From a virus, in IMG/VR virus record IMGVR_UViG_3300028563_000014, positions 23,463 through 87,462 of that record: a stretch of 64,000 nucleotides of DNA; one strand, 5' to 3'. Positions 1-64,000 of the stretch are shown in pieces (the first letter of the stretch is position 1; every line of letters begins with the position of its first letter). A program made the translations under genes and the position numbers. The notes below the pieces were generated by a model, which was not told where the DNA came from, searched no databases, and was given only the letters and a program-made list of their open reading frames with translations.

Positions 1-158
1 CCGGCGAGAACGTAGTCCTGGTATCCGCCGCCGCCGCCGTGAGCTGTTCCTCTCTTGACGAAAAACTCGATCGTGAAATCGCCGGATATCGACGGCGTGG
101 ACCCGAGGGCTACGTACTGGCCCTCGGTGTAGTCGAGTGGGAGTGCCCGGTTCGACAT
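1..158 (-). CDS. LamG-like lectin-fold protein, N-terminal fragment (runs off the window)
   Basis: The first 52 residues of a minus-strand gene are inside the window, starting at ATG 156-158 just after the beta-helix gene stops at 165. The N-terminus (MSNRALPLDYTEGQYVALGS, then a SGDFTIEFFVKR stretch) looks like the first strands of a concanavalin A/LamG jelly-roll domain, similar to the LamG part of the genes at 1949 and 44166. No signal peptide is seen. It probably continues the fibre/adhesin cluster. The family call rests on a short stretch and is tentative. Confidence 0.6.
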   Translation of the reverse strand, partial: MSNRALPLDYTEGQYVALGSTPSISGDFTIEFFVKRGTAHGGGGGYQDYVLA

Positions 159-164
159 GGCTCC

Positions 165-1952
165 TCAGAAGCCCCCGTACAAGAACAGGCCCGCGCGCCC
201 GACAGTGATCGTCGGTCCGCCGTTCAGCTGAGCCATCCCGAACCCAGCGCGCATGTAGTCGTTGATCGCCGCAGCCATCCACTGGGGATGAGGATTATTT
301 CTGGAGACCGTCCGAATCGCGGCCAGGTACCCGGCAGCATTCGTGAGCCCAATGCTGGCGGCGTAGCTGTCCAGGTTGCGGGACGGAGCAGGGAACGACG
401 TCGTCGCTGTCGACGGTCCGGCCTCGCTGCTCGCGCCGAGCCAGTTCGATCCGCCGCTGCTATAGCCGTGGTACGTCGAACCGTCCGTCCAGAAGTGCGA
501 CGTCGAGAGAAGCGAGTAGGTGTTCCCCGTGAACGTGAACGGCGTGAAGATCGCGCTGTCCACCTCGTAGGCCCCTTGGCCTTGGTCGGGGTCCTGGATG
601 ACGTTCGAGAAGATCTTGATGTTCGACCACGTCGGGCGCGCGGTGACGAGGATGCCCGTGTCGTGCATCCGATAGATCACGTTGTTGTCGATGTTCAGGT
701 TCCCGCTGAACTGCGTGCTAGTGTCGTCGTCGATGGCGATCGCGAAGGTCCCATTCGTGTAGCTGTAGTCGGTGAACAGGTTGTGCTCGATCACCGATCC
801 GTTGTTGTTTTTCATCTCGATGCCCCACCCGAGGCTGCGCCCGGTGGGGTTGCTCTGGTTCGTCTGGCTCAGGACGTTCCACGTGATGCTGCTGTTCGTG
901 ATGCACCCTGTCCCGTCGCACGACGATCCGGGCGTGCCGTTCGCCATGCTGATGCCGACCTCGCCCTGGAAGAAGAAATTATTGTAGGCGACGGTGTTGT
1001 TCGTGACCGTGATGTCCGTTCGCCCGTACTGAACGAATTTCAGACTCAGCGAGGATGACCTGCCAAAGATATTCCCACGAGCTGTTACGGCCGTGCTGTC
1101 CTCGATGTAGACGTGATGGTTGAAGACGTCGGCAGGTTGGCCGCCGGTCACGTTCCATGCGTTCATATCAAACCAGTTCTCTTCGAAGATGGTCCCAAAT
1201 GTTCCCGTGCTCGCCGCCGCGATGTACGCCCCTTGCGCGTGGCCACCGCAGCTTGACGGGTTTCCGTTGTACTGGTCGGTGATGACGTTGCGGCGGATCA
1301 CGATATCCGTCGGGTGGACGAGGCTGACGTAGGCGATATTGATCCCGTCCTCGAAGAAGTGGAACCAGTTGTCCTCGATGAGGAGGTCTGACCCCGCGTC
1401 GAAGATCGTGATTCCATTCGTACACGGGGCGGCTCCTCCCGATCCCCCGCCGGCACCCGCATAGTTGCCGCTCGCCGGGTCCTTGGCCGCGTCATAGAAA
1501 TCCAACCCGATGATGTAGACGTGGCTCAGCGTCCCCGACCCGCCCCGGCTGATGAACGAGCCTACGCTGCTGCTGCTGCTCGTCTGCAGCCGCGGCCTCG
1601 TCGTGCTGCCGGTGGAATAGCTCGATATCACGATGGGCTCGTCTGAGCCGCGACCGTTGAAGTTCGTCGGAAGGCCGAGACCTTCATCCGTCCACGTATC
1701 TCCAGCCTTCAGGTACAGGTGGTCAGGCTTGCCGTTGCGGATGAGCGCCAGCGCGTTCGAGAGGTGGCGCTTCGGAAGCGACGGGCTCAGGCCGCTGTTG
1801 CTGTCGCTGCCGCTGGTGCTGACGTAGACGTCGACCGTGTCGGAAGAGTCGGCCACCAGCGTGTAGCCGTTGCCATCGCGCGTGACGTTGGCAGCCCACG
1901 CAGAACTGCTGAGTCCCACGATGGCAACGACGATAGCGGCGTGAAGCCTCAC
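165..1952 (-). CDS. Exported right-handed parallel beta-helix protein (tailspike/pectate-lyase fold)
   Basis: 595 residues. The GTG start at 1950-1952 overlaps the TGA of the previous gene (GTGA) and directly gives a signal peptide (MRLHAAIVVAIVGLSSSAWA), so a longer reading from 2063 is unlikely. The mature part opens with a YVSTSGSDSNSG segment and continues with Asn/Gly-rich short strands (IEDNWF, IRRNVI, FEENWF, VTNNTV, IEHNLF, IDNNVI) at regular spacing, the pattern of beta-helix coils. Beta-helix phage proteins usually bind or cut surface polysaccharide. The signal peptide is odd for a virion fibre and may mean the product is exported from the infected cell. No catalytic residues were assigned. 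Confidence 0.85.
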   Translation of the reverse strand: MRLHAAIVVAIVGLSSSAWAANVTRDGNGYTLVADSSDTVDVYVSTSGSDSNSGLSPSLPKRHLSNALALIRNGKPDHLYLKAGDTWTDEGLGLPTNFNGRGSDEPIVISSYSTGSTTRPRLQTSSSSSVGSFISRGGSGTLSHVYIIGLDFYDAAKDPASGNYAGAGGGSGGAAPCTNGITIFDAGSDLLIEDNWFHFFEDGINIAYVSLVHPTDIVIRRNVITDQYNGNPSSCGGHAQGAYIAAASTGTFGTIFEENWFDMNAWNVTGGQPADVFNHHVYIEDSTAVTARGNIFGRSSSLSLKFVQYGRTDITVTNNTVAYNNFFFQGEVGISMANGTPGSSCDGTGCITNSSITWNVLSQTNQSNPTGRSLGWGIEMKNNNGSVIEHNLFTDYSYTNGTFAIAIDDDTSTQFSGNLNIDNNVIYRMHDTGILVTARPTWSNIKIFSNVIQDPDQGQGAYEVDSAIFTPFTFTGNTYSLLSTSHFWTDGSTYHGYSSGGSNWLGASSEAGPSTATTSFPAPSRNLDSYAASIGLTNAAGYLAAIRTVSRNNPHPQWMAAAINDYMRAGFGMAQLNGGPTITVGRAGLFLYGGF

Positions 1953-2878
1953 AGCGCGCACCCGACAACCAGACCGACGCCATGCCTCGCTTGCCACCAC
2001 CCGGGGACACTCATGTCGATGACTTCGACCGGTCCCGGTGGGTGCAAACCGGCAAGCACACAAGGGGGAGTAGACCAGCCAAGTGCAAACATGAAAGCAT
2101 CGTAGTTCGTCGTCCCTCCTCCGTTGGGGTCGGCGTCGTTATTCGCCAGGATCGCCGAATTGTGAGACGTCGCTTCAGTAGAGCCGAGCGGATTGGACGG
2201 GTCATAAAATGCCGCATAGGAAATGTAACTCGGCAATGTCAACGTGGCGTAGTTGCTGAATAACAGCGCGTTCGATGACCACGTGCTCGAAGTTGAGTCG
2301 ACGGCTGACGCGGACGTCAACTCAGACGAAACCGTGGCGGTCAGCGCGCTTCCGTTGCGCCATGCCTTTATTCGAGACGCCGCCGCTTGCCCCGTGTCAA
2401 CGGCTACCTGCAATCGATTGCGCCCCGCCGCCCATGGGAATGAGTAGTTCCCATTAGACGAGTAGACCTCCAGCGCCGTCCCGGTTCCCGAGACGAACAC
2501 CAAGAAGACGTACGCGATATTCACGTTTCCTACCTCTGCGATGATGTCGAATGACGCCGGCGTGGTGTCATCGAATTCGCACTCGAAGTAGAGCTTCGTT
2601 GTGCCGCCGTATGCGGTCTGGAACTTCGTTCCGTTAAGCGCAGCTGACGTAGCCGTGGCAGCACCGGCAAAATTGTAATAACCACCCCCGCTGTTGCTGC
2701 CCCACGCTGAACTCCCGCCCGCAGTGATCGTTGCGGCGACCGGTGAAGCAGCGGAGTCACCGATGGTGGTCCCGGTTCCTTCGTTGAATTTATAGAGCGC
2801 CAGCGGTGTCGTCGCCGCTGCAGGCGCGGACGCCAGGAGCATGACCAGCGCGAGTAGGAGTTTCTGCAGCCGGCGCAT
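1949..2878 (-). CDS. Exported LamG/concanavalin A-like lectin-domain protein
   Basis: 309 residues. The ATG at 2876-2878 overlaps the TGA of the preceding gene (ATGA). It begins with a signal peptide (MRRLQKLLLALVMLLASAPAAA). The mature N-terminus, LYKFNEGTGTTIGDSA, is the usual opening of a LamG/laminin-G-like domain, and a jelly-roll-like strand pattern follows (KLYFECEF, YVFLVFVSG, RNRLQVAV, IKAWRNGSAL). It lies in a coupled trio of exported fibre-like genes (5169 to 165). Carbohydrate or surface binding is likely from the fold; the ligand is unknown. Confidence 0.75.
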   Translation of the reverse strand: MRRLQKLLLALVMLLASAPAAATTPLALYKFNEGTGTTIGDSAASPVAATITAGGSSAWGSNSGGGYYNFAGAATATSAALNGTKFQTAYGGTTKLYFECEFDDTTPASFDIIAEVGNVNIAYVFLVFVSGTGTALEVYSSNGNYSFPWAAGRNRLQVAVDTGQAAASRIKAWRNGSALTATVSSELTSASAVDSTSSTWSSNALLFSNYATLTLPSYISYAAFYDPSNPLGSTEATSHNSAILANNDADPNGGGTTNYDAFMFALGWSTPPCVLAGLHPPGPVEVIDMSVPGWWQARHGVGLVVGCAL

Positions 2879-5169
2879 CAGTTCCACCCCACCGCGCTCT
2901 GACCGTAGGATCCATAGTAAGTGCTGTTGTAGTAGACGAACGTCACCCAGAATTGGGCGTTGGCCGCGGTCGGGATCGACGGCGCCGTGCCCTGCCACTT
3001 CACACCAGCTGGCCACGCGGGCAGCGAGAACCCTCCGGTGCCGTTCTGCAGGATGAGCAAACGCAAAACCGCGACTTGTCCGCTACCCAGCGTCGGCGCT
3101 GTGAACGTCGGCGTGCCGGACATGCTTCCGGTTGCTGTTGCGACGTAGACGTTCCCCGTGGTCCAGTCGGCCAAGAGCGGGTTCGCGCCAGTGATATTGC
3201 TGGCTCCGGCCTTGTACGAAGCGTCCTGGATATTGGTGATGTTGTTGCCGCCCATCGCGATGGGGCCGGACATCGTTCCGCCGGCGAGCGGCAGCGCCGA
3301 GCTGCTACCAGAGGCGACGGCCTGTCCGATGATCGTGGTCCCGTTGTAGGTGAAGTCGATGACGTCGCAGGCGTTGGGCGTCGGCGAGAGGACCGGCGCC
3401 GATCCGTCTCCCGCCCACACCAGCGTCGGCGACGTCGGCCAGGCCTGGTGTCGCGTTCCGGTCGCGTCCTGGCAGACCCAGGCCTCGAAGTGCTTGGCGC
3501 CGCCGATGGTCCAGGTCGGGGTCCCGGTAACGTCTCCGGTCAGGACCCAGAAATGGGTGTTGCAGGTGGTCGAGAAGTCGGCAAGGACGGGGGACGCGCC
3601 CGTCTTGTTGCCGTCATTGTGGTAGGTGGTCCCGCAGTCGATCGGGTTGTCGCCCAGGTTCAGCCGACCCGCCATGGTGGCGCCGGTCAACGTCGGGTTG
3701 AACGCGAAGCAAGCTGGGCCGGTCCCGGTCTCGTCTGTCAGACGCCCCGCCAGCGTCGAGGACGAGAACGTCGCCATGTCCGACATGGCCGCCGAGAACG
3801 CCAGTGCAGTCGCAGTCGTGTAGGCCACCACGCCAGCCGAGCTGATCCCGGTGGCGACCTGATTGGACCCCGCGGTGCTCGCGCGGACCGTGGTCCCGAT
3901 GTTCCCGCTCGAGTCCTTGTCGTGGAACCGGTGGTCCGTCGAGTCCGCCCAGCTGGCGAGATTCCCCGAGCCGGGCGTCCCCGGCGCAGAGCTCTCGGCC
4001 GTCGTGGCGGCGATGCCCGCGCCACCACCGGCTGGGACAGCCCACGCCCCATCAGCCCGCAGGAAGTTTGTAGTGCCGCCGCCGCTGGCCGGCGCCAGGC
4101 CCTTCAGGCTCGAGCTGAAGGCGTTCAGCGCCGCCGTCTGGGCGGAGGCGTCCACCAGTCCAGCCCAGGTCCGCCCGGCCGCCGAGCAGGTGTAGAGCGC
4201 GGCCGCGCCGGCACCGGTGAAATAGATGCACTTGTCGGCTGCCGTCGACAGGGCGGCGATCGCTGCCAGGTCGCTGTCGTACACCTGGACGTTCGTCCCC
4301 GGGACCAGCGATATGGCCGCCTGCGCTGCGGCGACGCTCGCTGCCGTTACCAGGCTCCGGCCGAGAGATGTGCTGTCAGTGATGGCCGTCGACCCGATCG
4401 CGATCGTCGAGCTCCCCGCCGCCGTCAGACGTCCATCGTTCCCGACCGTGTACGTGGCGACGTGCTGGCCATCGCCGTAGCCGCCAGGGCTGACGCCGGT
4501 GGGCGCCAAGCTCGGGTTCGGATAGTTATTGGCCAGCGACCCACCAGCCGGCCCACTGGGAGGTCCGCCGCCCCCTCCGCCGCCCGCCCCGGTGCCCAGG
4601 TACTGGTCCACCAGAGAGATCAGGTCGTTCACCAGGCCGTTCCCCGGGGCGCCGAGCCACCCGTTACTGTTCCCTGGGAAGTTGGCCTCGTTCGGAGAGT
4701 TGCCGAGCTTTCCCGTGGACGGGTCCGGGTTCGGCGGCGGGTCGATCTGGGGCGCTAGCTGGACGAGCCCTCGGTTCGGCCCAGGGACCGAGAACCACCG
4801 GATGTCCGTCACGCCGGGGTTCCCGCTGCGGTGGGAGGAGATCCAGAGCTTCTCGCGCACGCGGTAGGTCCCGACGACGTCAGGCGTGAACGTCGCCAGG
4901 GGCGTGTTCGACGTCTCGCCGTACGCCAGGACGCCGGTGGCGATGGCGCTGCCGCCGGGCACCCAGAGCATCTCGATCTGCCAGGATCCGATCCCCGTGG
5001 TCGTCCCGTTGCCCACCGAGACCACAGTCCCGGTCACGCCCTTCATCGCGAAACCGGCGGAGCCGACCGTGGCCCCCTGCGTGAACTTGATGCGGGCCAG
5101 CTGCGCCCGGGAGGCGCGCGGAACCAAGAGGACAGCTGCCACCAGGACAGCGACTGCGAGGCGCTTCAT
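2878..5169 (-). CDS. Tail-fibre-like protein with an N-terminal signal peptide
   Basis: 763 residues. The start at 5167-5169 lies exactly 37 bases below the first T of a TTGACG promoter-like box, with no Shine-Dalgarno sequence, so a leaderless message is likely. Residues 1-22 form a signal peptide (MKRLAVAVLVAAVLLVPRAS). The middle holds phage fibre signatures: a QHVATYTVGNDGRLTAAGSS repeat-type motif and GLAPASGGGTTNFLRADGAW, both common in tail-fibre and side-tail-fibre proteins. The C-terminal half has two related blocks (LNLGDNPIDCGTTYHNDGNK and IAMGGNNITNIQDASYKAG). Fibre sequence plus export signal is unusual: virion fibres normally assemble in the cytoplasm. Confidence 0.8.
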   Translation of the reverse strand: MKRLAVAVLVAAVLLVPRASRAQLARIKFTQGATVGSAGFAMKGVTGTVVSVGNGTTTGIGSWQIEMLWVPGGSAIATGVLAYGETSNTPLATFTPDVVGTYRVREKLWISSHRSGNPGVTDIRWFSVPGPNRGLVQLAPQIDPPPNPDPSTGKLGNSPNEANFPGNSNGWLGAPGNGLVNDLISLVDQYLGTGAGGGGGGGPPSGPAGGSLANNYPNPSLAPTGVSPGGYGDGQHVATYTVGNDGRLTAAGSSTIAIGSTAITDSTSLGRSLVTAASVAAAQAAISLVPGTNVQVYDSDLAAIAALSTAADKCIYFTGAGAAALYTCSAAGRTWAGLVDASAQTAALNAFSSSLKGLAPASGGGTTNFLRADGAWAVPAGGGAGIAATTAESSAPGTPGSGNLASWADSTDHRFHDKDSSGNIGTTVRASTAGSNQVATGISSAGVVAYTTATALAFSAAMSDMATFSSSTLAGRLTDETGTGPACFAFNPTLTGATMAGRLNLGDNPIDCGTTYHNDGNKTGASPVLADFSTTCNTHFWVLTGDVTGTPTWTIGGAKHFEAWVCQDATGTRHQAWPTSPTLVWAGDGSAPVLSPTPNACDVIDFTYNGTTIIGQAVASGSSSALPLAGGTMSGPIAMGGNNITNIQDASYKAGASNITGANPLLADWTTGNVYVATATGSMSGTPTFTAPTLGSGQVAVLRLLILQNGTGGFSLPAWPAGVKWQGTAPSIPTAANAQFWVTFVYYNSTYYGSYGQSAVGWN

Positions 5170-5206
5170 GCGTCCGAGGATGCGTCCCCGGCGCCTTGCG
5201 CGTCAA
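5170..5206 (-). promoter_or_regulatory. Late-type promoter motif P1 (leaderless start at 5169)
   Basis: Read on the minus strand: TTGACG, 17 bases, GCATCC, TCGGACGC, then ATG of the fibre gene. TTGAC falls at -37 to -33 relative to the A of ATG, so a transcript from this box would begin at the start codon. The arrangement matches sites at 27829 and 32560 almost base for base around GCATC-TCGG. The -35/-10 assignment is inferred from position. Confidence 0.6.
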
Positions 5207-5216
5207 TCTTCGAGGG

Positions 5217-5627
5217 TCAGCCAGCGCGGCGGCGCGGCGGACGGGACTGCGGCCCGGAGACCGGGATCGGTGACCTCGGGTCGCTCTGGTCGTGGTGGAT
5301 CATTGGGAACACCGGAAGCGCCGGAGCCGGTGGAGCCGGCACATCGACGATCAGGACCTTCGCTTCGATCTCCACGATCTGCCACTCCGAGGACGAGAAC
5401 TCTTCCGGGGACGGGTTCCAGCCGTGGATCGCCACTCCGGTGTCCGTCACCACCGAAAAAGCGTACTTCTCCCCCGGGCGCTTGACCAGCGCCAGCGCAG
5501 TCGGCCCCACGAACTCCGGCGCCTTCGTCGGCTTGTTGGCCACCCACGTTGCGTGGTTCGCGTATCTCCCGGCGTGCAGGGCTTGCAGGACCTGCTTCCA
5601 GGTCTGCCTGGTCTTGAGGACCCTCAT
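5217..5627 (-). CDS. Tad2-like (DUF2829) protein, possible anti-Thoeris factor
   Basis: 136 residues. Residues about 8-88 follow the Tad2/DUF2829 layout: WKQVLQALHAGRYANHATW (family form: aLxxLkxGxxxxRxxW), a central strand region, then TDTGVAIHGWNPSPEEFSSS and EWQIVEIE (family form: ..W.PSqeDlla.DWxIve). In known phages Tad2 sequesters the Thoeris signal molecule gcADPR; whether this copy keeps the pocket was not tested. Residues after about 95 are a Pro/Arg-rich tail absent from typical short Tad2 proteins. It sits between a glycosyltransferase gene and the exported fibre genes. DUF2829 also occurs in proteins of unknown function. Confidence 0.65.
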   Translation of the reverse strand: MRVLKTRQTWKQVLQALHAGRYANHATWVANKPTKAPEFVGPTALALVKRPGEKYAFSVVTDTGVAIHGWNPSPEEFSSSEWQIVEIEAKVLIVDVPAPPAPALPVFPMIHHDQSDPRSPIPVSGPQSRPPRRRAG

Positions 5628-5647
5628 GGCAACCGACTATACACCGC

Positions 5648-6337
5648 TCAGCGGTACAGCTCGTCCGACCCCAGGCAGCGCACGTCGAAGTCTGGCCCGG
5701 CCCAGGCGTTCGACGTCCTGCTCTCCAGTGTCATGTGCGGCGCAGCTAGAGATCGCTCGCCGACGTGCTGGTATAGGCCCGGGTAATGGACCCCGATCAT
5801 CCATCCGCGTCGCTTCCCGATCGCCCGGATGCAGTCGTCAGATCCGCCGCCCTTCATGTTCTCCATCTCCGGACGCGCGTGCTCGAGCTCGCGCAGGGTG
5901 CGCAGCGGGATCTTCAGCGCCTGGCAGTAGCTGAAGATCTGCGCGGGGACGCGCCAGATGCTCCGCGGGAACCACTCGTCCCCCCACGGAGCGTAGAGCA
6001 TGACCAGGGCACAGTCGGACGGGACGACCAGCGAGCAGGCGCGCGCGGCCGCCCCGGGACTGCCGCGCGCGTCGTCTTCGAGGAACACCAGGTTCTCGCC
6101 TGCGCGCGCAGCCAGTTCGAGCGCGGCCCAGGTCGACCAACGGTTCTCACCAGGACGTGCCACCGCGGGCTTCGGCGCCAGGTGTATCTCCCAGCCATCG
6201 CGCACTGCCGCTGCCGGCGGCGCGTCCCCGTCTACCACGACCACGCGCCGCTCCTCGCGAGGGGCTGAGTCGTCTACCCCGGAGATCGTGGCAGCCAAGT
6301 AATCCGGCCGCCGCGGGTCGGTCAGGACGGCGATCAA
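5648..6337 (-). CDS. GT25-like glycosyltransferase
   Basis: 229 residues. The start is a TTG at 6335-6337 that overlaps the TGA of the fibre gene (TTGA); no ATG or GTG lies nearby. The N-terminus (MIAVLTDPRRPDYLAATISG) and a VVVVDGD strand resemble a nucleotide-sugar transferase fold, LVFLEDDA at about residues 75-82 is the metal-binding acidic motif typical of family 25, and the C-terminal YPGLYQHVGERS resembles the conserved end of that family. It lies inside the tail-fibre cluster, so it may glycosylate fibres, but phage DNA or the host surface are also possible. Confidence 0.7.
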   Translation of the reverse strand: MIAVLTDPRRPDYLAATISGVDDSAPREERRVVVVDGDAPPAAAVRDGWEIHLAPKPAVARPGENRWSTWAALELAARAGENLVFLEDDARGSPGAAARACSLVVPSDCALVMLYAPWGDEWFPRSIWRVPAQIFSYCQALKIPLRTLRELEHARPEMENMKGGGSDDCIRAIGKRRGWMIGVHYPGLYQHVGERSLAAPHMTLESRTSNAWAGPDFDVRCLGSDELYR

Positions 6338-7524
6338 GACAGAGTGACCGTCGCCGTATAATTCAGGTTGAACGCCCCGTTCCCGAAGATCCCGAGACCG
6401 ATTGCCCGGTAACCGGCACGCGGCCCAGCCACATAGGGAGCGGGGATGGCAACGGTGACATCTGTGACACTGCCCGCGCTGCTGCTGCTGTAGCTGAAGA
6501 TCGTGCCAGCAATCGGGACGGTGGCCCCCGTCAGGTAGATGTTCGTCCCTCCGCCCGACGTGATCGCATTCATGAGGCCGACGTAGCGCATGGTCGTCGC
6601 GCCAGCGAGAACGCACTGGTCGATCGAATACTCCATGGGGTCGGAACTCGGGAGCGTCGCGTGCCCGCCGGGAAACCACTGGCTCAGGCTACCGGCCCCG
6701 TCGAGGACGCCACCGAACTGAAAGGTGCCAAGGATCTTCGCCGAGACGGTCGGGTTCGGGCCGCCGCCGCCCCCGGGCACGTTGATACCCGGGCCGGCTA
6801 GGATAGCGAGGACGCCGGTGTTGTTGACGATCGGGCTGGTCGCTGTCCCGGTGATCGAGATGCCGGTGCCCGCGCGGACAGACGTGACCACGCCGGTCAC
6901 GTTGATCACCGGGTTCTGCGCCGTACCGCTGATGGTGACGTTGGTCCCTGCCGTCGCGGACAGGACGCCGGTGTTGTTGACGATCGGGTTCGCGCCGGTT
7001 CCGGTAATGGAGATGCCGGGGCCGGAAGACACGGAGAGGACGCCCGTGTTGTTGATGATCGGGTTCGTGGACGTGCCCGTGATGCTGATGCCGGGCCCGG
7101 CGCTGACAGACGCCACGGCAGCTCCGGGGCCTACGCCGGCTACCTGGATCGCTGCCCCGACCGCATCGTCATAGACGAACCATGCCTTACCACCGGCGCC
7201 CGTGGTCGTGTCAGCTCCGGCCAGGAGCTGCATGGGCACGGTCCCACCCGGCGGTGACGCCGCGTTGTTCCCGAGCACCAGGGAGGACGGGAAGTAGAGC
7301 AGGAACTTTCGGCCGGGGAGCAGGTTGGTCGTCCCGATAAAATTGACCCGCGTCGCCCCGGTGACGTGGAAGTAGTCCTCGATCCCAGGGGTGACGATGG
7401 CCGCGGACGCGATGTCGGCGCCGCGCAGTGACTGCTGGAAGATCGGAAAGTCCGTGGCCACCGCCGCCGCCGCCGAGGCGTTGACGCCGTGGATCTTCTC
7501 TCCCTTGGTAAAAACGTAGCCCAT
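6334..7524 (-). CDS. Tail-fibre protein with ISITGT repeats
   Basis: 396 residues. The ATG at 7522-7524 follows the stop of the previous fibre by three bases. Residues 1-140 are a compact unique domain (MGYVFTKGEKIHGVNASAAA). Residues about 142-250 hold four repeats of about 25 residues around a GISITGT...NPIVNNTGVLS core. Residues 250-396 form a C-terminal beta-rich tip that may be receptor-binding. The same repeat occurs in the neighbouring 773-residue fibre. Such repeats normally make triple beta-spiral or shaft segments of trimeric fibres (inference). Confidence 0.8.
   Translation of the reverse strand: MGYVFTKGEKIHGVNASAAAAVATDFPIFQQSLRGADIASAAIVTPGIEDYFHVTGATRVNFIGTTNLLPGRKFLLYFPSSLVLGNNAASPPGGTVPMQLLAGADTTTGAGGKAWFVYDDAVGAAIQVAGVGPGAAVASVSAGPGISITGTSTNPIINNTGVLSVSSGPGISITGTGANPIVNNTGVLSATAGTNVTISGTAQNPVINVTGVVTSVRAGTGISITGTATSPIVNNTGVLAILAGPGINVPGGGGGPNPTVSAKILGTFQFGGVLDGAGSLSQWFPGGHATLPSSDPMEYSIDQCVLAGATTMRYVGLMNAITSGGGTNIYLTGATVPIAGTIFSYSSSSAGSVTDVTVAIPAPYVAGPRAGYRAIGLGIFGNGAFNLNYTATVTLS
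6775..7101 (-). repeat. Fibre shaft repeats, four units of about 75 bp
   Basis: The four coding repeats match residues 142-250 of the fibre. Each encodes a version of GPGISITGTxxNPIVNNTGV. On the plus strand they show as recurring gtgttgttgacgatcggg-type strings. Units differ by several substitutions, so they are diverged protein repeats and not recent duplications. Confidence 0.85.
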
Positions 7525-7527
7525 GGG

Positions 7528-9849
7528 TCAGAAGCTCGCCCCGCCCGAGTCGTTGAGCATCGTCAGCGTGGAGAGGTCGACGATCGGGATCTGGCTGGCC
7601 AGGTAGTTGTTGCTCGTGTCGGAGAGGCCGATCCCAGCCAGGTTGACGAACCCCGGGCCAGACGTAGTCACGGTGATTCCGAGCTTGGGAAACTTGCTCC
7701 GTGAGCCCTTGCCGATGATCAGGTTGACGTAGATGTTTCCCGACCCGTACCAAAGGCTCTTGGTCCCGTCGTTGCCATCCGACCCGAAAATCTCCCCCGG
7801 CATCCCGGCATGCGTCGACAGCATGGCGATCGTTGGCCCATTCATTCCGAACTCTCCAATCTGACTCTCGTCGGTGACCTCGATCAGGAGTGGAGAATCT
7901 CCTGTCGCCCTCAGTCCAGCCCCGCTTCCGGTAGCCCCGACGAAGAGGACCTCGTCTAAAAAGATCATGCTCGTGCCACCCGCGAATATTGGCCCGGGGA
8001 CGATCAGCCCCACAGATGCCCAGGTGATCAGCCCGCCATAGAAGACATTCCCGTTCGATCCCCAGATCAGGCACCCGCTGATGCTGAGGTTTGCGGCGCC
8101 CGACAGTAGGAATCCGAACTCAAATGCGTCGAGGACGCCGGTCCCGAAGATGCATTGAGCCGCCGTCGCGAAGCCACTGCTGATGATGTTCTGGGGGAAG
8201 AACCCAGCGACGTTGCCGTCGAAGCGGAGCTGAGCCGCGTACGGGTACGCGACGCCGGCGGCAGGGAACGGCCACCCCAGGATCTTCACGAGGTCGAGGA
8301 TGTTCACGTGGTCGTTGACCGCGAAGTCGCTCACGTTCCACGTGTCGCTGCCGTTGATGCCAGAGGCGTTGTCGATGACCTGCGAGATCGAGAAGTGGTC
8401 CGCCGACTTCTGCCGCGTGATGAATGCCGTCTTCAGTCCGTCCGTCGTCTGGATCATCTTCCCGACGTAGCCCGGCTTCAGGCCGATCCCGGCGATCACG
8501 ATCTCGCGCTCCGTGTTCGTCGCCGGGACAGCCGGAGTAACTGCCGTGATCGTTCGGTTCGATGCGCTTCCGTCGACCGGCGAAGTGCCACCCCGGATGC
8601 GGATGAAATCGTTGGCGTCCGGGCTCGCCAGGTTGGTCAAAATCGCGAACTTCGTGGGGTCGACCAGATCGTCCATCAGGTGGATCGACAGCGACACGGT
8701 CGTCAGACCAGCCGCGCTGTTTACCTGATTCCACCCGACTAGGCGCCGGTTCAGCTCCTGGAAACTCTGGAGCGGATGCGCGTCGGCCGCCGCTTCCGAC
8801 GTCCCCCATCCCACATTCTGGTCATTCCCCGTCGCGGGCGAGACGGACCAGTACGTTGCCTGTAGGAACGCCTGGTTAGGGATGCCCATGCGCGCCCATT
8901 GGCCGCCACCCCCGCCAGTGTTGGTGACCACCGAGGTCCCGCTCACCGTCATCGTCGATCCGGGGACGTAGCGGTAGAAGTCCCCGACGGTGAGGACCTC
9001 GCAGATGTGAGCATCGGACGTGAGGAACCCAGAAGCGTCGATGCCCGCCATACCGGCGATGTTCGTCCGGCGGAACAGGGTCGGGTTAGCCCCGCCCGAT
9101 CCGCTACCCGCGGCGTTGATGATCGGATTCTGGATCGTGCCGGTGATGGAGACGTTAAGCCCTGCGGTGATCGACAGGATGCCCGTGTTGTTCACCACCG
9201 GGTTCGCGCCTGTTCCGGTGATCGAGATCCCCGTTCCACTCGTGACCGAAATGACGCCAGTGTTGTTGACGATCGGATCAGTCGACGTCCCGGTGATGGA
9301 GATACCGGGCCCCGCGTTGACCGTATTGACCGTGCCCCCTCCACCCGTGCCGGCGCCGCGCAGTCGCTCCAGCCAGCGGTTGAGCATGGTCGCCCAGCCC
9401 TCGCGCGTGTTCGGGACGGACGTGTCTTCGTACGTCTCCATGGGCCCGAGCTTCGCCAGGGGGAGCGTCGTGCCGTTCGGGCCGGGGATCGTCAGGCCGG
9501 TCAGGCGCCGAACGATGATCGTCTTCCGGGTCTCGCCGGGCGATCCGGGATTGATCGTGGCCTGCAGGACGTAGGTCCCATCGCGGTGGACGGCGGGCGG
9601 ACCCGCGTCGTCGGAGTCGATCGTCCATGCCGACTGGAGCCCGGTGCCGAGGTCCCACGGGTTGATCCCGGTACCGCCGGCGAGGGACAGCTCCGGGCGC
9701 CCGATGAGCTCCCAGTGGACCGAGCTGACGCCGATTTCGCTGGTCAGCGAGGCGACGACGACGTCCCCCTGGTGGACGTCGTCGCGATAGCCGACGATCG
9801 GGGAGGCCCCGTTGACCGTCGTCTGGATCTGGACGCTCTCGAATGCCAT
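7528..9849 (-). CDS. Large tail-fibre/tailspike protein
   Basis: 773 residues. Residues 1-115 look like an Ig-like or virion-attachment domain (SVQIQTTVNGASPIVGYRDD; later GTYVLQATINPGSPGETRK). Residues 120-165 contain a short helix (GWATMLNRWLERLR), residues 179-249 hold three ISITGT-type repeats shared with the next gene, and residues 260-773 form a long beta-rich body with strand patterns that suggest a beta-helix (LSISGCLIWGSNGNVFYGG). It follows the fibre-base protein at 9859, consistent with the main receptor-binding fibre. Function is inferred from position and repeats. Confidence 0.8.
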   Translation of the reverse strand: MAFESVQIQTTVNGASPIVGYRDDVHQGDVVVASLTSEIGVSSVHWELIGRPELSLAGGTGINPWDLGTGLQSAWTIDSDDAGPPAVHRDGTYVLQATINPGSPGETRKTIIVRRLTGLTIPGPNGTTLPLAKLGPMETYEDTSVPNTREGWATMLNRWLERLRGAGTGGGGTVNTVNAGPGISITGTSTDPIVNNTGVISVTSGTGISITGTGANPVVNNTGILSITAGLNVSITGTIQNPIINAAGSGSGGANPTLFRRTNIAGMAGIDASGFLTSDAHICEVLTVGDFYRYVPGSTMTVSGTSVVTNTGGGGGQWARMGIPNQAFLQATYWSVSPATGNDQNVGWGTSEAAADAHPLQSFQELNRRLVGWNQVNSAAGLTTVSLSIHLMDDLVDPTKFAILTNLASPDANDFIRIRGGTSPVDGSASNRTITAVTPAVPATNTEREIVIAGIGLKPGYVGKMIQTTDGLKTAFITRQKSADHFSISQVIDNASGINGSDTWNVSDFAVNDHVNILDLVKILGWPFPAAGVAYPYAAQLRFDGNVAGFFPQNIISSGFATAAQCIFGTGVLDAFEFGFLLSGAANLSISGCLIWGSNGNVFYGGLITWASVGLIVPGPIFAGGTSMIFLDEVLFVGATGSGAGLRATGDSPLLIEVTDESQIGEFGMNGPTIAMLSTHAGMPGEIFGSDGNDGTKSLWYGSGNIYVNLIIGKGSRSKFPKLGITVTTSGPGFVNLAGIGLSDTSNNYLASQIPIVDLSTLTMLNDSGGASF
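9103..9315 (-). repeat. Fibre shaft repeats, three units
   Basis: Residues 179-249 of the 773-residue fibre repeat the GISITGT...NNTG unit three times (GPGISITGTSTDPIVNNTGV, then GTGISITGTGANPVVNNTGI, then a diverged LNVSITGTIQNPIIN). The units are homologous to those at 6775-7101, so the repeat block was shared between two adjacent genes by duplication or recombination. Confidence 0.85.
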
Positions 9850-9858
9850 CGCCGAGGG

Positions 9859-11292
9859 TCAGCCCCTGAGCCGCTGTACGTTGTGCTGGTACCCCTGTAC
9901 CTGAAAATTCGGTGCGATCGCGTTGGTAACGACGAACTGGAACAGGGGCGTCGTAATCGGGAGCCGCACGACGCGACGAAACAGAAGGGCGCTCGATGAC
10001 GAGCCACCCAATTCCTCGATGACGTACCCGGTTGCGCCTCCCGTGCCAGGAGCCCCCAGGGCATCCATGCCGATCGAGATCAACGTCTGGGGTCCGTTGG
10101 CGGTCAGGGCGACCCCCATCTCCACGGCACCGAACAACGCGGTGGCCGGGCATGAAGTGAGCGTCGCTGGAGACGTCGCGGATAGGAGGACCTCCAGCTC
10201 GTCGCGCCCGAACGTCCATTCGCCGGCCATGATCAGCGGCTGCCGGTGGGTCGTGTTCCGGAAGACGAATCCCAGACCGACGTACACGGCGCCGAGCTTC
10301 GTCGCCCCGCGCGGCGTGATGATGCTTGCCGTCGGGTGGCCGTCGGAGTCAGGGGGCGTCGTGCTCTCCATGAGAATGATCGGGTAGAAGGTCCCCGCGT
10401 TCGCGTAGCCCTGCGGCAGGTTGCGCCCGCCGCACAGATACACGTAATAGGGCCGCGACCACGTCAGGCCAGCAGCAGTCGCGAAGGGGTTCGCGGCGGT
10501 ATCCGTCGCCACAGGGGGGGAGCTACCCACCCACTCCACGACCTCGCCGTCGATCGCGATCTTGTGCTTCGAGGCCCCCACGAGCCCGATGGACGCGCTG
10601 GCCGCGGATGGGTCAACGGTAATGTCCCATGCCAGGACGCAGCCAGCTATCGGGCCGTTGCTGGCAGATCCTGGGTAGGCGGCTCTCCGCCAGAGGCACG
10701 GCGCCACCTGGAACGCTGTCGCGTCGGCTGCCAGCGCCGGCACGTAGACCTCTGCCACGGCGACCATGTGCGCGGGAACCGCAGGCGGGAGCGGAGTCGA
10801 CGCGGCGGTACCAGTAATCACGGTCAGCACGGATGCCGGCCCGGACGTCTTATAGACGTTCTGGGGGGAGATGGTCCGGGCGACCGGGTCGAGCAGGATG
10901 TTGCGGCTTTGCAGGTCCGTGTCCAGCTGCTGCGGGTCGGCCACGACCAGGTCGATGCGCGGGTTCGATCCGTTCGGATTTCCGAACGTGAGGAGCTGCG
11001 CCCCCCACCGCAGCGCCAGGAACGGGCTGTCGTCGCTCGTCAAGCCCGGGAACGCAGCGTCGTAGAACCACCCGCGGTTCGCTGCGATGTTCGCCGTGAA
11101 CCCGCCGACCACACCGGTCAGGGACAGCGCGTAATCCAGGGAGGAGATGGGGGACCCCAACTGGCTGGCAGATCCGCCCGCCATCTCTTCCTGGACCTCC
11201 CGGGACATCAGCCGGATCATCCGGACCAGATCCGAGCTCAGAAGCTGCTCGCGCGCGTTCTCTTTGACGGTCGAGAGGGGAGATCCACCCAT
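9859..11292 (-). CDS. Fibre-base/collar-like tail protein
   Basis: 477 residues from ATG 11290-11292; an in-frame GTG three codons upstream is an alternative. Residues about 85-190 follow a pattern seen in many phage fibre-attachment proteins: a SNPRIDLVVADPQQ strand set, then TAASTPLPPAVPAHMVAVAE, where a Pro/Ala-rich turn precedes LA.V.VP. Residues 190-480 are a beta-rich region without a recognised family. Between the baseplate gene at 11339 and the fibre at 7528, it probably links the fibre to the baseplate. Confidence 0.65.
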   Translation of the reverse strand: MGGSPLSTVKENAREQLLSSDLVRMIRLMSREVQEEMAGGSASQLGSPISSLDYALSLTGVVGGFTANIAANRGWFYDAAFPGLTSDDSPFLALRWGAQLLTFGNPNGSNPRIDLVVADPQQLDTDLQSRNILLDPVARTISPQNVYKTSGPASVLTVITGTAASTPLPPAVPAHMVAVAEVYVPALAADATAFQVAPCLWRRAAYPGSASNGPIAGCVLAWDITVDPSAASASIGLVGASKHKIAIDGEVVEWVGSSPPVATDTAANPFATAAGLTWSRPYYVYLCGGRNLPQGYANAGTFYPIILMESTTPPDSDGHPTASIITPRGATKLGAVYVGLGFVFRNTTHRQPLIMAGEWTFGRDELEVLLSATSPATLTSCPATALFGAVEMGVALTANGPQTLISIGMDALGAPGTGGATGYVIEELGGSSSSALLFRRVVRLPITTPLFQFVVTNAIAPNFQVQGYQHNVQRLRG

Positions 11293-11338
11293 GGCGACCA
11301 CGGTAGCAGGGCGGGCCCGGCGCTGTCACGATACGGGG

Positions 11339-12739
11339 TCAGCCGGTGAAACCGACCAGAGAGTGCGCCAGGAAGGCTCCCACCAGGTTGACGGGCGTCG
11401 TCCCGTCGGATTGGACCATCCCGACGATCTGGGTGACCACCCGGCCGACTACCGGGATCCGCTGGGTGTCGGTGCCCGTGTACCACCCGGTGTCGTACAC
11501 GTCACCACCGAGGAACGCGAAGATCAGCTTGTGCTGCGCGCCCGGGACTGGGTTCGGGCTGTCGTGCCCGGCGCTCGCCTCGACCATCAGCCACGCCGTC
11601 CCGGAGGGCGGGGAGATCGCCCAGACGTTGGTCGGAAACGCGGGGGCCGCCGCCCCGACGCCGTAGAAGGCATCCGCCGAACGCATGTACGCGTCGAACA
11701 GCACCCCGCCCGCCTTGGTCGCGGCGACCGACTGGACCAGCGCCAGGAGCGCCGCCATAACGCGCGGAGGGTAGACCAGGAAGGCGTCCATGTACCCGTG
11801 CGCCGGGTCGTCGGAGAACCCGTCGTCCAAGAACAGCGCCTCGGAATCAGAGTCCTGGACGTATTCCTGGGCCTGCAGGCGAAAGTAAGCTCGGACGTCG
11901 CGGCGGTCGCCTAGCTCCGGCGTCACCAGCTCGTCCAGGAAGTCCGTGTCCGTGGCCAGCAGGTCGAACCCGCCCAGGCCGTGGAGGGCCTTCAGGTCAG
12001 CGCTGGCGCCGTCGTCGAAGGGCTCCAGGACCAGGAACGGCGGGACGCCCGGCACCTGGCTGGCCGCGGACACCAGGTCGCCCACCGCGATCGGCGAGAC
12101 CTTGTCCGGGACGTTGCGGACGCGCTGGCGGTAGTCGTCCTCGCGCTCGTTCGGCTGGCGCAGGATCCCCCGCTCGGACCCGTGCACCGACAGGTAGTCG
12201 GCGGCCCCGCCCGAGATCGGAGTGGCGGTCTCCACCGCGACGAACGTTGAGGCGGTGTTGCCGGCAGCGCCGTCGGGCGCGATCAGGTTCGAGACTCCGC
12301 CTATCGCCGGGACGGGCGCGGCCTGCGGATGGACCGCGAACGCCGGCTCGTCCACCGTGTTGACCAGCTCGGTCTCGCGTAGCGTCTTGACCGCCACGAT
12401 CAGCACCAGCTGGCCTACCGCTACCGGGAGCGGCAGCTGGGAGATCGCCTGGACGCCGCGGTCGTCGAGGAACCGGTAGCCGGTCGGGATGAGCCCAGAC
12501 GTGCTGCCGTCCCCGCGGCGCATCGTCAGGACGGACGTCCCCGCCTGGCCGGCGGACGACGCAGAGATCGTCGCCGCGTCGCGGTCGTGGATCGCCGCCT
12601 TCCAGGTGCGCGCGAAGATGGAGACGTCTGCACCCAGGAGCGCGGCGCTGTCCGGGTCATCCAGCAGCGGCTGCAGCCAACCGAAGTTGTCCGTCGTCCG
12701 CCGCAGCAGCGCGATCAGGTCGTCGAAGTCCTCCGCCAC
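11339..12739 (-). CDS. Baseplate-associated tail protein
   Basis: 466 residues, starting two bases from the stop of the zinc-binding-like gene at 12741. N-terminal helices (FDDLIALLRRTTDNFGWLQP) are followed by a mixed region and then by RQPNEREDDYRQRVRNVPDK, which resembles the conserved helical segment of baseplate J-type proteins, near an AASQVPGVPPF turn. It lies next to the clear baseplate J gene. No precise family could be assigned; a baseplate wedge role similar to P2 gpI or Mu gp48 is possible. Confidence 0.6.
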   Translation of the reverse strand: MAEDFDDLIALLRRTTDNFGWLQPLLDDPDSAALLGADVSIFARTWKAAIHDRDAATISASSAGQAGTSVLTMRRGDGSTSGLIPTGYRFLDDRGVQAISQLPLPVAVGQLVLIVAVKTLRETELVNTVDEPAFAVHPQAAPVPAIGGVSNLIAPDGAAGNTASTFVAVETATPISGGAADYLSVHGSERGILRQPNEREDDYRQRVRNVPDKVSPIAVGDLVSAASQVPGVPPFLVLEPFDDGASADLKALHGLGGFDLLATDTDFLDELVTPELGDRRDVRAYFRLQAQEYVQDSDSEALFLDDGFSDDPAHGYMDAFLVYPPRVMAALLALVQSVAATKAGGVLFDAYMRSADAFYGVGAAAPAFPTNVWAISPPSGTAWLMVEASAGHDSPNPVPGAQHKLIFAFLGGDVYDTGWYTGTDTQRIPVVGRVVTQIVGMVQSDGTTPVNLVGAFLAHSLVGFTG

Positions 12740-12740
12740 G

Positions 12741-13112
12741 TCACCGGACCTCCCCGTTCGTGATGTAGCCGTGCCAGCACTCCGGGGGTCCCACGGCTAC
12801 GGACGGCGACAGGGTGAGGTCGTCCAGTCCGGTGCCGGTCATCTGCCACCGCGAGGGGCCCCCATTGCGCGACTGAGAACCGGCGTCAGCCGGCGCGGGC
12901 TGGCACCCGATCGGGTTGGCGAATGACACCTCGACCATATGCGGGCGCGCTCCGTCGATCGGGAACTCCGGCTTGCCGTACCCGCACGGGCACCAGAACC
13001 GAACTCCGTCAGCGCCCACGATGTTCAGCAGGTCGCCGTAGTAGGTCCCCTTCGCCGTGGTGTTGCGGATGAACCCGGCACTGAACCACGGGTTCGTCAG
13101 ACGCGCGATCAC
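12741..13112 (-). CDS. DUF6527-like small zinc-binding protein
   Basis: 123 residues. The GTG start at 13110-13112 overlaps the TGA of the baseplate J gene (GTGA). FWCPCGYG near residue 39 and GPPECWHGYITNGEV at the C-terminus fit the layout of DUF6527-type phage proteins (CPCG near the N-terminus, then W, then PSI..., then CxxHxxI..G). The cysteines and histidine probably bind zinc. Its place inside the baseplate operon is unexplained. Confidence 0.6.
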   Translation of the reverse strand: MIARLTNPWFSAGFIRNTTAKGTYYGDLLNIVGADGVRFWCPCGYGKPEFPIDGARPHMVEVSFANPIGCQPAPADAGSQSRNGGPSRWQMTGTGLDDLTLSPSVAVGPPECWHGYITNGEVR

Positions 13113-14215
13113 GTGAAGCTCACGTCCTCCGGGCGCACCCGGATCAGGATGCTGTTCGACGTCGGGACGACGTCGCCGGCAGGGACCACCAGGGAGTCGT
13201 CGTTCACCAGGACGCCCGGCACGGCCTTCGCCGCCCCGATCATGTCCGCCCGCCGCAGGGGCTGCCCCGGGATCAGGAACTGCGCCACGGACACCGCCAC
13301 CGCGCGCACCTCGGCCTGGGCCTGCTGGGTGTCGATGCCGGTAGAGTAGGCCAGCTTGTAGGTGACCGGCTCGTAGCTGATGAGCCCCCCGGAGACGAAG
13401 ACCGGGATCCCGCAGGCCCGGAACTGCAGCAGGACGTCGCTCACGGCCTGGAGCATCGGGCCCGAGGCGTTGCCGGCGTCGTCCCCGATCACGAGCTCCA
13501 CCGCGCCCGCGGGCAGGCCGCTCCCCGGGTTGCTGATCTCGAACGCGCTCGATACGGACACCCCGGGGACCGTCAGCGCCGCGTACTGGATCGCGCCCAG
13601 CGTGGCGCGCCGGAGCGTGATGTAGTACCCGCGGATCCGCCCGCGGAACCTGGGATCGCTCTCCTGGACCGTCCCGCCCGCCGCCGGCTCTGGGTTCGTC
13701 ACCGTGATCGTCGGGTCGAACGCCTGGTCACCGAGCAGGGAGATCGCCCCGGCGGGGACGTTCTGGTCCGGCCCGACGATCGCCGCGACGACGTCCGCGG
13801 CGACCTCCAGGTCCGGCGCGTTGAACACCGCATCAGACATCAGCGAGAACGTCGACCCCTGCGCTGTCGTGAACCGGAACCCGGCCTGCAGGACCCCGCC
13901 CCCCGCCCCCGCCGTCGGGCGCGACAGGAGGACCCCGGTGGTGGCCGCGTTCGCCGGCTTGCGGGTGATGCCGAAGCGGTCGTAAGCGAGCCGGTCCAGG
14001 CCGTCCTGGCGGGCGGTGTCGACGAACAGGTCGCGCATGCAGCGCGCCCAGGCCGCGACCAGGTTCTCGCCCATCACCGAGGCCTGGCCGACGATGATGT
14101 TCGCGTCGCTGCCGGCGACGTCGACCACCTTCGGGTTGATGCGCGTGTTCGGCTGGCCCTTGATGTAGCGGCGCCCGACGGAGAATAAGTCCTGCCGGCT
14201 CGGAAGGTCAGCCAC
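13109..14215 (-). CDS. Baseplate J-like protein (gp47/gpJ family)
   Basis: 368 residues, GTG start at 14213-14215. The family pattern is clear: an N-terminal DLFVDTARQDGLDRLAYDRF segment (the conserved long helix and D.L...G), a RPTAGAGGGVLQAGFRF beta region, GPDQNVPAGAIS near the middle, then ESDPRFRGRIRGYY and GAIQYAALTVPGVSVSSAFE, which are hallmarks of baseplate J. In contractile phages this is a wedge component that triggers sheath contraction. Flanked by gp25-like and tail genes. Confidence 0.9.
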   Translation of the reverse strand: MADLPSRQDLFSVGRRYIKGQPNTRINPKVVDVAGSDANIIVGQASVMGENLVAAWARCMRDLFVDTARQDGLDRLAYDRFGITRKPANAATTGVLLSRPTAGAGGGVLQAGFRFTTAQGSTFSLMSDAVFNAPDLEVAADVVAAIVGPDQNVPAGAISLLGDQAFDPTITVTNPEPAAGGTVQESDPRFRGRIRGYYITLRRATLGAIQYAALTVPGVSVSSAFEISNPGSGLPAGAVELVIGDDAGNASGPMLQAVSDVLLQFRACGIPVFVSGGLISYEPVTYKLAYSTGIDTQQAQAEVRAVAVSVAQFLIPGQPLRRADMIGAAKAVPGVLVNDDSLVVPAGDVVPTSNSILIRVRPEDVSFT

Positions 14216-14218
14216 CGG

Positions 14219-15166
14219 TTAGGCCCCCGCCGATACAGCGCCGTCGCTGGAGATCGAGGCGTTCAGGCGCACCTGGCGCCCGGAGCGCGTCTTGATCAGG
14301 CTGTTCACGAACGTCAGCCCGGTCCCGTCGATCGACGTCGTCACGCTGACCGCCGCTACCTCCGGCTCCTGGGAGATCTGATTGATGGCGTCGACCTTCA
14401 GCGCGGCGAGCTTGGACGTGCTGCCGATGCTCTTCAGGTCCACGGCCAGGCCGTAGCCGGGCAGGTGAGCGAAGCTGTTCTTGCGGGTGCCGAACCGGCG
14501 CAGGACCCGCTTCACCAGCCCGAGGTCCTCGGCCTCCGGCGCCGCGTCCCCGCTGTCGTCGATCTGCCAGCAGCCGATGGCCGGCGGGTTGGCGATGTCG
14601 ATCAGGTCCTGCCGGCGCTCCGGGAGCCGCGTCTCGGACAGCTGGGTCACCCCGTCGAACTGGGCATCGTACGGCGCGCCCAGGCCGCCCCCGAAGGCCG
14701 AGGCGACCTGCCGGACGTGCACCTGGTAGCGGATGCCCAGGACGAGCTGCCGGTCGACGCAGACGTCGATCCCGCGCTCGTAGGGCGCCAGCGGACTGGA
14801 CCCGTTGCCCACGCCCCAGGCGGGCCCGGCGACGACGTCCGTCAGGACCCCGACCGGGGTAGGCGCGGTCGCCGCGCCCGACACGACAGAGAAGCTGTAG
14901 TTGCTCGGGTTCAGCGCGTCGGCGCGCCCGGACGGGGTCCGGTGCTGCGGGGTCTCCGAGAACACCACCCGGACCACCTGGCCGGCGACCGCGACCGCGC
15001 GCAGCACGGACAGCGACCCGCCGCTGCCCATCGGGTCGCCGTAGGCCTCCCCGCCGTAGCCCCCATGGCGAGGGGGGATCGCGGACGGGCCCGTGGACTC
15101 GCTGTCCTCGTCGTCTGCCCCACCGACAGGGGCGCCGCCCAGGGGGGACCCGCCGGTTCCGCTCAT
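14219..15166 (-). CDS. Baseplate gp25-like protein with an N-terminal Ig-like domain
   Basis: 315 residues. Residues 1-50 are Gly/Ser-rich and disordered. Residues 50-165 look like a bacterial Ig-like domain (VLRAVAVAGQVVRVVFSE...LNPSNYSFS). The C-terminal half contains FAHLPGYGLAVDLKSIGSTS and QISQEPEVAAVSVTTSI, resembling the gpW/gp25 lysozyme-like baseplate wedge family. The fusion is longer than ordinary gp25 proteins of about 110-140 residues. It is followed directly by baseplate J, the usual gp25-J order. Confidence 0.75.
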   Translation of the reverse strand: MSGTGGSPLGGAPVGGADDEDSESTGPSAIPPRHGGYGGEAYGDPMGSGGSLSVLRAVAVAGQVVRVVFSETPQHRTPSGRADALNPSNYSFSVVSGAATAPTPVGVLTDVVAGPAWGVGNGSSPLAPYERGIDVCVDRQLVLGIRYQVHVRQVASAFGGGLGAPYDAQFDGVTQLSETRLPERRQDLIDIANPPAIGCWQIDDSGDAAPEAEDLGLVKRVLRRFGTRKNSFAHLPGYGLAVDLKSIGSTSKLAALKVDAINQISQEPEVAAVSVTTSIDGTGLTFVNSLIKTRSGRQVRLNASISSDGAVSAGA

Positions 15167-15176
15167 GCGTTCGACT

Positions 15177-15920
15177 CTACTCGGATTTGGAGGTAACCGA
15201 CAAAAACGCGGTCGACTGCGCCTCGAACGCCTGCCACGCCGCCTGCAGCGCCTGTAGGCCCGGCTGGAGCGCCCCCAGGGGCCCCACCGCCACGGCGATG
15301 AGCGCGGCGAGCCCGGCCAAGATCGCCGCGCTCTGGGTCGCCTGCGCCTCCCGGTAGGCGTCTCCGAGCAGCAGGTGCTGCTGGGCGTCCTTGCCCAGGG
15401 AGATCTCCCCCTCCTTGCTGATCACGACCGCCTTCCCGGCGCTGGCCAGGGACGCCGAGCCGTCCGCCTCGAGGCGCAGGACCGCACCCGCCGCCGTCCG
15501 GACCTCGATCGGGACGCCGCGGGCGAAGATGCTCGCGCGGTCGTTCCGAAACACCGGCTTGCCGTCGGTCTCCACCGGCAGCGGCTCTGAGGCCCCCGCC
15601 ACCACGCACAGGACGTAGGGGATCATCGCCAGGTCCCCCCCGGGGATCGCCACCAGCACCTGGTTCCCTGGGCGGATCGGGAACAGGACGGAGACCGCGC
15701 CGGCCTGGTGCCCGTAGTGGCAGGTGATCGGCACCCCGGACGGCTCCAGGACCACGTCCACGTCCACGCCAGACGGCGAGATCACGACCGCGTTCGGGTC
15801 GGTGTAGTCGGGCTGCTCCCCGTTGACGGCGGCGACCGTTCCCCGGGAAACCCAGAACCGGGCGTCGATACCAGCCATCGTGAGCCCCGCCCCCAGGCGG
15901 AGCATGTCCGGGGACCTCAC
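15177..15920 (-). CDS. Baseplate assembly/spike protein (gpV/gp45-like)
   Basis: 247 residues from a GTG at 15918-15920 that overlaps the previous stop (GTGA); an ATG five codons later is an alternative. The N-terminal half has an OB-fold-like set of strands with a VLFPIRPGNQVLVAIPGGDL segment. Then come regular short repeats (IEVRTAAGAVLRLEADGSAS) typical of the beta-prism spike shaft, and a helical C-terminus. The order hub, spike, gp25, J matches Mu- and P2-type tails. Confidence 0.7.
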   Translation of the reverse strand: MRSPDMLRLGAGLTMAGIDARFWVSRGTVAAVNGEQPDYTDPNAVVISPSGVDVDVVLEPSGVPITCHYGHQAGAVSVLFPIRPGNQVLVAIPGGDLAMIPYVLCVVAGASEPLPVETDGKPVFRNDRASIFARGVPIEVRTAAGAVLRLEADGSASLASAGKAVVISKEGEISLGKDAQQHLLLGDAYREAQATQSAAILAGLAALIAVAVGPLGALQPGLQALQAAWQAFEAQSTAFLSVTSKSE

Positions 15921-18073
15921 CCGCCGCCCCCCACCGCCGCCTCGGCCAGGCGCACCAGCAGCTGGTCAGTGTTCGCCTGGATAGCGGCGGCGCGCCCGTC
16001 GGGCTTGGCGCCGGACACCGCAGCCTTCAGCCGGTCGTTCGTGGCCGCGTCCTGGGGCGCCAGGTTGGCCGGCAGGTTGCGCGCTTCCAGGAACCCGGAG
16101 AGCTCGATCGTCACCGAGAACCCCTCTCGCACGGACCACTGGTACTCGACCCGGCGGCAGTAGAACCAGTCGGTCAGCTTAGCCGAGGCGTAGGCCGCTT
16201 CGATCTTGGCCAGGGCTGACTCCAGCGCGGACTTCTGGCCTACGGCGATGAACGCCTTGCTGTTCGGGTTCTCGAGCAGCGCGCGCCGCAGGAAAGCCGG
16301 GTTGCTCCGCCGGCCGAACAGTTCGGACAGGCCGTTCACCACCAGGTCGGCGGACGGGTCGGAGACGGTGCTCCCGACCGTCACACGGCAGGGCGTCCCC
16401 GGCCGCAAGCGCAGGATGTCCGGGTTCTCGTTGTGCGTCTCCGGCCGGGTCGGGTCGAGGTAGCTGCACAGCTCGTTCGTCTCGATCGTGCACTGCAGCT
16501 CGTGCCGGCTGATGGAGTGGTAGAGGGCCACTGCAATCAGGTCCAGCGCCTCCTGCGACCGGATCTCCCGCACCTCCCGGACGATCTCCTCCTCGATCGG
16601 CTGGTGCCCGAGCGCCGAGCCGGCGCCGCCCGACCCCACGGCGCTGGGCTTCGTCGCGCGGTGCGTGCGCGGGAAGAACGCCTCCAGCGTCCGCTTCCCG
16701 GGCGGCCCGTCCGGGTTGTGGCAGATGACGCGAATGCGCGGCGCCCGGTTGCGCCCGTACTTCCGCGACATCTTCATCTTCTTGATGTTGGAGCCCCAGA
16801 CGAAGAACCGCACGTCGGTGTGGATGACGGATCCACCCACCGTGATGTCGCGACCGAACCCGTCGACCGGGCCACCCGGCACCACGATCCCGTCCTGCGG
16901 CGTCTCCTTGATGTTCTGCGGCGGCACCAGGAGGATGTTGTTGGCTCCGATCGGCGTCACCGAGCCGTCCGCCTCCTGGGCCACGATCGACGGGTCATAG
17001 ACTGGGATCATTCCGCCCAGCAGCGCCGCGCGCGTGACGATGTCCCAGATGGACACGTCGGTGGACGGGTTGATCGACGGCGGCTGCACGCCCGCAGGCT
17101 GCCCCCCGCCCGGGTCGGCCGCGGGGTCCATGCCGGGCGGCGGCCCCCCCTGGACGAGCCCGCCTGCCTGCGCGCGGCTGGCCGCCGTCTGGAGCGACCG
17201 CTTGAAACGCTGGGCGTCGATCCGGGGCTCCTTCGCCGGGTCGACGTTCGGGAAGTACCTGACGCCGATGGCGTCGCCCAGCTGGCCGTTGAACTCCGGC
17301 ACGGTCGAGATCACGCGCCGGATGTAATCGGCCAGCCCCTCGCCCCCGGGCGCCACCCGCAGCTCCTTGGCGAACGGGTTGACCTTCAGGGCGTTCAGGC
17401 GCCCCTCCAGTGAGTCGGCGCTGACGGAGATCTTCACGTCCTCCTCGTCCGCCTCCATGTCCTCGCTCTCGGCGTAGCCGCGGAACACCGGCGGCAGCCC
17501 CATCACCCGGGGGATCCAGCTGGCCGGGTCGGCATAGTCGTCGACCGCGGCGGTGCCGAAAAACACCTCCACGAACATCGCCCGGACAATCTCCGGGGCG
17601 ATCGGGAGGTCCGACAGCTGGACGCCGAACGTCAGCTTTGCCGCGGTGCGGAACCCGTCCAGGTTCAGCGTCAGGTCCACCGGGACGACGCAGATCTGCA
17701 CCGAGTTGTCCGTGCGCGATTTCCCGAGGGGAGCGGCCGCCGCGCCGGGCGCCGCCGTCCCCGCCGCGCTGGCGGCCGCGCGCCGGCTCGCCACCGCTGC
17801 CGCCGCGTCAGCCCCCAGGTCGCGCTCCCCGGACGCGCGCCGGACGGCCTGCAGGTTCGCCGCCGCCTGCGCCGCCGCCTGCGCCTTGGCCGCCGGGGAT
17901 TTCGGGGGGGAGCTCTCCGACTGCGCGCCGGCGCCGTCGTCGTTGGTGAAGTCCTCCAGCAAGATCGACAGGCGCAGCACCGCCGCTGGCCGGTAGACGT
18001 ACTTCACCCCGGCGGTGCCGGAGGAGAGCACCTCGGCGGATAGGGCGCGAGGGATCTGCGGGGTCAGCGCCAC
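15917..18073 (-). CDS. Baseplate hub protein (gpD/gp44-like) with an Ala-rich insert
   Basis: 718 residues. Beta-rich hub-like segments are interrupted by an Ala/Lys/Arg-rich low-complexity stretch at about residues 55-115 and by a Pro/Gly-rich loop near 300-330. The segments DLPIAPEIVRAMFVEVFFGT, SVSADSLEGRLNALKVNPFA and CRVTVGSTVSDPSADLVVNG suit the two-barrel hub fold. It lies between the LysM-bearing tail protein and the spike, the hub position in contractile tails. Assigned by position more than by motif. Confidence 0.65.
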   Translation of the reverse strand: MALTPQIPRALSAEVLSSGTAGVKYVYRPAAVLRLSILLEDFTNDDGAGAQSESSPPKSPAAKAQAAAQAAANLQAVRRASGERDLGADAAAAVASRRAAASAAGTAAPGAAAAPLGKSRTDNSVQICVVPVDLTLNLDGFRTAAKLTFGVQLSDLPIAPEIVRAMFVEVFFGTAAVDDYADPASWIPRVMGLPPVFRGYAESEDMEADEEDVKISVSADSLEGRLNALKVNPFAKELRVAPGGEGLADYIRRVISTVPEFNGQLGDAIGVRYFPNVDPAKEPRIDAQRFKRSLQTAASRAQAGGLVQGGPPPGMDPAADPGGGQPAGVQPPSINPSTDVSIWDIVTRAALLGGMIPVYDPSIVAQEADGSVTPIGANNILLVPPQNIKETPQDGIVVPGGPVDGFGRDITVGGSVIHTDVRFFVWGSNIKKMKMSRKYGRNRAPRIRVICHNPDGPPGKRTLEAFFPRTHRATKPSAVGSGGAGSALGHQPIEEEIVREVREIRSQEALDLIAVALYHSISRHELQCTIETNELCSYLDPTRPETHNENPDILRLRPGTPCRVTVGSTVSDPSADLVVNGLSELFGRRSNPAFLRRALLENPNSKAFIAVGQKSALESALAKIEAAYASAKLTDWFYCRRVEYQWSVREGFSVTIELSGFLEARNLPANLAPQDAATNDRLKAAVSGAKPDGRAAAIQANTDQLLVRLAEAAVGGGG

Positions 18074-18074
18074 G

Positions 18075-19265
18075 TCAGCACTGCTGGCTGAGGTTGCCCG
18101 AGGACCCGTTCGCGGGCCGCGGGATCACGATGGACCGGCCCGGATCGTCGCTGGCCCCGTCCGGCGGCGCCGGCACGGCCGACCCGTCGATGTCGTTCTG
18201 GTTCGCGATCAGCCACCACATGTCCGGGTCCTGGTAGTAGCGCAGCGCCAGATCGCGCAGGTCCGTCCCGGCCGGCGCGTCGACCACGGCGATTACGTCC
18301 GGCTGGAAGCTCTCCTGCAGTCCGGCGCTGGCGTCCACGCACCGCTCGCGCGCCACGTCGACCTGCAGGAGCTGCGTGAACAGGTCGTCCTTCAGGGTCA
18401 GCAGGCCGAGCGCCGAGTCGCGCACCTCGATGAACAGGAGCGCCATGTTCAGCAGGTTCTGCTCCACCTGGCCCAGGGCCTCGACCGTCGCCGCGCACGC
18501 CCCGATCATCTGGAGCGCCGCCTGCGCCGGGACCTGGACTGATGACACGATCATGGCTGAGCCCGCTTGGATCGAGTCGAGGGCGCTGGCCACCTGCTCG
18601 TAGGCCTGGCCGATGCCGTTCGCGATCTGCTGCGGGATGCCGCCGGTCGAGACGGCCGGCCCCTGAGAGAACTCGTCCCACATCGCGGCGGACAACTGGG
18701 CGTCGTCCACCGCTTCGTTCATGTCCTGGCGCGGGTTCACCTTGGCCGTCGTGAGCGACGCCGGGGCCTGGCTCTGCGTCTTCGATCGCCACTCGAAGTC
18801 CGCTTCCCACTTGATGTCCTGGACGCGGGCGATCTCGAACTTGGCCCGGGAGACGATCCCCTGCCGGATGACGGGCGTCCCCGAGAGCACCGGCGCCCCG
18901 GTGTCCCCACCGATCGCCCCGCCCCAGCTCACCTCGACCGAGACCCCGCGGACCCTCAGCTCGTCGAGTAGCTCCATCAGGGCCCAGGCCGCGCCGTCGC
19001 CCAGGAAGCGGTCGTTCCACTCTCCGGCCACCGTGGTGGGCTTCTCCGTGGGCCCCAGGGCCTGCTGGGAGGCCACCGGGTTGCCGTTGTACCAGGTGGT
19101 GACCACCTTGTGCGTCCCTTCCAGGATCAGCGCCCCGGCGACGTTCTGACGCCCGACCAGCTGGATCACCCCGGGCGCCTGGTCCGGCTGCAGCTGAGCG
19201 ACGGACAGGTCGCCCTCCAGAACTCGGATCTGGAACGGACCAGCTTGGGAGGCGAAGTCGGCCAC
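18075..19265 (-). CDS. Tail protein with a C-terminal LysM-like domain
   Basis: 396 residues with a GTG start at 19263-19265. The N-terminal half is beta-rich (LILEGTHKVVTTWYNGN, typical of phage tube-initiator proteins), the middle is helical, and the C-terminus has VDAPAGTDLRDLALRYYQDP followed by WWLIANQNDI and IVIPRP, the LysM/gp53-type pattern. In contractile phages such proteins sit between the tape measure and hub and attach the tube to the baseplate. Next to the tape measure gene, as expected. Confidence 0.7.
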   Translation of the reverse strand: MADFASQAGPFQIRVLEGDLSVAQLQPDQAPGVIQLVGRQNVAGALILEGTHKVVTTWYNGNPVASQQALGPTEKPTTVAGEWNDRFLGDGAAWALMELLDELRVRGVSVEVSWGGAIGGDTGAPVLSGTPVIRQGIVSRAKFEIARVQDIKWEADFEWRSKTQSQAPASLTTAKVNPRQDMNEAVDDAQLSAAMWDEFSQGPAVSTGGIPQQIANGIGQAYEQVASALDSIQAGSAMIVSSVQVPAQAALQMIGACAATVEALGQVEQNLLNMALLFIEVRDSALGLLTLKDDLFTQLLQVDVARERCVDASAGLQESFQPDVIAVVDAPAGTDLRDLALRYYQDPDMWWLIANQNDIDGSAVPAPPDGASDDPGRSIVIPRPANGSSGNLSQQC

Positions 19266-19274
19266 GGGGAGATC

Positions 19275-21005
19275 TTAGTCCCCGAGGGGCTCCGCCGTCA
19301 TCGCCTGCGATCGGGCGTGCACCTGGTTCTCGAGATTGTCCCAGAAGCGCAGAAAGGCCCGGCCCGGGTCCTTCTCCTCGTTCTTCCACGTGACGTGGAT
19401 CCCCCCGTTGAAGTTGTAGACCGGCTTCGGCGGCTTCGTCCCGGGCACGCCCTCCGTCCGCGCCGCCTGGCGCACCACGGCCAGGTTCCGGCTCAACACC
19501 TCGGCCGCCGCCGCGCCCAGCAGCCCAGCGCTGGCGCCCGCGCCCAGGCCGGATGACTTGAACATCGCGGCGAACTTGTCCCGGTCGGCGCTGGCCATCG
19601 AGTCGACGATGCCGTTGAACTTCTCCATTGCGATCGCGCCGTTCTCGAACAGGCCCTTCTGCTTCAAGATCTCCGCCGCGGCGCTGGCGCGCACCGCCAT
19701 GTCCTTCTTCCCGGCCTCGATCTGCTCGTTCGTCAGCTCCGAGTTGTGCTTCTGCATGTAGGCCTGCGTCTTGGCGATCTCGCCCACGGTCGAGAAGAAA
19801 TCGCCCAGCTCGGATGCCTGCTTCTTCCGGCTCTGCCACTCGTCGTAGACGCCCTTCAGCGCGATGGCCGCCAGGCCGCCCGCCGTGACGATGGCGCCGA
19901 ACATCGGCGCCACGGCCCCGAGCGTGCCCAGGAGGCCACCCGCGCCCGACAGCGCGCTCCCCACGCCGCCCAGGGCCCCGATCCGTCCTACCCCGGCTCC
20001 CAGCCCCGCCAGGCCCCCGCCGAGCGACGCCGCCAGCTCCCCGACCTTCAGGCCGGCGAAGACCGCCCCGATCGCCACCCAGTGCTCGCGGATGAACCCG
20101 GAGATGCTCTGGAGCGTATGGAACCCGGCCACCAGCTTGCCGGCGAACGATTCGACCAGGCTCTTGCCGTCCTTGCCTACCTGGCTGATGTGCTTCGACC
20201 AGCCCTCCAGGCTCTTGGCGATCTCCTTGAATAGCGGGCCGGTGGCATCGCGCAGCAGCGCCGAGACCGTGATCTGGGCCCGGGTCAGCGCGCCTCCGAT
20301 CCCGCCCCCCATCGCCTCCGCGATGTCCTTCGAGCCCTTGAGCCCCTTCTGGATGCGCTCGTAGATCTGCGGCGCGGAGAGCTTGTGCAGGTCTCCAAGC
20401 GTCATACGCATGGCCAGGGAGAAGTCGTTCCCCGGACGGATCGCCTTCGTGGTCAGCGCGCGCGCAATGGTCTGGGCGGCTTCCTCACCGCTGACACCGT
20501 AGCGCTTGGCCGTGGCGATGGACGCCTCGGTCAGTCCCATCACCTTCTCCTGCGAGAGGCCCAGGCCCCCGGTCGCCACCAGGAGCTTCTTGTAGGCCGC
20601 GGTGACGTCGTCGAGCGGCATGACGTACTTGCCGGCGGACTCCTCCAGTTCCTCCGTCACGCCCTTGGCGATCTTCATCGACCGGGTGAACTGGTCGATC
20701 TCCGACGTCCCCTTGCCGAAGTCGAGGGCCGACGTCAGGACGCCCGCGATGCCCTTCTGCGTCTGGGCGAACTCGGTGTTCGCCTCCTTGATCTTCTCGA
20801 TCCAGGACCCGACCCCGTAGCCCAGCCCCAGCGCCGCCAGCGTCGTCAGCCCCTGCTCGCGCCGAAACTCGCCCACCCGCTCCCGCAGGTGGTCCAGGCG
20901 CTTCGCCCCACCCTCGAAGGCCGAGGCCATGCGCATCACCGTCGCGCCTACGCCGGCGTCGCGCGCGGTGAACTCGGTCCTGACCTCTCGGCCGATGGTC
21001 TCCAT
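19275..21005 (-). CDS. Tail tape measure protein
   Basis: 576 residues, mostly helical, with hydrophobic Gly/Ala-rich segments in the second half (residues about 325-395, VGELAASLGGGLAGLGAGVG and following) typical of membrane-inserting tape measures. The N-terminus has EFTARDAGVGATVMRMASAF, similar to the start of Mu-like tape measures. By the usual rule of about 0.15 nm per residue the tail would be short, near 85-90 nm. It follows the frameshifted chaperone genes, the normal position. Confidence 0.88.
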   Translation of the reverse strand: METIGREVRTEFTARDAGVGATVMRMASAFEGGAKRLDHLRERVGEFRREQGLTTLAALGLGYGVGSWIEKIKEANTEFAQTQKGIAGVLTSALDFGKGTSEIDQFTRSMKIAKGVTEELEESAGKYVMPLDDVTAAYKKLLVATGGLGLSQEKVMGLTEASIATAKRYGVSGEEAAQTIARALTTKAIRPGNDFSLAMRMTLGDLHKLSAPQIYERIQKGLKGSKDIAEAMGGGIGGALTRAQITVSALLRDATGPLFKEIAKSLEGWSKHISQVGKDGKSLVESFAGKLVAGFHTLQSISGFIREHWVAIGAVFAGLKVGELAASLGGGLAGLGAGVGRIGALGGVGSALSGAGGLLGTLGAVAPMFGAIVTAGGLAAIALKGVYDEWQSRKKQASELGDFFSTVGEIAKTQAYMQKHNSELTNEQIEAGKKDMAVRASAAAEILKQKGLFENGAIAMEKFNGIVDSMASADRDKFAAMFKSSGLGAGASAGLLGAAAAEVLSRNLAVVRQAARTEGVPGTKPPKPVYNFNGGIHVTWKNEEKDPGRAFLRFWDNLENQVHARSQAMTAEPLGD

Positions 21006-21007
21006 GC

Positions 21008-21588
21008 TTACGAGCGCTCCAGCTTCCTCATGGCGGCGATCCCCTCCAGATAGGCGGCCATGTCCCGCTGGGTCATGGCGTACAGGTGCGGGAGCTGCTG
21101 CCGGCCGTGGACCGTCGCCTGGGCGAACTGGAGCCAGATGTTGCGCTCGATCTTCCGGCAGATCGAAGCGTCCTGGAGTTTCTCCAGTTCGCCGTACACT
21201 AGCCCGTTGGCTAGACGGACTGCTTCATGCTGTCTAAAAAAGCTTTGCCGTCCGCCTCGGACGGGAAGTTGATCTTGTTCAGCGCGCGGCAGAGCAGGCG
21301 CAGCACCGGCGGCGAGCACTTGTCCAGCCAGTCGCCGCCCTGGTCCGCGGCCTTCCCGTTTACCTTGATGACTGATCGGCGCACCAGCTCGTACTCCAGG
21401 GCCTGGGCAGCGCCCGTGGCATTGGCGGCGCGCGCGGCATCGATCTCCTGGCCCATGGTGTAGGCCTGCATCACGACCGACGTCGGGTCCGAGTCCGGGA
21501 AGATCCGAGCCCCATCTGGGATCGTGAACGTGTAGGTGGCTCGCTCCAGGGTGGCCGGATTGAGGACGGACGCTGCGCTCGTGGTCAT
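21008..21588 (-). CDS. Tail assembly chaperone, long -1 frameshift product (gpGT-like)
   Basis: This entry joins the reading frame starting at ATG 21588 with a second frame that ends at 21008. In frame 0 the codons GCT TTT TTA read over a T TTT TTA heptamer (21235-21241); a -1 slip continues as FFRQHEAVRLANGLVYGELE and runs about 77 residues more. The slip site, the size of the two parts and the position just before the tape measure match the lambda G/GT system. The second part alone has no good start. Expected product is about 193 residues. Confidence 0.88.
21211..21588 (-). CDS. Tail assembly chaperone, short product (gpG-like)
   Basis: 125 residues, ATG at 21586-21588, stop TAG at 21211-21213 nine codons after the slip heptamer. 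Contains a YTFTIPDGARIFPDSDPTSV segment and a helical C-terminal part (DKCSPPVLRLLCRALNKINF). In lambda-type systems the short form is made in excess over the fusion, and both bind the tape measure during tail assembly. Lies between the tube and tape measure genes. Confidence 0.85.
   Translation of the reverse strand: MTTSAASVLNPATLERATYTFTIPDGARIFPDSDPTSVVMQAYTMGQEIDAARAANATGAAQALEYELVRRSVIKVNGKAADQGGDWLDKCSPPVLRLLCRALNKINFPSEADGKAFLDSMKQSV
21235..21241 (-). promoter_or_regulatory. Programmed -1 ribosomal frameshift site (T TTT TTA)
   Basis: On the minus strand the heptamer T TTT TTA is in the correct register (GCT TTT TTA in frame 0) and fits X XXY YYZ. It sits nine codons before the frame-0 stop and inside the overlap of the two chaperone frames. 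The retroviral-type heptamer is one of the most efficient -1 slip sites known. A downstream stem (for example around CTAGCCAACGGGCTAG) could help pausing. Confidence 0.88.
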
Positions 21589-21629
21589 CGCTGTCTCCTG
21601 CCGGTCGGGTTATGACGGCAGGGGCGATG

Positions 21630-22076
21630 CTACACCAGCGACAGTTTGAAGTCCTCGGCCTCTCCGGTCAGCTTCTCACCCACGTACGAGTCCCGCCCGG
21701 CGATCGTCAGGGACGGGTTCGAGAACTTCAGGTCCCCGATCGTCACGCGCGGGCGCTGGCCGTTCGGGAAGTTCAGGACGCACGCGACGCCGATCTTGAA
21801 GTTCGCGGCGTTCGTCCGCTTCGAGGCGCGGTCGCGGATTACGCCCAGGAGGATGATCCCCTCGTTGCTCTCCGGGTCGAACTCGAGGTCGAACCCGACG
21901 CCCTTGTAGATCTCGTCCTTCCGTTCCGACCCCTCGCCAAGGTAGCCCTTCGAGAGGATGTCGGACTTGACCGTCAGGGTCATGCTGGAGACGGCGGTGA
22001 TCGTCCGGAGCAGGACCCCGGCGGAAGTGATCCGGAGCTGGGTGTCCTGCCCCTTGAGTCGCTGTTCTTCGGCCAT
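21630..22076 (-). CDS. Tail tube protein
   Basis: 148 residues, directly after the sheath gene. Short, beta-rich: QDTQLRITSAGVLLRTITAV near the start, SKGYLGEGSERKDEIYKGVG in the middle and AGRDSYVGEKLTGEAEDFKL at the end. Length and order (sheath, tube, chaperone, tape measure) match contractile-tail tube proteins. A Shine-Dalgarno sequence (GAAGGAGC) lies 10-15 bases before the ATG. Confidence 0.82.
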   Translation of the reverse strand: MAEEQRLKGQDTQLRITSAGVLLRTITAVSSMTLTVKSDILSKGYLGEGSERKDEIYKGVGFDLEFDPESNEGIILLGVIRDRASKRTNAANFKIGVACVLNFPNGQRPRVTIGDLKFSNPSLTIAGRDSYVGEKLTGEAEDFKLSLV

Positions 22077-22104
22077 GGTCTGCTATCGCTCCTTCCGGCG
22101 CAGG

Positions 22105-23793
22105 TTAACCGACGGCCGCCGCGGTCGCAGACGGGATGATCACCGTCTCGCCGATCTGGGTGTTGAACACGATGTAATCCATCGACGGCAGGAGCCGCAC
22201 GTAGGTGATGATCACGAAGATCCCGAGCGCCGTCAGCTGGTCGGTGTTGCCGCTCGACGGGTCCAGGTAGTAGTCGACGATGCGCTGGGCCGCCGGGACG
22301 TTCGGGCTCTTCAGCCCCTCCAGGAACGCCTCCGCTGCGGCGACGAAAGCGTCTACGCGCTCCGTGGTCCCGGGGAGCTTCTGGTAGGGCGCGGCCACCT
22401 CCGCCAGCGTGTCCTGGATCAGGTCCGCCATCCGGCGGCGCTTGATCGGCGTCCGCGTCGGGTAGACCGCCGAGTTGGCCGCGGTCACGCCCTGCATCCA
22501 CTGCCAGCCGGTCGCCCGATCGTTGTAGAGCACGCAGACGCCCGCCGCGATCAGGTTCGCGTAGTCCTGCTTCGCCAGCGGGGAAGTCACGAAGGCGTCC
22601 TCGACCTGGACGATGTCCGTCATGTACTCGTTGGCCACGCCCGGGTTGATCTCCTCGGACAGGTTCGAGAGCAGGCCCGCCATCCAGCTGGTCGCGTCGA
22701 TCGAGACCGCGATGTTGCCGAGGTCGACCGATTTGATCTTGGCCTTCGGGAACGTGACGATCACCCGGTCGGCCGGCTGGGCGTACCCGTCCGCCGCCGC
22801 CAGACCGATCGCCGCCGCCTTCGCCGTGGCCGCTGCCGCCGCCGTGTTCGCGGTGGCCGGGTCGGCGCCGACGATCACGATGCGGCCTCGCCCCATCTCG
22901 CTACAGGCCACCGCGTTCGCCGCCAGCGCCTGGCGGATGGCCTGGGTGCGCCGCGCTGCCCAGAGGACGACGATGGCGCTGGTGACGTCGGACCCGGGCT
23001 GGGTCTTCCCGATCGCCGCCACGTACTGAGCCTCGAGGCGCGCTGCCAGCGTGGTCCCGGTCCCCTGGGGCCAGAGCGTCGTCGCGTTGTTGACCGCGGA
23101 GATCGTGGTCGTCGCGGCGACGTTGTCGATGGCCGGGTCGAGCACGTTGACGATGGCGGCGACGGCCGTGGCCACCACCGGCTCGACCACCCGGATCGGA
23201 AAGCACGGGATCGTGAGCGTCAGCGCGTTGGACGTCACCAGGGTCCCGATCGGGACGACCGTGTCGCCGGATGCCGCGTAGACCGCGGTCGCGCTCCCGA
23301 AGGCCGCGTTGTTGGCGAAGCGCGTGCCCGCCTTCACCACGATCACCTTGTTCGTTTTGCTGGAGACGTCCTGGTCGGCCGCGGCTACCGTCACCGTGAC
23401 GGTCAGGGCTCCCTTGGTCGTGCCCTGGTCGGTCGTAACCGCTTCGTGGTCGACACGGACGATCGCCAGCCGGCGGAAGGTCCGCCCGAGCAGCATCAGG
23501 TTGCCGTTGCCGTTGTACTTCCCGGACCCGCCCTGGCTGCCGTCCTGGATGTCAGCGGCCGACTGGCTGAAGTACGGGTACACCTTGGGCCCGTAGAGCG
23601 CCTGGGCCTCGCCCCCGCTGCCGACCTCGGTCGGGTCGAAGGGGCCGGACACGAACTCGCCGATCATGCAGGCCGAGCCGGGCGACGTCCCGAGCGTGAC
23701 GGCCGGGCCGGTCTGGTCGACGATCACGATCTGCGGGACCGCCGTGATCTCGGCCAGCGACGGCATCTGGTTCCGGCGCAAGAAGAATGCCAT
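22105..23793 (-). CDS. Contractile tail sheath protein
   Basis: 562 residues. N-terminus QIVIVDQTGPAVTLGTSPGS and a FRRLAIVRVDHEAV strand, plus a C-terminal domain with NLIAAGVCVLYNDRATGWQW and YLDPSSGNTDQLTALGIFVI, are sheath features; the C-terminal domain is the part that forms the contracting handshake lattice. ATG at 23793 is immediately after a six-codon reading frame that starts at 23814 beside a promoter-like box. This gene shows the virus is a myovirus type. Confidence 0.88.
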   Translation of the reverse strand: MAFFLRRNQMPSLAEITAVPQIVIVDQTGPAVTLGTSPGSACMIGEFVSGPFDPTEVGSGGEAQALYGPKVYPYFSQSAADIQDGSQGGSGKYNGNGNLMLLGRTFRRLAIVRVDHEAVTTDQGTTKGALTVTVTVAAADQDVSSKTNKVIVVKAGTRFANNAAFGSATAVYAASGDTVVPIGTLVTSNALTLTIPCFPIRVVEPVVATAVAAIVNVLDPAIDNVAATTTISAVNNATTLWPQGTGTTLAARLEAQYVAAIGKTQPGSDVTSAIVVLWAARRTQAIRQALAANAVACSEMGRGRIVIVGADPATANTAAAAATAKAAAIGLAAADGYAQPADRVIVTFPKAKIKSVDLGNIAVSIDATSWMAGLLSNLSEEINPGVANEYMTDIVQVEDAFVTSPLAKQDYANLIAAGVCVLYNDRATGWQWMQGVTAANSAVYPTRTPIKRRRMADLIQDTLAEVAAPYQKLPGTTERVDAFVAAAEAFLEGLKSPNVPAAQRIVDYYLDPSSGNTDQLTALGIFVIITYVRLLPSMDYIVFNTQIGETVIIPSATAAAVG

Positions 23794-23814
23794 CTAGGCG
23801 GCCCTCACCTTCAT
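23794..23814 (-). CDS. Six-codon leader reading frame before the sheath gene
   Basis: ATG AAG GTG AGG GCC GCC TAG encodes MKVRAA. Its ATG sits at the exact +1 of promoter-like motif P2, and its TAG is directly followed by the sheath ATG. It could let a leaderless ribosome start and then reinitiate on the sheath, or it may simply be a 5' leader whose GTGAGG serves as Shine-Dalgarno. Only its position supports it. Confidence 0.35.
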   Translation of the reverse strand: MKVRAA

Positions 23815-23851
23815 GCGGACCATGCTGCGGCCGCGCGTGCCCGGAGGTCAA
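23815..23851 (-). promoter_or_regulatory. Late-type promoter motif P2 (upstream of the sheath)
   Basis: Minus-strand reading: TTGACC, 17 bases, GCAGCA, TGGTCCGC, then ATG of the six-codon leader. The TGGTCCGC block before +1 is identical to that of P5 at 30937. The upstream gene's stop codon (TGA at 23848-23850) lies inside TTGACC. Confidence 0.6.
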
Positions 23852-24507
23852 GAATCGGTGGGACGCGGGATCGGGCCCTCGCAGACCTTCATGACCGTCT
23901 TCAGCGTGAACGGCGCCACCGGCCCCAGCATCACGTGCTTCGCCTCAGCCCGGACGACGAACGTCGCCTCGTTCTGGTTCCGCGCGGCCGTGTCCTGGTC
24001 GTCGTGCTTCTGGCTGGACAGGAACGTCAGCCGGCACGGGATACCGAAGTACCCGGGCATTGGGACGAAGACGCCGTTGCGCGCCCCCCGGCGCCACATG
24101 AGCAGGCGCGGGTCCTGGAACGTCGTCTCGATGCCCGCCAGCAGCGCCTGGCGCTCCGCGGACGTCGGCGCTCGGACCACCACCTCGACGTCCCTGGTGG
24201 CCTCCTGGAGCTCGTAGAGCCCGAACCCGAGCTGCCCCTGCGGCTCCCAGGTCTCCTCGAGCAGCCGCGGGGTCGGGTGGGACGGCCCGTAGACCAGGGG
24301 CGGGTCCGGCAGGATGCACCCGGAGGGCCGCTCGAACTCGTCGTTGAACGTCGGCCAGTCCGTGAACACCCGCTTCAGCTGGATCGTCCCCTGCCCGCCC
24401 GGGCCCGGCCAAGCGCAGGCGGTCAGCCGATCGGCGATGGCCTGGGACATGGCCGTCGTCAGGTCGACGGTCTGCTTCCGGCTGTAGTCCTCGCGGCTGA
24501 ACGCCAT
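23848..24507 (-). CDS. Tail completion/terminator-like protein
   Basis: 219 residues. FSREDYSRKQTVDLTTAMSQ at the N-terminus and a beta-rich body (GQLGFGLYELQEATRDVEVV; FGIPCRLTFLSSQ) fit a virion protein of the neck or tail terminator, which normally lies between head-completion genes and the sheath, as here. No family was recognised with certainty. Its stop lies within the P2 promoter-like box. Confidence 0.55.
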   Translation of the reverse strand: MAFSREDYSRKQTVDLTTAMSQAIADRLTACAWPGPGGQGTIQLKRVFTDWPTFNDEFERPSGCILPDPPLVYGPSHPTPRLLEETWEPQGQLGFGLYELQEATRDVEVVVRAPTSAERQALLAGIETTFQDPRLLMWRRGARNGVFVPMPGYFGIPCRLTFLSSQKHDDQDTAARNQNEATFVVRAEAKHVMLGPVAPFTLKTVMKVCEGPIPRPTDS

Positions 24508-24516
24508 GCGATTAGC

Positions 24517-25020
24517 TTACTCGCCGGCGCCCGCGCGCCCCAACCTTCGCTCCAGCGCCTGGCGGACGATCGGCTCCAGGCGCCGCGACGCCAGCTGCAG
24601 GACGTGCCGCGCCGGCAGGCCGCGCCGCTTGATGGCGCGGGCGATCAGGAACGCCGCCTGGCGGATCTCCGCCTCCGCTGCCCGCCCGCTCCCGCGCACC
24701 AGCTTCTTCCTGCGCACCCAGTCGGCGATCACAGCTATCGGCGGCGCCTTCGCTCCGGGCCGGCGCCCCTCCTCGATGATCGCCCCGTGCTTCGAGTAGT
24801 TGTAGATCACCGCCCCGTGCGGGATGTCCTCGAACTTCCAGGACCGGCGGTAGATCGTCCGGTCAACCGGAGGCGGAGAAATGCTTGCGATCTCCTCCTG
24901 CACCAGACGCGGCCCGTGGAGCTTCACCGTCCGCCGGATCTCCGCTACCGCGTCCTCCACCACCATCCCCTCCTGGCGCCGGAAGTCGCGCGCCAGGTCC
25001 GAGAACGAGACCACCTTCAC
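24517..25020 (-). CDS. HK97 gp10-like neck/tail completion protein
   Basis: 167 residues. GTG at 25018-25020 overlaps the TGA of the preceding gene (GTGA), which fixes the start. An N-terminal MKVVSFSDLARDFRRQEG helix is followed by the gp10-family pattern: PVDRTIYRRSWKF, then AVIYNYSKHGAIIEEGRRPG and IADWVRRKKL, ending in basic helices. Members of this family occur in the head-tail joining region. Confidence 0.75.
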   Translation of the reverse strand: MKVVSFSDLARDFRRQEGMVVEDAVAEIRRTVKLHGPRLVQEEIASISPPPVDRTIYRRSWKFEDIPHGAVIYNYSKHGAIIEEGRRPGAKAPPIAVIADWVRRKKLVRGSGRAAEAEIRQAAFLIARAIKRRGLPARHVLQLASRRLEPIVRQALERRLGRAGAGE

Positions 25021-25619
25021 GGCGTCTCTTCGTAGCGCCCGGCGTCGTAGTCCTGCTTCGTGAGCGTCACCCGCCACGACATGCCGTCGCGCGACAGGAC
25101 CGGCACCTTGGACGGCGGACTGAAGCGCCGCACCGGAGGCGGCGGCGTGCTCGGCCGCAGTTCCCGGATCTCCCAGAAGAACTCCACGTTGCGCTTCGAG
25201 GTGCGCGGGAGCAGCGGGTCCCGCAGGTCCGGCGTCCGCCCGGTCAGGTCGTCCTCCGGGATGCGCGCGCTGATCTGGTCGATCACCACGTCGCCCTCCT
25301 CCGTCAGCCCGGTGGAGTGGACGTTCCGGTTGACGCTGTCGATGTCTCGCACGCGCGGCGGGGGCAAGATCTCCCGCCGCGACGTGACCCGCGCCAGCCC
25401 CTCCCCAACCTGGTTCCCTGTCCACACGGCGTGGACCAGGAACACCCGGTAGGGCCGCAGCCCGAGCTCGGCTGCGATCCCACGGACGCTGTCGACCACG
25501 CCCACCAGGTCGAACCCCAGCGTCGCCGGCGCCGCGTACGGCTCCGGCCCGCGGAGATCCCCGGCCAGCTCGGGGATGTCCGCCGCCGGGGTCCCCGACT
25601 GGACGCGGTCGTCGGCCAC
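25017..25619 (-). CDS. Putative head-tail joining protein
   Basis: 200 residues, no recognised family. It sits between a probable decoration protein and the gp10-like gene. Contains ATLGFDLVGVVDSVRGIAAE and a beta-rich C-terminal part (RNVEFFWEIREL; GMSWRVTLTKQDYDAGRYEE), with a Pro-rich loop near residue 155. A neck or head-closure role is inferred only from gene order. Confidence 0.6.
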   Translation of the reverse strand: MADDRVQSGTPAADIPELAGDLRGPEPYAAPATLGFDLVGVVDSVRGIAAELGLRPYRVFLVHAVWTGNQVGEGLARVTSRREILPPPRVRDIDSVNRNVHSTGLTEEGDVVIDQISARIPEDDLTGRTPDLRDPLLPRTSKRNVEFFWEIRELRPSTPPPPVRRFSPPSKVPVLSRDGMSWRVTLTKQDYDAGRYEETP

Positions 25620-25622
25620 GCC

Positions 25623-26117
25623 TTAGCCCGGGAGCGCCGCCGACGGATCCAGGATCGGAGACCAGCGGATCAGCAGCCAGGTGCTCACGTTCAGCGTGGT
25701 CGGGAGGTACCCGCTATTGGTCGTGTGCTTCACGCCCAGGCTGTCGCCCTTGTAGAAGGCCACCGGCTTGACGAAGTCCTGCGTCCCCTTGAGCGCCGCC
25801 GCGAAGTTCACGTTGTCGCCCACGATGGTCCCGGCGATCGTCGCGTTAACGACGCCCGTGCCAGCAGTCACCGCGGCGGAGGTCTGCCAGACGAGGCCGA
25901 TGATGTGCCCGGCGCGCCCAGCTACGACCGCGTTCGGAGCGGCAGCGTCCACGGCCTGGAAGGTCTCCGCGACCCCGGCCTGGCTGGCAGCGAGGGCGGC
26001 GACCCGGAAGGCCCCGACCTGGTCGAAGCGCGCGTTTGGCGTCTCGATCGCCGCCGCGTTGCTCACAAGGGTCCGGGTCTTCCCCTGGCCCAGATCCGTT
26101 ACCTCGTAATTGTTCAT
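25623..26117 (-). CDS. Putative capsid decoration or minor structural protein
   Basis: 164 residues, ATG preceded by a GAGGGAG Shine-Dalgarno sequence. Beta-rich and Ala/Val-rich (RAGHIIGLVWQTSAAVTAGT; TIAGTIVGDNVNFAAALKGT) with a C-terminal WLLIRWSPILDP strand. Resembles small virion surface proteins in composition. No family was identified. Confidence 0.6.
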   Translation of the reverse strand: MNNYEVTDLGQGKTRTLVSNAAAIETPNARFDQVGAFRVAALAASQAGVAETFQAVDAAAPNAVVAGRAGHIIGLVWQTSAAVTAGTGVVNATIAGTIVGDNVNFAAALKGTQDFVKPVAFYKGDSLGVKHTTNSGYLPTTLNVSTWLLIRWSPILDPSAALPG

Positions 26118-26151
26118 GCTCTGCGTCTCCCTCGTGTTGGCTGTTCTCGGT

Positions 26152-26580
26152 TCAGGACCACGTCACGGGCCGCGCCATACTGCTGCGACCGGCCCCCGGC
26201 AGGTCCTGTGCGTACGGGTTGGGCACCACGCCCAGGACGTTCGCCAGGCGGTTCACCCAGCGCGTCCGCTCGCGCTCCAGGTCGTCGCCCGCCGTCGGGT
26301 TCAGCTTGATGCTGTCAACCTGGCTCACCCGCACCTGCCCCAGGACCTCGGTCAGCCGGGCGTCGATGGCGTCCAGTCGGCCGAGCAGCATCCGGACGAT
26401 CCCCGCTGCCGACACCGGCGTGTGCTCCAGCACCGAGTCCACCATGAAGGACGTCTGCGTCGCCGCCGGCACGCCCAGCGAGATGGACTGCGCCAGCTGG
26501 AGCACCTGGTAGCCCAGGTGGTACTTGATGCGCGTCTTCTCCTCCTGGGAGAAGACGACGCTCGGCTCGGCGTTGGACAC
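26152..26580 (-). CDS. Putative head-tail connector protein
   Basis: 142 residues, GTG start at 26578-26580. Predominantly helical: SQEEKTRIKYHLGYQVLQLA, then GIVRMLLGRLDAIDARLTEV and WVNRLANVLGVVPNPYAQDL. A short helical protein after the capsid gene and before neck genes resembles gp6/gp15-type connector adaptors, but this is a positional inference. Confidence 0.6.
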   Translation of the reverse strand: MSNAEPSVVFSQEEKTRIKYHLGYQVLQLAQSISLGVPAATQTSFMVDSVLEHTPVSAAGIVRMLLGRLDAIDARLTEVLGQVRVSQVDSIKLNPTAGDDLERERTRWVNRLANVLGVVPNPYAQDLPGAGRSSMARPVTWS

Positions 26581-26635
26581 GACAGGGAGACGGTAACAGG
26601 TACCGCCCCCCGCTGTGAAAGATCGGCCGGGTGCC

Positions 26636-26992
26636 CTACCCCTGAGCGCTCGTGAACCAGCCCGGCGGGTCGCACCGCTCCAGGCCGATCCCCGCGTTCC
26701 TCAGCTTCTCGAAGTCGTAGGCGCCGGCCCGCAGGGTCTCCCCGCCGGGGATCGTCATCACCCCGCCCTTGCGCGCGACGTCGCCCCCCTTCGTCACGCG
26801 GGCCCACTCCCAGCCCCGGACGTCGTCCGGCGCGAACGCCACCGCCGGCTCGTCGCTCTCCCCGGGCCCGGCGGGGAGCGTCGTCTGCGCTCTCGCGGGC
26901 GCCTTGGCGCCAGCCGCCGGCTTCGGACCGGGCTTGGAACCCGGCCCCACGCCGAGAGGGGAAGTGTTCACCTGGGTGTTCTCGTCGGACAT
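26636..26992 (-). CDS. Small virion-region protein, unknown function
   Basis: 118 residues from ATG 26990-26992, chosen because a strong AGGAGG Shine-Dalgarno lies seven bases upstream. Residues 1-55 are Gly/Pro/Ala-rich and probably disordered; the rest is a small globular part (DVRGWEWARVTKGGDVARKG; YDFEKLRNAGIGLERCDPPG). No family recognised. Located between the coiled-coil gene and the connector-like gene. Confidence 0.6.
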   Translation of the reverse strand: MSDENTQVNTSPLGVGPGSKPGPKPAAGAKAPARAQTTLPAGPGESDEPAVAFAPDDVRGWEWARVTKGGDVARKGGVMTIPGGETLRAGAYDFEKLRNAGIGLERCDPPGWFTSAQG

Positions 26993-27002
26993 GGGCGCCT
27001 CC

Positions 27003-27209
27003 TCAGAAAAAAACCGCAGGCTGCAGCGAGAGAAATGGGAGCACAGGACCGAAGTCCCAGCCCCCCCGGCCAATACGTGGGCCGTACACGAGGTCTCGCT
27101 GCCGACCCGCGGATCCCGACGGCTCACCGGTTGAGGCCGAAGCCTGCCGTTTCTCGCCGTCAGGAAATCCCGGGCACCGCACCGCGCGGCGCCTCTTGTT
27201 CTCGTTCAC
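27003..27209 (-). CDS. Small Arg-rich ORF with a leaderless GTG start
   Basis: 68 codons starting at GTG 27207-27209. The N-terminus is basic (MNENKRRRAVRC) and the C-terminus hydrophobic. It resembles no known protein, and composition alone would not support it; the reason to keep it is that promoter-like motif P7 places its GTG exactly at +1. It could instead be the 5' leader of the gene at 26992, whose Shine-Dalgarno lies just below it. Confidence 0.35.
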   Translation of the reverse strand: MNENKRRRAVRCPGFPDGEKRQASASTGEPSGSAGRQRDLVYGPRIGRGGWDFGPVLPFLSLQPAVFF

Positions 27210-27246
27210 GCCTCTCAGCTTGCAGCCGGGCGGCCCCGCCGGTCAA
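27210..27246 (-). promoter_or_regulatory. Late-type promoter motif P7
   Basis: Minus-strand reading: TTGACC, 17 bases, GCAAGC, TGAGAGGC, then GTG. Same spacing as the other seven sites. It lies in the 344-base stretch between the genes at 26992 and 27337, which otherwise shows no convincing large gene. Confidence 0.5.
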
Positions 27247-27336
27247 GGGGGCCAGTCCTCGAGGTCCAGCCGGCACCTGGTGCAGCAGCGCAGAAGAGGC
27301 GGCAGCAGCACCAGGCACCGGAAGCAACTGGACAGG

Positions 27337-27828
27337 CTAGGGCGTGGTCGACGGCGCGCCCGAGGCGGCGGGCGTCGCGCTGGTATCGCTGGTGGGGGCC
27401 GTGGTCCCGGTGCTGGCGGGCGGGGCGGCGGGGGTGTTCGCCACGACCGCGGTCGTCAGGTCCGACTTCTTGGCTGCCAGCGCGGCGGAAGCGGCCTTGA
27501 TCTTCGCGCCCAGCGCTTGGATCGTCGCGCTGTCGGCGCCGGCAGCGGCGGTCACCTCGGAACCCGCGCTGTCCAGCAGCGCGACGGCGGCGTCGATGGT
27601 GGTGCTCAGACCCTCTTCCGCAGAGGTCAGGTCGGTGACCTCCGCGGTAAGGGTGTCGAGATCCTGGGTTACCTGGTCGAGTGCGTTGGACATGGCGGCT
27701 TCTCCCTTTGCGATCGGTTCGAGCAGCGCCAGGGCCCGCCGCATCATCGCGGCCAGGTCGTCTACCTTGCGCTCGATCCGCTGCATCCTCGAAGGCATCT
27801 CCAGCGCGAGGTCGACGGCGTTGCTCAT
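27337..27828 (-). CDS. Coiled-coil protein of the structural region, possible dual start
   Basis: 163 residues from ATG 27826-27828, which sits at +1 of promoter-like motif P3. A second in-frame start (ATG 27691-27693, 118 residues) has a GGGAGA Shine-Dalgarno and begins with nearly the same residues (MSNALD versus MSNAVD), so both may be used. The helical body shows heptads (MQRIERKVDDLAAMMRRALA; DLDTLTAEVTDLTSAEEGLS) and ends in a disordered Pro/Ser/Thr-rich tail. No family recognised. Confidence 0.6.
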   Translation of the reverse strand: MSNAVDLALEMPSRMQRIERKVDDLAAMMRRALALLEPIAKGEAAMSNALDQVTQDLDTLTAEVTDLTSAEEGLSTTIDAAVALLDSAGSEVTAAAGADSATIQALGAKIKAASAALAAKKSDLTTAVVANTPAAPPASTGTTAPTSDTSATPAASGAPSTTP

Positions 27829-27865
27829 GCCGCCGACGATGCGGCGACGGGGACAGCGGCGTCAA
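27829..27865 (-). promoter_or_regulatory. Late-type promoter motif P3
   Basis: Minus-strand reading: TTGACG, 17 bases, GCATCG, TCGGCGGC, then ATG 27828. It starts 12 bases beyond the capsid terminator hairpin, so a terminator followed by a new promoter separates the capsid gene from the downstream genes. Confidence 0.6.
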
Positions 27866-27876
27866 GCGGAAAAGAG

Positions 27877-27911
27877 AAAGGGCCGGGGAGGTTTCCCTCC
27901 GCCGGCCCTTT
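27877..27911 (-). terminator. Intrinsic terminator after the major capsid gene
   Basis: Stem arms AAAGGGCCGG and CCGGCCCTTT plus an inner GGAGG/CCTCC around a GAAA tetraloop, with a single bulged base, followed on the minus strand by CTCTTTTCC. Located 105 bases after the capsid stop. Long GC stem with a T-rich tail fits Rho-independent termination; the T run is short. Confidence 0.75.
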
Positions 27912-28015
27912 CGGGCGTCATCCGCGTTGCCTCAATTTTTCCCCCCGGCCTCTTTGGCCGCGACGGTCCTGCGGAGGTCGCGTTACCCCGCTACAGCGGG
28001 GGCGCCTTCAAAGCC

Positions 28016-29398
28016 TTACTCGCCGTGGCAGATCACGACCGCGCGCTTGTAGCTGGCGGGGCTGGACGTGGCCAGCTCGTCCGTCGGGATCGGCCAGTCG
28101 CCCGAGATGCTCCAGGTCGACGCCGTCAGCTGCTGCAGGCGGTCCTGGGGCGCGCGGAGGATGAGCCGGATCCGCTCGGTCATGACCTGGACGCCGCCGT
28201 TCACCACGGCGAACTCCCCGATCTTGCCCATCACGCCGGCCTCGGAGATGTACTTGCTCTCGTCGAGGTACTTCTCCTCGATCCAACCCTGGCCCGTCAT
28301 GATCGGCCGGTGGACGTTCACGCCCGCGGCGTTCACCGTCTCGAACCCGTGCGTCGCGCCGGTCTGCGCGTCCGGGTCGCACGTAGTCACGTAGGGCGCC
28401 TCGTTGTTCCGGTAGAACGCGCAGTTCAGCAGGTAGCCGGCTGCGAACTGCCGGTAGTGGACGCCGTCCGGCATCGATGTATTCAGCACCCGGAACTCGT
28501 TGTCGGAGAAGATCTGCGACTCCGAGGTCGGGTCCAGGTGGACGTGGAACGAGCCGTCCTCGTGGGTCGGGACGTTGTTGAAGCGCATCTGAGCCACCGC
28601 CGAACGGATGTCCGCCAGGGTCAGCAGGTCGCTGCTCGAGATGTCGTCCACGCCCGCGCCGCCGCCGCTGTAGACCACGACGGAGCGCTTCGTCGACAGG
28701 ACGGGCGAGCGCGCCGGCACGTTGCCGGAGAGCGCCGGGGTGATGGTCAGCGTGCCCGCGTGGATCTCCGCGAACGGGTCGTTCGCGTTGTCCGGGGTGA
28801 ACGCCGTCACCTGGCCGACGTACGTCCCACCCACCTGGTTCGGGATCGTGATGTTGATCGGGTTGGACGAGGAGACCAGCGCCGGGCGGCCGTTGAACAG
28901 CGCGCGGGTGAACCCGGTCAGGTTCGCCACGTGGATCGAGGTCGCCGCGCTGTTCGCCAGCGTGTCCACCATGCCGTTGCCCGAGATGTAGGCGTTGTAG
29001 CCCTTGTCGCGGACGACGCGGTTGATGGACTGGCCGGAGTGCATGCCCAGCGCCTGCATGTTCGACAGATACTGGTTCGCCAGCGTCACGTAGCTGGTCG
29101 GCATGTGGGTATCGACCGTGTCCGACCACTGCGCCGCGGTGGCCTCCCACTGCTCGACGCCGACCGTCTTCGGCACCGGGTCCAGGCCGGGAGAGATCGG
29201 CCGAGTGGTGGGCTTGATCAGGCCGCGCCGGGTGAACGTCATGTTCGCGCCCAGGTTCACGGCCCACAGCTCGGGCACCGCTTCCATGCGGTACAGCAGG
29301 CGGGGGAACAGGGCGTCGCGGAAGGTCCGCTGCAGCGTGCGGTCCTGGATGCTCGAGACGACGCTGGGGTTGAACGCGACGCTGATTTGATCGGCCAT
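28016..29398 (-). CDS. Major capsid protein
   Basis: 460 residues, AAGGAG Shine-Dalgarno 12-17 bases before ATG. Features of HK97-fold coat proteins of the larger class: an N-terminal helix region (SSIQDRTLQRTFRDALFPRL), a RGLIKPTTRPISPGLDPVPK arm, and GVHYRQFAAGYLLNCAFYRN in the A-domain-like part. It follows the scaffold gene and has its own promoter-like box (P4) and a strong terminator, as expected for the most highly expressed protein. Family call is by context; no sequence search was possible. Confidence 0.82.
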   Translation of the reverse strand: MADQISVAFNPSVVSSIQDRTLQRTFRDALFPRLLYRMEAVPELWAVNLGANMTFTRRGLIKPTTRPISPGLDPVPKTVGVEQWEATAAQWSDTVDTHMPTSYVTLANQYLSNMQALGMHSGQSINRVVRDKGYNAYISGNGMVDTLANSAATSIHVANLTGFTRALFNGRPALVSSSNPINITIPNQVGGTYVGQVTAFTPDNANDPFAEIHAGTLTITPALSGNVPARSPVLSTKRSVVVYSGGGAGVDDISSSDLLTLADIRSAVAQMRFNNVPTHEDGSFHVHLDPTSESQIFSDNEFRVLNTSMPDGVHYRQFAAGYLLNCAFYRNNEAPYVTTCDPDAQTGATHGFETVNAAGVNVHRPIMTGQGWIEEKYLDESKYISEAGVMGKIGEFAVVNGGVQVMTERIRLILRAPQDRLQQLTASTWSISGDWPIPTDELATSSPASYKRAVVICHGE

Positions 29399-29415
29399 GT
29401 GCTCTTATCTCCTTG

Positions 29416-29452
29416 GTCCGCAACTGTGCAGTGGCGCCGCGACGGCCGTCAA
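29416..29452 (-). promoter_or_regulatory. Late-type promoter motif P4 (major capsid gene)
   Basis: Minus-strand reading: TTGACG, 17 bases, GCACAG, TTGCGGAC, predicted +1 at 29415, then a 17-base leader with AAGGAG and ATG 29398. Unlike most other sites this one gives a message with a normal Shine-Dalgarno. Its TTGACG straddles the loop of the hairpin at 29439-29469. Confidence 0.55.
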
Positions 29453-29469
29453 GAATCGGCGGCCGTCGC
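29439..29469 (-). terminator. Stem-loop between scaffold and capsid genes
   Basis: Ten-base perfect arms (GCGACGGCCG and CGGCCGTCGC) around an 11-base loop, 15 bases after the scaffold stop. No T run follows, so it may block 3' exonucleases or attenuate read-through rather than terminate. It overlaps promoter-like motif P4. Confidence 0.4.
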
Positions 29470-29483
29470 CACGGCCCGAGAGA

Positions 29484-30356
29484 TCAACTCCCGGTGAACT
29501 GGTACTTCCGACCCCGGTACTCCTTGAACTCTTCTTCGGTCATGTCGTCGACGGACTTGTCCGCCGGCGGGGTCACCTTCGTCTTCGCGTCGGGCGTCCC
29601 GCCGCCCGGGGTCGCGCTCTCCGGCGCCGCCGTCGCACCCGCCACCGGGACCGTCGTCGTTGGCTTCGGGGTCGCCGCGCCCGCGAACAGGTGCGGCCGC
29701 TTCGCCCGCAGCCCGGTGAAAAACGCCTCGGGCTCCGGGAGAGGCTGACCCTCCGGGACGGTCGCGCAGGTCCGGCGGAGCAGGTCCAGCACGTAGTCCG
29801 TCTCCTCTGCCAGAACCCCCGCCACCAGCGCCTTCCCGCGCATGCGCTCCTCGAAGACCTCGTCCCGGGCCTTCGCCCTCACCGACTGCAAGCGCCGCTT
29901 CTTCCGCTCGACGACGTCCTTCAGCCGCTTGATCTCGCGCTCCTGGCGCTCCTCGGCCTTCGACTTCCCAGTCGTCGCCGCGCTCGCCGCTGGTGTTCCG
30001 CCGCTGGCTGCTGCCGCTGCCGCCGCGGTCGCTGCCTTCTCCCGGTCGGCGATGATCTTCTTCGCCTCCTCCAGGCCGACCCCGAGTTGCTCCGAGACCA
30101 GCTTCTCCGCGTCGCGCCGTACGCGCTTCCTGAACTCGGCCTCCGGGATGGTGATGACCGGGCGCTTCTGCCCGCCCCCGCCCTGCCCACCAGCCGCTGC
30201 CGCGGGAGCCGCTCCGCCCGCCGGGGCGCCCGCGCCACCAGCTCCAGCGCCCGCCGCTGGGGTTCCGCCTGCGCCCGCCGCTCCGCCGCCCTCCGCGCCG
30301 GCTCCGCCGCCGGCTGCTCCGCCTTCTCCGCTTCCCTTGCCCTCTTCGTTCGCCAT
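29484..30356 (-). CDS. Capsid scaffolding protein
   Basis: 290 residues with an AGGAG Shine-Dalgarno. Residues 1-65 are a Gly/Ala-rich disordered head, followed by a highly charged helical region (AEFRKRVRRDAEKLVSEQLG; KAEERQEREIKRLKDVVERK) and an acidic C-terminal tail ending in DDMTEEEFKEYRGRKYQFTG. Charged coiled coil plus a place directly before the capsid gene is typical of scaffolds. No protease domain is seen in it. Confidence 0.78.
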   Translation of the reverse strand: MANEEGKGSGEGGAAGGGAGAEGGGAAGAGGTPAAGAGAGGAGAPAGGAAPAAAAGGQGGGGQKRPVITIPEAEFRKRVRRDAEKLVSEQLGVGLEEAKKIIADREKAATAAAAAAASGGTPAASAATTGKSKAEERQEREIKRLKDVVERKKRRLQSVRAKARDEVFEERMRGKALVAGVLAEETDYVLDLLRRTCATVPEGQPLPEPEAFFTGLRAKRPHLFAGAATPKPTTTVPVAGATAAPESATPGGGTPDAKTKVTPPADKSVDDMTEEEFKEYRGRKYQFTGS

Positions 30357-30446
30357 GTCGCTCTCCTCTTCGTGTCCTCGCCGGTTAACCGCCCGGTGGT
30401 GGCGTAGGGGGAGGAATGCCCCCGGTTACTGCTCTGCGTTGCTACA

Positions 30447-30486
30447 GGACGCGCGCGGAGCCCACCTGGAGCCCCGGCGCGCGTCC
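30447..30486 (-). terminator. Stem-loop after the 30493 gene
   Basis: Ten-base perfect arms (GGACGCGCGC and GCGCGCGTCC) with a 20-base loop containing a repeated GGGCTCC, located seven bases beyond the stop of the small structural gene at 30493. It lacks a T run. Candidate terminator or mRNA-stabilising end. Confidence 0.4.
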
Positions 30487-30492
30487 GCGAAA

Positions 30493-30903
30493 CTACTTGT
30501 CGAGCTGGCCCAGCAGGCAGCTCGCCGCCTGGGTCAGGTCGGCCTTGCTGTACACCAGGTCGCAGGTGGTGTTCGCATCGGCGGTGTTGAATAGGAGCTT
30601 CGAGCCGCCGTCCCAGATCACCTCGCCCGGGAGGGGCACGAGCGCCCCGGTACCGGTGATGGCGCCCTGGCGCAGCTTCTTGGTGCCCGCCGTGCCGCCG
30701 ATGCCGTTCACCTGGAACACCGCCACCGCCGCCTGCGCCATAGTGCAGACGTGGGACGTGATGGTGGCGCCGGTCTCCGTCTTGGCCAGGCCGGAGATGA
30801 TCACCGACAGCAGCTCGCCGAAGCCCAGCAACCGCAGAGCGTCGGCGAGGCGGTTCAGGTTCGCTGAGTTGAGGGAATCTCGCTTCGTGGTCTCTGCGCT
30901 CAT
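30493..30903 (-). CDS. Small structural-region protein
   Basis: 136 residues. N-terminal helical half (LNSANLNRLADALRLLGFGE; LLSVIISGLAKTETGATITS) and beta-rich C-terminal half (GALVPLPGEVIWDGGSKLLF) ending with SKADLTQAASCLLGQLDK. Ahead of it lies promoter-like motif P5 and a 33-base leader with a TAGGAGA Shine-Dalgarno. Possibly a capsid decoration or minor head protein; no family recognised. Confidence 0.6.
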   Translation of the reverse strand: MSAETTKRDSLNSANLNRLADALRLLGFGELLSVIISGLAKTETGATITSHVCTMAQAAVAVFQVNGIGGTAGTKKLRQGAITGTGALVPLPGEVIWDGGSKLLFNTADANTTCDLVYSKADLTQAASCLLGQLDK

Positions 30904-30936
30904 GGTCGTTGGTCTCCTACGAGGGGTTGCCTGTTC

Positions 30937-30973
30937 GCGGACCAGGATCGACCCGCGCGCGCGCCGCGGTCAA
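30937..30973 (-). promoter_or_regulatory. Late-type promoter motif P5
   Basis: Minus-strand reading: TTGACC, 17 bases, CGATCC, TGGTCCGC, predicted +1 at 30936. The last eight bases are identical to those of P2. The -10 position departs most from the GCA-type consensus, so this is the weaker case. Confidence 0.45.
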
Positions 30974-30980
30974 GATTCGC

Positions 30981-31370
30981 CTACGTCGTGTCGCCCGCCA
31001 GCACCAGCTCGTAGTCCCCATTCCCGACGATCCCGATGGCCGTGAACTCGTCCCCGCCGTTCGGGTTGTGCACGAAGATCTGGTCGCTGACCGGCATCTT
31101 CTGCACCGCGCCGCCGTTCACGGACGTCAGCAGCAGCAGCATCGGGGCCCACTGCGCTCGGAACCAGAGGAACCGCACCGCGGTCAGCCCCTGGAGCGGC
31201 ACCGCGTACGGGCTCCCGATCGGCGCGTTCACCGACCCGCGGAAGGTGAACGCGCCCGAGTAAGCCGCGCATACCGCCAGCTGCCTGACCTCCTGCGCGG
31301 TCAGCCCGCACCCGGCCGCCGGGGAGAGCGACAGAACGCCCTGCAGCGAGACGAGCGCCGGCTGACCCAT
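30981..31370 (-). CDS. Small structural-region protein
   Basis: 129 residues. A short helical N-terminus (GLTAQEVRQLAVCAAYSGAF) is followed by beta strands (LQGLTAVRFLWFRAQWAPML; SDQIFVHNPNGGDEFTAIGI; GDYELVLAGD). The beta-sandwich-like pattern suits a virion surface protein. No family recognised; part of the run of small genes between the gpF-like gene and scaffold. Confidence 0.6.
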   Translation of the reverse strand: MGQPALVSLQGVLSLSPAAGCGLTAQEVRQLAVCAAYSGAFTFRGSVNAPIGSPYAVPLQGLTAVRFLWFRAQWAPMLLLLTSVNGGAVQKMPVSDQIFVHNPNGGDEFTAIGIVGNGDYELVLAGDTT

Positions 31371-31376
31371 CGCGGG

Positions 31377-31541
31377 CTACTTGACTTCCCGCAGGCCGGT
31401 GAAGGCCGGGGCCGTCTCGCGGACAGGGTTCAGCTTCGTCCCCCAGGCGTCCGCCTCGTTCATCGGCTTCGCGTCCGGGACCGATCCCGGCGCCCCGTTC
31501 TTGCGATCGTACTCATCCAGCGGGTTCGCGTTCTCGGCCAT
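31377..31541 (-). CDS. Small hydrophilic protein
   Basis: 54 residues from ATG 31539-31541; an AAGGAG Shine-Dalgarno lies seven bases upstream, which is why the in-frame ATG eleven codons earlier was rejected. Sequence is polar and Pro-rich (MAENANPLDEYDRKNGAPGS). No family. One of five consecutive small acidic or polar genes. Confidence 0.65.
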   Translation of the reverse strand: MAENANPLDEYDRKNGAPGSVPDAKPMNEADAWGTKLNPVRETAPAFTGLREVK

Positions 31542-31587
31542 GGTGCTGCTCCTTGAGTAAGAATTGAGTAACAATTCCCCGGCGGGC

Positions 31588-31743
31588 CTACCGGCCGCGG
31601 GTGATCTTGAACGGGACCGGGGCCGGCGGCTCGTTGTTGCTGCCGGGCTGGATGTTCGCCAGCTTGGCGAAGTCCGTGTCCTTCGCCGGGTCGCCCTGCT
31701 GCCGGACGATCTCCTCGTTCGGGTCCTCGCCTTTGACGTCCAT
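31588..31743 (-). CDS. Small polar protein
   Basis: 51 residues, MDVKGEDPNEEIVRQQGDPA at the start and a basic KITRGR end. A GGGGGG run seven bases before the ATG acts as Shine-Dalgarno. The ATG is one base after the stop of the next upstream gene. Function unknown; probably translated with its neighbours. Confidence 0.6.
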   Translation of the reverse strand: MDVKGEDPNEEIVRQQGDPAKDTDFAKLANIQPGSNNEPPAPVPFKITRGR

Positions 31744-31744
31744 A

Positions 31745-31915
31745 TCAGCCCCCCTTCAGGTTCTTGCAGGGAGCCGGCGGCTCCGGCGGGTTGGTCGGGT
31801 TCGCGCGGTAGTCGCGCTCGGCGACTCGCTCGTCGTTCTTGCGGGCCATCTCCTCGGCCTCGACCGAGGAAATGCCCTTGTTCGTCTTCAGGGCGATCTC
31901 GCGCAGCGTCGGCAT
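31745..31915 (-). CDS. Small helical protein
   Basis: 56 residues, beginning MPTLREIALKTNKGISSVEA, a charged helix, followed by a Pro-rich end (RANPTNPPEPPAPCKNLKGG). Its TGA is one base before the next ATG and its own ATG has GGAGG nearby. Codons end almost always in G or C, as in the neighbours, which supports coding. Function unknown. Confidence 0.6.
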   Translation of the reverse strand: MPTLREIALKTNKGISSVEAEEMARKNDERVAERDYRANPTNPPEPPAPCKNLKGG

Positions 31916-31917
31916 GT

Positions 31918-32130
31918 TCACTTCCTCCCGCGAAACGGATTCTTGTCGATGACCGGGCTCCCGCTCTCGGTCGGGTCGTCGGACAGCCCGCCGCTGGCCT
32001 GGCGGGAGATCTCGATGTACGAGTCGCGGCGACCGAGCCCCGGGTTGGCCTCGTCGGCGGTCACGCCGGCCGGCAGCCCGGGTACGTCCTCGATCACCTT
32101 TGCGGGCGGTGGGCCCTTCGATGCGGACAC
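31918..32130 (-). CDS. Small polar protein
   Basis: 70 residues, MSASKGPPPAKVIEDVPGLP at the start and VIDKNPFRGRK at the end, largely disordered. Tightly packed between neighbours (3-base gaps). Function unknown. Confidence 0.6.
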   Translation of the reverse strand: MSASKGPPPAKVIEDVPGLPAGVTADEANPGLGRRDSYIEISRQASGGLSDDPTESGSPVIDKNPFRGRK

Positions 32131-32133
32131 GGC

Positions 32134-32559
32134 TCAGTCGTCCTTCTTCTCGTCTCCGCCACCGTCCTCGTCGTCTTCCTCGTCCTCGTCGTCGCCCGGT
32201 TTTTCGTCGGGCTCGTCGTCTTCGTGGGCCTCTTCGATCTCGTCGGCCAGGTCGTTCACTTCGGAGACCAGGTCGTCCGCCATCGACAGGACGTTCTTGA
32301 ACGCCTTCTTCGTGGCCTTGTCCTCGTCGCCCATCTCCTCGCCGCGCAGGTCCTTGAAGGCATCCTGGACGGTGGTCGCGGCCTCGCGGATCCGGCCCCA
32401 GAGATTGCTGGGGGCCTCGTCGCCGCCGGTCCCCTCGTCGTCGTCCGGATCGACCTCCTTGCCGCCCGTGCCGCCGCCAGCGTCCCCGCCGTCATCGGCG
32501 CCGCCATTGCTGCCCTTCGCCCAGTTGCGCAGATCGTTCTGGTCGGCGTCGTTTCCCAT
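32134..32559 (-). CDS. Highly acidic protein
   Basis: 141 residues, start at ATG 32557-32559 at the +1 of promoter-like motif P6. Acidic runs at both ends flank a helical core (LWGRIREAATTVQDAFKDLR; NVLSMADDLVSEVNDLADEI). The C-terminus is almost only Asp, Glu, Lys and Gly. Acidic proteins of this sort can be scaffold helpers or DNA mimics, but nothing specific is seen. Confidence 0.65.
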   Translation of the reverse strand: MGNDADQNDLRNWAKGSNGGADDGGDAGGGTGGKEVDPDDDEGTGGDEAPSNLWGRIREAATTVQDAFKDLRGEEMGDEDKATKKAFKNVLSMADDLVSEVNDLADEIEEAHEDDEPDEKPGDDEDEEDDEDGGGDEKKDD

Positions 32560-32596
32560 GGCGCCGATGATGCGCGGCGCGCGCGGCGGGTGTCAA
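32560..32596 (-). promoter_or_regulatory. Late-type promoter motif P6
   Basis: Minus-strand reading: TTGACA, 17 bases, GCATCA, TCGGCGCC, then ATG 32559. This has the best -35 match (TTGACA). The segment GCATCATCGGCGCCATG parallels P3 (GCATCGTCGGCGGCATG) and P1 (GCATCCTCGGACGCATG). Confidence 0.6.
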
Positions 32597-32609
32597 GAAC
32601 GCCCGGGGA

Positions 32610-32888
32610 CTAGGACCAGGTCGAGATCTCGACCGTGGCCGGACCGCCGCTGACGGCGCGCAGCCAGATCTTCTGGATCGTCATGCTCTCGAAGCGGCGC
32701 GAGGACGCCTTCAGGTTCGCGCTGTCGAGGCGCCCGTGCTCGTTCTTGCCGTCGTAGGAGAAGGCGACCACGGACGCGGTCGAGACGTAGATCTCGAGGT
32801 TCTTCATCACCGCGCCCGCGTCGTAGTCGGGCAACGTGTTGTACGTCGTCGTCGCCGTGGTCGCTACCGATGCCGCGCTGGCTGCCAT
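32610..32888 (-). CDS. Small beta-rich structural-region protein
   Basis: 92 residues, ATG 32886-32888 at the +1 of promoter-like motif P8, no Shine-Dalgarno. Beta-rich C-terminal part (NLEIYVSTASVVAFSYDGKN; FESMTIQKIWLRAVSGGPAT). Possible head decoration protein; no family recognised. Confidence 0.65.
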   Translation of the reverse strand: MAASAASVATTATTTYNTLPDYDAGAVMKNLEIYVSTASVVAFSYDGKNEHGRLDSANLKASSRRFESMTIQKIWLRAVSGGPATVEISTWS

Positions 32889-32925
32889 GCCGGAGAGCCT
32901 ACGCGCCGGCAGAGCCGCGGGTCAA
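32889..32925 (-). promoter_or_regulatory. Late-type promoter motif P8
   Basis: Minus-strand reading: TTGACC, 17 bases, GTAGGC, TCTCCGGC, then ATG 32888. It is the first site met when reading from the head-packaging genes into the virion structural genes. Confidence 0.55.
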
Positions 32926-33030
32926 TTCGAGCGGCGAGCAGACCCCCGCCAGCCTGTGCACCTCGCGGTGCGCGCCGGCACGCCCTGAAGCGTGAAGCTC
33001 GGCAGCGGGAGCCAACCGCTGACGAAGCTA

Positions 33031-33951
33031 TCACAGCCCCGGGACGCGCGGGCGGACCGGACCCGCGTCGTCGAGCTGCGGCGAGGCCGGCCAGGAAGCG
33101 AGCCACGGAATAGTTACGGCACGATCCTGGGGCCGATTGGGGGGTTGGAAATACTCCACCACCTTGCCCGTCGGGACCCCGCGACTGTTCTTTACTACCC
33201 AGCGGAACGGCTTGTCGACGTCGACAGTTTGCCCGTTCAGTTCGATGGAGTCCTCGCCCGTCCGGTTGTCGATGGTCTCCACCAGGCGTTTCATCAGCCT
33301 CGGGACCTGCGCCTTCAGCGCCGCCATCCCAACCTGGTTCGACACCCCGTAGGCGTAGGACACCTCGGTGCGCACGATGCGCTCCGCCCGCCAACGCTGC
33401 TTAGCGAACACCCCGTCCGTGCCCGCCACCCGGTCCACCGCCTCGTCCACGCCCTCGCCCTGGAGCATGGAGAGCGTCAGCTCGTCCCGGATCTTCTTCA
33501 CCACCGGTGGCCCGTACAGCTCGCTCGACCGCTTGAAGTGGTCCAGGAGCGACGGCGCCTGGCCGCGGTAGGCGCGCTGGAACACCGCCGCCTGGCTGGG
33601 TTGGAGCACCGGGGCCAGGCCCCCGAAGTGCTTCTCCAGGGTTTCCACGGCGCCCACCAGGTGGCGGGGGGCGAGCTTGGCGGCGAGCCCGCCGGTGTCG
33701 TCCAGGTGCTCGGCGATCTCCCCCTGGAGCTCCCGCACGGTCGCCGAGACCTGGGCCAGCACCTGGCGCAGGTGCTGCGCGCCGAACGTCTGGCCCTTCC
33801 CCGCGCGCACCATCCCGGTCAGCTTCCGCTCGAGGTCCGTCCTCGACCGCTCGTAGAACTTTTGCAGGCGGCCCACCCCGCGCACCTCCGTCAGCCCGAA
33901 CAGCTGGCGCCGGTGCAGGTCAACCATGCGCATGACGGCGGAGACGGCCAC
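33031..33951 (-). CDS. Phage head morphogenesis protein (Mu gpF/SPP1 gp7-like)
   Basis: 306 residues. Helical N-terminal two thirds, then the family core: WRAERIVRTEVSYAYGVSNQ, VETIDNRTGEDSIELNGQTV, and GKVVEYFQPPNRPQDRAVTI, i.e. the RT.....A.......G pattern and C-terminal PPxRPxDRA motif of the gpF-like minor head proteins. Follows portal-region genes, the standard place. The C-terminal 20 residues after the motif are Pro-rich. Confidence 0.85.
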   Translation of the reverse strand: MAVSAVMRMVDLHRRQLFGLTEVRGVGRLQKFYERSRTDLERKLTGMVRAGKGQTFGAQHLRQVLAQVSATVRELQGEIAEHLDDTGGLAAKLAPRHLVGAVETLEKHFGGLAPVLQPSQAAVFQRAYRGQAPSLLDHFKRSSELYGPPVVKKIRDELTLSMLQGEGVDEAVDRVAGTDGVFAKQRWRAERIVRTEVSYAYGVSNQVGMAALKAQVPRLMKRLVETIDNRTGEDSIELNGQTVDVDKPFRWVVKNSRGVPTGKVVEYFQPPNRPQDRAVTIPWLASWPASPQLDDAGPVRPRVPGL

Positions 33952-33957
33952 GGCGGG

Positions 33958-34245
33958 TCAGCCCTCGTCTTCGCCGCCGTTGACGGCGTAGTCGGTCAGG
34001 TAGGCCGCGGTCATCGCGATCTGCGACCGCTTCACCGACCCGAACAAGTACATCCCGTCGAATCCGTCCTCGTCGATGGCGACGATGACGATCCCGGCCG
34101 GTTTCTCCTTCGCCGCCAGGAGCACGTGCAGGCGCTTCAGCGCGTCCTCCGGCTTGGCGGCGCCCGGGAAGGCCTCCATCTCCCCGGCCTTCCTCCGCCC
34201 GCGCCCAGCCTTCTTCCGCGGCGGCAGGGTCAGGACCTTGGCCAC
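33958..34245 (-). CDS. Hypothetical protein
   Basis: 95 residues. Basic N-terminus (PPRKKAGRGRRKAGEME) and a small alpha/beta part with GIVIVAIDEDGFDGMYLFGS and a helix (RSQIAMTAAYLTDYAVNG). The C-terminal part resembles phage proteins of unknown function that carry a DG-strand-GS motif. Located between head genes. Confidence 0.65.
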   Translation of the reverse strand: MAKVLTLPPRKKAGRGRRKAGEMEAFPGAAKPEDALKRLHVLLAAKEKPAGIVIVAIDEDGFDGMYLFGSVKRSQIAMTAAYLTDYAVNGGEDEG

Positions 34246-34252
34246 GGGCTGG

Positions 34253-34795
34253 CTACCCGCCCCTCGGCAGGTCGGAGATCGCCGCCACCAGCCCGCCCCG
34301 CCCGAACGGGTTCTTGGGCGCCTCGACCCCCTCCTCGCCGGACGGGACCTGAACCGTGTTCGGGTCCCCGTCCAGCGCCAGGGCCTGGACGACGTGGGGC
34401 CCTACCCCGTAGGCCGAGGCCTGGCTGGGCGAGACGATGTCCGGGAGCGCGGCCAGCGCCTTGTCCCACGGATCTTCGACCGCGTGCCCGTCCACGGTCA
34501 GCGGCCGCACCAGCTGGGCGTTCCGGTGGCGCCGGATGGGCACCACGTTCGGGTACGCCTGGGGCGCTCCCGCTTGCGGCTGGTAGGGCGCGGGCGCCGG
34601 GACGAAGGCCTGCGGGGCGGGCGCCAGCTGCGCCAGCCTGAGGACGCCCTGCGCGTCCTGGACGTAGACGTAGCCTTCAGGGGCCGGCGGGAGCTGCGAG
34701 GAGGGGGACGGCGCCCGCGGGGCTGGGGCCTCCTCCCGGGTCGCCGCCGGCCTGCGGCCCCGGGAGGCCCAACGCCTGAGGTCGTCCTGGCTCAT
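34253..34795 (-). CDS. Hypothetical Pro/Ala-rich protein overlapping the HAD gene
   Basis: 180 residues, ATG 34793-34795. The first 119 bases overlap the 3' end of the HAD gene in another frame. Composition is Pro/Ala/Gln-rich (APQAFVPAPAPYQPQAGAPQ) and the C-terminus is more ordered (EDPWDKALAALPDIVSPSQA; GPHVVQALALDGDPNTVQVP). Most reading positions outside the overlap end in G or C, supporting translation. Function unknown. Confidence 0.6.
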   Translation of the reverse strand: MSQDDLRRWASRGRRPAATREEAPAPRAPSPSSQLPPAPEGYVYVQDAQGVLRLAQLAPAPQAFVPAPAPYQPQAGAPQAYPNVVPIRRHRNAQLVRPLTVDGHAVEDPWDKALAALPDIVSPSQASAYGVGPHVVQALALDGDPNTVQVPSGEEGVEAPKNPFGRGGLVAAISDLPRGG

Positions 34796-35192
34796 GGGGC
34801 AACTGTACCCCCAGCTCCGCCGCCAGCGCTACGAAAGACGGAAACTCGGCCCGGTCGTCGACGAAGCGGTCGGCCCGCGGCTTCCCCGGGCCCTCCCACA
34901 CCGGCACCAGCCCCCACACCCCCTCGGCCCGCAGGAACGCCCTCATCTCGTCCAGGAGCGCCCACTGCTCCAACGCGTCCGGGTCGACCGCGCCGGTCTC
35001 CGCGTAGGCGTCGCCGGCGCCCGGCTCGCCCGGGCACGGGGTCGCCCGGCAGGTGTGGATCACGACCGGCACCCCGGCCACCACCGCGCCCAGCAGGAAC
35101 TCCCGCGCCCCGGGCCGCCAGCGCAGCGGCGCCGCGTCCTTCTCCACCAGCGTGCCGTCGAAGTCGACGGCCGCCGCGTACCAGCCGGGCAC
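34677..35192 (-). CDS. HAD-superfamily phosphatase
   Basis: 171 residues, GTG start at 35190-35192. DFDGTL at residues 9-14 is HAD motif I (nucleophile D9), VVIHTCRA at about 43-50 is motif II, and RADRFVDDRAEF near 116-127 supplies motif IV aspartates. The ordered domain ends near residue 135; the remaining Pro/Gly-rich tail is translated from the region shared with the next gene. Similar small HADs in phages act on nucleotides or polynucleotide ends; the substrate is unknown. Confidence 0.75.
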   Translation of the reverse strand: MPGWYAAAVDFDGTLVEKDAAPLRWRPGAREFLLGAVVAGVPVVIHTCRATPCPGEPGAGDAYAETGAVDPDALEQWALLDEMRAFLRAEGVWGLVPVWEGPGKPRADRFVDDRAEFPSFVALAAELGVQLPHEPGRPQALGLPGPQAGGDPGGGPSPAGAVPLLAAPAGP

Positions 35193-35195
35193 CGG

Positions 35196-36953
35196 CTACG
35201 CCTCCGCCTCGGGGCGCGGGCCCCGCCCGGTCCCCTCGCCCGTCAGCGCGCGCATCGACTCGCCCGTGACCCCGGCCTCGGCCGACGCCTCCGCCTGGGC
35301 CAGCATCTCCGCCTGCTCCCGCTCGACGTTCTGCTGCATCGAGGCCACGTCACGTACCTGGAAGATCGGCCCGGCCACGTGCTTGCTGGCCGTCTCCCGG
35401 TCCACCAGCTCGCCCGCCTTCGCCGCCACCGCGTTCTGGATGTCCAGGCCCTCCTCCTGCGGCGTCTTGCTGAAGTACGGACCCCACTGGATCGAGATCT
35501 GCCCGCCGGGCCCGAGCTCCTGCGGGACAGGCGTCACCTTGCCGTCCGCGCCCATCACCAGGCGGGGAGGCAGGCGCAGGTCGAATACGCCCACGCGCTT
35601 CTCCCCGTCCGGCCCGTCCGGCAATGGGATCGGCTCCGCCGACGTGAACTTGCGGACGATGGCCACGGCGATCTCCAGGGTGCGCACGATGGCCCCGCCG
35701 TACTGGTCGCGCAGCTCGTCCGCGCAGGTGAGCATCGGCTCGAACATGAGCTTGATCGCGAGCGAACTCACCGCCGATCCGCCGACCTCGGCCGGGTCGA
35801 CCATGATGCAGCGGGTGAGGGCCTGGATGCGCTTGTCGAGCTTGTCGGCGAGCTTGCCGGCCGCCTCGATGCCGGCGCCGGTGATCTCCAGGAACCCGGC
35901 CTTGCCGTCCTTGCCCAGCTCCAGCGCGCTTCCCGATCCGAGCGGCACCGGAGAGCCGGCTGCCGCTCCGGACTGCTTCGGGTCCGTGGCCGTCCACGGA
36001 GTCGGGTCGCAGGTCTGCAGGACGCCCTTGTTCATCTGGGAGAGCAGGCGGTCCAGGACGTCGATCATCTTCCAGGCGCCCTCGCAGTCGGCGTCGCCGT
36101 CCAGCTCCTCCTCGTCCTCGTGGTTCTGCACCCAGACGCCGGGGAAGAACCCGAGGTCGTGCTTCGTGTAGAGCGCCGGGTCCGGCGTCCACTCGAAGTC
36201 CTCCGGCTTCGCCCCCTCGGCGCGGACGGGCTTGTACACCACGTCTTCGATCTCCGTGATGATGCGGCGGTAGATCCACTCGACCTCTCTCACCCCGACC
36301 ACCTTGTTCGTCTTCTGGTCGATCACCGGCTCCTCGCGCAGGACCGACCAGGTCTTCAGCATCGCCGCCGGGGTCCAGGTGCGCCGGTCGCGCCAGAGCA
36401 CCTTGCAGTGCTTCGAGTTGTGGACCTCGAGCGCCATCTTGGAATCGCGCATGTGGACCGTGAGCGCGACCGACCCCACCGCGCCGCCCAGGTTGCGCGC
36501 CGAGCGCCACTTCGGCCAGAAGCGCATCTGCTTCCGCAGTTCCTCCAGGAGCGCCTCCGTCTGCGGGTCCTGCTCGACCATCACCTGAGGCAGGCGCTGC
36601 TCGCCGAACAGGAGCCCGGTGAGCCGCCGCACCACCGCCTTCGCCGTGTTCGTCTCGACGCTGGGCTTCTTCTGGCGCGTCGATAGGCCCTGCGCGATGA
36701 CCTCGAACCCGGGCGGCTGCTGCACCACCTGCGGCGACTGGGTCTCCCAGAGCTCCGGCGGCATGCCCCACCAGTCGTACTTCTGGTGGTCGTACTGCTC
36801 GCCTCGGTAGAACGCCTCGTATCGCTCCAACTGCTCGTAGCGCGGCCCGGCGTTGTAGGGCCCGGGGCTCGTCTTCTCCAGGAACTCGCGCGCCTGGATC
36901 TGGGTGAGCGCGAACGGGTCGAGAACTACCTTGCCTTCGGGTGAGTACGCCAC
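35196..36953 (-). CDS. Portal protein
   Basis: 585 residues, GTG start at 36951-36953. Portal-like pattern: an N-terminal helical region with RYEQLERYEAFYRGEQYDHQ, the NTAKAVVRRLTGLLFGEQRL segment that occurs in SPP1-type portals, a beta wing region (SVALTVHMRDSKMALEVHNS), and a long stem/crown-like helical C-terminus with GLDIQNAVAAKAGELVDRET. Upstream of HAD and gpF-like genes and downstream of the terminase nuclease gene. A dodecameric DNA channel at the capsid vertex is the known role. Confidence 0.85.
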   Translation of the reverse strand: MAYSPEGKVVLDPFALTQIQAREFLEKTSPGPYNAGPRYEQLERYEAFYRGEQYDHQKYDWWGMPPELWETQSPQVVQQPPGFEVIAQGLSTRQKKPSVETNTAKAVVRRLTGLLFGEQRLPQVMVEQDPQTEALLEELRKQMRFWPKWRSARNLGGAVGSVALTVHMRDSKMALEVHNSKHCKVLWRDRRTWTPAAMLKTWSVLREEPVIDQKTNKVVGVREVEWIYRRIITEIEDVVYKPVRAEGAKPEDFEWTPDPALYTKHDLGFFPGVWVQNHEDEEELDGDADCEGAWKMIDVLDRLLSQMNKGVLQTCDPTPWTATDPKQSGAAAGSPVPLGSGSALELGKDGKAGFLEITGAGIEAAGKLADKLDKRIQALTRCIMVDPAEVGGSAVSSLAIKLMFEPMLTCADELRDQYGGAIVRTLEIAVAIVRKFTSAEPIPLPDGPDGEKRVGVFDLRLPPRLVMGADGKVTPVPQELGPGGQISIQWGPYFSKTPQEEGLDIQNAVAAKAGELVDRETASKHVAGPIFQVRDVASMQQNVEREQAEMLAQAEASAEAGVTGESMRALTGEGTGRGPRPEAEA

Positions 36954-36962
36954 CCCGTCAGC

Positions 36963-37208
36963 CTACGCGCCGAAGCCCGAGGCCCGCAATATGCGCCACA
37001 GGAGCTGGCGGATCCGTCCGGGCGGTGGCAGCGGCGGCTCCAGCGCGTACTGGGACGGCTCCACGTCGGCGTAGCCGTCCCAGCCCGCCGTGCTGGCGGG
37101 GATGGCTACGACCGTCGGCTGGCGCGCTGCAGGGCCACCCGGCGCTCCGCCTTCGAGACGCTCCGGTTCGCCATCAGCTGCCGCTCCAGTTTCTTTCCGG
37201 TCGCCCAT
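36963..37208 (-). CDS. Small ORF before the portal, overlapping its upstream neighbour
   Basis: 81 residues from ATG 37206-37208, preceded by GGAGGA nine bases upstream. Its first 103 bases overlap the end of the upstream gene in the -1 frame. The unshared C-terminal part (YALEPPLPPPGRIRQLLWRI) has codons ending almost only in G or C. Function unknown; a shorter version starting in the unshared part is possible. Confidence 0.45.
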   Translation of the reverse strand: MGDRKETGAAADGEPERLEGGAPGGPAARQPTVVAIPASTAGWDGYADVEPSQYALEPPLPPPGRIRQLLWRILRASGFGA

Positions 37209-37552
37209 CGGTCGAAGTCCTCCGGTGTCAGGAACTGGGCCAGCAGGTCCGTGGGCGTGAACGCCATCTTCGCCCGCGCGTTGCGCCACTGGCCCTCGTG
37301 CGGGAGCCCCGCGGCCGCGCTGCCGACGTTCACCGGTACCCGCTCGGGCGGCCACCAGACGAACCCGTGCGCCTCCATCGCGCGGGCGTAGGCCTCCGCC
37401 TTCCGCCCGTCCGCTACGCGCGCCACCACGTCGGCGTGCTCCAGCAGGTCGAAGGCCGGGCGCTGATCTACGCTGCCAGCGTCCGTGCCCGCCTTGATGC
37501 GGTTCATCGCCTCGCGCAGCGCGCCCTCGTCGAAGTTGAAGATCTTCGGCAT
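37106..37552 (-). CDS. Hypothetical protein
   Basis: 148 residues; ATG 37550-37552 overlaps the TGA of the previous small gene (ATGA). MPKIFNFDEGALREAMNRIK at the start, a central AEAYARAMEAHGFVWWPPER segment and a basic C-terminus (ANRSVSKAERRVALQRASRR). No family recognised. Part of the packaging-gene run. Confidence 0.65.
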   Translation of the reverse strand: MPKIFNFDEGALREAMNRIKAGTDAGSVDQRPAFDLLEHADVVARVADGRKAEAYARAMEAHGFVWWPPERVPVNVGSAAAGLPHEGQWRNARAKMAFTPTDLLAQFLTPEDFDRWATGKKLERQLMANRSVSKAERRVALQRASRRS

Positions 37553-37725
37553 CACCAGGTCCTGGTGTCGCTCTCGTCCTGCAGCTGCGCCCGCGCGCCG
37601 CCCTCCCGCCACGCCGCCTGCTCCCTGTCCGCGGCCAGGGCCCGCTCGCGCCCCTGGCGCAGCGCCCGGCTGACGTCGCGGTGCCACCGGTACCAGGCGA
37701 GCAGCCGGCGAAAGAGCGCGATCAC
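37552..37725 (-). CDS. Small membrane-edge or amphipathic protein
   Basis: 57 residues. GTG 37723-37725 overlaps the previous TGA (GTGA) and its own TGA overlaps the next ATG (ATGA), so coupling at both ends supports it. MIALFRRLLAWYRWHRDVSR is an amphipathic Trp/Arg-rich helix; the rest is charged. Too short for family assignment. Confidence 0.65.
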   Translation of the reverse strand: MIALFRRLLAWYRWHRDVSRALRQGRERALAADREQAAWREGGARAQLQDESDTRTW

Positions 37726-38216
37726 TTCCAGGCGCCCGCCCGCTTGTCCAGCCGGGCCGACCCGGACATCTCGCGCTGGCGCGCCATCATCTCCGGGTGC
37801 GTCTCCTGCCCCGGCTTGGCCACCATCATGAAGTCGTACCCCGGCGCCTCCTCCCGCGCCGCCTTCACCTCGTCCGAGAACTGCGCGGACATCGGGTCCG
37901 TCGCCCGCACCGGCACCCGCCGGAACTCCTCGGGCTTGGCCGCGTGCGCGCCGGCCGAGGTCTTGATCAGCAGCACCACCTCGAACGCCTCCAGGCGCTG
38001 GGGCGGGATCTTCGGCTCGGCGCTGCCGCCGCCTTCGGACGAGAGGGGCTTGCTCATGCCGGGCAGGATATCACGCGAGACGGGCACGCCGGGGTAGAGC
38101 TTGGCGATCTCCTCCGCGCTGAGCCTTCGCCCCTTCGACGTGCGCGGGTCACGCCACGGCTTCAGGCTCGGGGCGTCCTTCATGTCGCGGTAGTGGAACC
38201 TGGTCCGCGCCATCAC
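37722..38216 (-). CDS. Hypothetical protein
   Basis: 164 residues, GTG 38214-38216 overlapping the previous TGA; a neighbouring ATG one codon later is an alternative start. Contains LEAFEVVLLIKTSAGAHAAK, then PEEFRRVPVRATDPMSAQFS. Mostly polar ends. No family recognised. Confidence 0.65.
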   Translation of the reverse strand: MMARTRFHYRDMKDAPSLKPWRDPRTSKGRRLSAEEIAKLYPGVPVSRDILPGMSKPLSSEGGGSAEPKIPPQRLEAFEVVLLIKTSAGAHAAKPEEFRRVPVRATDPMSAQFSDEVKAAREEAPGYDFMMVAKPGQETHPEMMARQREMSGSARLDKRAGAWK

Positions 38217-38662
38217 CCCTCGCCCGCTGCCGGGTCCTCCGCCTCCGGCGGCGGCGCGCGCTCCGGGTCCACCACCACCGGAGGGATCCGCACACGCGCC
38301 CGGCCCTGCTTCCCGGCCCCCTCCGGCGGCTGGCGGATCTCGTAGACCGTCATCCGCGCCCCGGGCTGGACCACCAGGAACATCGCCTGGTGCGGGTAGA
38401 TCAGATCGCCCGCCTGCTGCGCGGCGCGCTCCACCTGCGTCAGCGACATCTTCGCGCGATCCTCCGAGGACAGGACGAAGACGAACGCACGCTGGTCCTG
38501 CCCCAGGTCGAAGGCGTAGGAGCGCAGCGGCGCGGCGATGTCGAGCCGGTCGGGCTCGAACGTCTCCAGCACCATCTGGCGCCGGTCCTTTTTCTTTGGC
38601 TTCGGGCGGTCCCCCGGCGGCGCGGGGACGGGCTTGGTCGCTTGGCTCATGCTGGTCATCAC
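38213..38662 (-). CDS. Hypothetical protein
   Basis: 149 residues, GTG 38660-38662 overlapping the terminase nuclease stop. A basic N-terminus (DRPKPKKKDRRQMVLETFEP), a compact core (LGQDQRAFVFVLSSEDRAKM; HQAMFLVVQPGARMTVYEIR) and a Pro/Glu-rich tail. No family recognised. It is translationally coupled to the terminase nuclease half, so it could be a packaging accessory. Confidence 0.65.
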   Translation of the reverse strand: MMTSMSQATKPVPAPPGDRPKPKKKDRRQMVLETFEPDRLDIAAPLRSYAFDLGQDQRAFVFVLSSEDRAKMSLTQVERAAQQAGDLIYPHQAMFLVVQPGARMTVYEIRQPPEGAGKQGRARVRIPPVVVDPERAPPPEAEDPAAGEG

Positions 38663-39447
38663 CTCATGTTCAGGTCTCGCCGCCCGTCACCGGCGATGCG
38701 CCGGTTCCCCCACTGGTCGATCGCGGACTTGCAGAACCACGCCGCCATCACCCCGTCCGTGGTGCTGTACTTCGGATAGAGCGAGAACTGCCTGAAGAAC
38801 ACGCACCAGGAGCAATCGTGCCCCTCCGGGTGCCCCTCCCATTCGCCCGACGGGAAGGACCACGCCCGGTTCGAGAACTCCACCTCGAGCCCCGGCAGAC
38901 CGAACGCCGGGTCCGCCTTGTTCTTCCCGGTCGTGTGCGCCTCGACCTTCATCCAGAGAGACGGGTAGGCGGTCTTGCCCTTCTGGATCCAGTCGATCAG
39001 CGAGCCCTGGTACGCGTTGTTCTCGACCATCACGTATTGCACGTTGTGCCGGCCGCAGACGTCCGCCAGCATCATCGCCGTCTCCGGGCTCGACCAGGCG
39101 CCGTGCACCACCTCCGCCACGATCCGCCGCCGCGTGGTCGGCTCCACCACTACCACCACGATGAAGTTGCCCGGACGGGTGGCGGAGGACAGGTCGACCC
39201 CGACGTAGGCCGGCCACATGCGCCGGCGCACCTCGGAGACGATCAGGCCCGGCTCGCAGCAAAGCTTGAAGCTCGGGAACTTCAGGTCGCCGGGCTTGAT
39301 CACCTGCATCCGGAACCCCTGCAGCCACATGGCGTGGCCGCCCTCGTCGCCGCCGCGCGCCTTCTGCTCCAGGACGTCGCGCGGGAACTTGCTCTCCCAC
39401 AGCGGCAGGTCCGGGAGCTTCTGAACGCTGACGGCGCGAGGGCTCAC
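38659..39447 (-). CDS. Large terminase, nuclease half (split TerL)
   Basis: 262 residues, GTG start at 39445-39447. The N-terminal LPLWESKFPRDVLEQKARGG is the linker motif that in one-piece terminases follows the ATPase (LWPERF..E.LE..R). Then an RNase H-like nuclease: VGVDLS (D85), VMVENNAYQ (E142) and TTDGVMAAWFC (D231) give the usual acidic triad. No Walker motif is present; a matching ATPase half lies at 53270-54097. In TerL this domain cuts concatemeric DNA. Confidence 0.82.
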   Translation of the reverse strand: MSPRAVSVQKLPDLPLWESKFPRDVLEQKARGGDEGGHAMWLQGFRMQVIKPGDLKFPSFKLCCEPGLIVSEVRRRMWPAYVGVDLSSATRPGNFIVVVVVEPTTRRRIVAEVVHGAWSSPETAMMLADVCGRHNVQYVMVENNAYQGSLIDWIQKGKTAYPSLWMKVEAHTTGKNKADPAFGLPGLEVEFSNRAWSFPSGEWEGHPEGHDCSWCVFFRQFSLYPKYSTTDGVMAAWFCKSAIDQWGNRRIAGDGRRDLNMR

Positions 39448-39450
39448 GTT

Positions 39451-39549
39451 CTAGCGCCCCACCTCGACCATGCCCTTGAAGCTGCAGCCGCCGTGGAAGT
39501 AGGCGCCCGCGTCCGCGTTCGGGAACTTCTCTCCAGGCTTGGTCTCCAT
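39451..39549 (-). CDS. Microprotein, 32 residues
   Basis: ATG 39547-39549 with a strong AAGGAGG Shine-Dalgarno six bases upstream; stop three bases before the terminase nuclease GTG. METKPGEKFPNADAGAYFHG then a GCSFKGMVEVGR end, with a possible Cys/His pair. It may have a leader role for the nuclease gene. Confidence 0.55.
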   Translation of the reverse strand: METKPGEKFPNADAGAYFHGGCSFKGMVEVGR

Positions 39550-39608
39550 CGGGCCTCCTTGTCGTTCTCGGATCTGCTCTTCTCCAGTCACTGCCAAAAT
39601 AGGCGGCT

Positions 39609-41075
39609 TCACCGGTCCACCGGCCCCGGCAACACCACCGGCCGCTCGACCACCGTGACCGCATCCGCGGCGAACGCGGCCTCTGCCGGCGCCGGGTCGA
39701 CCACCGAGAACGTTGGCACCACCACCGGCGGCGGGCAGGCCCGCAGGAACCGCTCGCCCGCCGCGCCCCAGTCCAGGTTCCGGAACCACGCCTCCACCGC
39801 CAGGTGCTGCCCGGCCCCGCCGTGGTCCGGGACGTACGCGTGCTCGTGGCAGCAGCAGGCGAAGACCACGGGCCAGCCGGCCGGCGCGCCGCCATCGTTC
39901 AGCGCCAGGTTGCGCAGGCGCCCCTCGCCAGGATCCCAGCACGTCAGCGCCCAGGCGTCGGCGCCCATCGCGAGCTGCCGCAGGTCCGCCTGCCAGTCGT
40001 CAACCGAGCCGTACGCGAGAGCCAGCGCAGCCTGCAGCGGCGCCGCGCTGGCTCCTCCGGCTGTCACTCCCGCTACCGCGCCGCCCGCTCCCGCCAGCCC
40101 CTGGAAGAAAATCTCATGCAGGACGGCATCTTGCGCGGCCTCCGTCTCCTCTCGCGCCACCTGCGCGCGCTCCGGCGGCGTCACCTTGGGTTTTCCCAGG
40201 TAATCGGCCACGGTTCCCGCCAGGCGGGTAAACGGCTCCTGGTAGCCGGGCAGGCTGGTGGCGGGGTCGCCGTAGAACAGGCCGAGGCCCGTGACCATTA
40301 GCGCCACCGTCTCCAGCTTGAAGGCGGCGCGCGAGTCCTCCTGGTAGCCCTCCGTGTCCCCGCCGAGCCAGGCGGCGAAGGTCTCGGCCCAGTCCTCGTC
40401 CGGGTGCTTCTGGGCGTAATGGGCCATCTGGCCCTGGCCCGGCCGGTCGAGGTTCCGGACGTAGTCGGCGGCGCGGGCGGGGTCCGGCTCATAGGCGTCG
40501 AGGTACGGGCGAGCGAAGTCCCCGAAGGCGGTGCGCCACTCCGGGTGGGTCCAGCGCTGGTAGGCGTAGAGCAGCGCGTGGCCCGTCTCGTGGCGCAGGA
40601 CCCGCATCTTCTCCTCGTCCGTCAGCGGGTCGCAGAGCGCCGCGGTGACCGGGGAGCCCAGGTACCAGGGCAGGTTCACCGAGCAGGCGCGGTCCGTCGT
40701 CCAGTAGTCGTTGGTCCCCAGGTAGAAGCCGGGGACCCAGGCGATGCCCTTCGCCTGTAGCTCCTCCTGGAGGCGGGTGAGCAGGCCGTTCGCCGGCTCC
40801 TGGAGCAGGGTCAGGTTCAGCAGGGAGACCGGCGTCTCCAGGGTCATCTGCACCTCCTCGGGCGGGAACGCGGCGGCGGCCGGCGGCAGCTTCCAGGCCA
40901 TCGCCTGGCGCCGCTGGCGCGCGCTGGCGAGGCGGGCCTGGGCCCGGGCGAGGACCGCCAGGTGCTGCCGCAGGGCCGCGTCGCTCGTGCCGGTGAGGGT
41001 TCCTACGAGCCTGGCTTCCAGTGACGTCGCATCCTGCATCCAGGCCAGCGTCTCGCGGAGCCGATCTCTTTGCAA
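39609..41075 (-). CDS. Zinc metallopeptidase (HExxH, zincin-like)
   Basis: 488 residues. HETGH at residues 162-166 inside LRHETGHALLYAY, and a downstream DEDWAETFAAWL (226-237, E231 as likely third ligand) match putative zinc-binding metallopeptidases of the DUF/peptidase_Mx type. A helical region precedes it, and residues 330-488 are Ala-rich with a Cys-rich strand (WPVVFACCCHEHAYVPDHGG) and a disordered Val/Pro tail. It lies between TAGT and terminase genes. Possible roles are virion-protein maturation or host-protein cleavage; neither is shown. Confidence 0.75.
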   Translation of the reverse strand: MQRDRLRETLAWMQDATSLEARLVGTLTGTSDAALRQHLAVLARAQARLASARQRRQAMAWKLPPAAAAFPPEEVQMTLETPVSLLNLTLLQEPANGLLTRLQEELQAKGIAWVPGFYLGTNDYWTTDRACSVNLPWYLGSPVTAALCDPLTDEEKMRVLRHETGHALLYAYQRWTHPEWRTAFGDFARPYLDAYEPDPARAADYVRNLDRPGQGQMAHYAQKHPDEDWAETFAAWLGGDTEGYQEDSRAAFKLETVALMVTGLGLFYGDPATSLPGYQEPFTRLAGTVADYLGKPKVTPPERAQVAREETEAAQDAVLHEIFFQGLAGAGGAVAGVTAGGASAAPLQAALALAYGSVDDWQADLRQLAMGADAWALTCWDPGEGRLRNLALNDGGAPAGWPVVFACCCHEHAYVPDHGGAGQHLAVEAWFRNLDWGAAGERFLRACPPPVVVPTFSVVDPAPAEAAFAADAVTVVERPVVLPGPVDR

Positions 41076-41098
41076 GCGCGATTACGCGCCCGAGCTGG

Positions 41099-41881
41099 TC
41101 AGCCCGCGGGACGGAGCCGGATCTCGGACCAGCGGATCTTCGCGTCGTACCGCCCGTCAGGCTTCGTCTGCGGCGAGATGCACCAGGGCCACTTCCGCGA
41201 GAACGCGTCGACCATCGCCCGCTCCCGGCCGCTGGTCGCGTACACCGGCGCCAGCCCGCCGTCGTTCGACCCGTTCTTCGGGGCGGCGAACCCGACCTGG
41301 CAGGCGCGGACGGCGTCGTACCCGCTGGCGATAACCTGGACGGTGTAGTCCCGGTCCCCCTTCAGCTCGAGCGACGGGTCGTACGCCACCCCGTGGCTCT
41401 GCCCCAGACTGACCCGGTTCGCCACGACCACGTCACAGTAGCCGTTCCGCTTCGCCGGCTTCTTCGCAGCCCAGGAGAACTGCTGGTACTCCAGGGCGAC
41501 CTGGCCCACGTCCTCCGTGATGAGCGCCTGGGCCTCCAGCAGGGCCTCCCGAGCAGACGTCGGCGCGTTCTTGCCGTCGCGCGCTCGGAAGAACCCGGAG
41601 ACGTCGTCGTCGATCATCCACAGCCACTCCAGGCCCTGCGCGCGCCCCAGCGCCATGACGCTGCTCCGGCTGAACGGGAGTCCCCGCCCGTTCCCCGCCA
41701 GGACCACCAGCTTGTGGTCCGGCTGCGCCAGCCGGTACGCCTTCTCCTCGGCCGGCTCGACGACGACGTTCGCCTTGATTCCCTGCTCCGCCAGGAGCGG
41801 CAGCAGCTTGGAGATCTTGGCGCGCCCCTTGGACGGGACGAAGATCGGGAACAGGTCGGTCGCCGGCGTGGCCTTCTTCAT
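41099..41881 (-). CDS. TET-associated glycosyltransferase (TAGT-like)
   Basis: 260 residues. ATG 41879-41881 overlaps the TET gene's TGA (ATGA), so the two are translationally coupled. FPIFVPSKGRAKISKLLPLL at residues 11-30 and WLWMIDDDVSGFFRARDGKN at 87-104 (D91-D93 as the metal-binding acidic motif) match the TAGT group described beside phage TET genes. C-terminal SFRKWPWC-type region follows. In characterised phage pathways the enzyme puts a sugar on 5-hydroxymethylcytosine made by TET. Sugar and base specificity here are unknown. Confidence 0.82.
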   Translation of the reverse strand: MKKATPATDLFPIFVPSKGRAKISKLLPLLAEQGIKANVVVEPAEEKAYRLAQPDHKLVVLAGNGRGLPFSRSSVMALGRAQGLEWLWMIDDDVSGFFRARDGKNAPTSAREALLEAQALITEDVGQVALEYQQFSWAAKKPAKRNGYCDVVVANRVSLGQSHGVAYDPSLELKGDRDYTVQVIASGYDAVRACQVGFAAPKNGSNDGGLAPVYATSGRERAMVDAFSRKWPWCISPQTKPDGRYDAKIRWSEIRLRPAG

Positions 41882-42699
41882 ACTTTCTTTTCCGCGGCCC
41901 GGTCGACCGCGCGCTTCGTCTTCACCCGCTGGATGCGCAGGAGCTCGTCCGCCATCGGCAGGCAGTTGCACATGGCCTTCATCGCGTAGAAGACCACCGA
42001 GTAGCGGTAGGACATGCTCGACCGCCGCACGATCGGCGTCACCCCGTGGGCCACGTCGGCACCGTCGAACATGATCAGCGCCGGCTTCTGGAACGAGAAC
42101 CCGAGGCCCAGCTCCGGCATGGCCAGGACCCCGCCTTCCGTATCGAAGCAGAGCGCGTACATCGCCGACCACAGGCCCTTGAAGTTGCCGGAGTCGCGGT
42201 GGTACCGGAGCGTATTGTTCCGGTTGGCGATCCCGGACGTGAACGCGGTCCCGGGGATCCGCCACTCCGGCAGCACCGCCGACACCGCCTGCTCCTGGTG
42301 CGCGTAGCGCCCAGGGTTCGTCGCCCGGTAGACCGCGTCCGCCTTCCGAGCGTACTCGCACAGCACCTCGTGCTGCGCCGGGTGCTGCGTGGCCATCGAC
42401 GCCTTGGTGCAGAAGTCGCGGCGGAGCGTCACCCGGGGCAGCGACCCGAACGTCCGGCTCTCCGTCACCAGCCCGTCCGTACGTGCCGTGTTCTGGAACT
42501 CGATCGCGTTGCAGGCGTTGCGCAGGCCCCACACGTCAGCCGGCTTCATCATCCGGAAGGCAACCACCAGCTCGCCCCCCACCAGGACGTCCTCGTCCTC
42601 CTCCACCAGGCGCTCGTAGTCACTCGCCTGCGCCCCCCGAAACTTCAACGCCTTCACGTCGACGGCGCGCCGCTGGACCTCAGTCCTTCTTCTTCTCAT
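41878..42699 (-). CDS. TET/JBP-family 2-oxoglutarate/Fe(II) dioxygenase
   Basis: 273 residues. The double-stranded beta-helix core shows LRYHRDSGNFKGLWSAMYAL with the HxD iron ligands at H167/D169, then FDGADVAHGVTPIV with H218, and YRYSVVFYAM with R232 for 2-oxoglutarate. This layout is that of phage TET/JBP enzymes, which oxidise 5-methylcytosine (TET) or thymine (JBP) in DNA. The ATG at 42697-42699 has GGAGA just upstream and overlaps the ParB-like gene by 20 bases. Direct coupling to TAGT favours a 5mC to 5hmC to glycosyl-hmC pathway. Confidence 0.85.
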   Translation of the reverse strand: MRRRRTEVQRRAVDVKALKFRGAQASDYERLVEEDEDVLVGGELVVAFRMMKPADVWGLRNACNAIEFQNTARTDGLVTESRTFGSLPRVTLRRDFCTKASMATQHPAQHEVLCEYARKADAVYRATNPGRYAHQEQAVSAVLPEWRIPGTAFTSGIANRNNTLRYHRDSGNFKGLWSAMYALCFDTEGGVLAMPELGLGFSFQKPALIMFDGADVAHGVTPIVRRSSMSYRYSVVFYAMKAMCNCLPMADELLRIQRVKTKRAVDRAAEKKV

Positions 42700-43372
42700 A
42701 CGTCTCCAAGAGCAGCACCAGGGCGGCGGAGTGGTTGTCGACCTTGCCCAGCTGCATCACGCGGGCGAGCCGGGCCAAGATCTTCCCCATGGCCGCGTCC
42801 TTGAACGGGAAGACGATCTGCCGGATGACCCCCTCGCCGGCCACCCCGGGCGCCAGCGTCGTGTCCGAGCTGCCGCCCGAGGACGCCGCCCTCAGCCGTG
42901 CGAAGGCGTCCTCGTCCCACCCGACGCGCGCCAGGCCCGCCGGCCCCGAAGCCTCGTGCAGGCGCTGCAGCACTGGCGCCAGATCCGCCTGACTCCAGCC
43001 GCCGATCTCCACCCAGCGGTTATCGGCCAGCAGGTAGCCCTCTGCCTCCTGCTCGTTCTTGAACGCCACCCCGCGCAGGACAGGCGCCATCCACTCGCCT
43101 GTCTTCGGGTCGCGCCGGATGTACTTCGGTGGTCGTTCCGCGTCCTCGGCCACGAGGTGCTCCAGCGCCTCCAGCCGGCCGTGGCCCGCCACCAGGCGCC
43201 CGGTCCGCGCGTTCTCGATCAGCACCTCGGCGAACCCGTGCTCCCGGATCGAAGACGCGATCCCAGGGATGTCGTGCTTCTTCGGGTTGCGCTTCGCGCG
43301 CTTGATCTCGGAGAGCCGGACGTACTCGACCAGCGGCATGTCCTCGCCGGCCACCGCGACGGCGGCGGTCAC
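42680..43372 (-). CDS. ParB-like protein 2 of the TET cassette
   Basis: 230 residues. GTG 43370-43372 overlaps the TGA of the sister gene (GTGA); ATG 43339 is an alternative. EYVRLSEIKRAKRNPKKHDI and LVAGHGRLEALEHL give the ParB/sulfiredoxin-type N-terminal domain (GxGxRxxA box as AGHGRL). A C-terminal part follows with AMGKILARLARVMQLGKVDN. It is a paralogue of the next upstream gene. Likely DNA-binding, possibly with CTPase or nicking activity as in other ParB-like families. Confidence 0.8.
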   Translation of the reverse strand: MTAAVAVAGEDMPLVEYVRLSEIKRAKRNPKKHDIPGIASSIREHGFAEVLIENARTGRLVAGHGRLEALEHLVAEDAERPPKYIRRDPKTGEWMAPVLRGVAFKNEQEAEGYLLADNRWVEIGGWSQADLAPVLQRLHEASGPAGLARVGWDEDAFARLRAASSGGSSDTTLAPGVAGEGVIRQIVFPFKDAAMGKILARLARVMQLGKVDNHSAALVLLLETYEKKKD

Positions 43373-44139
43373 GCCGCACCTCGCAGAGGCTTCAGCTTCC
43401 GCACCTGCTCGAAGCGCGAGATCAGCCGCTCCAGCGCCTCTGAGTTGGAGCCCACCTTCTCTCGGCGCATCACGCGCGACAGGCGCCCCAGGATCGCCTC
43501 CGTCTCCGCCGCCGGGAAGTAGACCACGATCTGCTTCACCGCCCCGGCGTTGTACCCCTCGGCCAGACCAGCGGGCGTCTTCCCGCGCGCCGCCGTGCTG
43601 GCGTCGAAGTCGGACAGGTACCGGCCGATGGCCTTCTCGGACCAGCCGATCGCTGCCAGCTCTCCCTTGTCGGCGCGCTGGGACAGGCGCTCGAGCATCG
43701 GCACCAGCAGTTCCGGATCCCACCCGCCCTTCTCCACCCAGCGGTTGACCGCGATCAGGTACTCCTCCGCGGCCTGCTCACTGGGGAAGGTGATGCCCTT
43801 CAGCACCGGGATCATCCACTCGCCATCGGGGGCGAGCTTCACGAACCGCGGGACCTCCTTCGGGTCCTCCGTGTAGAGCTGGCGCGCCGCCGCCAGGCGC
43901 CCGTGGCCGGCGGCGATGCGGCCGGACTCGGCGTTCTCCACGAGGGGGGCGACGAAACCGTAGCGCCGGATGGAGGCCGCGATCCCCTCCTCGTCGTGCT
44001 CCTTCGGGTTGCGCAGCGCCGTCCGGATCTCCGACAGCCTGACGTGCTCGACCCAGGAGCCGTCGCCCGCCGAGGGACTAGTTAGTACCGGCTCGCCGGC
44101 GGGGCTACTCGGCTTCTTCTTAGTCGCGGTCTTTGCCAT
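43369..44139 (-). CDS. ParB-like protein 1 of the TET cassette
   Basis: 256 residues. EHVRLSEIRTALRNPKEHDE, a YGFVAPLVENAESGRIAAGH segment with AGHGRLAAARQL, and a C-terminal ILGRLSRVMRREKVGSNSEA parallel the sister protein throughout, so the two arose by duplication. First gene of the cassette, 26 bases after the lipoprotein gene ends. ParB-like proteins are known companions of phage TET genes; their role in choosing or marking target DNA is not established. Confidence 0.82.
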   Translation of the reverse strand: MAKTATKKKPSSPAGEPVLTSPSAGDGSWVEHVRLSEIRTALRNPKEHDEEGIAASIRRYGFVAPLVENAESGRIAAGHGRLAAARQLYTEDPKEVPRFVKLAPDGEWMIPVLKGITFPSEQAAEEYLIAVNRWVEKGGWDPELLVPMLERLSQRADKGELAAIGWSEKAIGRYLSDFDASTAARGKTPAGLAEGYNAGAVKQIVVYFPAAETEAILGRLSRVMRREKVGSNSEALERLISRFEQVRKLKPLRGAA

Positions 44140-44165
44140 GAACGATTACGGTACCACCGAACCCA

Positions 44166-46901
44166 TCACGGCCCGAACGTCCCGAACAGATCCGCCGGGT
44201 GCGGGTTTCCCGCCCCCACCGCCCCGACGTCCGTATTGCGGGCCCCTACGTCGTCCGCCGGGTCGCCGCTGTCGATGACCGGGCTTCCAGCGGTCGGCGT
44301 GTACATCGCGCGATAGGCGGCGAGCACCTGGGCTACCGTCGTGCAACGGGACCAGATCGCTCCGTCGGCGTAGGCGAACGGGACCTGCCGCGCCTGGGCG
44401 AACTGCGGGTCTGTGCTGGCGCCGCCGCCGATGTCGTGGGCACCGAGGCCAGTGTCCGCGTAGGGCGTGAGCAGCGTGGTGTCGGGGTTCCAGAAGCCGT
44501 TGTAGTCGGCGCTGGCCACGGACCCGGGACCGAAGACAGCCACGGGGTTCCAGAAGTCGAAACCGACGAACAGGTTGTTCCTCGCGCTCGTCAACTGCCA
44601 ACCGTTCCCCGGCGCGAACGGCGAGTAGTGCCAGCCCAGCAGCGCGCCCCCGGCGTCGACCGTGTTGTTGTAGAACGACCCGGTCGACAGCGTGATGCCG
44701 CCGCTCGGGTAATACGGCGAAGCGAACCCAACGTTCGCCAGCACATTGTGGTGAACGGATGCGTTCTGCGCGCCGCGGAGGAACGCCTCGCTGAGGCCGT
44801 CGACCATCAGGTTGAAGCGCGCCTCGCCGGCCAAGTCCTGGATCATCCAAGATCCGCCGCGCAGCAGGTTGTGCTCCAGCAGCGACGGCGCCTGCGAGAA
44901 AGTGTTGACAAAATCGACCACGTGCCCCTGCGACCAACCGTAGGGGTAGCGGTGATAGACGACGTTCCCGCTGATGACGTCGCTGCTGCTGTCGTCGAAC
45001 TCCAAGCCGGCTCGGACGCCGATGAGGACGTTTCCTGCCGCGCTCGTCGATCCACCAACGAGCCAGCCGCTGGTGGCGTCGAACCGCACGAAGCTGACGC
45101 CCACGTTGTTGCCGCTGAAGGTCTTGGCTCCGGTCGAGTTGCCCGAGAGCGTGAGGCTCGGGTGGCTGCCGTCGTAGTCGGGCGTGGCGTTGACGGTCGT
45201 CAGGATGTTCGCCGCCAACGTGTTGCCGCTGAAGGTGATCGGAGCGGAACCCTCGGCGCCCAGCGCCAGCGGGCCGGTGCGGTCGAACACCGATCCGCTG
45301 ACCTCCAGCGGGGCGGTGCCGACGACGTCCACGGCGATGCTGGACACGTCCATCGAACCGAGCCCGATCACGTCGACATTGCGCAGGATGAGGTGCCCCG
45401 TCCACCCCGTGGCGCTCCGAATGCGCGAGCCGTTGCTGCTCGTGAGTAGCGCCCGTGCACCTGGCGATCCGATGAACTCGAAGTCGGTCGACCCGGACAA
45501 AACGAGGTCGCTGGCCAGATCCATGTTGGGGCCCGCGTGCGGGCCGACATCAACGACCGTGATCGGCACGTACTGGCTCTCGACGGTGCCGCTGGCCATC
45601 CGGCTGCGCGCGTAGACGTCGTACGTTCCCGCGGCCACGCCCGTCACGTCCACCTGGTAGTAGTCGTAGGGGCTGCTCGTGGTCGCGTGCACGCTGCTGA
45701 CCAGCGTCGACCCAAGGTAGATGTCCACGTCGGGCGAGTAGTTGTTCACGCCATCGCTTCCGTAGTCGGGGGCGTGCGCCCAAATCCTGATGGTCGCCGG
45801 GGCGAAATAGGTCATGCCGGCCACGGGGGTCATCACTCTGACGTAGGGGACGGCCGCGGTGAAGTACGGCTCGACCGGCCACGATGTGCAGGCCACGCCG
45901 CCCGTTCCAGCTGATCCACCGACGCCTCCCGCGCCGCCAGTACCAGCAGATCCGCCAGCGCCAGCCGATCCGCCCGTTCCCATCGAACCGCCGGTCGACC
46001 CGCAGGTGACCACTCCTCCGGTGCCCACGCCAGCGACGCCCGCGGTCCCGCCGCCTACAGACCCACCCGCCGAGCCGCCCGCCGCACCGCCGACTGACCC
46101 ACCGGCTCCTACGACGGAGCCGCCCGCGCTTCCTCCGACGCTCCCAGCCGCGCCACCGGCACCGCCGCCACCGGCGACGAGCGGCGTGCTCGCGTCCGTC
46201 TGCAGCTCGGCCAACGCTAACGCCCGCTTGTAGATGCGCAGGTCGTCGACCCGCCCGTGGAAGAAATCGCCGAACACGGCGTTGCCTCCGATCGTCAGCG
46301 CGTCGTTGGTCTGGACGATCGAGATCGCCGATGCCTTGCTGCCCACCTGCGATACCGTGCCCGCGGTCGCCTCGAAGAGCCTGAGGGTGGCGTGGTCGTA
46401 GGTCATCGCGACGTAGGTCCACTGGCCCGCGGCGGGCATGGTGCCGGCCGCCAGGTCGACGTCGGAGGCGGACGCGATCCGGGCGAGCGGCTGGGTCGAG
46501 TTCCACCCGTAGAGGCCATAGGCCAGCGCGCTCGGGCGCCCCTTGGAGACCACGTCCTGCCACGATCCGCCGGTGCCGTCCGGGGCGATCCAAGCTGAGA
46601 TCGTCAGGCCCGTCGAGAGGTCCAGCGGGCTGCCGGTCCCGGGATCTGCCACGGTGATCAGGCCGGCGCCGTCGAAGGCCAGCGCGCCGCCGTACTTGCC
46701 AGTGGCCCACGTCTGGTGCGCGGTGACGACGCCGTCGAGGTGGTTCGTGGTCACATCGTGGAGGGCCGAGCCGGCCCCCTCGTCGAAGTTGTAGCCGGCG
46801 ACCAACGCGGCATCGAGCGCGCTACGAGCAGACTGAAGAGTGTCGCCCGACCTGCACGACGCGATCACGAGGCACCCCAAGAGGACGACGATACGTTTCA
46901 T
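44166..46901 (-). CDS. Large lipoprotein: LamG domain, Gly-rich linker and beta-helix
   Basis: 911 residues. ATG 46899-46901 overlaps the previous TGA (ATGA). MKRIVVLLGCLVIASCRSG is a signal peptide with a lipobox-like LVIASC. Residues about 30-205 are a LamG domain (VAGYNFDEGAGSALHDVTTN); residues 220-310 are a Gly/Ser/Thr/Ala linker (GGSAGAGGSAGTGGAGGVGG); then an Ig-like part and a parallel beta-helix with N-rich coils (LEHNLLRGG, VHHNVLANVG). The linker style is frequent in Myxococcota secreted proteins, so it may come from the host. Cell-surface display during infection, for example to block other phages, is one idea. Confidence 0.82.
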   Translation of the reverse strand: MKRIVVLLGCLVIASCRSGDTLQSARSALDAALVAGYNFDEGAGSALHDVTTNHLDGVVTAHQTWATGKYGGALAFDGAGLITVADPGTGSPLDLSTGLTISAWIAPDGTGGSWQDVVSKGRPSALAYGLYGWNSTQPLARIASASDVDLAAGTMPAAGQWTYVAMTYDHATLRLFEATAGTVSQVGSKASAISIVQTNDALTIGGNAVFGDFFHGRVDDLRIYKRALALAELQTDASTPLVAGGGGAGGAAGSVGGSAGGSVVGAGGSVGGAAGGSAGGSVGGGTAGVAGVGTGGVVTCGSTGGSMGTGGSAGAGGSAGTGGAGGVGGSAGTGGVACTSWPVEPYFTAAVPYVRVMTPVAGMTYFAPATIRIWAHAPDYGSDGVNNYSPDVDIYLGSTLVSSVHATTSSPYDYYQVDVTGVAAGTYDVYARSRMASGTVESQYVPITVVDVGPHAGPNMDLASDLVLSGSTDFEFIGSPGARALLTSSNGSRIRSATGWTGHLILRNVDVIGLGSMDVSSIAVDVVGTAPLEVSGSVFDRTGPLALGAEGSAPITFSGNTLAANILTTVNATPDYDGSHPSLTLSGNSTGAKTFSGNNVGVSFVRFDATSGWLVGGSTSAAGNVLIGVRAGLEFDDSSSDVISGNVVYHRYPYGWSQGHVVDFVNTFSQAPSLLEHNLLRGGSWMIQDLAGEARFNLMVDGLSEAFLRGAQNASVHHNVLANVGFASPYYPSGGITLSTGSFYNNTVDAGGALLGWHYSPFAPGNGWQLTSARNNLFVGFDFWNPVAVFGPGSVASADYNGFWNPDTTLLTPYADTGLGAHDIGGGASTDPQFAQARQVPFAYADGAIWSRCTTVAQVLAAYRAMYTPTAGSPVIDSGDPADDVGARNTDVGAVGAGNPHPADLFGTFGP

Positions 46902-47437
46902 TGACGGATTCCCTTCTGGTTCGTTGTGTACTGAGCGGGCAGGATCTTCTTCGTTGCTGGCGGCGGCGTCCACTGCGGCAGCGGGATGGCCATCTCCGGG
47001 AACGTCGCGCGGTAGGTCGCCAGGTCGCAAGCCCCGACGAACGTCCGTGGCTTCCACCCTCGGTCGGCCAGGCGCTTGGTGACACCCAGCTTCCGCGAGG
47101 CGATCGTCGCGATGCCCCGGTCGACCTGCACCACCCAGGCGCACGGGTCGTCCAGGATGACTGGGCGCTTCACCTCGACGTCGCCCGCCACCATGTCGAA
47201 CACCGCTTCGCACTCCAGCGGCCGGGTCGACGACGCGCAGCCGTCGCGGTTCCCCGACGCGATTGCCATGGCTTCGGCCAGCTCATCGTGCGCGTCGATG
47301 CAGGCGCGGTCGTTCGCCGCGCACTCCGGCACGTCAGGGTCCGGGAGCGCCGGCCCGTAGACCGGGCGCGGGTCAGGGCGGAAGTAGGGCAGCGGGTCGA
47401 CGGCGAGGACCCCCAACAGGACAGCGAGCAGCGTCAT
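46898..47437 (-). CDS. Exported protein of unknown function
   Basis: 179 residues, ATG overlapping the previous stop (ATGA). The N-terminal MTLLAVLLGVLAVDPLPYFR looks like a short signal peptide. Several cysteines (PECAANDRACID, GCASSTRPLECE, DDPCAW, GACDLA) may form disulphides, consistent with export. Coupled to the lipoprotein gene below it, so the two may act together at the cell surface. No family recognised. Confidence 0.65.
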   Translation of the reverse strand: MTLLAVLLGVLAVDPLPYFRPDPRPVYGPALPDPDVPECAANDRACIDAHDELAEAMAIASGNRDGCASSTRPLECEAVFDMVAGDVEVKRPVILDDPCAWVVQVDRGIATIASRKLGVTKRLADRGWKPRTFVGACDLATYRATFPEMAIPLPQWTPPPATKKILPAQYTTNQKGIRQ

Positions 47438-47961
47438 GGTGTTCCTTTCTCTTCTGGCATCCTTCGCGTCGACCCGAACGGGACCGTCGCGTTGAAGACC
47501 CGTGGCTCCATCGCCGCGTACCGCTCTCGGTCACTGGCATATGCCCTGTCGACCAGTCGCTGGTCGGCCTCCGAGATCATGCGTCCCTGCTTCGTCTGGC
47601 AACGCAGATAGAACACCAGCCCCCACTCTCGCTCGGTCAACGCCGATGGCTCCTCCGGAGCGACGTCGATCGGGATTTCGACCTCCTTGCATCTACGGAC
47701 GTTGTGGGTCGTGCTGCCGCAGCGGGAGCAGGTTCTTCTGGTCGTCCTGGTCATCGCTCGTCGGTTCAAGAGACCGGTGTCCATGATGCCGTGGATATCC
47801 GTCACCACCCGTACTCGCTTGATGCCACGCGAGATGTGCTCAGCGTCGAGAGCTCCCGACATCCCCAGCACCGCCTTCTGCACGTACTCGGCAAGAACGA
47901 CATGTTCATCTTCCGACAGTCGGTCGACCCAGATCTCCACGGCGCAAATGAACTTGCTCAA
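47434..47961 (-). CDS. Zinc-knuckle protein
   Basis: 175 residues. CSRCGSTTHNVRRC at about residues 78-91 is a CX2CX4HX4C zinc knuckle, a short nucleic-acid-binding motif. The N-terminal half is alpha/beta (FICAVEIWVDRLSEDEHVVL), the C-terminal half contains LTEREWGLVFYLRCQTKQGR. Overlaps the next gene by ATGA. RNA or single-stranded DNA binding is plausible from the motif. Confidence 0.72.
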   Translation of the reverse strand: MSKFICAVEIWVDRLSEDEHVVLAEYVQKAVLGMSGALDAEHISRGIKRVRVVTDIHGIMDTGLLNRRAMTRTTRRTCSRCGSTTHNVRRCKEVEIPIDVAPEEPSALTEREWGLVFYLRCQTKQGRMISEADQRLVDRAYASDRERYAAMEPRVFNATVPFGSTRRMPEEKGTP

Positions 47962-48485
47962 AATGGCACGTCGTCGTTGTCATCGATTCCGCCAGACCGA
48001 GCGTCAGTGCCGACGTTCGGCTTCTCCTCCTCGTCGCGCGCCGCCGCGCCAGACCCGCGCCAGCCCTTCATCTTCGCGAGCCATGGGAATACGTGGAGCT
48101 CGCCGCGGTCGCCGTCCCCCTGGACCGGGCTGTCCTTGTGGATCCCCTTCGTCGGGCACCACTCCTCGGACCCGCTGGGCAGCCGGATCTTCAGGGCCTT
48201 CGCGCTCTCCTTCAGGCACACCACGTCGGCCAGGACGACTACGTCCGGCGGTGCATCGTCCTCCTCGGCCCACTGGTCGACGATCCACTGGCTGACCTCT
48301 AGGTCGAACGGCACGCCCTCGTCCGGGAACTCGAAGTCCGCCGGCACCTGGGAGCGCGGGACGAACCGCTCCGTCCCGTCAGCAAAGCGGCAGAGCATCG
48401 ACCGCTCCTGCTTCTCCGGCGGGCGCCGGTCGATCACCTGCACGTTCTCGAACTCGACCGTAGGGTCTCCGTCTTTCAGCGGCAT
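47958..48485 (-). CDS. Protein with an SSB-like acidic C-terminal tip
   Basis: 175 residues, ending GGIDDNDDVPF, close to the DDDIPF tail by which bacterial SSB recruits partners. The body is beta-rich (TVEFENVQVIDRRP; ADGTERFVPRSQVPADFEFP; DDAPPDVVVLADVVCLKESA) and may be an OB-like fold, though not clearly. It follows a copy of the CGGACAATGATC motif. Candidate phage single-strand-binding or SSB-decoy protein. Confidence 0.6.
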   Translation of the reverse strand: MPLKDGDPTVEFENVQVIDRRPPEKQERSMLCRFADGTERFVPRSQVPADFEFPDEGVPFDLEVSQWIVDQWAEEDDAPPDVVVLADVVCLKESAKALKIRLPSGSEEWCPTKGIHKDSPVQGDGDRGELHVFPWLAKMKGWRGSGAAARDEEEKPNVGTDARSGGIDDNDDVPF

Positions 48486-48505
48486 CGCGTTTTTCCCTTC
48501 ACGAG

Positions 48506-48517
48506 GATCATTGTCCG
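48506..48517 (-). repeat. CGGACAATGATC motif, copy A
   Basis: CGGACAATGATC between two genes, just after the stop at 48523. It continues CTCGTGAAGGGAAAAACG, resembling copy C downstream sequence. An ATG within it opens an 11-codon frame starting MILVKG. Confidence 0.5.
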
Positions 48518-48522
48518 ACGAG

Positions 48523-48789
48523 TCACCGGCTGCCCACTATCTGCCCGACCCACGCGCTGCGGCCGCCCGTCTTGCACCCGGGGCACGGGTGCTCGACCAC
48601 GAACAGACTGCGCAGGTCGTTCGTCCTCCTAGGCGGGTCGACCGCACCGCAGAACGCGACCCGCGCCTCGCCCGCCCGGTGCGCCGGCAGGATGCGCGGT
48701 ACCCAGTGCATCGGCTCCGGCGGCGGGGCCGGCGGCGCCTGGCGCGGCTTTCCGCGGAACAGGCGCGCCAGGAAGGACGGGAGCTTCAC
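48523..48789 (-). CDS. KLPxFLARxFR paralogue 1 with a Cys pair
   Basis: 88 residues from GTG 48787-48789, which overlaps the previous TGA (GTGA). Begins MKLPSFLARLFRGK, an amphipathic basic helix shared with the next upstream gene, then a Pro-rich linker and HPCPGCKTGGRSAW with two close cysteines. Probably a small zinc-binding or membrane-touching protein; function unknown. Confidence 0.6.
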   Translation of the reverse strand: MKLPSFLARLFRGKPRQAPPAPPPEPMHWVPRILPAHRAGEARVAFCGAVDPPRRTNDLRSLFVVEHPCPGCKTGGRSAWVGQIVGSR

Positions 48790-49070
48790 TGATCCGCCCT
48801 CCCCTCTTCCGCCGCGCGGCACGTCCTGCAGTGCAGGCGGCAATACTCCTTATGCCCGGGCGCGGTCCCTGCGGACAACGGGCACCCGGCCTCGGAGCAC
48901 GCTCCGCCCTCCCGGCCTTCTAATATCCTGGATCCGCACGTGCACGGCGGTAACGACGTGATGTCTCGCCGGCCGCACCTGCGGCAGAGCCAGTAATCGT
49001 GGTCTGCGTTGATTCCGTCGCCCGTCATACGACGCCGGAAGAAGCGCGCCAGGAAGCCTGGGAGCTTCAC
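48786..49070 (-). CDS. KLPxFLARxFR paralogue 2, Cys-rich
   Basis: 94 residues from GTG 49068-49070 overlapping the methyltransferase stop (GTGA). Begins MKLPGFLARFFRRR as the sister gene does, then a zinc-ribbon-like series CRRCG, PCTCGS, CSEAGC, CRLHCRTC. The shared N-terminus with different C-terminal parts suggests a targeting helix placed on different zinc modules. Confidence 0.65.
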   Translation of the reverse strand: MKLPGFLARFFRRRMTGDGINADHDYWLCRRCGRRDITSLPPCTCGSRILEGREGGACSEAGCPLSAGTAPGHKEYCRLHCRTCRAAEEGRADQ

Positions 49071-49549
49071 TCGGGCCTCTTCCAGTCCAGCCAGCGCCAG
49101 GGCTCGAGGCCCGAATACCCCTCGGGCGTGAACAGGGACAGCATCAGGTCCTTCGGGTACGGGTCCTTCTCGCCCGCGAACGTCAGGCGCGGCGCGATCC
49201 CGAAGACGTACGCCTTGCCGTGCACGTGCTCCCGGTACCAGGCGGAGCCGATGCTGGCCGGGGTGAGCATCGCGATCTTGGCGCCGCGCGCGCTCTCCTC
49301 CGCGCATTTCTTCGCCCAAGGGGCGATGTCGGCGAACGGAGGGTTCAGCCAGAGCAGCCTCCCGCCTCTCCAGTGCAGCGCCCACGGATACGAGAGCGCA
49401 TCGTCCTTCTCGGTGTAATAGCTGGCGTGGACGGCGTTCTCGTGGCTCGCGGCGAGGTCATGGACGATCTCTCCGAACCGCCGTTGCACCGCGTCCAGGA
49501 ACGGCCTCGGCGTCCCGTAGTCTTGTCGACTTTGCCCCCGCTTGCTCAT
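49067..49549 (-). CDS. Dam-like DNA N6-adenine methyltransferase
   Basis: 160 residues. ATG 49547-49549 overlaps the previous TGA (ATGA). DYGTPRPFLDAVQRRF at the start is the phage Dam-like opening, LLWLNPPFADIAPWAKKCAE carries the NPPF catalytic motif, and ARGAKIAMLTPASIGSAWYR follows. Small phage methyltransferases of this family protect phage DNA or alter its signals. The motif is for exocyclic amino methylation, so it is not the cytosine-C5 enzyme the TET pathway would need. Confidence 0.8.
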   Translation of the reverse strand: MSKRGQSRQDYGTPRPFLDAVQRRFGEIVHDLAASHENAVHASYYTEKDDALSYPWALHWRGGRLLWLNPPFADIAPWAKKCAEESARGAKIAMLTPASIGSAWYREHVHGKAYVFGIAPRLTFAGEKDPYPKDLMLSLFTPEGYSGLEPWRWLDWKRPE

Positions 49550-50181
49550 GCGTCTACCTCCAGCGAGGCTAGGATCCGGTCGCGCGCCACGTTCAGTTCC
49601 TTCAGCTTTTCCTCCGCCGCCTTCTTCGCGGCGTCGCAACTCGCCTGGTCCGGGTGCCCGTAGAACATCACCAGCGCCCGGTGCGCCGCCTTCACCAACG
49701 CGGCCGGCGCGGACGGGAGCAGGTGCAGCGCGCGCCAGTCCTCCGGCTGGACGGCGTTCCCGCGGCGCGGAGGAGGCGGGGGCGCCTGACGTTTTTGGCG
49801 CACGTAGCTGTCGGCGAAGTCGGCGAATCCGTGGAAGCGAGGACCAGGAGGCGGATCGTTGAACGGGCCGCGACTTGCCCCCCCGAACGGGTCCTCGTCG
49901 TCGACGCCGGACTTCTTCTGCTCGGCGACCACCCGCTTGCCGAGAAGCGGGTCGCGCATCAGCTCCCACCCGTGCAGCTCCGCCCCCTCACCCAGCAACG
50001 TGTGAAACGCCTCCCAGACAGAATCTCTTACGAACCAGACGCAGAGGCCCGGCCACCACATACGGCTCTTCGCCGGCACCGCCTTGAACATCGCGACTAG
50101 CCGCTGGTCGAACCGGAAGGCGTAGGCCGTCCACTTCTCCCCGTCATTCAGCTTCACCCGCGACCACCGGATCGTCATCAC
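49546..50181 (-). CDS. HARP-like and J-domain-like protein
   Basis: 211 residues, GTG 50179-50181 overlapping the previous stop; ATG one codon later is an alternative. The N-terminal region (AYAFRFDQRLVAMFKAVPAK then WWPGLCVWFVRDSVWEAFHT) resembles the HARP fold that binds forked or single-strand DNA. The C-terminal DWRALHLLPSAPAALVKAAH and FYGHPDQ with a following amphipathic helix resemble a DnaJ J-domain, including HPD. A phage J-like protein could recruit host Hsp70 to replication or assembly; both halves are weak matches. Confidence 0.55.
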   Translation of the reverse strand: MMTIRWSRVKLNDGEKWTAYAFRFDQRLVAMFKAVPAKSRMWWPGLCVWFVRDSVWEAFHTLLGEGAELHGWELMRDPLLGKRVVAEQKKSGVDDEDPFGGASRGPFNDPPPGPRFHGFADFADSYVRQKRQAPPPPPRRGNAVQPEDWRALHLLPSAPAALVKAAHRALVMFYGHPDQASCDAAKKAAEEKLKELNVARDRILASLEVDA

Positions 50182-50834
50182 GGCCTAGTGACCTCCGCCC
50201 GCGGCGTGATTCCCCATCGCGCGCGCCGGAAGTCGTCCTCCTGTTTCGCCAGCTCGGCATCGGACGCCAACTCGAGCGGCGGCCCCTCTGCAGGCTGCCA
50301 GTCGCCGCGCTCGTAGCGCAGGAAGAACGTCGCCGCCTGGAACGCGTCGCGCGCCAAGACGACCTGGCGGAACGTCTTCACGTCGTAGATCTTCCAGGCC
50401 GCATCAGCCGAGGGCGGCGCCGCCACGACGCAGACGCGGAGCCCCAGCACCGCGCCGACCCGCATGAGCGTCCGGCAGACCAGCTCGACGAACTCGAACC
50501 CGGTGCCCGCCTGGTCCCACCGCGGGTGCAGGTGGTGCCCGCGCCGGTCGACCACGTTCAAGTGCGGCCGGCTCCACGAGTCGTACCAGCGCCCGTCATC
50601 GATGGCCAGCAGGAACCCGTCCTCGAACCCACTCCGCCGCTGCGGATTCCAGGCAGCGTCAGCCAGGACGAACCGAGCTGCGCGCCGGGCGATCCCGCGC
50701 AGCGTCCGACACCGCTCGGCGCCCCAGCGCGCGAGCGCCGCGGGCGCGTCCTCCAAGTACTCGCGTCCCTCCTCCGCGCCCAGCTCCTTCCCGTTCTCGC
50801 GGTCGAAGCGCGGGTCGATGCGGCCCCGGCTCAC
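50178..50834 (-). CDS. Hypothetical protein
   Basis: 218 residues, GTG 50832-50834 overlapping the previous stop (GTGA). Has ARRAARFVLADAAWNPQRRS, a WSRPHLNVVDRRGHHLHPRW segment rich in aromatic and histidine residues and EFVELVCRTLMRVGAVLGLR. No family recognised. Confidence 0.65.
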   Translation of the reverse strand: MSRGRIDPRFDRENGKELGAEEGREYLEDAPAALARWGAERCRTLRGIARRAARFVLADAAWNPQRRSGFEDGFLLAIDDGRWYDSWSRPHLNVVDRRGHHLHPRWDQAGTGFEFVELVCRTLMRVGAVLGLRVCVVAAPPSADAAWKIYDVKTFRQVVLARDAFQAATFFLRYERGDWQPAEGPPLELASDAELAKQEDDFRRARWGITPRAEVTRP

Positions 50835-51076
50835 GGGGAGACCTCGCCCTCGGTTTCAACCCGGTTCCGGCTGCGGAGCCCGTCCTCTAGCACGCCCAGG
50901 ACGCGCACCTGCTCCTTGTGCCCGGCGCCGTACGCGGCCAGCTGGCCCAGCAGCCACTCCTTGCAGCCGGCCGGCCAGCCGCCGGCACCGAACTTGAACT
51001 CCTTGTGTCCGCCGACGGTCAGGTTCCAGCTCGTCTTCCCGCCCGGGGACTTCTCGACGATGACCGGAATCTTCAC
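50831..51076 (-). CDS. Small hypothetical protein
   Basis: 81 residues, GTG 51074-51076 overlapping the previous stop. VIVEKSPGGKTSWNLTVGGH and FGAGGWPAGCKEWLLGQLAA suggest a small alpha/beta fold. No family recognised; part of a chain of GTGA-coupled genes. Confidence 0.6.
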   Translation of the reverse strand: MKIPVIVEKSPGGKTSWNLTVGGHKEFKFGAGGWPAGCKEWLLGQLAAYGAGHKEQVRVLGVLEDGLRSRNRVETEGEVSP

Positions 51077-51399
51077 CGGTCCACCGCCACGCGCACGGCC
51101 AAGTGAAACAGGCCCGGGTGGGCGAAGTCGCCCGCGTCGCAGTCGCTGGCGGGCTTCCCGGTCACGTCGAGACGCGCGTCCACCAGCTTGCCGATCACGA
51201 AGCCCGGACCGTCGTTGGCGTCCTCCGGGCGGTTCACCCGAACGTGGACCCAGTATTGCCCGTCCGTCGTCCGGACCACGTCCACGTCGCCCCCGGGGAA
51301 CGCCACCCGGAAGCTCTCCGGCTCCGGGTTGCGCTTGTCGCCGCAGAGCCGCACGCCCTGGACCTTCGAGCCGAAGTCCTGGACCACCAGACGCTTCAC
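51073..51399 (-). CDS. Small hypothetical beta-rich protein
   Basis: 108 residues from GTG 51397-51399, chosen for its GTGA overlap with the upstream microprotein stop. MKRLVVQDFGSKVQGVRLCG, then SFRVAFPGGDVDVVRTTDGQ and a C-terminal GLFHLAVRVAVDR: repeated strands of one small beta-fold. No family recognised. Confidence 0.6.
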   Translation of the reverse strand: MKRLVVQDFGSKVQGVRLCGDKRNPEPESFRVAFPGGDVDVVRTTDGQYWVHVRVNRPEDANDGPGFVIGKLVDARLDVTGKPASDCDAGDFAHPGLFHLAVRVAVDR

Positions 51400-51506
51400 G
51401 AGAACACCGCCACCAGGAGCCCGAGAGCGCGAGCCCCCAGATCGCCGAGCTCCTCCACCAAGCCGAGCGCGAGCACCGCGCCGGCTACGATCGCCAGTTT
51501 TTTCAT
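51396..51506 (-). CDS. 36-residue membrane or exported microprotein
   Basis: ATG 51504-51506 with a GGAAGGG Shine-Dalgarno five bases upstream. MKKLAIVAGAVLALGLVEEL is a hydrophobic segment with a basic start, and a second hydrophobic stretch ends the protein (RALGLLVAVFS). Its TGA overlaps the next GTG. Small holin-like or toxin-like membrane peptides look like this, but evidence is only the composition. Confidence 0.6.
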   Translation of the reverse strand: MKKLAIVAGAVLALGLVEELGDLGARALGLLVAVFS

Positions 51507-51543
51507 GTCCCTTCCTACCTTTCGAGAGCGTGTCCACCGCTCC

Positions 51544-51588
51544 AGCCGAACCCGGGGCACCGCCTTGATGGAATCCCCGGGGCCGGCT
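51544..51588 (-). terminator. Stem-loop between microprotein operons
   Basis: Arms AGCCGGCCCCGGGG and CCCCGGGTTCGGCT pair at 12 of 14 positions around a 17-base loop, after the stop at 51614. No T run follows. Candidate terminator or attenuator for the 51.6-52.2 kb genes. Confidence 0.4.
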
Positions 51589-51613
51589 GCAACGCTAGGA
51601 TCCTTGCCAGCTC

Positions 51614-51805
51614 CTACGGGGCGTTACCCCCTTGGGCGCCTTGCGGCTCCCGCTGTGGACCGCCCGGGGGGGAAAGGACAGACCTCTCGCCGGACGTGCA
51701 AGACCGAAACTCAGGGATGCCGGCGCGCCGGTCGGCCGCCGCCTGCGCCGCCTCTAAGTCCTCCAGGACGGCGTGGACCCATGACGGGAGCGGCTCGCCG
51801 TCCAT
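51614..51805 (-). CDS. 63-residue protein
   Basis: ATG 51803-51805 overlaps the preceding TAA (TAATG) and GGAGGTGGGG lies just upstream. MDGEPLPSWVHAVLEDLEAA is a helical N-terminus; the rest is Ser/Pro/Gly-rich and disordered. Function unknown. Confidence 0.55.
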   Translation of the reverse strand: MDGEPLPSWVHAVLEDLEAAQAAADRRAGIPEFRSCTSGERSVLSPPGGPQREPQGAQGGNAP

Positions 51806-51894
51806 TACCCCACCTCCGTTTCTGCCAGCAATCGCTTGAGGCGGGCGGCGACGTCCAGTCCCTCCGGCCAGGCGCGGACAGCGCAGGGGGCCAT
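51805..51894 (-). CDS. 29-residue microprotein
   Basis: ATG 51892-51894 overlaps the previous TAA (TAATG) and its own TAA overlaps the next ATG in the same way, so three genes are chained by TAATG. MAPCAVRAWPEGLDVAARLK then RLLAETEVG, one amphipathic helix. Function unknown. Confidence 0.5.
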   Translation of the reverse strand: MAPCAVRAWPEGLDVAARLKRLLAETEVG

Positions 51895-52181
51895 TACGCC
51901 ACCGCCTCCGCGTCAACTGAATAGTCCTGGTAGGCGCCGGCGCAAAAGGCGTCCCAGAGCTCGACCTGGACCTGCTGAACAATCGAGTCTCGGTCGTCGG
52001 ACTCCGTCGCCGCGTCCCACTCGTACAACCACGCGCCGGTGCGTGGCCCCTCGGATACCTCGATCTCTGCGCCAGGGAATTGTTTCGCCAGCTCAGTCGC
52101 GACGAATTCCGGATAGTGCTCGGCCTCGGGAAACGCGACGTCTCCGTCGTAGGCGGTGGTCTCAACGCTGATCTTCTTCAT
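51894..52181 (-). CDS. Small protein, first gene of the 52.2 kb operon
   Basis: 95 residues from ATG 52179-52181, with GAGAGGA Shine-Dalgarno upstream. MKKISVETTAYDGDVAFPEA, then VATELAKQFPGAEIEVSEGP and SIVQQVQVELWDAFCAGAYQ: a ferredoxin-like alpha/beta pattern. Codons have a less strict GC bias than the neighbours. First gene after the AT-rich promoter region. Function unknown. Confidence 0.65.
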   Translation of the reverse strand: MKKISVETTAYDGDVAFPEAEHYPEFVATELAKQFPGAEIEVSEGPRTGAWLYEWDAATESDDRDSIVQQVQVELWDAFCAGAYQDYSVDAEAVA

Positions 52182-52227
52182 GGTCCTCTCTACCTTTCCG
52201 GGGTCCGGGTCCAACCGGCCCAACGGA

Positions 52228-52268
52228 TCTATATCTACCGTAATTAAAACCTAAACGCAAACAAAATC
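52228..52268 (-). promoter_or_regulatory. AT-rich promoter region for the 52.2 kb operon
   Basis: The minus-strand sequence reads TTGTTTGCGTTTAGG, then TTTTAATTACGG, then TAGATATAGATCC. A TAGATA or TATAGA -10 with a TTTGCG or TTGCGT -35 at a 17-18 base spacing is possible. It is the only strongly AT-rich stretch in this part of the window, and it follows a terminator and precedes the gene at 52181. Confidence 0.6.
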
Positions 52269-52276
52269 GTCAGGGC

Positions 52277-52307
52277 GCCGGGGGGAGCCGTTTGTAGCTC
52301 CCCCGGC
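52277..52307 (-). terminator. Intrinsic terminator after the 52328 gene
   Basis: Arms GCCGGGGGAGC and GCTCCCCCCGGC (one extra C) around a TACAAACG loop, followed on the minus strand by a T-rich GATTTTGTTTG. It begins 20 bases after the stop of the coiled-coil gene and separates it from the AT-rich promoter. Confidence 0.8.
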
Positions 52308-52327
52308 TGACCCGCCCAGGCCGCGCC

Positions 52328-52771
52328 CTACTCCTTCACCTTCTTCGGGCGCCCGCGCTTTTTCGGGGCCGGCTCCTCGTCCTCGCCGCCGCCATCGCCC
52401 GAGGCGCCGTCGAACATCTCGTCCTGCGTCTCCTCGATCGACATCGTCCGCTCGGTGCCCGGAACCATCTCGCCCGTGTCCGCGCGCTCGATGTGCACCT
52501 TCTTCCGACGGAAGTCCTTCACCGTCACGCAGTCGACCTTGCGCTCCTCCGTCTCCGCGTCCAGCTCATCGAGCAGGACGTCGAGCTCGGCCACCACCAG
52601 GGACAGCTTCTCTTTGTGGCCGCGCGTGGCCTCCTTCATGTCGGCCTTGATCTTCTCGCGGTCCTTTTTTAGCTTCCCCGCTTTCTTGGACTTCTTGCGG
52701 ATCTCCGCTTCGGTGAGCGGGACCGGACAGGGGTGCTTGAAGGGCTTGGACATGGTGATGTCGTCGGGCAT
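52328..52771 (-). CDS. Coiled-coil protein with an AT-hook-like tail
   Basis: 147 residues. RKKSKKAGKLKKDREKIKAD through LVVAELDVLLDELDAETEER is a long charged coiled coil, followed by DCVTVKDFRRKKVHIERADT and an acidic stretch, ending APKKRGRPKKVKE with the RGRPKK AT-hook core. DNA binding in the minor groove by the tail is likely. It is the last gene before the terminator. Possible role in DNA condensation or Gam-like end binding. Confidence 0.65.
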   Translation of the reverse strand: MPDDITMSKPFKHPCPVPLTEAEIRKKSKKAGKLKKDREKIKADMKEATRGHKEKLSLVVAELDVLLDELDAETEERKVDCVTVKDFRRKKVHIERADTGEMVPGTERTMSIEETQDEMFDGASGDGGGEDEEPAPKKRGRPKKVKE

Positions 52772-52878
52772 GGGACCGTCTCCTCTCGTTCTGGGTTCTC
52801 TAGCCAGCGGATGATCTCCCCGACCTCGCCGGCGCGCAATTGCAATTCAGGACAGCGCTCTGTGTAAAACGGAGCGGC
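52772..52878 (-). other. Intergenic stretch without a recognised gene
   Basis: 107 bases between the coiled-coil gene and the helical gene at 52879. It contains a GAGAGGA Shine-Dalgarno for the downstream gene and a CAATTGCAATTG-like palindromic run (AATTGCAATT). No ORF of convincing size or promoter was seen. Confidence 0.5.
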
Positions 52879-53262
52879 TCACGACCGTGTCCGGCGGTGC
52901 TCTTCCTCGACCGCACGCTGGACGTTGTCCGCCACGCGCTGGACCCAGAACTCGCCTACCGCCTTCCCCGCCTGGAACAGCCGGCCCCGGACGTCCTCCT
53001 CCGGGTGGCCCTCGCAGATCGCCGCCAGCGCCCCCTGCACCATCACCGCGATCACCGCGTTGACGTCCATGGTGTTCTTGCCGACCTTGAAGTGCCCCTC
53101 GACCTCCTTGGTCAGCGACGACGCCTGCTCGAGCACGGAGGAGACGACGCCGAGCATGACGTCCTCCCGGTCCAGTTCCGGCACCAGCTCTTTCACCCGG
53201 GCGCCCAGGGCCATCGCCCGAGCCGCCTGCCGCTCGTTCACTTCCTTCGAATCTTCTTCCAT
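52879..53262 (-). CDS. Helical protein of unknown function
   Basis: 127 residues. MEEDSKEVNERQAARAMALG, then LVPELDREDVMLGVVSSVLE and DVNAVIAVMVQGALAAICEG: all-helical. It follows the terminase ATPase half by seven bases. Its start lies just behind motif copy B. A terminase-helper role is possible from position only. Confidence 0.6.
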   Translation of the reverse strand: MEEDSKEVNERQAARAMALGARVKELVPELDREDVMLGVVSSVLEQASSLTKEVEGHFKVGKNTMDVNAVIAVMVQGALAAICEGHPEEDVRGRLFQAGKAVGEFWVQRVADNVQRAVEEEHRRTRS

Positions 53263-53267
53263 GCCCA

Positions 53268-53279
53268 GATCATTGTCCG
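53268..53279 (-). repeat. CGGACAATGATC motif, copy B
   Basis: The TGA that ends the terminase ATPase gene lies inside this copy (CGGACAATGA), so the last residues of that protein (DGQ) are encoded by the motif. Confidence 0.5.
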
Positions 53280-54097
53280 TCCACCAGCATGTCAGCCATC
53301 ATCGCCGCGACCTCGCCCCGGTAGTCGCTGCCGGCGTTGTAGACCTCCTGCTCGTAGCCGGTCAGGTCCTCCTTCACTCGCTGCTCCAGCCAGACGAAGT
53401 CCCCCCGGGAGCGCATGGTGTAGCTGGCGTCGTCCAGGTCCCACGGGGTGGCGATCCAGAGCACCTTCCCCCGGGGCTCGAGACGGCTCATCCAGAGCGT
53501 CTCTACCTGGTGCTTGACCCGCTTCCGTTTCTCGTAGGTGGTGCAGTTCTCGATGTCGACGACGTCGTCGAACAAGATCGTCGTCGCGCGGCCGCCCGTC
53601 CCCTTCGAGTAGACGCCACGGGACTCCAGCGTCGGGTCGATGCCGTGGCCAACGCGCTCGGCGTAGAGCATGTGGTCGTTCCACTTCTCGCCGCGCTCGA
53701 CCCCCGGGAAGACAGCGCCGTAGGCCGGGCTCTCGATGATCTTCCGGCAGGACTGGAGCCGCTGGCTGGCGTGGCCGTCGCCGCTGCAGACGATCTTCAC
53801 CCGTTCCTGCGGATCCCGACCGACCAAGTACGTGATCAGTGGCACGCCGAAGCCCGACGATTTTCCAGACCCGAAATGGCTGAAGATCCCGGCGTGGAGC
53901 CCGCGCGACCAGGCGTAGCTCACGTGGGCGATCCAGGCCAGGTGCAGGTGGCTGTACTCGATCGGCTTGCCCTCGGCCGCGTCCCGGACGACCGTCGGCC
54001 CGAACCGGTGGAACCGCTCGCGCGCCGCCTTCAGCACGAGCTGCCGCCGGGCCTCGATCATCCGACCCCAGTCGGGGCCGACCGCCGGGGCGCTCAC
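53270..54097 (-). CDS. Large terminase, ATPase half (split TerL)
   Basis: 275 residues, GTG 54095-54097. HFGSGKSS at residues 74-81 is a Walker A variant, TTILFDDVVDIENCTTYEKR at 172-191 carries Walker B, and VLWIATPWDLDDASYTMRSR at 212-231 the coupling motif (ATPxxxxD). The protein stops shortly after this motif, with none of the nuclease acidic residues. The remaining nuclease domain is a separate gene at 38659-39447. In TerL the ATPase pumps DNA into the head. Confidence 0.85.
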   Translation of the reverse strand: MSAPAVGPDWGRMIEARRQLVLKAARERFHRFGPTVVRDAAEGKPIEYSHLHLAWIAHVSYAWSRGLHAGIFSHFGSGKSSGFGVPLITYLVGRDPQERVKIVCSGDGHASQRLQSCRKIIESPAYGAVFPGVERGEKWNDHMLYAERVGHGIDPTLESRGVYSKGTGGRATTILFDDVVDIENCTTYEKRKRVKHQVETLWMSRLEPRGKVLWIATPWDLDDASYTMRSRGDFVWLEQRVKEDLTGYEQEVYNAGSDYRGEVAAMMADMLVDGQ

Positions 54098-54162
54098 GAG
54101 CTTGGTATCCTGCTTCGCATCCGACCGACGATCGTAACCGACCAGACGCCCAGGAGGATCAC

Positions 54163-54627
54163 ATGCCGTTGACCAGCGCCCACTTCACCCTGGCCGAATT
54201 TGCCTGCCACTCCGGCGACCCGTACCCGCCCGAGTGGGTCGACGCCCGGCTCCAGACCCTGTGCCGCGTCCTTGACGCCCTCCGCGACGCCTGGGGCGGC
54301 CCGCTGACCGTCGTGTCCGGTTACCGCTCTCCCGCCTTCAACGCGGCCCTGTACGCCGCCAGCGCGGCCAGGAACGGCGGGGTGAGCGGGGTCGCGCAGA
54401 ACAGCCAGCACATCGAGGGTCGCGCCGCCGACGTCCGCCCGGCCGACCCGACGCCCGAGCGCTGCGCCCAGCTCCATGCCCTGGCGCGCCGGCTGTTCGA
54501 CCAGGGCGCGATCCCGGACCTGGGCGGCCTGGGCGTCTACCCTGGATGGGTCCACCTGGACGTGCGCCCGAAGGTCAACGGCCGCCTGGCTACCTGGACC
54601 GGCGCCGGAGCCGGCTCCGCGCCCTAG
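54163..54627 (+). CDS. Endolysin, peptidase M15 (D-Ala-D-Ala/L-Ala-D-Glu type)
   Basis: 154 residues on the plus strand, with an AGGAGG Shine-Dalgarno. SGYRSPAFNAALYAAS (52-67), SQHIEGRAADVRP with SxHxxGxAxD at 81-90 (H83 and D90 zinc ligands) and GWVHLDVRP with H131/D133 form the M15 zinc site. No signal peptide, so a holin or another route is needed for release. Oriented against all neighbours: its 3' end overlaps the next minus gene by four bases and its start is 65 bases from the terminase ATPase start, so a divergent promoter must lie in 54098-54162. Confidence 0.88.
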   Translation: MPLTSAHFTLAEFACHSGDPYPPEWVDARLQTLCRVLDALRDAWGGPLTVVSGYRSPAFNAALYAASAARNGGVSGVAQNSQHIEGRAADVRPADPTPERCAQLHALARRLFDQGAIPDLGGLGVYPGWVHLDVRPKVNGRLATWTGAGAGSAP

Positions 54628-54863
54628 ATCCAGCCCTCTAGCAGCGCCTCGACCACGCCCAGGGCGAGGCGAAAGCGGCAGGTATCGCAGGGCGGGTCCC
54701 CGAATCCGATCGCGCGCTGAAGGTTGCAGCTGCATTCCCTCCCAGCGTCCTGACGCTTCAGCTCCTCCAAGGCGATGTTCACGGCTCGCTGGCGGTTCTC
54801 AGCAGCGACGAATCGCCTCTGGGCGCGGATCATCCGACGGGTCGCCGGAAACGTCGCTCTCAC
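54624..54863 (-). CDS. Small Cys-rich protein
   Basis: 79 residues from GTG 54861-54863, overlapping the TGA of the previous gene (GTGA). MRATFPATRRMIRAQRRFVA is a basic helix; ECSCNLQ and PPCDTCRF form a likely four-Cys zinc site. Stops opposite the end of the endolysin gene. No family recognised. Confidence 0.6.
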   Translation of the reverse strand: MRATFPATRRMIRAQRRFVAAENRQRAVNIALEELKRQDAGRECSCNLQRAIGFGDPPCDTCRFRLALGVVEALLEGWI

Positions 54864-55159
54864 AGCTTGTACCCGTCGGGCTTCTTCGGCAGGGCCCCGA
54901 GCGGGTCGGCCACCGCCGGCCGAACCCCCACCGCGGCCGGGGCCTCGGGCGCCACCTCCTCGTCCGGGCAGGTCTGGCAGATCCGAACCACTGCCGAGGC
55001 TCGCACCGATGCCTCGAACGTCGGGACCGAGACCCCTTCCCCAGAACAGATCACAGTCGCGACGTGCCCGCACACCAGGTCGATGTCCATCTGCAGGAAC
55101 GGCGCCGTCGCCCCCCCCAGCATCCTCACGGACACGCCTTTAACCGCGCGCATCCGCAT
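54860..55159 (-). CDS. Small protein with Cys/His motifs
   Basis: 99 residues. APFLQMDIDLVCGHVATVIC and RICQTCPDEEVAPEAPAAVG contain a Cys-Gly-His plus CxxC pattern, typical of small phage zinc modules. The ATG at 55157-55159 overlaps the previous stop (TGATG). Confidence 0.6.
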   Translation of the reverse strand: MRMRAVKGVSVRMLGGATAPFLQMDIDLVCGHVATVICSGEGVSVPTFEASVRASAVVRICQTCPDEEVAPEAPAAVGVRPAVADPLGALPKKPDGYKL

Positions 55160-55506
55160 CAGCGTAGGGCCTCGACCTGATATTTAGCCGCACCAGCTCC
55201 CGCGTCCGTGGTTATATTTGCTTCGTTATGGCTGCCAGTGCCGCACCGCTCTACCCGATCGAACGGGTCCTCACCGTGGAGGAAGCCGTCGCCGCGCGCC
55301 CGACGCAGCTGGTCCGCATCGGTGGCTACGTGTTCGCGCAGCTGGACCGCTGCTGGGTGCTGGTCGACCCGGCCTCCGACAACGGCCGCCGCGAAGTCGA
55401 CGACGCCTGACCGCCGGCTCTCCAGCTGCTCGACCGTGAGCGCGGACGCTACCAGGAACGCGCCCACCAGGGCCAGCAGCGCCACCGCGGCGGGTACCGG
55501 CTTCAC
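55159..55506 (-). CDS. Small protein with an N-terminal membrane segment
   Basis: 115 residues from GTG 55504-55506 overlapping the previous stop (GTGA). MKPVPAAVALLALVGAFLVA is a probable membrane segment, followed by helix. Its stop is shared with the next start (TGATG), which supports the full length, although the C-terminal half has poor codon bias and overlaps a plus-strand ORF. A spanin- or holin-like role is conceivable given the nearby endolysin. Confidence 0.5.
   Translation of the reverse strand: MKPVPAAVALLALVGAFLVASALTVEQLESRRSGVVDFAAAVVGGRVDQHPAAVQLREHVATDADQLRRARGDGFLHGEDPFDRVERCGTGSHNEANITTDAGAGAAKYQVEALR
55228..55410 (+). CDS. Plus-strand ORF, 60 residues, overlapping a minus gene
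   Basis: MAASAAPLYPIERVLTVEEA and GGYVFAQLDRCWVLVDPASD; nearly all codons end in G or C, better than the minus strand over the same bases. A TATATT -10-like box lies ten bases upstream and no Shine-Dalgarno is visible, so it could be leaderless. It lies opposite the end of the membrane-segment gene; at most one of the two may be translated here. Confidence 0.4.
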   Translation: MAASAAPLYPIERVLTVEEAVAARPTQLVRIGGYVFAQLDRCWVLVDPASDNGRREVDDA

Positions 55507-55787
55507 GGCGCCTCCGTGGGCAGTGCGCGCACCGGGAACCGCTCGGCCAGCCACTCGTCGAACGCGGCATGGTCCTCGGTGGACAGGAACGTCGGGTCCT
55601 TCCCGGTGAGCGCCAGCCACTCGCGCCAGAGTGGCCCCGCCCAGGTGATGAACCCGGCCATCACCCCGCCGGGCCACCGCGCGCGGTCGCGCTCGAGCAC
55701 GACGCCCGGGGCATCGCCCTGGCAGTAGGCCAGGTAGCGCCAATTCCAGCCGGCCGCGTTCGCCTGCTCCGGAGTGACGCCGTTCAC
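55503..55787 (-). CDS. Hypothetical protein
   Basis: 94 residues, GTG 55785-55787 overlapping the previous stop. GWNWRYLAYCQGDAPGVVLE, GFITWAGPLWREWLALTGKD and FDEWLAERFPVRALPT: helical, Trp-rich. No family recognised. Confidence 0.6.
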   Translation of the reverse strand: MNGVTPEQANAAGWNWRYLAYCQGDAPGVVLERDRARWPGGVMAGFITWAGPLWREWLALTGKDPTFLSTEDHAAFDEWLAERFPVRALPTEAP

Positions 55788-56011
55788 TGGCGCCGCCCCG
55801 CCCGAACGACGACCGCCGGCAGCGGCCTCAGCCCCGGATCGCCCACCAGATCCTGCAGCTCCAACGCCTGATCGGCGAGGTTGTAGATCTGCGCCAGGTC
55901 ATCCGTCGCGCCCTGCCGCGTGTCTTCCCCGGCGAGCGCCGTGATCATCCGCAACGCGCGCCGCAAGTGCTCCGACTCCGGGCACGAGCACCGCTCGATC
56001 TTCTTACCCAT
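55784..56011 (-). CDS. Small helical protein
   Basis: 75 residues from ATG 56009-56011, preceded by AGGAGGTCGGAA, which is why the upstream in-frame ATG was rejected. MGKKIERCSCPESEHLRRAL with a CSC motif, then helices. It overlaps the previous gene by eight bases. Function unknown. Confidence 0.6.
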   Translation of the reverse strand: MGKKIERCSCPESEHLRRALRMITALAGEDTRQGATDDLAQIYNLADQALELQDLVGDPGLRPLPAVVVRAGRRQ

Positions 56012-56519
56012 TTCCGACCTCCTTGTGCTCCCCGCATCGCGCCCGCGCCCGCGCCGCCGAATCGCGCAGGTCAGCACCGTCCTCCACGTACGCCGCGTTC
56101 TTGCACCCCCCTACCGCGCACGGGAGCGCCTCCGACGTGGCACTGGCCACCAGGCCGATCGGCAGGACGAAGTCCCTCTCCGGGATCGGCGCCGAGACCA
56201 TGCCGCCGAGCGGGCTCCAGGCCAACTCCCCGAGGGCGTGCACGGCAACCCCCAGCAGGCTGAGACCGCTCCCGCAGGCCTCCCTCGTCTCCAGCTTCTT
56301 CGGACGAGCGCCTCGCTCGCCGATGGCCAGGCGAAGAAAGTGCCTCACCTCCTCCAGCTTGGGAACCAGCCCGCGCAGGTCATCGACCCACCCGGCCACC
56401 ACGTTCGCCGCCGGCCGCCCGCACCGCGGACACGGCATGTCGGCTGCCACCCGCAGTGGTACCTCGACGTCCGGGACCTGCCCCAGGGCGTCGCGCCACC
56501 TGTCAATCAGCTTTGCCAT
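56004..56519 (-). CDS. Protein with two Cys pairs
   Basis: 171 residues. PCPRCGRPAANVVAG near residue 29 is a CxxC zinc-ribbon half, LPCAVGGCKNAAY near 131 and RCGEHKE at the end supply further metal ligands. Between them is a helical region (LVPKLEEVRHFLRLAIGERG). Small zinc-binding phage protein; no function known. Start ATG overlaps the previous gene by 17 bases. Confidence 0.6.
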   Translation of the reverse strand: MAKLIDRWRDALGQVPDVEVPLRVAADMPCPRCGRPAANVVAGWVDDLRGLVPKLEEVRHFLRLAIGERGARPKKLETREACGSGLSLLGVAVHALGELAWSPLGGMVSAPIPERDFVLPIGLVASATSEALPCAVGGCKNAAYVEDGADLRDSAARARARCGEHKEVGNG

Positions 56520-56838
56520 CGGTTCCCTCCTCTTTCCCGATCTGCACCGTCGCCGGCCAGAATGCCTCGCCCGTCACCCCGTCCACCACCACCTCCGGGT
56601 GCGCCTTCAGAAAGCGCTTGGTGGCGCACTTGCACGGCCGGGCCTTCCCCTCCACCAGCCCGAGCGTCCCGCGCCCGCGGCACGGCTGGTGCCCGGATAG
56701 CGCGTAGCCGGAGATGTCCCCGACCGTCACCGGGCGCCCGCGCGGCACCCCGGGGTTGCGCGCCGCCAGCTCCTGGATGCGCTGGGCCACCGCCTCGCGC
56801 CGCTGCTGGCGCAGGTCCTTCCCGTGTCTCTGCGTCAT
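56503..56838 (-). CDS. Small protein with Cys-rich centre
   Basis: 111 residues. A basic N-terminal helix (GKDLRQQRREAVAQRIQELA), a middle HQPCRGRGTLGLVEGKARPC with CKC, and a conserved-looking RFLKAHPEVVVDG segment. Start ATG/GTG at 56838 overlaps the previous stop. Function unknown. Confidence 0.6.
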   Translation of the reverse strand: MTQRHGKDLRQQRREAVAQRIQELAARNPGVPRGRPVTVGDISGYALSGHQPCRGRGTLGLVEGKARPCKCATKRFLKAHPEVVVDGVTGEAFWPATVQIGKEEGTDGKAD

Positions 56839-57299
56839 CGCTCCTCGCTTCCCGGGCCGGCGGACCCCAGCAGCAGCGGCCCCCGGACCTTCCCGTTCTC
56901 GTACGCGGACGCCAGGCCCGCCACCACGCTCTCGTAGAGCGTCCGGTTATCAGGCATCACCACGTCGGCCAGGAACTCCTCCTCCATCGACCGAACCTGC
57001 CCGGCCACCGCCGCCAGCTTGGCCTTGATCAGCAGCCCCAGGCAGCGCCAGCGGCGCCGGTACTCCTTGGCCACCAGGTTGTCGAGGTTCGGAGTCTTCT
57101 TGCGCTGGGCCTTCGCCCAGGCGTGGTCCGGCCGAATGACCTTGAACCGGACCAGGCGCTCGCCGAGCCGGGCGCCGATGACGTCGCCGTCGTCCAGCTC
57201 GCCCACGTAGAACTGGCGCGCCCCGGCGCCCTTCAGCATCCGCTCGACCTCCTGCTTGGTCTGCGAGACCGGGACGTGCGTGTCCTCCGCGTACGACAT
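56835..57299 (-). CDS. Conserved phage protein (MSYAEDT family)
   Basis: 154 residues, MSYAEDTHVPVSQTKQEVER at the start, then GARQFYVGELDDGDVIGARL, RRRWRCLGLLIKAKLAAVAG and SMEEEFLADVVMPDNRTLYE. The order MSYAEDT, RV.F..., RRWR.L...IKAKLEAV, FL.hiv.pDG is a well-spread conserved family in tailed phages without a known function. ATG overlaps the previous stop by one base. Confidence 0.72.
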   Translation of the reverse strand: MSYAEDTHVPVSQTKQEVERMLKGAGARQFYVGELDDGDVIGARLGERLVRFKVIRPDHAWAKAQRKKTPNLDNLVAKEYRRRWRCLGLLIKAKLAAVAGQVRSMEEEFLADVVMPDNRTLYESVVAGLASAYENGKVRGPLLLGSAGPGSEER

Positions 57300-57883
57300 C
57301 AGCGGATCCCCAGCGCCGCCTTCATCGCCTCGGCGAACTTCGCCTTAAGGACGTCGTCGACCGCCGCCTGGAACTTGGCCTTGGCCTCGGTGACGATGCT
57401 TCCGAATGAGGTGCTCAAGTGCGCCTGGACGGTCTCCCGGGCCACGCGCTCGACGAACGTCGTCTCGGGCTTGTTGTAGCCCTCGCTGGTCTTCTTGGTC
57501 AGCAGGGCCTCGACCATTTTCCGTAGCGTCACCGGCTCGCCCTCTGGCCTCCCGTTGTACGTGTTGAACGACCGGAACCCCTCGCCCATGGCACGCTCGA
57601 CCTCTGCCCGCACCAGCTGCTCTAGGTGCTCCCCGCCGACCTTGGTAACGAGCTTCGCGACGGCCTCGCCCATGACCCGGTCGAACTTCCCCTCGATGCC
57701 GTCGCCGATGTTGCTGCGCCGGTAGAAGTACCCCTCGACGGCCCCCTCCAGGATGGACTGGATCGAGGCGACCGTCAGGCCGGTGATCGTCACCGGGGAA
57801 TTCAGCGCCTCCTGCCGTTCGTAATGCGCGCGCTCCTCCTCGGGGTCTGGCTCAGGCGGATCTGACGGGTCGAAAGCGGACAT
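57299..57883 (-). CDS. Hypothetical helical protein
   Basis: 194 residues. Start chosen at ATG 57881-57883 because AGGAG lies seven bases away (the ATG two codons earlier is too close). Acidic N-terminus (FDPSDPPEPDPEEERAHYER), then ASIQSILEGAVEGYFYRRSN and long helices (EHLEQLVRAEVERAMGEGFR; AKFQAAVDDVLKAKFAEAMK). No family recognised; precedes the MSYAEDT gene. Confidence 0.65.
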   Translation of the reverse strand: MSAFDPSDPPEPDPEEERAHYERQEALNSPVTITGLTVASIQSILEGAVEGYFYRRSNIGDGIEGKFDRVMGEAVAKLVTKVGGEHLEQLVRAEVERAMGEGFRSFNTYNGRPEGEPVTLRKMVEALLTKKTSEGYNKPETTFVERVARETVQAHLSTSFGSIVTEAKAKFQAAVDDVLKAKFAEAMKAALGIR

Positions 57884-57926
57884 GGGCATTCTCCTGGTTC
57901 AGGGTGACGTTTCTTCCTTGCACCAG

Positions 57927-57938
57927 GATCATTGTCCG
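57927..57938 (-). repeat. CGGACAATGATC motif, copy C
   Basis: Follows two bases after the stop of the putative small terminase and continues CTGGTGCAAGGAAGAAACG, similar to copy A. Its ATG opens a 26-codon frame (MILVQGRNVTLNQENAHVRF...). Confidence 0.5.
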
Positions 57939-57940
57939 TC

Positions 57941-58723
57941 TCACCCCTCGCCGAGCATCTCCACCGTGACCCCGGGGGGCAGCCGGCCCTCGTTCTTGGC
58001 CATGTACACCAGCTGCTCGTCGGACAGGTCCCACTTCTTCCCGGGGTCCCCGCCCTTCGGGGGCTTCGCCATCAGGGCCTCGATCTCGCCGGCGCCCGTC
58101 TTGGCCAGAGCCGACGCCACGTCCGCCAAGCTGGCCGTCACTTTGTGGATGGAGGGGGGCGCCTGAACGTCGACCATCAGGGTCCGGGGGATCCGCCGCG
58201 TCACCTTCCCCTTCGCGTCCAGGACCTCCTCGTAGTGCACCTGGCGCACCTGGACCGTCTGCGTCGCCACCGCGTCCTCCACGCTGCGCAGGAGCGATAG
58301 GACCGCCTTGGCGATGACGCTGCGCACGCCGAGCGAGATGTCCAGGTACTGGCGCTTCATGACCACCCAGGACGCCGCCGCCTGCTCGCGGTCCTTGTTC
58401 GCCGGGTTCCCGGTCGCCTCCCGGTGCATCCGGTCCCACATCTCCGCCCGCTCGCTCAGTGGGGGCCAGGGCGGCGACTTGTCAGGCCAGCCCCGCTTGA
58501 TGGCCTTCTGGGCCGTCTGGTGCGCGACGTTGCACTTCACCGCCACCTCGTTCGCCGTGCGCGCGCCCCGGAGGTAGACGTCCGCCATCTGCTCGTAGAG
58601 CTCGTGGCTGATCAGCCGGAGGCGATCGGGCGCCTTTCGCGGCTTCTTGCGGTTGTCAGGCGGGACCGACCGGAGGACCGGGGGCTGCTCGGCGGGAGGC
58701 TGCTGGTCGTCTTCGTTGCTCAC
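57941..58723 (-). CDS. Putative small terminase/HTH protein
   Basis: 260 residues. RLISHELYEQMADVYLRGAR and TANEVAVKCNVAHQTAQKAI form a helix-turn-helix of the sort at the N-terminus of small terminases. Helical middle (SWVVMKRQYLDISLGVRSVI) and DLSDEQLVYMAKNEGRLPPG follow. It is upstream of the terminase ATPase half, though about 4 kb away. The alternative is a transcription regulator. Confidence 0.55.
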   Translation of the reverse strand: MSNEDDQQPPAEQPPVLRSVPPDNRKKPRKAPDRLRLISHELYEQMADVYLRGARTANEVAVKCNVAHQTAQKAIKRGWPDKSPPWPPLSERAEMWDRMHREATGNPANKDREQAAASWVVMKRQYLDISLGVRSVIAKAVLSLLRSVEDAVATQTVQVRQVHYEEVLDAKGKVTRRIPRTLMVDVQAPPSIHKVTASLADVASALAKTGAGEIEALMAKPPKGGDPGKKWDLSDEQLVYMAKNEGRLPPGVTVEMLGEG

Positions 58724-58756
58724 CCCTTGAGGGTAGCCGCGAGCGGCCTGCCCGCG

Positions 58757-58960
58757 CTACCGCTTCCGTCCCCGCCGCGCCGGCCGGTAGAACTCCGGGC
58801 ACGACGCCTCGATCAGCTTCGCCGCCACGGCCGGCGGCGTCCCCGGCTTCATGTTCCGCACTACCACTACCTCCGGCGTCCCCAGCGACGACGCGGTGAT
58901 CAGCTCATCGATGGTCTTGGCCGGCCGCTCGGCCGGGTAGAGCTCGCGGCGAAACGGCAC
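58757..58960 (-). CDS. Small basic protein
   Basis: 67 residues, MPFRRELYPAERPAKTIDEL, VVVVRNMKPGTPPAVAAKLI and a basic end (YRPARRGRKR). Possibly nucleic acid-binding. A 33-base gap separates it from the putative small terminase. Confidence 0.6.
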   Translation of the reverse strand: MPFRRELYPAERPAKTIDELITASSLGTPEVVVVRNMKPGTPPAVAAKLIEASCPEFYRPARRGRKR

Positions 58961-58962
58961 GG

Positions 58963-59208
58963 CTACCCGCCCCCCTTCCCGCCGTCCGCCCCGGGCGCTG
59001 CTTTCATGGCGCGAACAATCTGCGCGGCATGCTCAGGTGATTCCGCCTCTCGTTCGATGGCGACGGCTGCATCTTCGAGCGCATCGTTTGCGACCACGTC
59101 GAACAGCACGGCGAGGCCAGCGACCCGTGGCTCGTTGCTGACGCCATCGTCCGGACGGCGAGCGAACCTCAGCGCCTCAGCGGCTAGCGCCTTGCGGTCG
59201 GTGCCCAT
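58963..59208 (-). CDS. Small hypothetical protein
   Basis: 81 residues from ATG 59206-59208, overlapping the previous TGA (ATGA), which displaces a longer reading from 59253. MGTDRKALAAEALRFARRPD and LAVLFDVVANDALEDAAVAI suggest a helical protein. No family recognised. Confidence 0.6.
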   Translation of the reverse strand: MGTDRKALAAEALRFARRPDDGVSNEPRVAGLAVLFDVVANDALEDAAVAIEREAESPEHAAQIVRAMKAAPGADGGKGGG

Positions 59209-59693
59209 CACTTCACCGCCCCGGGCGCTGCCTTCACTGACCCAGGCGCCCACCAGCGGCGTTTTGGAAGCGGGTCAATAGCCGCCTTCCTGGGACGGTT
59301 CACGCGGGAATGCTCACCGCCAGACGTCAGTCCGCCGTCGGTCCATCCACTGGCCTTCAGGCTCGTCGCGTGCTCGTCCAGGTGCGTGTGCGTATCCATG
59401 GACGTAACCCCCATCGCGCGAGCTGCGCGCCACGCCGCGCCGTAGAGCATCGAGCAGGCGTTCGGGTAGCCTTCCTTGACCGCCACGCGCAGGACGCGCA
59501 GGTGGTCCATCTCGTCGGTCGTCTGTTCCTGCGATGGCCAGCCGACTAGGGCCACGCCGACGATGTCAGCGCCGCTCCGAACCGACACGCACCACATGGC
59601 GCCTTGGATTTTCGGCAACCGACGGTGAACCTGATGGACGAACTCCAGCGAGTCGGCGCGCTTCACGGTCCATGGGCGAAGGTGCAGCTTCAC
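59208..59693 (-). CDS. XF1762-like acetyltransferase-fold phage protein
   Basis: 161 residues. GADIVGVALVGWPSQEQTTD, KEGYPNACSMLYGAAWRAAR, and SLKASGWTDGGLTSGGEHSR follow the phage XF1762 family (MLHLxPIT..., NACSMLYGAAARAA.., ILESEPGTSLRAAGW). The fold is GNAT-like, but the substrate is unknown; roles in DNA base acylation or protein modification have been suggested for related phage enzymes. Confidence 0.72.
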   Translation of the reverse strand: MKLHLRPWTVKRADSLEFVHQVHRRLPKIQGAMWCVSVRSGADIVGVALVGWPSQEQTTDEMDHLRVLRVAVKEGYPNACSMLYGAAWRAARAMGVTSMDTHTHLDEHATSLKASGWTDGGLTSGGEHSRVNRPRKAAIDPLPKRRWWAPGSVKAAPGAVK

Positions 59694-60607
59694 GGCTTCA
59701 CCGCCCCTGGCGCTGGTGCGCCGCTGCGCAACAGGTCCTGAAAGTCGGTCGAGTCCATGTCGCCTTCGGGCGGCACGTGGTTGACGTAGCGCCGGAACGC
59801 ATCGGCAGCCCGGTTGTTCGCGGCGTCGACGGCCGCCTTGATGGCGTCGGCCGCAGCCGCAACGGCACGGTCCCTCTCCGCGTGGTGGTACGCGATGGCC
59901 TCCCCGCGCTCAGACCGCTCATCTTCGAGTGCGCGCTTCGCCTCGTCTCGCTCCTTCCCGTTCGCCACGCACTGCTTGGCCCACGACTCGATGACCCTCT
60001 CGGCGGTGGCGAGCGCGGCGGCCTGCCGAACAATCTCGGCGCCCTGCTTGACAGAGTACCCGTGAGAAAAGGCCAGCTCGGCTTCCAGTGCGGCGACCGC
60101 TTCGCTCGCCTCGACGGGAGACAGGTCGGTCAGCATCGCCTGCGATAGCGGCACCTTCGCCGGCTCGCTCGCCTTCGCGGGTGCGGCTGGCGGAGGGGTC
60201 GGCTTCCCAGCGTGCCGGCACCACGGCTGATGAACGCCTCCGTCCCCGCAGTCGGGCGTCAGGTCCGGCGCGTCGTCACTGGGCTCGCTCGCCTTCGCCT
60301 CGCCCTGCTGTACCTCGGGGGCGGGGCGGGCATCCTCGGCCGTCTCGACGATGGACACCCAGCAATAATCGCCATCGCCGATGTGATACCGGCCATCGAC
60401 ATGTCCCATTGGCAGCCTGCACCGGGTGCCGTCGTTTGCCACGGCGGGGCACGTTGGCGCCTCCACCGGAACGGGGCCGGGCGGGACCTCCGGGAAGTGC
60501 TCGTGCCTCCACCCGTCCGTGGTCGCCACCGGCTGGTCAACGTATGACCTCTTGATGCGCTGACCGCAACGGGTGCAGATAGTGTTCTCCTTTTTCCATT
60601 CATCCAT
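59690..60607 (-). CDS. Zinc-finger and coiled-coil protein
   Basis: 305 residues. The N-terminal TICTRCGQRIKR and APTCPAVANDGTRCRLPMGH give Cys/His clusters (CxxC; C...C...H), followed by a Pro/Ala linker. Residues 160-270 form a charged coiled coil (VEASEAVAALEAELAFSHGY; RDEAKRALEDERSERGEAIA). Reads like a DNA- or RNA-associated scaffold. No family recognised. Confidence 0.65.
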   Translation of the reverse strand: MDEWKKENTICTRCGQRIKRSYVDQPVATTDGWRHEHFPEVPPGPVPVEAPTCPAVANDGTRCRLPMGHVDGRYHIGDGDYCWVSIVETAEDARPAPEVQQGEAKASEPSDDAPDLTPDCGDGGVHQPWCRHAGKPTPPPAAPAKASEPAKVPLSQAMLTDLSPVEASEAVAALEAELAFSHGYSVKQGAEIVRQAAALATAERVIESWAKQCVANGKERDEAKRALEDERSERGEAIAYHHAERDRAVAAAADAIKAAVDAANNRAADAFRRYVNHVPPEGDMDSTDFQDLLRSGAPAPGAVKP

Positions 60608-60932
60608 ATTTCAGTGCCTCCTCGACTGACGCGCGCAGGACATCCACGCTTGCCTCCCTCTCCGCCGGTCCCCACACTTCCGGTCCGCCGGCACCCCTCC
60701 ACAAGATCGCGTAGATCGCAGAGAGCCCAGGCGGGACGTCCTCGAACGCCGACAGCGGCCCCGCGACGTCCTTCGACAGCGCCATCGCCGCCAGGCACGC
60801 CGCCCCGCTCTCCGTCACGTACCAATCAGGATCGGCGCAGAACGGCGTCCCGGCTGCCAGGTGGAACCGCAGGTTCGCCTTCGCCGCCTTGCCCAGCTCG
60901 CGCAGGCCGGCTACCAGGGTCGCGTCGAACAT
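60600..60932 (-). CDS. Hypothetical protein
   Basis: 110 residues. ATLVAGLRELGKAAKANLRF, then AACLAAMALSKDVAGPLSAF and EREASVDVLRASVEEALKYG: mostly helical. The ATG at 60930-60932 overlaps the stop of a 14-codon ORF by TGATG. Function unknown. Confidence 0.6.
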   Translation of the reverse strand: MFDATLVAGLRELGKAAKANLRFHLAAGTPFCADPDWYVTESGAACLAAMALSKDVAGPLSAFEDVPPGLSAIYAILWRGAGGPEVWGPAEREASVDVLRASVEEALKYG

Positions 60933-60976
60933 CAGCCGGCGCTCCTGTCCGGCTGCGGGTAGTCCTTCTTCGGCAT
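60932..60976 (-). CDS. 14-codon linking ORF
   Basis: ATG CCG AAG AAG ... TGA encodes MPKKDYPQPDRSAG. Its ATG overlaps the SbcC stop (TGATG) and its own stop overlaps the next ATG the same way. It may exist only to keep ribosomes moving between the two genes. No other support. Confidence 0.35.
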   Translation of the reverse strand: MPKKDYPQPDRSAG

Positions 60977-62652
60977 CACACCACCTCCACGGAAGACAGC
61001 CCCCCAGCCTTCGACACCGCCATGACCGTCCCAGAGCGTAGCCGGTCCACTAGCCGCTGGGCGTGGGTAATCACCACCACCTGGCGCGACCGGGCCATCT
61101 CGACCAGGAGGTCCGCCACGAGCTCGATACCCTCGTCATCCAGCGGGTCGAACACCTCGTCGAACACCTGGAGCCCGGTGTCCCGGGACAGGCGGGACAG
61201 CGCCAGCATCATGGCCACGTCCACCCGGGTCCGCTCCCCGCCGGACGCGGCGCGGTACTGCCCGCCCGGATCCCCGTCCTGGACCAGGACCTGCATCGTC
61301 ACCTCCTCGACCTTGGCCCCCGAGGCGAGCTGCCGGTCCCCGGAGACCTTCACCTCGGCCGGGATCCCCAGCCGGCGCAGGACCGCGTTCGTCCCGGCCT
61401 CCAGCCGCTTCAGTGCCTCCGCGAACACCCGCACGCGCGCTCCCTGGCGGCCCAGGACGCGTAGGGCGGCCTCCGCGACCTTCAGGCGGGCCTGCGCCGC
61501 CAGGACGTCGTGCCCGTACCTCTCCACGCGCGCCTCGTCCTGGGAGACCATCTTCCTCAGGCGCTCCGCGTCAGCCTGCTGGCTCTCTGCGACCCGGAGC
61601 CGAGAGACCAGCTCGCCGTGCTTCCGGCGCGCCGCATCGGCGTCCTGGGCCTCCTCGTCCGCTGCCAGCCGCATAGACCGAGCGTCCTCCTGCAGTTCCT
61701 CCACGTCAGCCGCCCCGGCGTCCAGCTCGGCCCGGATGACGGCGATCTCTTCTTCGGTCGCCTCGCAGATGGCGCGCCGCCGCTCCGCCACGCGCTTGAC
61801 CTCCGCCGGTCCCACCGGCCGCAGGCACACCGGGCACTCGCCCCCAGCCGGCGCCGCCTCGGCCTCCGCCTCCTCCGAGCGCAGGCGCTTCTCCAACCTG
61901 GCGACCTCCTCCTGGCGCCGCCGGCGCGCGTCCCTGGCGCCGTCCCACGTGCGCCGCGCCGCCGCCGCCAGCGCGTCCGCCCTCGCGGCCCTGACGTTCG
62001 CCGCCTCCAGCTCCTCCGCGGCGGCGCCCGCCAGCGCCCGGACGGCGCCGACGTCCTCCGTAACCGCCGCGCCCTTCACTGCATCCCGGGCGCGCGTCAG
62101 CGCCGCCCCCGCCGCGTTCAGGTCGTTCTTGGCGTTGCCGACCTTGCCCACCCGGGTCGCCTCCTCGGCCTTCGCCAGCTTCTCCGCCCGGGTGAACTGC
62201 TCCAGCCCCAGCAGCCCCTCCAGGAGCTTCTGGCGCTCGGCGTTGGTGGCGACCGAGAACCGCGCCGCCAGCTCCCGCGAGAACACCCGCGTCGCCGCGA
62301 ACCGGCGCCAGTCCCCGAACAGCCGGTTGATCTTGGCCTGGGTCTCGGTGGTGGTCTGGCCGGCGTGGTCCTTGCCGTCGCTTCCGCGCAGCAGCAGCTG
62401 CACCAGGCGCCGCTTCCGAACCTCCCTGGTCACCATGTAGGCGCCGACCTTCACCGTGGCCAGGCCGTCTGGGATCGGGTCCATGCCGCGGACGGTCTCG
62501 CCCCAGAGCACCCAGGGCACCACCTCCACACCCATCGCGCTCTTGCCGGCGCCGTTCTCCCCTACCAGGACCGTCAGCCCTTCCATCGCGAGGTCGACCG
62601 CCGTGTCGCGGTAGGTGAAGAGGTCGCCGATCTTGAGCTCAGTGACGTTCAC
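60976..62652 (-). CDS. SbcC/Rad50-like ATPase (phage gp46 type)
   Basis: 558 residues. GENGAGKSA (31-39) is Walker A, CPVC (273-276) a zinc-hook inside a long coiled coil, SGGERTR (470-476) the ABC signature and LQVFDEVFDPLDDEG (494-508) Walker B with a D-loop, then ITHAQRLVD near the end. With the neighbouring SbcD-like gene it forms the Mre11/Rad50-type end-processing nuclease that supports recombination-dependent replication. Confidence 0.88.
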   Translation of the reverse strand: MNVTELKIGDLFTYRDTAVDLAMEGLTVLVGENGAGKSAMGVEVVPWVLWGETVRGMDPIPDGLATVKVGAYMVTREVRKRRLVQLLLRGSDGKDHAGQTTTETQAKINRLFGDWRRFAATRVFSRELAARFSVATNAERQKLLEGLLGLEQFTRAEKLAKAEEATRVGKVGNAKNDLNAAGAALTRARDAVKGAAVTEDVGAVRALAGAAAEELEAANVRAARADALAAAARRTWDGARDARRRRQEEVARLEKRLRSEEAEAEAAPAGGECPVCLRPVGPAEVKRVAERRRAICEATEEEIAVIRAELDAGAADVEELQEDARSMRLAADEEAQDADAARRKHGELVSRLRVAESQQADAERLRKMVSQDEARVERYGHDVLAAQARLKVAEAALRVLGRQGARVRVFAEALKRLEAGTNAVLRRLGIPAEVKVSGDRQLASGAKVEEVTMQVLVQDGDPGGQYRAASGGERTRVDVAMMLALSRLSRDTGLQVFDEVFDPLDDEGIELVADLLVEMARSRQVVVITHAQRLVDRLRSGTVMAVSKAGGLSSVEVV

Positions 62653-63008
62653 CGCGCCCCGCCCGCCACGGCTGCCGCCCGCGCCTGCTGCGCCCCGCGG
62701 GCTTCGAGGTCCTGGATCCAGCGGACGCAGCAGGCAGCTACCTGCACCAGCTCCAGTCGGAGCTTCTCCGGGTCCTCCTCCGTCAGGACCTCCAGCACCT
62801 CCTCCTCGAACACCAGAGCGTGCGTAACGCGCCTCTCGCGCGCGGCGATCTCCACCATCTGCCGCGCGTGCGCCAGCTGCACCAGGTGGCCGCCGCCGTG
62901 GCGCGTCCCGTCCGGCATCGACTCCTCCGCCGGCCAGACCTCCGCGATCCGGGCCCGCTCCTCCAAGATCGGGACGACCACGCCCCGGTCCATGTCCTCG
63001 TTCGCCAT
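62649..63008 (-). CDS. MazG-like helical protein
   Basis: 119 residues, ATG 63006-63008 one base after the SbcD stop. ARERRVTHALVFEEEVLEVL and EKLRLELVQVAACCVRWIQD show an E-x-x-E ... E-L-x-Q-V-A-A pattern as in MazG-type nucleotide pyrophosphatase helices. Small proteins of this kind in phages may clean dNTP or (p)ppGpp pools; the assignment is weak. It lies between SbcD and SbcC genes and overlaps SbcC's start. Confidence 0.45.
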   Translation of the reverse strand: MANEDMDRGVVVPILEERARIAEVWPAEESMPDGTRHGGGHLVQLAHARQMVEIAARERRVTHALVFEEEVLEVLTEEDPEKLRLELVQVAACCVRWIQDLEARGAQQARAAAVAGGAR

Positions 63009-63009
63009 C

Positions 63010-64000
63010 TCAGGCTCCCTTCTTCCAGAGGTCACTCACCAGGTCGACCACCGCCTGGCGGTCCGCCCCGTCTTCCAATTCCATCTCCTGCGCGAACTTC
63101 ACGACCGCGGCCAGCGGGTCGTCCGCTGGCGCGAATAGTTCTTGTTTTTCTTCCTCATCGGAGGAACCGAAACCGGAAGCGTCGCCGGCCGGGACGTACT
63201 CGTAGCCGCCCAACTTCTCGGTCGCGGCCCCTGTCGCCTCGACCCCGCCGACCTGGCGCACGAAGTAGGTGTTCTTGTCCTGGGGAACACCCCACTCCGT
63301 GTGCTTTTCCAGTACGATCTCGAACCGCGGACCAGGGATCGCGACCATCTTCGTAATTGATGCGTCACCTAGCGCCATCAGCCCGTGCTTCCCCGGCTTC
63401 GAGTCCCCGAACCCGGTCGGGCAGAGCGCCCCCACCTGGCAGATCGTCAGGCCGTTCCGCTCCCAGATCTTGTGCTCGTGGTAGTTGCCTACGAACGCGG
63501 CCCCGATCCCCATCTTCTCCATCAGGTCGAATAGCATCGGCGCCGAGATGCCGTCGCGCGCGCCGCGCGTCCACTTCGGCGAGTCGGCGTCCCACACCCC
63601 GACGTGCGTCACCAGGATCCGCCGGCCTCGCGGGACGGCCTTCCCCTCGCACTTCGGCAGCGAGCCCTCCAGCACGCGCGCCAGGTGCAACGCCATCGGG
63701 ACAGTCGACTCGTACGGGATGCTCAGCACGAAGTCTGACGCCTTGCCGTTCAAGCAGCGGTGCCATTCCGGCTCCCTGACCACGTGCGCCTCATCCCAGA
63801 GCGGCGCGCAGGCCGTGTTCCCGCCCGCGGCGGACGAGTCCAGCATGTCGTGGTTCCCGGGCACCACGACCACGAGCATGGGGTCAGCTTCGGCAAAAAC
63901 CCGCTGCACCTCCGCGATCAGGGCCGGCTCCGGGCGCCGGCTATGGAACAGGTCGCCGGCCACGAACAGGGTATCCGCCCCAGCCGCCCCAGCCGCCTTC
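63010..64000 (-). CDS. SbcD/Mre11-like metallophosphoesterase, partial
   Basis: The 5' end lies beyond the window; 330 codons are visible. It enters with ADTLFVAGDLFHSRRPEPAL (AGDLFH), VVVPGNHDMLDS (GNHD motif), RILVTHVGVWDADSP (H in motif IV) and VGNYHEHKIW, the metal ligands of calcineurin-type nucleases. The C-terminus is acidic and disordered, then ends in VVDLVSDLWKKGA. Partner of the SbcC-like ATPase below it. Confidence 0.85.
   Translation of the reverse strand, partial: KAAGAAGADTLFVAGDLFHSRRPEPALIAEVQRVFAEADPMLVVVVPGNHDMLDSSAAGGNTACAPLWDEAHVVREPEWHRCLNGKASDFVLSIPYESTVPMALHLARVLEGSLPKCEGKAVPRGRRILVTHVGVWDADSPKWTRGARDGISAPMLFDLMEKMGIGAAFVGNYHEHKIWERNGLTICQVGALCPTGFGDSKPGKHGLMALGDASITKMVAIPGPRFEIVLEKHTEWGVPQDKNTYFVRQVGGVEATGAATEKLGGYEYVPAGDASGFGSSDEEEKQELFAPADDPLAAVVKFAQEMELEDGADRQAVVDLVSDLWKKGA

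Follow-up and report, generated by a model that had tools for sequence, protein, structure and literature searches.

ParB-like proteins as conserved partners of a phage TET/JBP dioxygenase in a candidate DNA hypermodification operon

The IMG/VR virus record IMGVR_UViG_3300028563_000014 (87,462 bp) contains an operon encoding two ParB-like proteins (ParB1 and ParB2), a TET/JBP 2-oxoglutarate/Fe(II) dioxygenase (TET) and a TAGT-family glycosyltransferase (GT). Across related phages, ParB is a conserved, near-obligate partner of TET and stays with it through exchanges of the decorating enzyme. We propose that the four genes constitute a post-replicative DNA hypermodification operon, in which TET would hydroxylate thymine, GT would glycosylate the product and the ParB-like proteins would act with the dioxygenase; taken as a whole, this scheme has about an even chance of being right. 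The observation of the cassette itself is far above chance.

Gene organisation of the operon

The window analysed here is a 64,000-nucleotide stretch comprising bases 23463-87462 of the record, with a GC content of 69%. Nearly all called genes lie on its minus strand, including those encoding the portal, terminase, helicase and SbcCD-like proteins. The four genes at 41099-44139(-), predicted earlier to be coupled, are all present as an overlapping operon in the order 5'-ParB1, ParB2, TET, GT-3', with successive overlaps of 4, 20 and 4 nt, and the residues previously named in them are intact. ParB1 (43369..44139, minus strand) encodes 256 aa. ParB2 (42680..43372, minus strand) encodes 230 aa when read from the GTG start codon at 43372, which overlaps ParB1 by 4 nt; an ATG at 43339 is an alternative start. 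The start of TET (41878..42699, minus strand; 273 aa) overlaps the end of ParB2 by 20 nt, and TET in turn shares the 4-nt overlap ATGA with GT (41099..41881, minus strand; 260 aa). A 477-aa version of GT (ORF 41099-42532) was rejected as an upstream extension of the same frame, the gene starting at ATG 41881.

The dioxygenase, the glycosyltransferase and the ParB-like proteins

TET matches the Pfam family Tet_JBP (PF12851) with 51.7 bits against a curated cut-off of 34.9 (E 7.5e-14). The proposed iron ligands H167, D169 and H218 and the 2-oxoglutarate-binding R232 are at the positions claimed for them and are invariant in 30 relatives. The structural comparison suggested alongside the original prediction also favours a TET enzyme: the best solved folds found by Foldseek for the predicted model (pLDDT 95.1, pTM 0.91) are CcTet, NgTET1, TET2 and CMD1 (E ~1e-11), supporting a double-stranded beta-helix fold of the TET/NgTET1 type. 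Single-sequence phmmer searches of the PDB with TET or with GT yielded nothing meaningful. PHROG 6059 would pass on to TET the name queuine tRNA-ribosyltransferase, an identity that was rejected. Many RefSeq phages label TET/JBP proteins in this way (PHROG 6059, mycobacteriophage gp2), in what looks like a propagated misnomer.

GT scores 58.5 bits (E 1.1e-15) against PF20691, the TET-associated glycosyltransferase family 'TAGT', well over its cut-off of 27.5, and also matches PHROG 842 (9.4e-20). Both motifs on which its identification as a TAGT-type enzyme was based are in place: residue 14 is the first of FVPSKGR, and residue 90 the first of IDDD. R20, D92 and G208 are invariant in 40 TAGT relatives, and D93 is nearly so.

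ParB1 and ParB2 each match several PHROG ParB families (1e-21 and 1.5e-19, respectively), while neither has a match in Pfam or NCBIfam. ParB1 consists of a ParB N-domain (residues ~29-135), a helical middle and a C-terminal domain (~200-247) whose 'KQIV' motif is common to other TET-linked ParBs. A profile of the family matches Spo0J/ParB/Noc proteins at 1e-16 to 1e-10, the Spo0J match (1e-16) covering ~120 residues and ending near Spo0J residue 147. The best folds for the ParB1 model (pLDDT 86) are Noc, ParB and KorB, and its helical middle overlays poorly (TM 0.3-0.4). Neither the profile match nor the predicted model revealed a canonical parS-binding domain, which is a central helix-turn-helix. 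In the position of GERR, the phosphate-binding motif of the canonical ParB CTPase clamp, the ParBs of the window have GHGR, keeping one of the two arginines, and a group of actinophage ParBs has GNHT. It is plausible, given the retained GHGR, that the ParBs of the window bind nucleotide.

Conserved coupling of ParB and TET

Pattern scans with TET, GT or ParB1 of the window singly found no relatives in IMG/VR; single-protein scans being insufficient, relatives were found by an alignment-based search, which gave 411 and left a working set of 80 loci. Some records may be fragmentary. Near-copies inflate the raw counts, and a non-redundant set of 20 clade-1 loci with at least 2.5 kb of flank on both sides was therefore defined. 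All 20 have a ParB no more than 4 kb from TET; at least two ParBs are present in seven, TAGT in 15, and a kinase or ADDT gene in three. TAGT is located between ParB and TET in some of the 20. When ParB matches were counted by their distance from TET, 84 fell within 2 kb and seven at 2-4 kb, with none at 4-8 kb over ~250 kb searched. Upstream of TET and on the same strand is where 86 of 90 ParB matches lie, and placement upstream was also seen in three loci from bacterial genomes. Nine ParB matches from different loci were scanned against PHROGs, and all nine were ParB-like. The isolated phages whose TETs are nearest also have ParB ahead of TET: Tonitrus, LittleMunchkin, Serendipitous, Klevey, MementoMori and Kharcho, the last having two ParBs. 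The original prediction described the duplicated ParB pair as having no assigned role. Biochemically this still holds, but the adjacency of ParB and TET proves to be conserved and is listed in the Tonitrus system (PMC11955845), and the duplication is recurrent.

We infer from this sequence context that ParB loads or aims the dioxygenase. In the proposed mechanism, ParB1 and ParB2 would load on DNA via their N-domain, which is of the ParB nucleotide-binding type, and bring TET to its targets, acting with the dioxygenase and not with the decorating enzyme. TET, using 2-oxoglutarate and Fe(II), would then act on thymines of the phage DNA itself, hydroxylating their 5-methyl group to give 5-hydroxymethyluracil (5hmU). 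Finally, GT would transfer a sugar onto the hydroxymethyl group, and the resulting base-J-like glycosyl-5hmU would block host nucleases, protection being the presumed purpose.

Alternatively, TET and TAGT may modify DNA while the ParBs are merely co-transcribed with them, serving in partition, in control of operon transcription or as a nuclease acting on unmodified DNA. ParB-fold proteins do several such jobs, as the closest solved folds illustrate, KorB being a transcriptional repressor. We nevertheless consider this reading possible but somewhat unlikely, as ParB remains coupled to TET in widely diverged phages and through changes of decorating enzyme. Further, a role in modification is suggested by a match of the ParB domain to PHROG 498, a family of DNA methyltransferases, in its N-terminal part.

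Thymine or cytosine as the substrate

The alternative partners of ParB-TET are genes for ADDT (PF18724, an amino acid:DNA transferase) and a P-loop kinase (PF18751), both of which were assigned to thymidine hypermodification in the study of Tonitrus (PMC11955845). Isolates that have a close TET carry, after ParB-TET, either ADDT and the P-loop kinase or TAGT and a PIG-L deacetylase. Searches of whole TET records found TAGT in 22 of 50, ADDT in 17 of 50, both in none and neither in 11. This mutual exclusion gives a Fisher p of 2.4e-6 with kinship ignored and is not significant after phylogenetic pairing, for which there were too few pairs (five; median p 0.5). The TAGT and ADDT labels switch at least six times on the TET tree. 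The kinase group accompanying TET is heterogeneous, and in Serendipitous one of the genes in the vicinity of TAGT gives a score with the kinase profile. The phage of the window has no match to PF18724 or to the kinase profile, and has TAGT instead.

The simplest reading is that a constant front end of ParB and TET yields one intermediate, which is then either glycosylated or sent via ADDT. Since the ADDT route is a thymidine route and shares this front end with TAGT, the intermediate here is probably 5hmU. No thymidylate-synthase-type hydroxymethylase was found in the record, which would leave hydroxylation to TET, on the polymer. A route from thymine through 5hmU to glycosyl-5hmU, resembling base J, therefore appears preferable to one through 5-methylcytosine (5mC). 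The original prediction of a TET-TAGT hypermodification cassette thus stands as far as modification of DNA bases is concerned, which is well supported, while its cytosine-first reading has become less likely with the failure to find a C5-cytosine methyltransferase (C5-MT) and the occurrence of ADDT as an alternative partner.

A cytosine pathway would need a C5-MT from the host, or one missed in the phage, to make 5mC, which TET would convert to 5-hydroxymethylcytosine for TAGT to glycosylate, with ParB as an accessory. Phage systems of this kind have been described, in which a phage C5-MT, TET and glycosyltransferases lead to glycosylated cytosine (PMC12730594, citing Burke 2021). Both the PDB profile matches and the fold neighbours of TET are 5mC enzymes, with no JBP dioxygenase domain among the matches, and 5mC made by the host could feed TET. 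However, a search of the 87-kb record, which is possibly incomplete, gave no PF00145 match at E<=10, and near relatives have almost no C5-MT. Of 50 TET records, nearly all belonging to the ParB-rich clade, three have one, as does one of another 50 from a second TET clade, which had been sought via divergent TETs as a C5-MT-linked contrast and could not serve as such; among these four matches in ~100 TET records, the single full-length one is in a 327-kb contig. A search with this full-length phage C5-MT found no relative beside any retrieved TET. Together with the pairing of ADDT-type thymidine enzymes with the same ParB-TET module, these results make modification of cytosine unlikely, and we favour thymine as the substrate.

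Recurrent duplication of ParB

Identity between ParB1 and ParB2 is 46%, against 38-40% between either of them and the only ParB of locus L013. In a bootstrapped tree ParB1 and ParB2 are sisters (support 100/99). Sister pairs also occur in MementoMori (100/97), L014 (100/99), L017 (95/87) and Kharcho (95/81), and the three ParBs of L025 group together (100/98). In MementoMori the paired genes, gp1 and gp97, are at opposite ends of its record (L011 and L010). ParB has therefore been duplicated beside TET at least six times independently, or its copies have been homogenised by gene conversion. The latter explanation, under which a single ancient duplication would have been homogenised separately in every phage, is quite unlikely. 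Old ParB pairs do exist, as proven by the L029/L039/L067 group, in which one older duplication left two copies as separate clades. Most relatives, however, have a single ParB copy, and single copies are the nearest neighbours of several pairs, such as L013 and L054 beside the pair of the window; moreover, the copies of the window are only 46% identical and so have undergone no recent conversion.

Parallel duplication suggests that ParB1 and ParB2 may form a heterodimer, and we infer that ParB pairs in general may work in this way. The fullest form of the proposal, a phage base-J-like pathway in which a ParB-family heterodimer arising from repeated parallel duplication would serve as the DNA-loading subunit of the dioxygenase, is tentative, and we hold it to be rather improbable as a complete description; if correct, it would put the ParB fold to a new use. 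Duplication can also extend to the whole cassette: L025 (4593-8837) and L026, in a 327-kb contig, have the arrangement ParB-TET-ParB-ParB-TET, with ADDT and kinase genes upstream.

The sugar proposed to be transferred

A PIG-L-type GlcNAc deacetylase is encoded directly after TAGT in Serendipitous (L006, 2504-3091) and Klevey (L008, 6678-7268). This hints that in these two phages N-acetylglucosamine may be the donated sugar, with subsequent deacetylation to glucosamine on DNA. No PIG-L deacetylase was found in the phage of the window. That GT instead targets a virion or host glycan is highly improbable, for although glycosyltransferases are common phage genes, this one belongs, with a score over the cut-off, to a curated TET-associated family whose members sit in the TET operons of many unrelated phages.

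Comparison with known systems

The couplings of TET to TAGT and of ParB to TET are already known in outline, from the name of the Pfam family and from the Tonitrus study (PMC11955845), respectively. Rhodococcus phage Tonitrus (L004) carries a cassette of ParB, TET/JBP, aGPT-Pplase2/ADDT and P-loop kinase genes for thymidine hypermodification, and resembles the window in having ParB followed by TET/JBP near the terminase genes. The window differs in having TAGT without ADDT and a duplicated ParB. Mycobacterium phage Serendipitous and Arthrobacter phage Klevey share the order ParB-TET-TAGT with the window, but have the additional PIG-L deacetylase and one ParB next to TET. The cytosine hypermodification system with C5-MT, TET and glycosyltransferase, as presented in PMC12730594 (citing Burke 2021), likewise combines TET and a glycosyltransferase in one phage pathway; here, by contrast, no C5-MT was found in the record, two ParB-like proteins are present and the substrate is probably thymine. 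A chemical parallel is the kinetoplastid base J pathway (JBP1/2 and JGT), which works like the scheme proposed here, with hydroxylation of thymine by a TET/JBP enzyme followed by glycosylation; the organisms are unrelated and the product in our phage is a predicted one. As of 2019, no report of glucosylated 5hmdU from phages existed (PMC6449724).

The near-obligate linkage of ParB and TET in a wide range of phages, the interchange between TAGT and ADDT behind this pair and the parallel duplications of ParB appear to be new, though part of this may have been noted earlier; the resulting expectation of a base-J-like phage modification also appears new, with the same caveat. If thymine is what the TETs of this large clade hydroxylate, modified thymine would instead be expected in many phages now recorded as modifying cytosine or as carrying a 'queuine tRNA-ribosyltransferase'. 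The near-obligate, repeatedly duplicated ParB partner offers a direct handle on how TET-family enzymes locate DNA sites, and exchangeable decorating enzymes, adding sugar or amino acid behind a constant front end, provide a modular way, open to testing, of arriving at new chemistries of DNA bases.

Neighbouring genes and annotation of related genes

Two annotations in related phages deserve comment. The PF18751 kinase accompanying TET (L004 3234-3764, L011 1592-2176 and L006 2923-3651) matches a PHROG named 'terminase small subunit', and similar genes bear that annotation in MementoMori and Serendipitous, reflecting either a misnomer or a fusion. Cyanophage MED4-184 has next to its divergent TET a gene (L092, 4356-5006) that carries the annotation 'DNA methylase' and gives a ParB score.

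The large terminase of the window is apparently split into an ATPase part (53270-54097(-); PHROG 38 positions 266-469) and a nuclease part (38659-39447(-); positions 486-698), with no intein or direct repeat at the split ends. Between the two parts, which are 13.8 kb apart, lie the operon described above, a lipoprotein-like gene and one for a Dam methylase. Adjacent to the cassette, 44166-46904(-) encodes a Laminin-G/beta-helix protein with Gly-rich repeats (PF13385, 3.7e-19), and the frame upstream of it resembles a lipoprotein signal (VIASC). By resemblance only, this may point to a Myxococcota-type host or to a gene derived from the host. The gene at 49067-49549(-) encodes a Dam-type N6-adenine methyltransferase (PF05869, 3e-20), a second and separate DNA modification.
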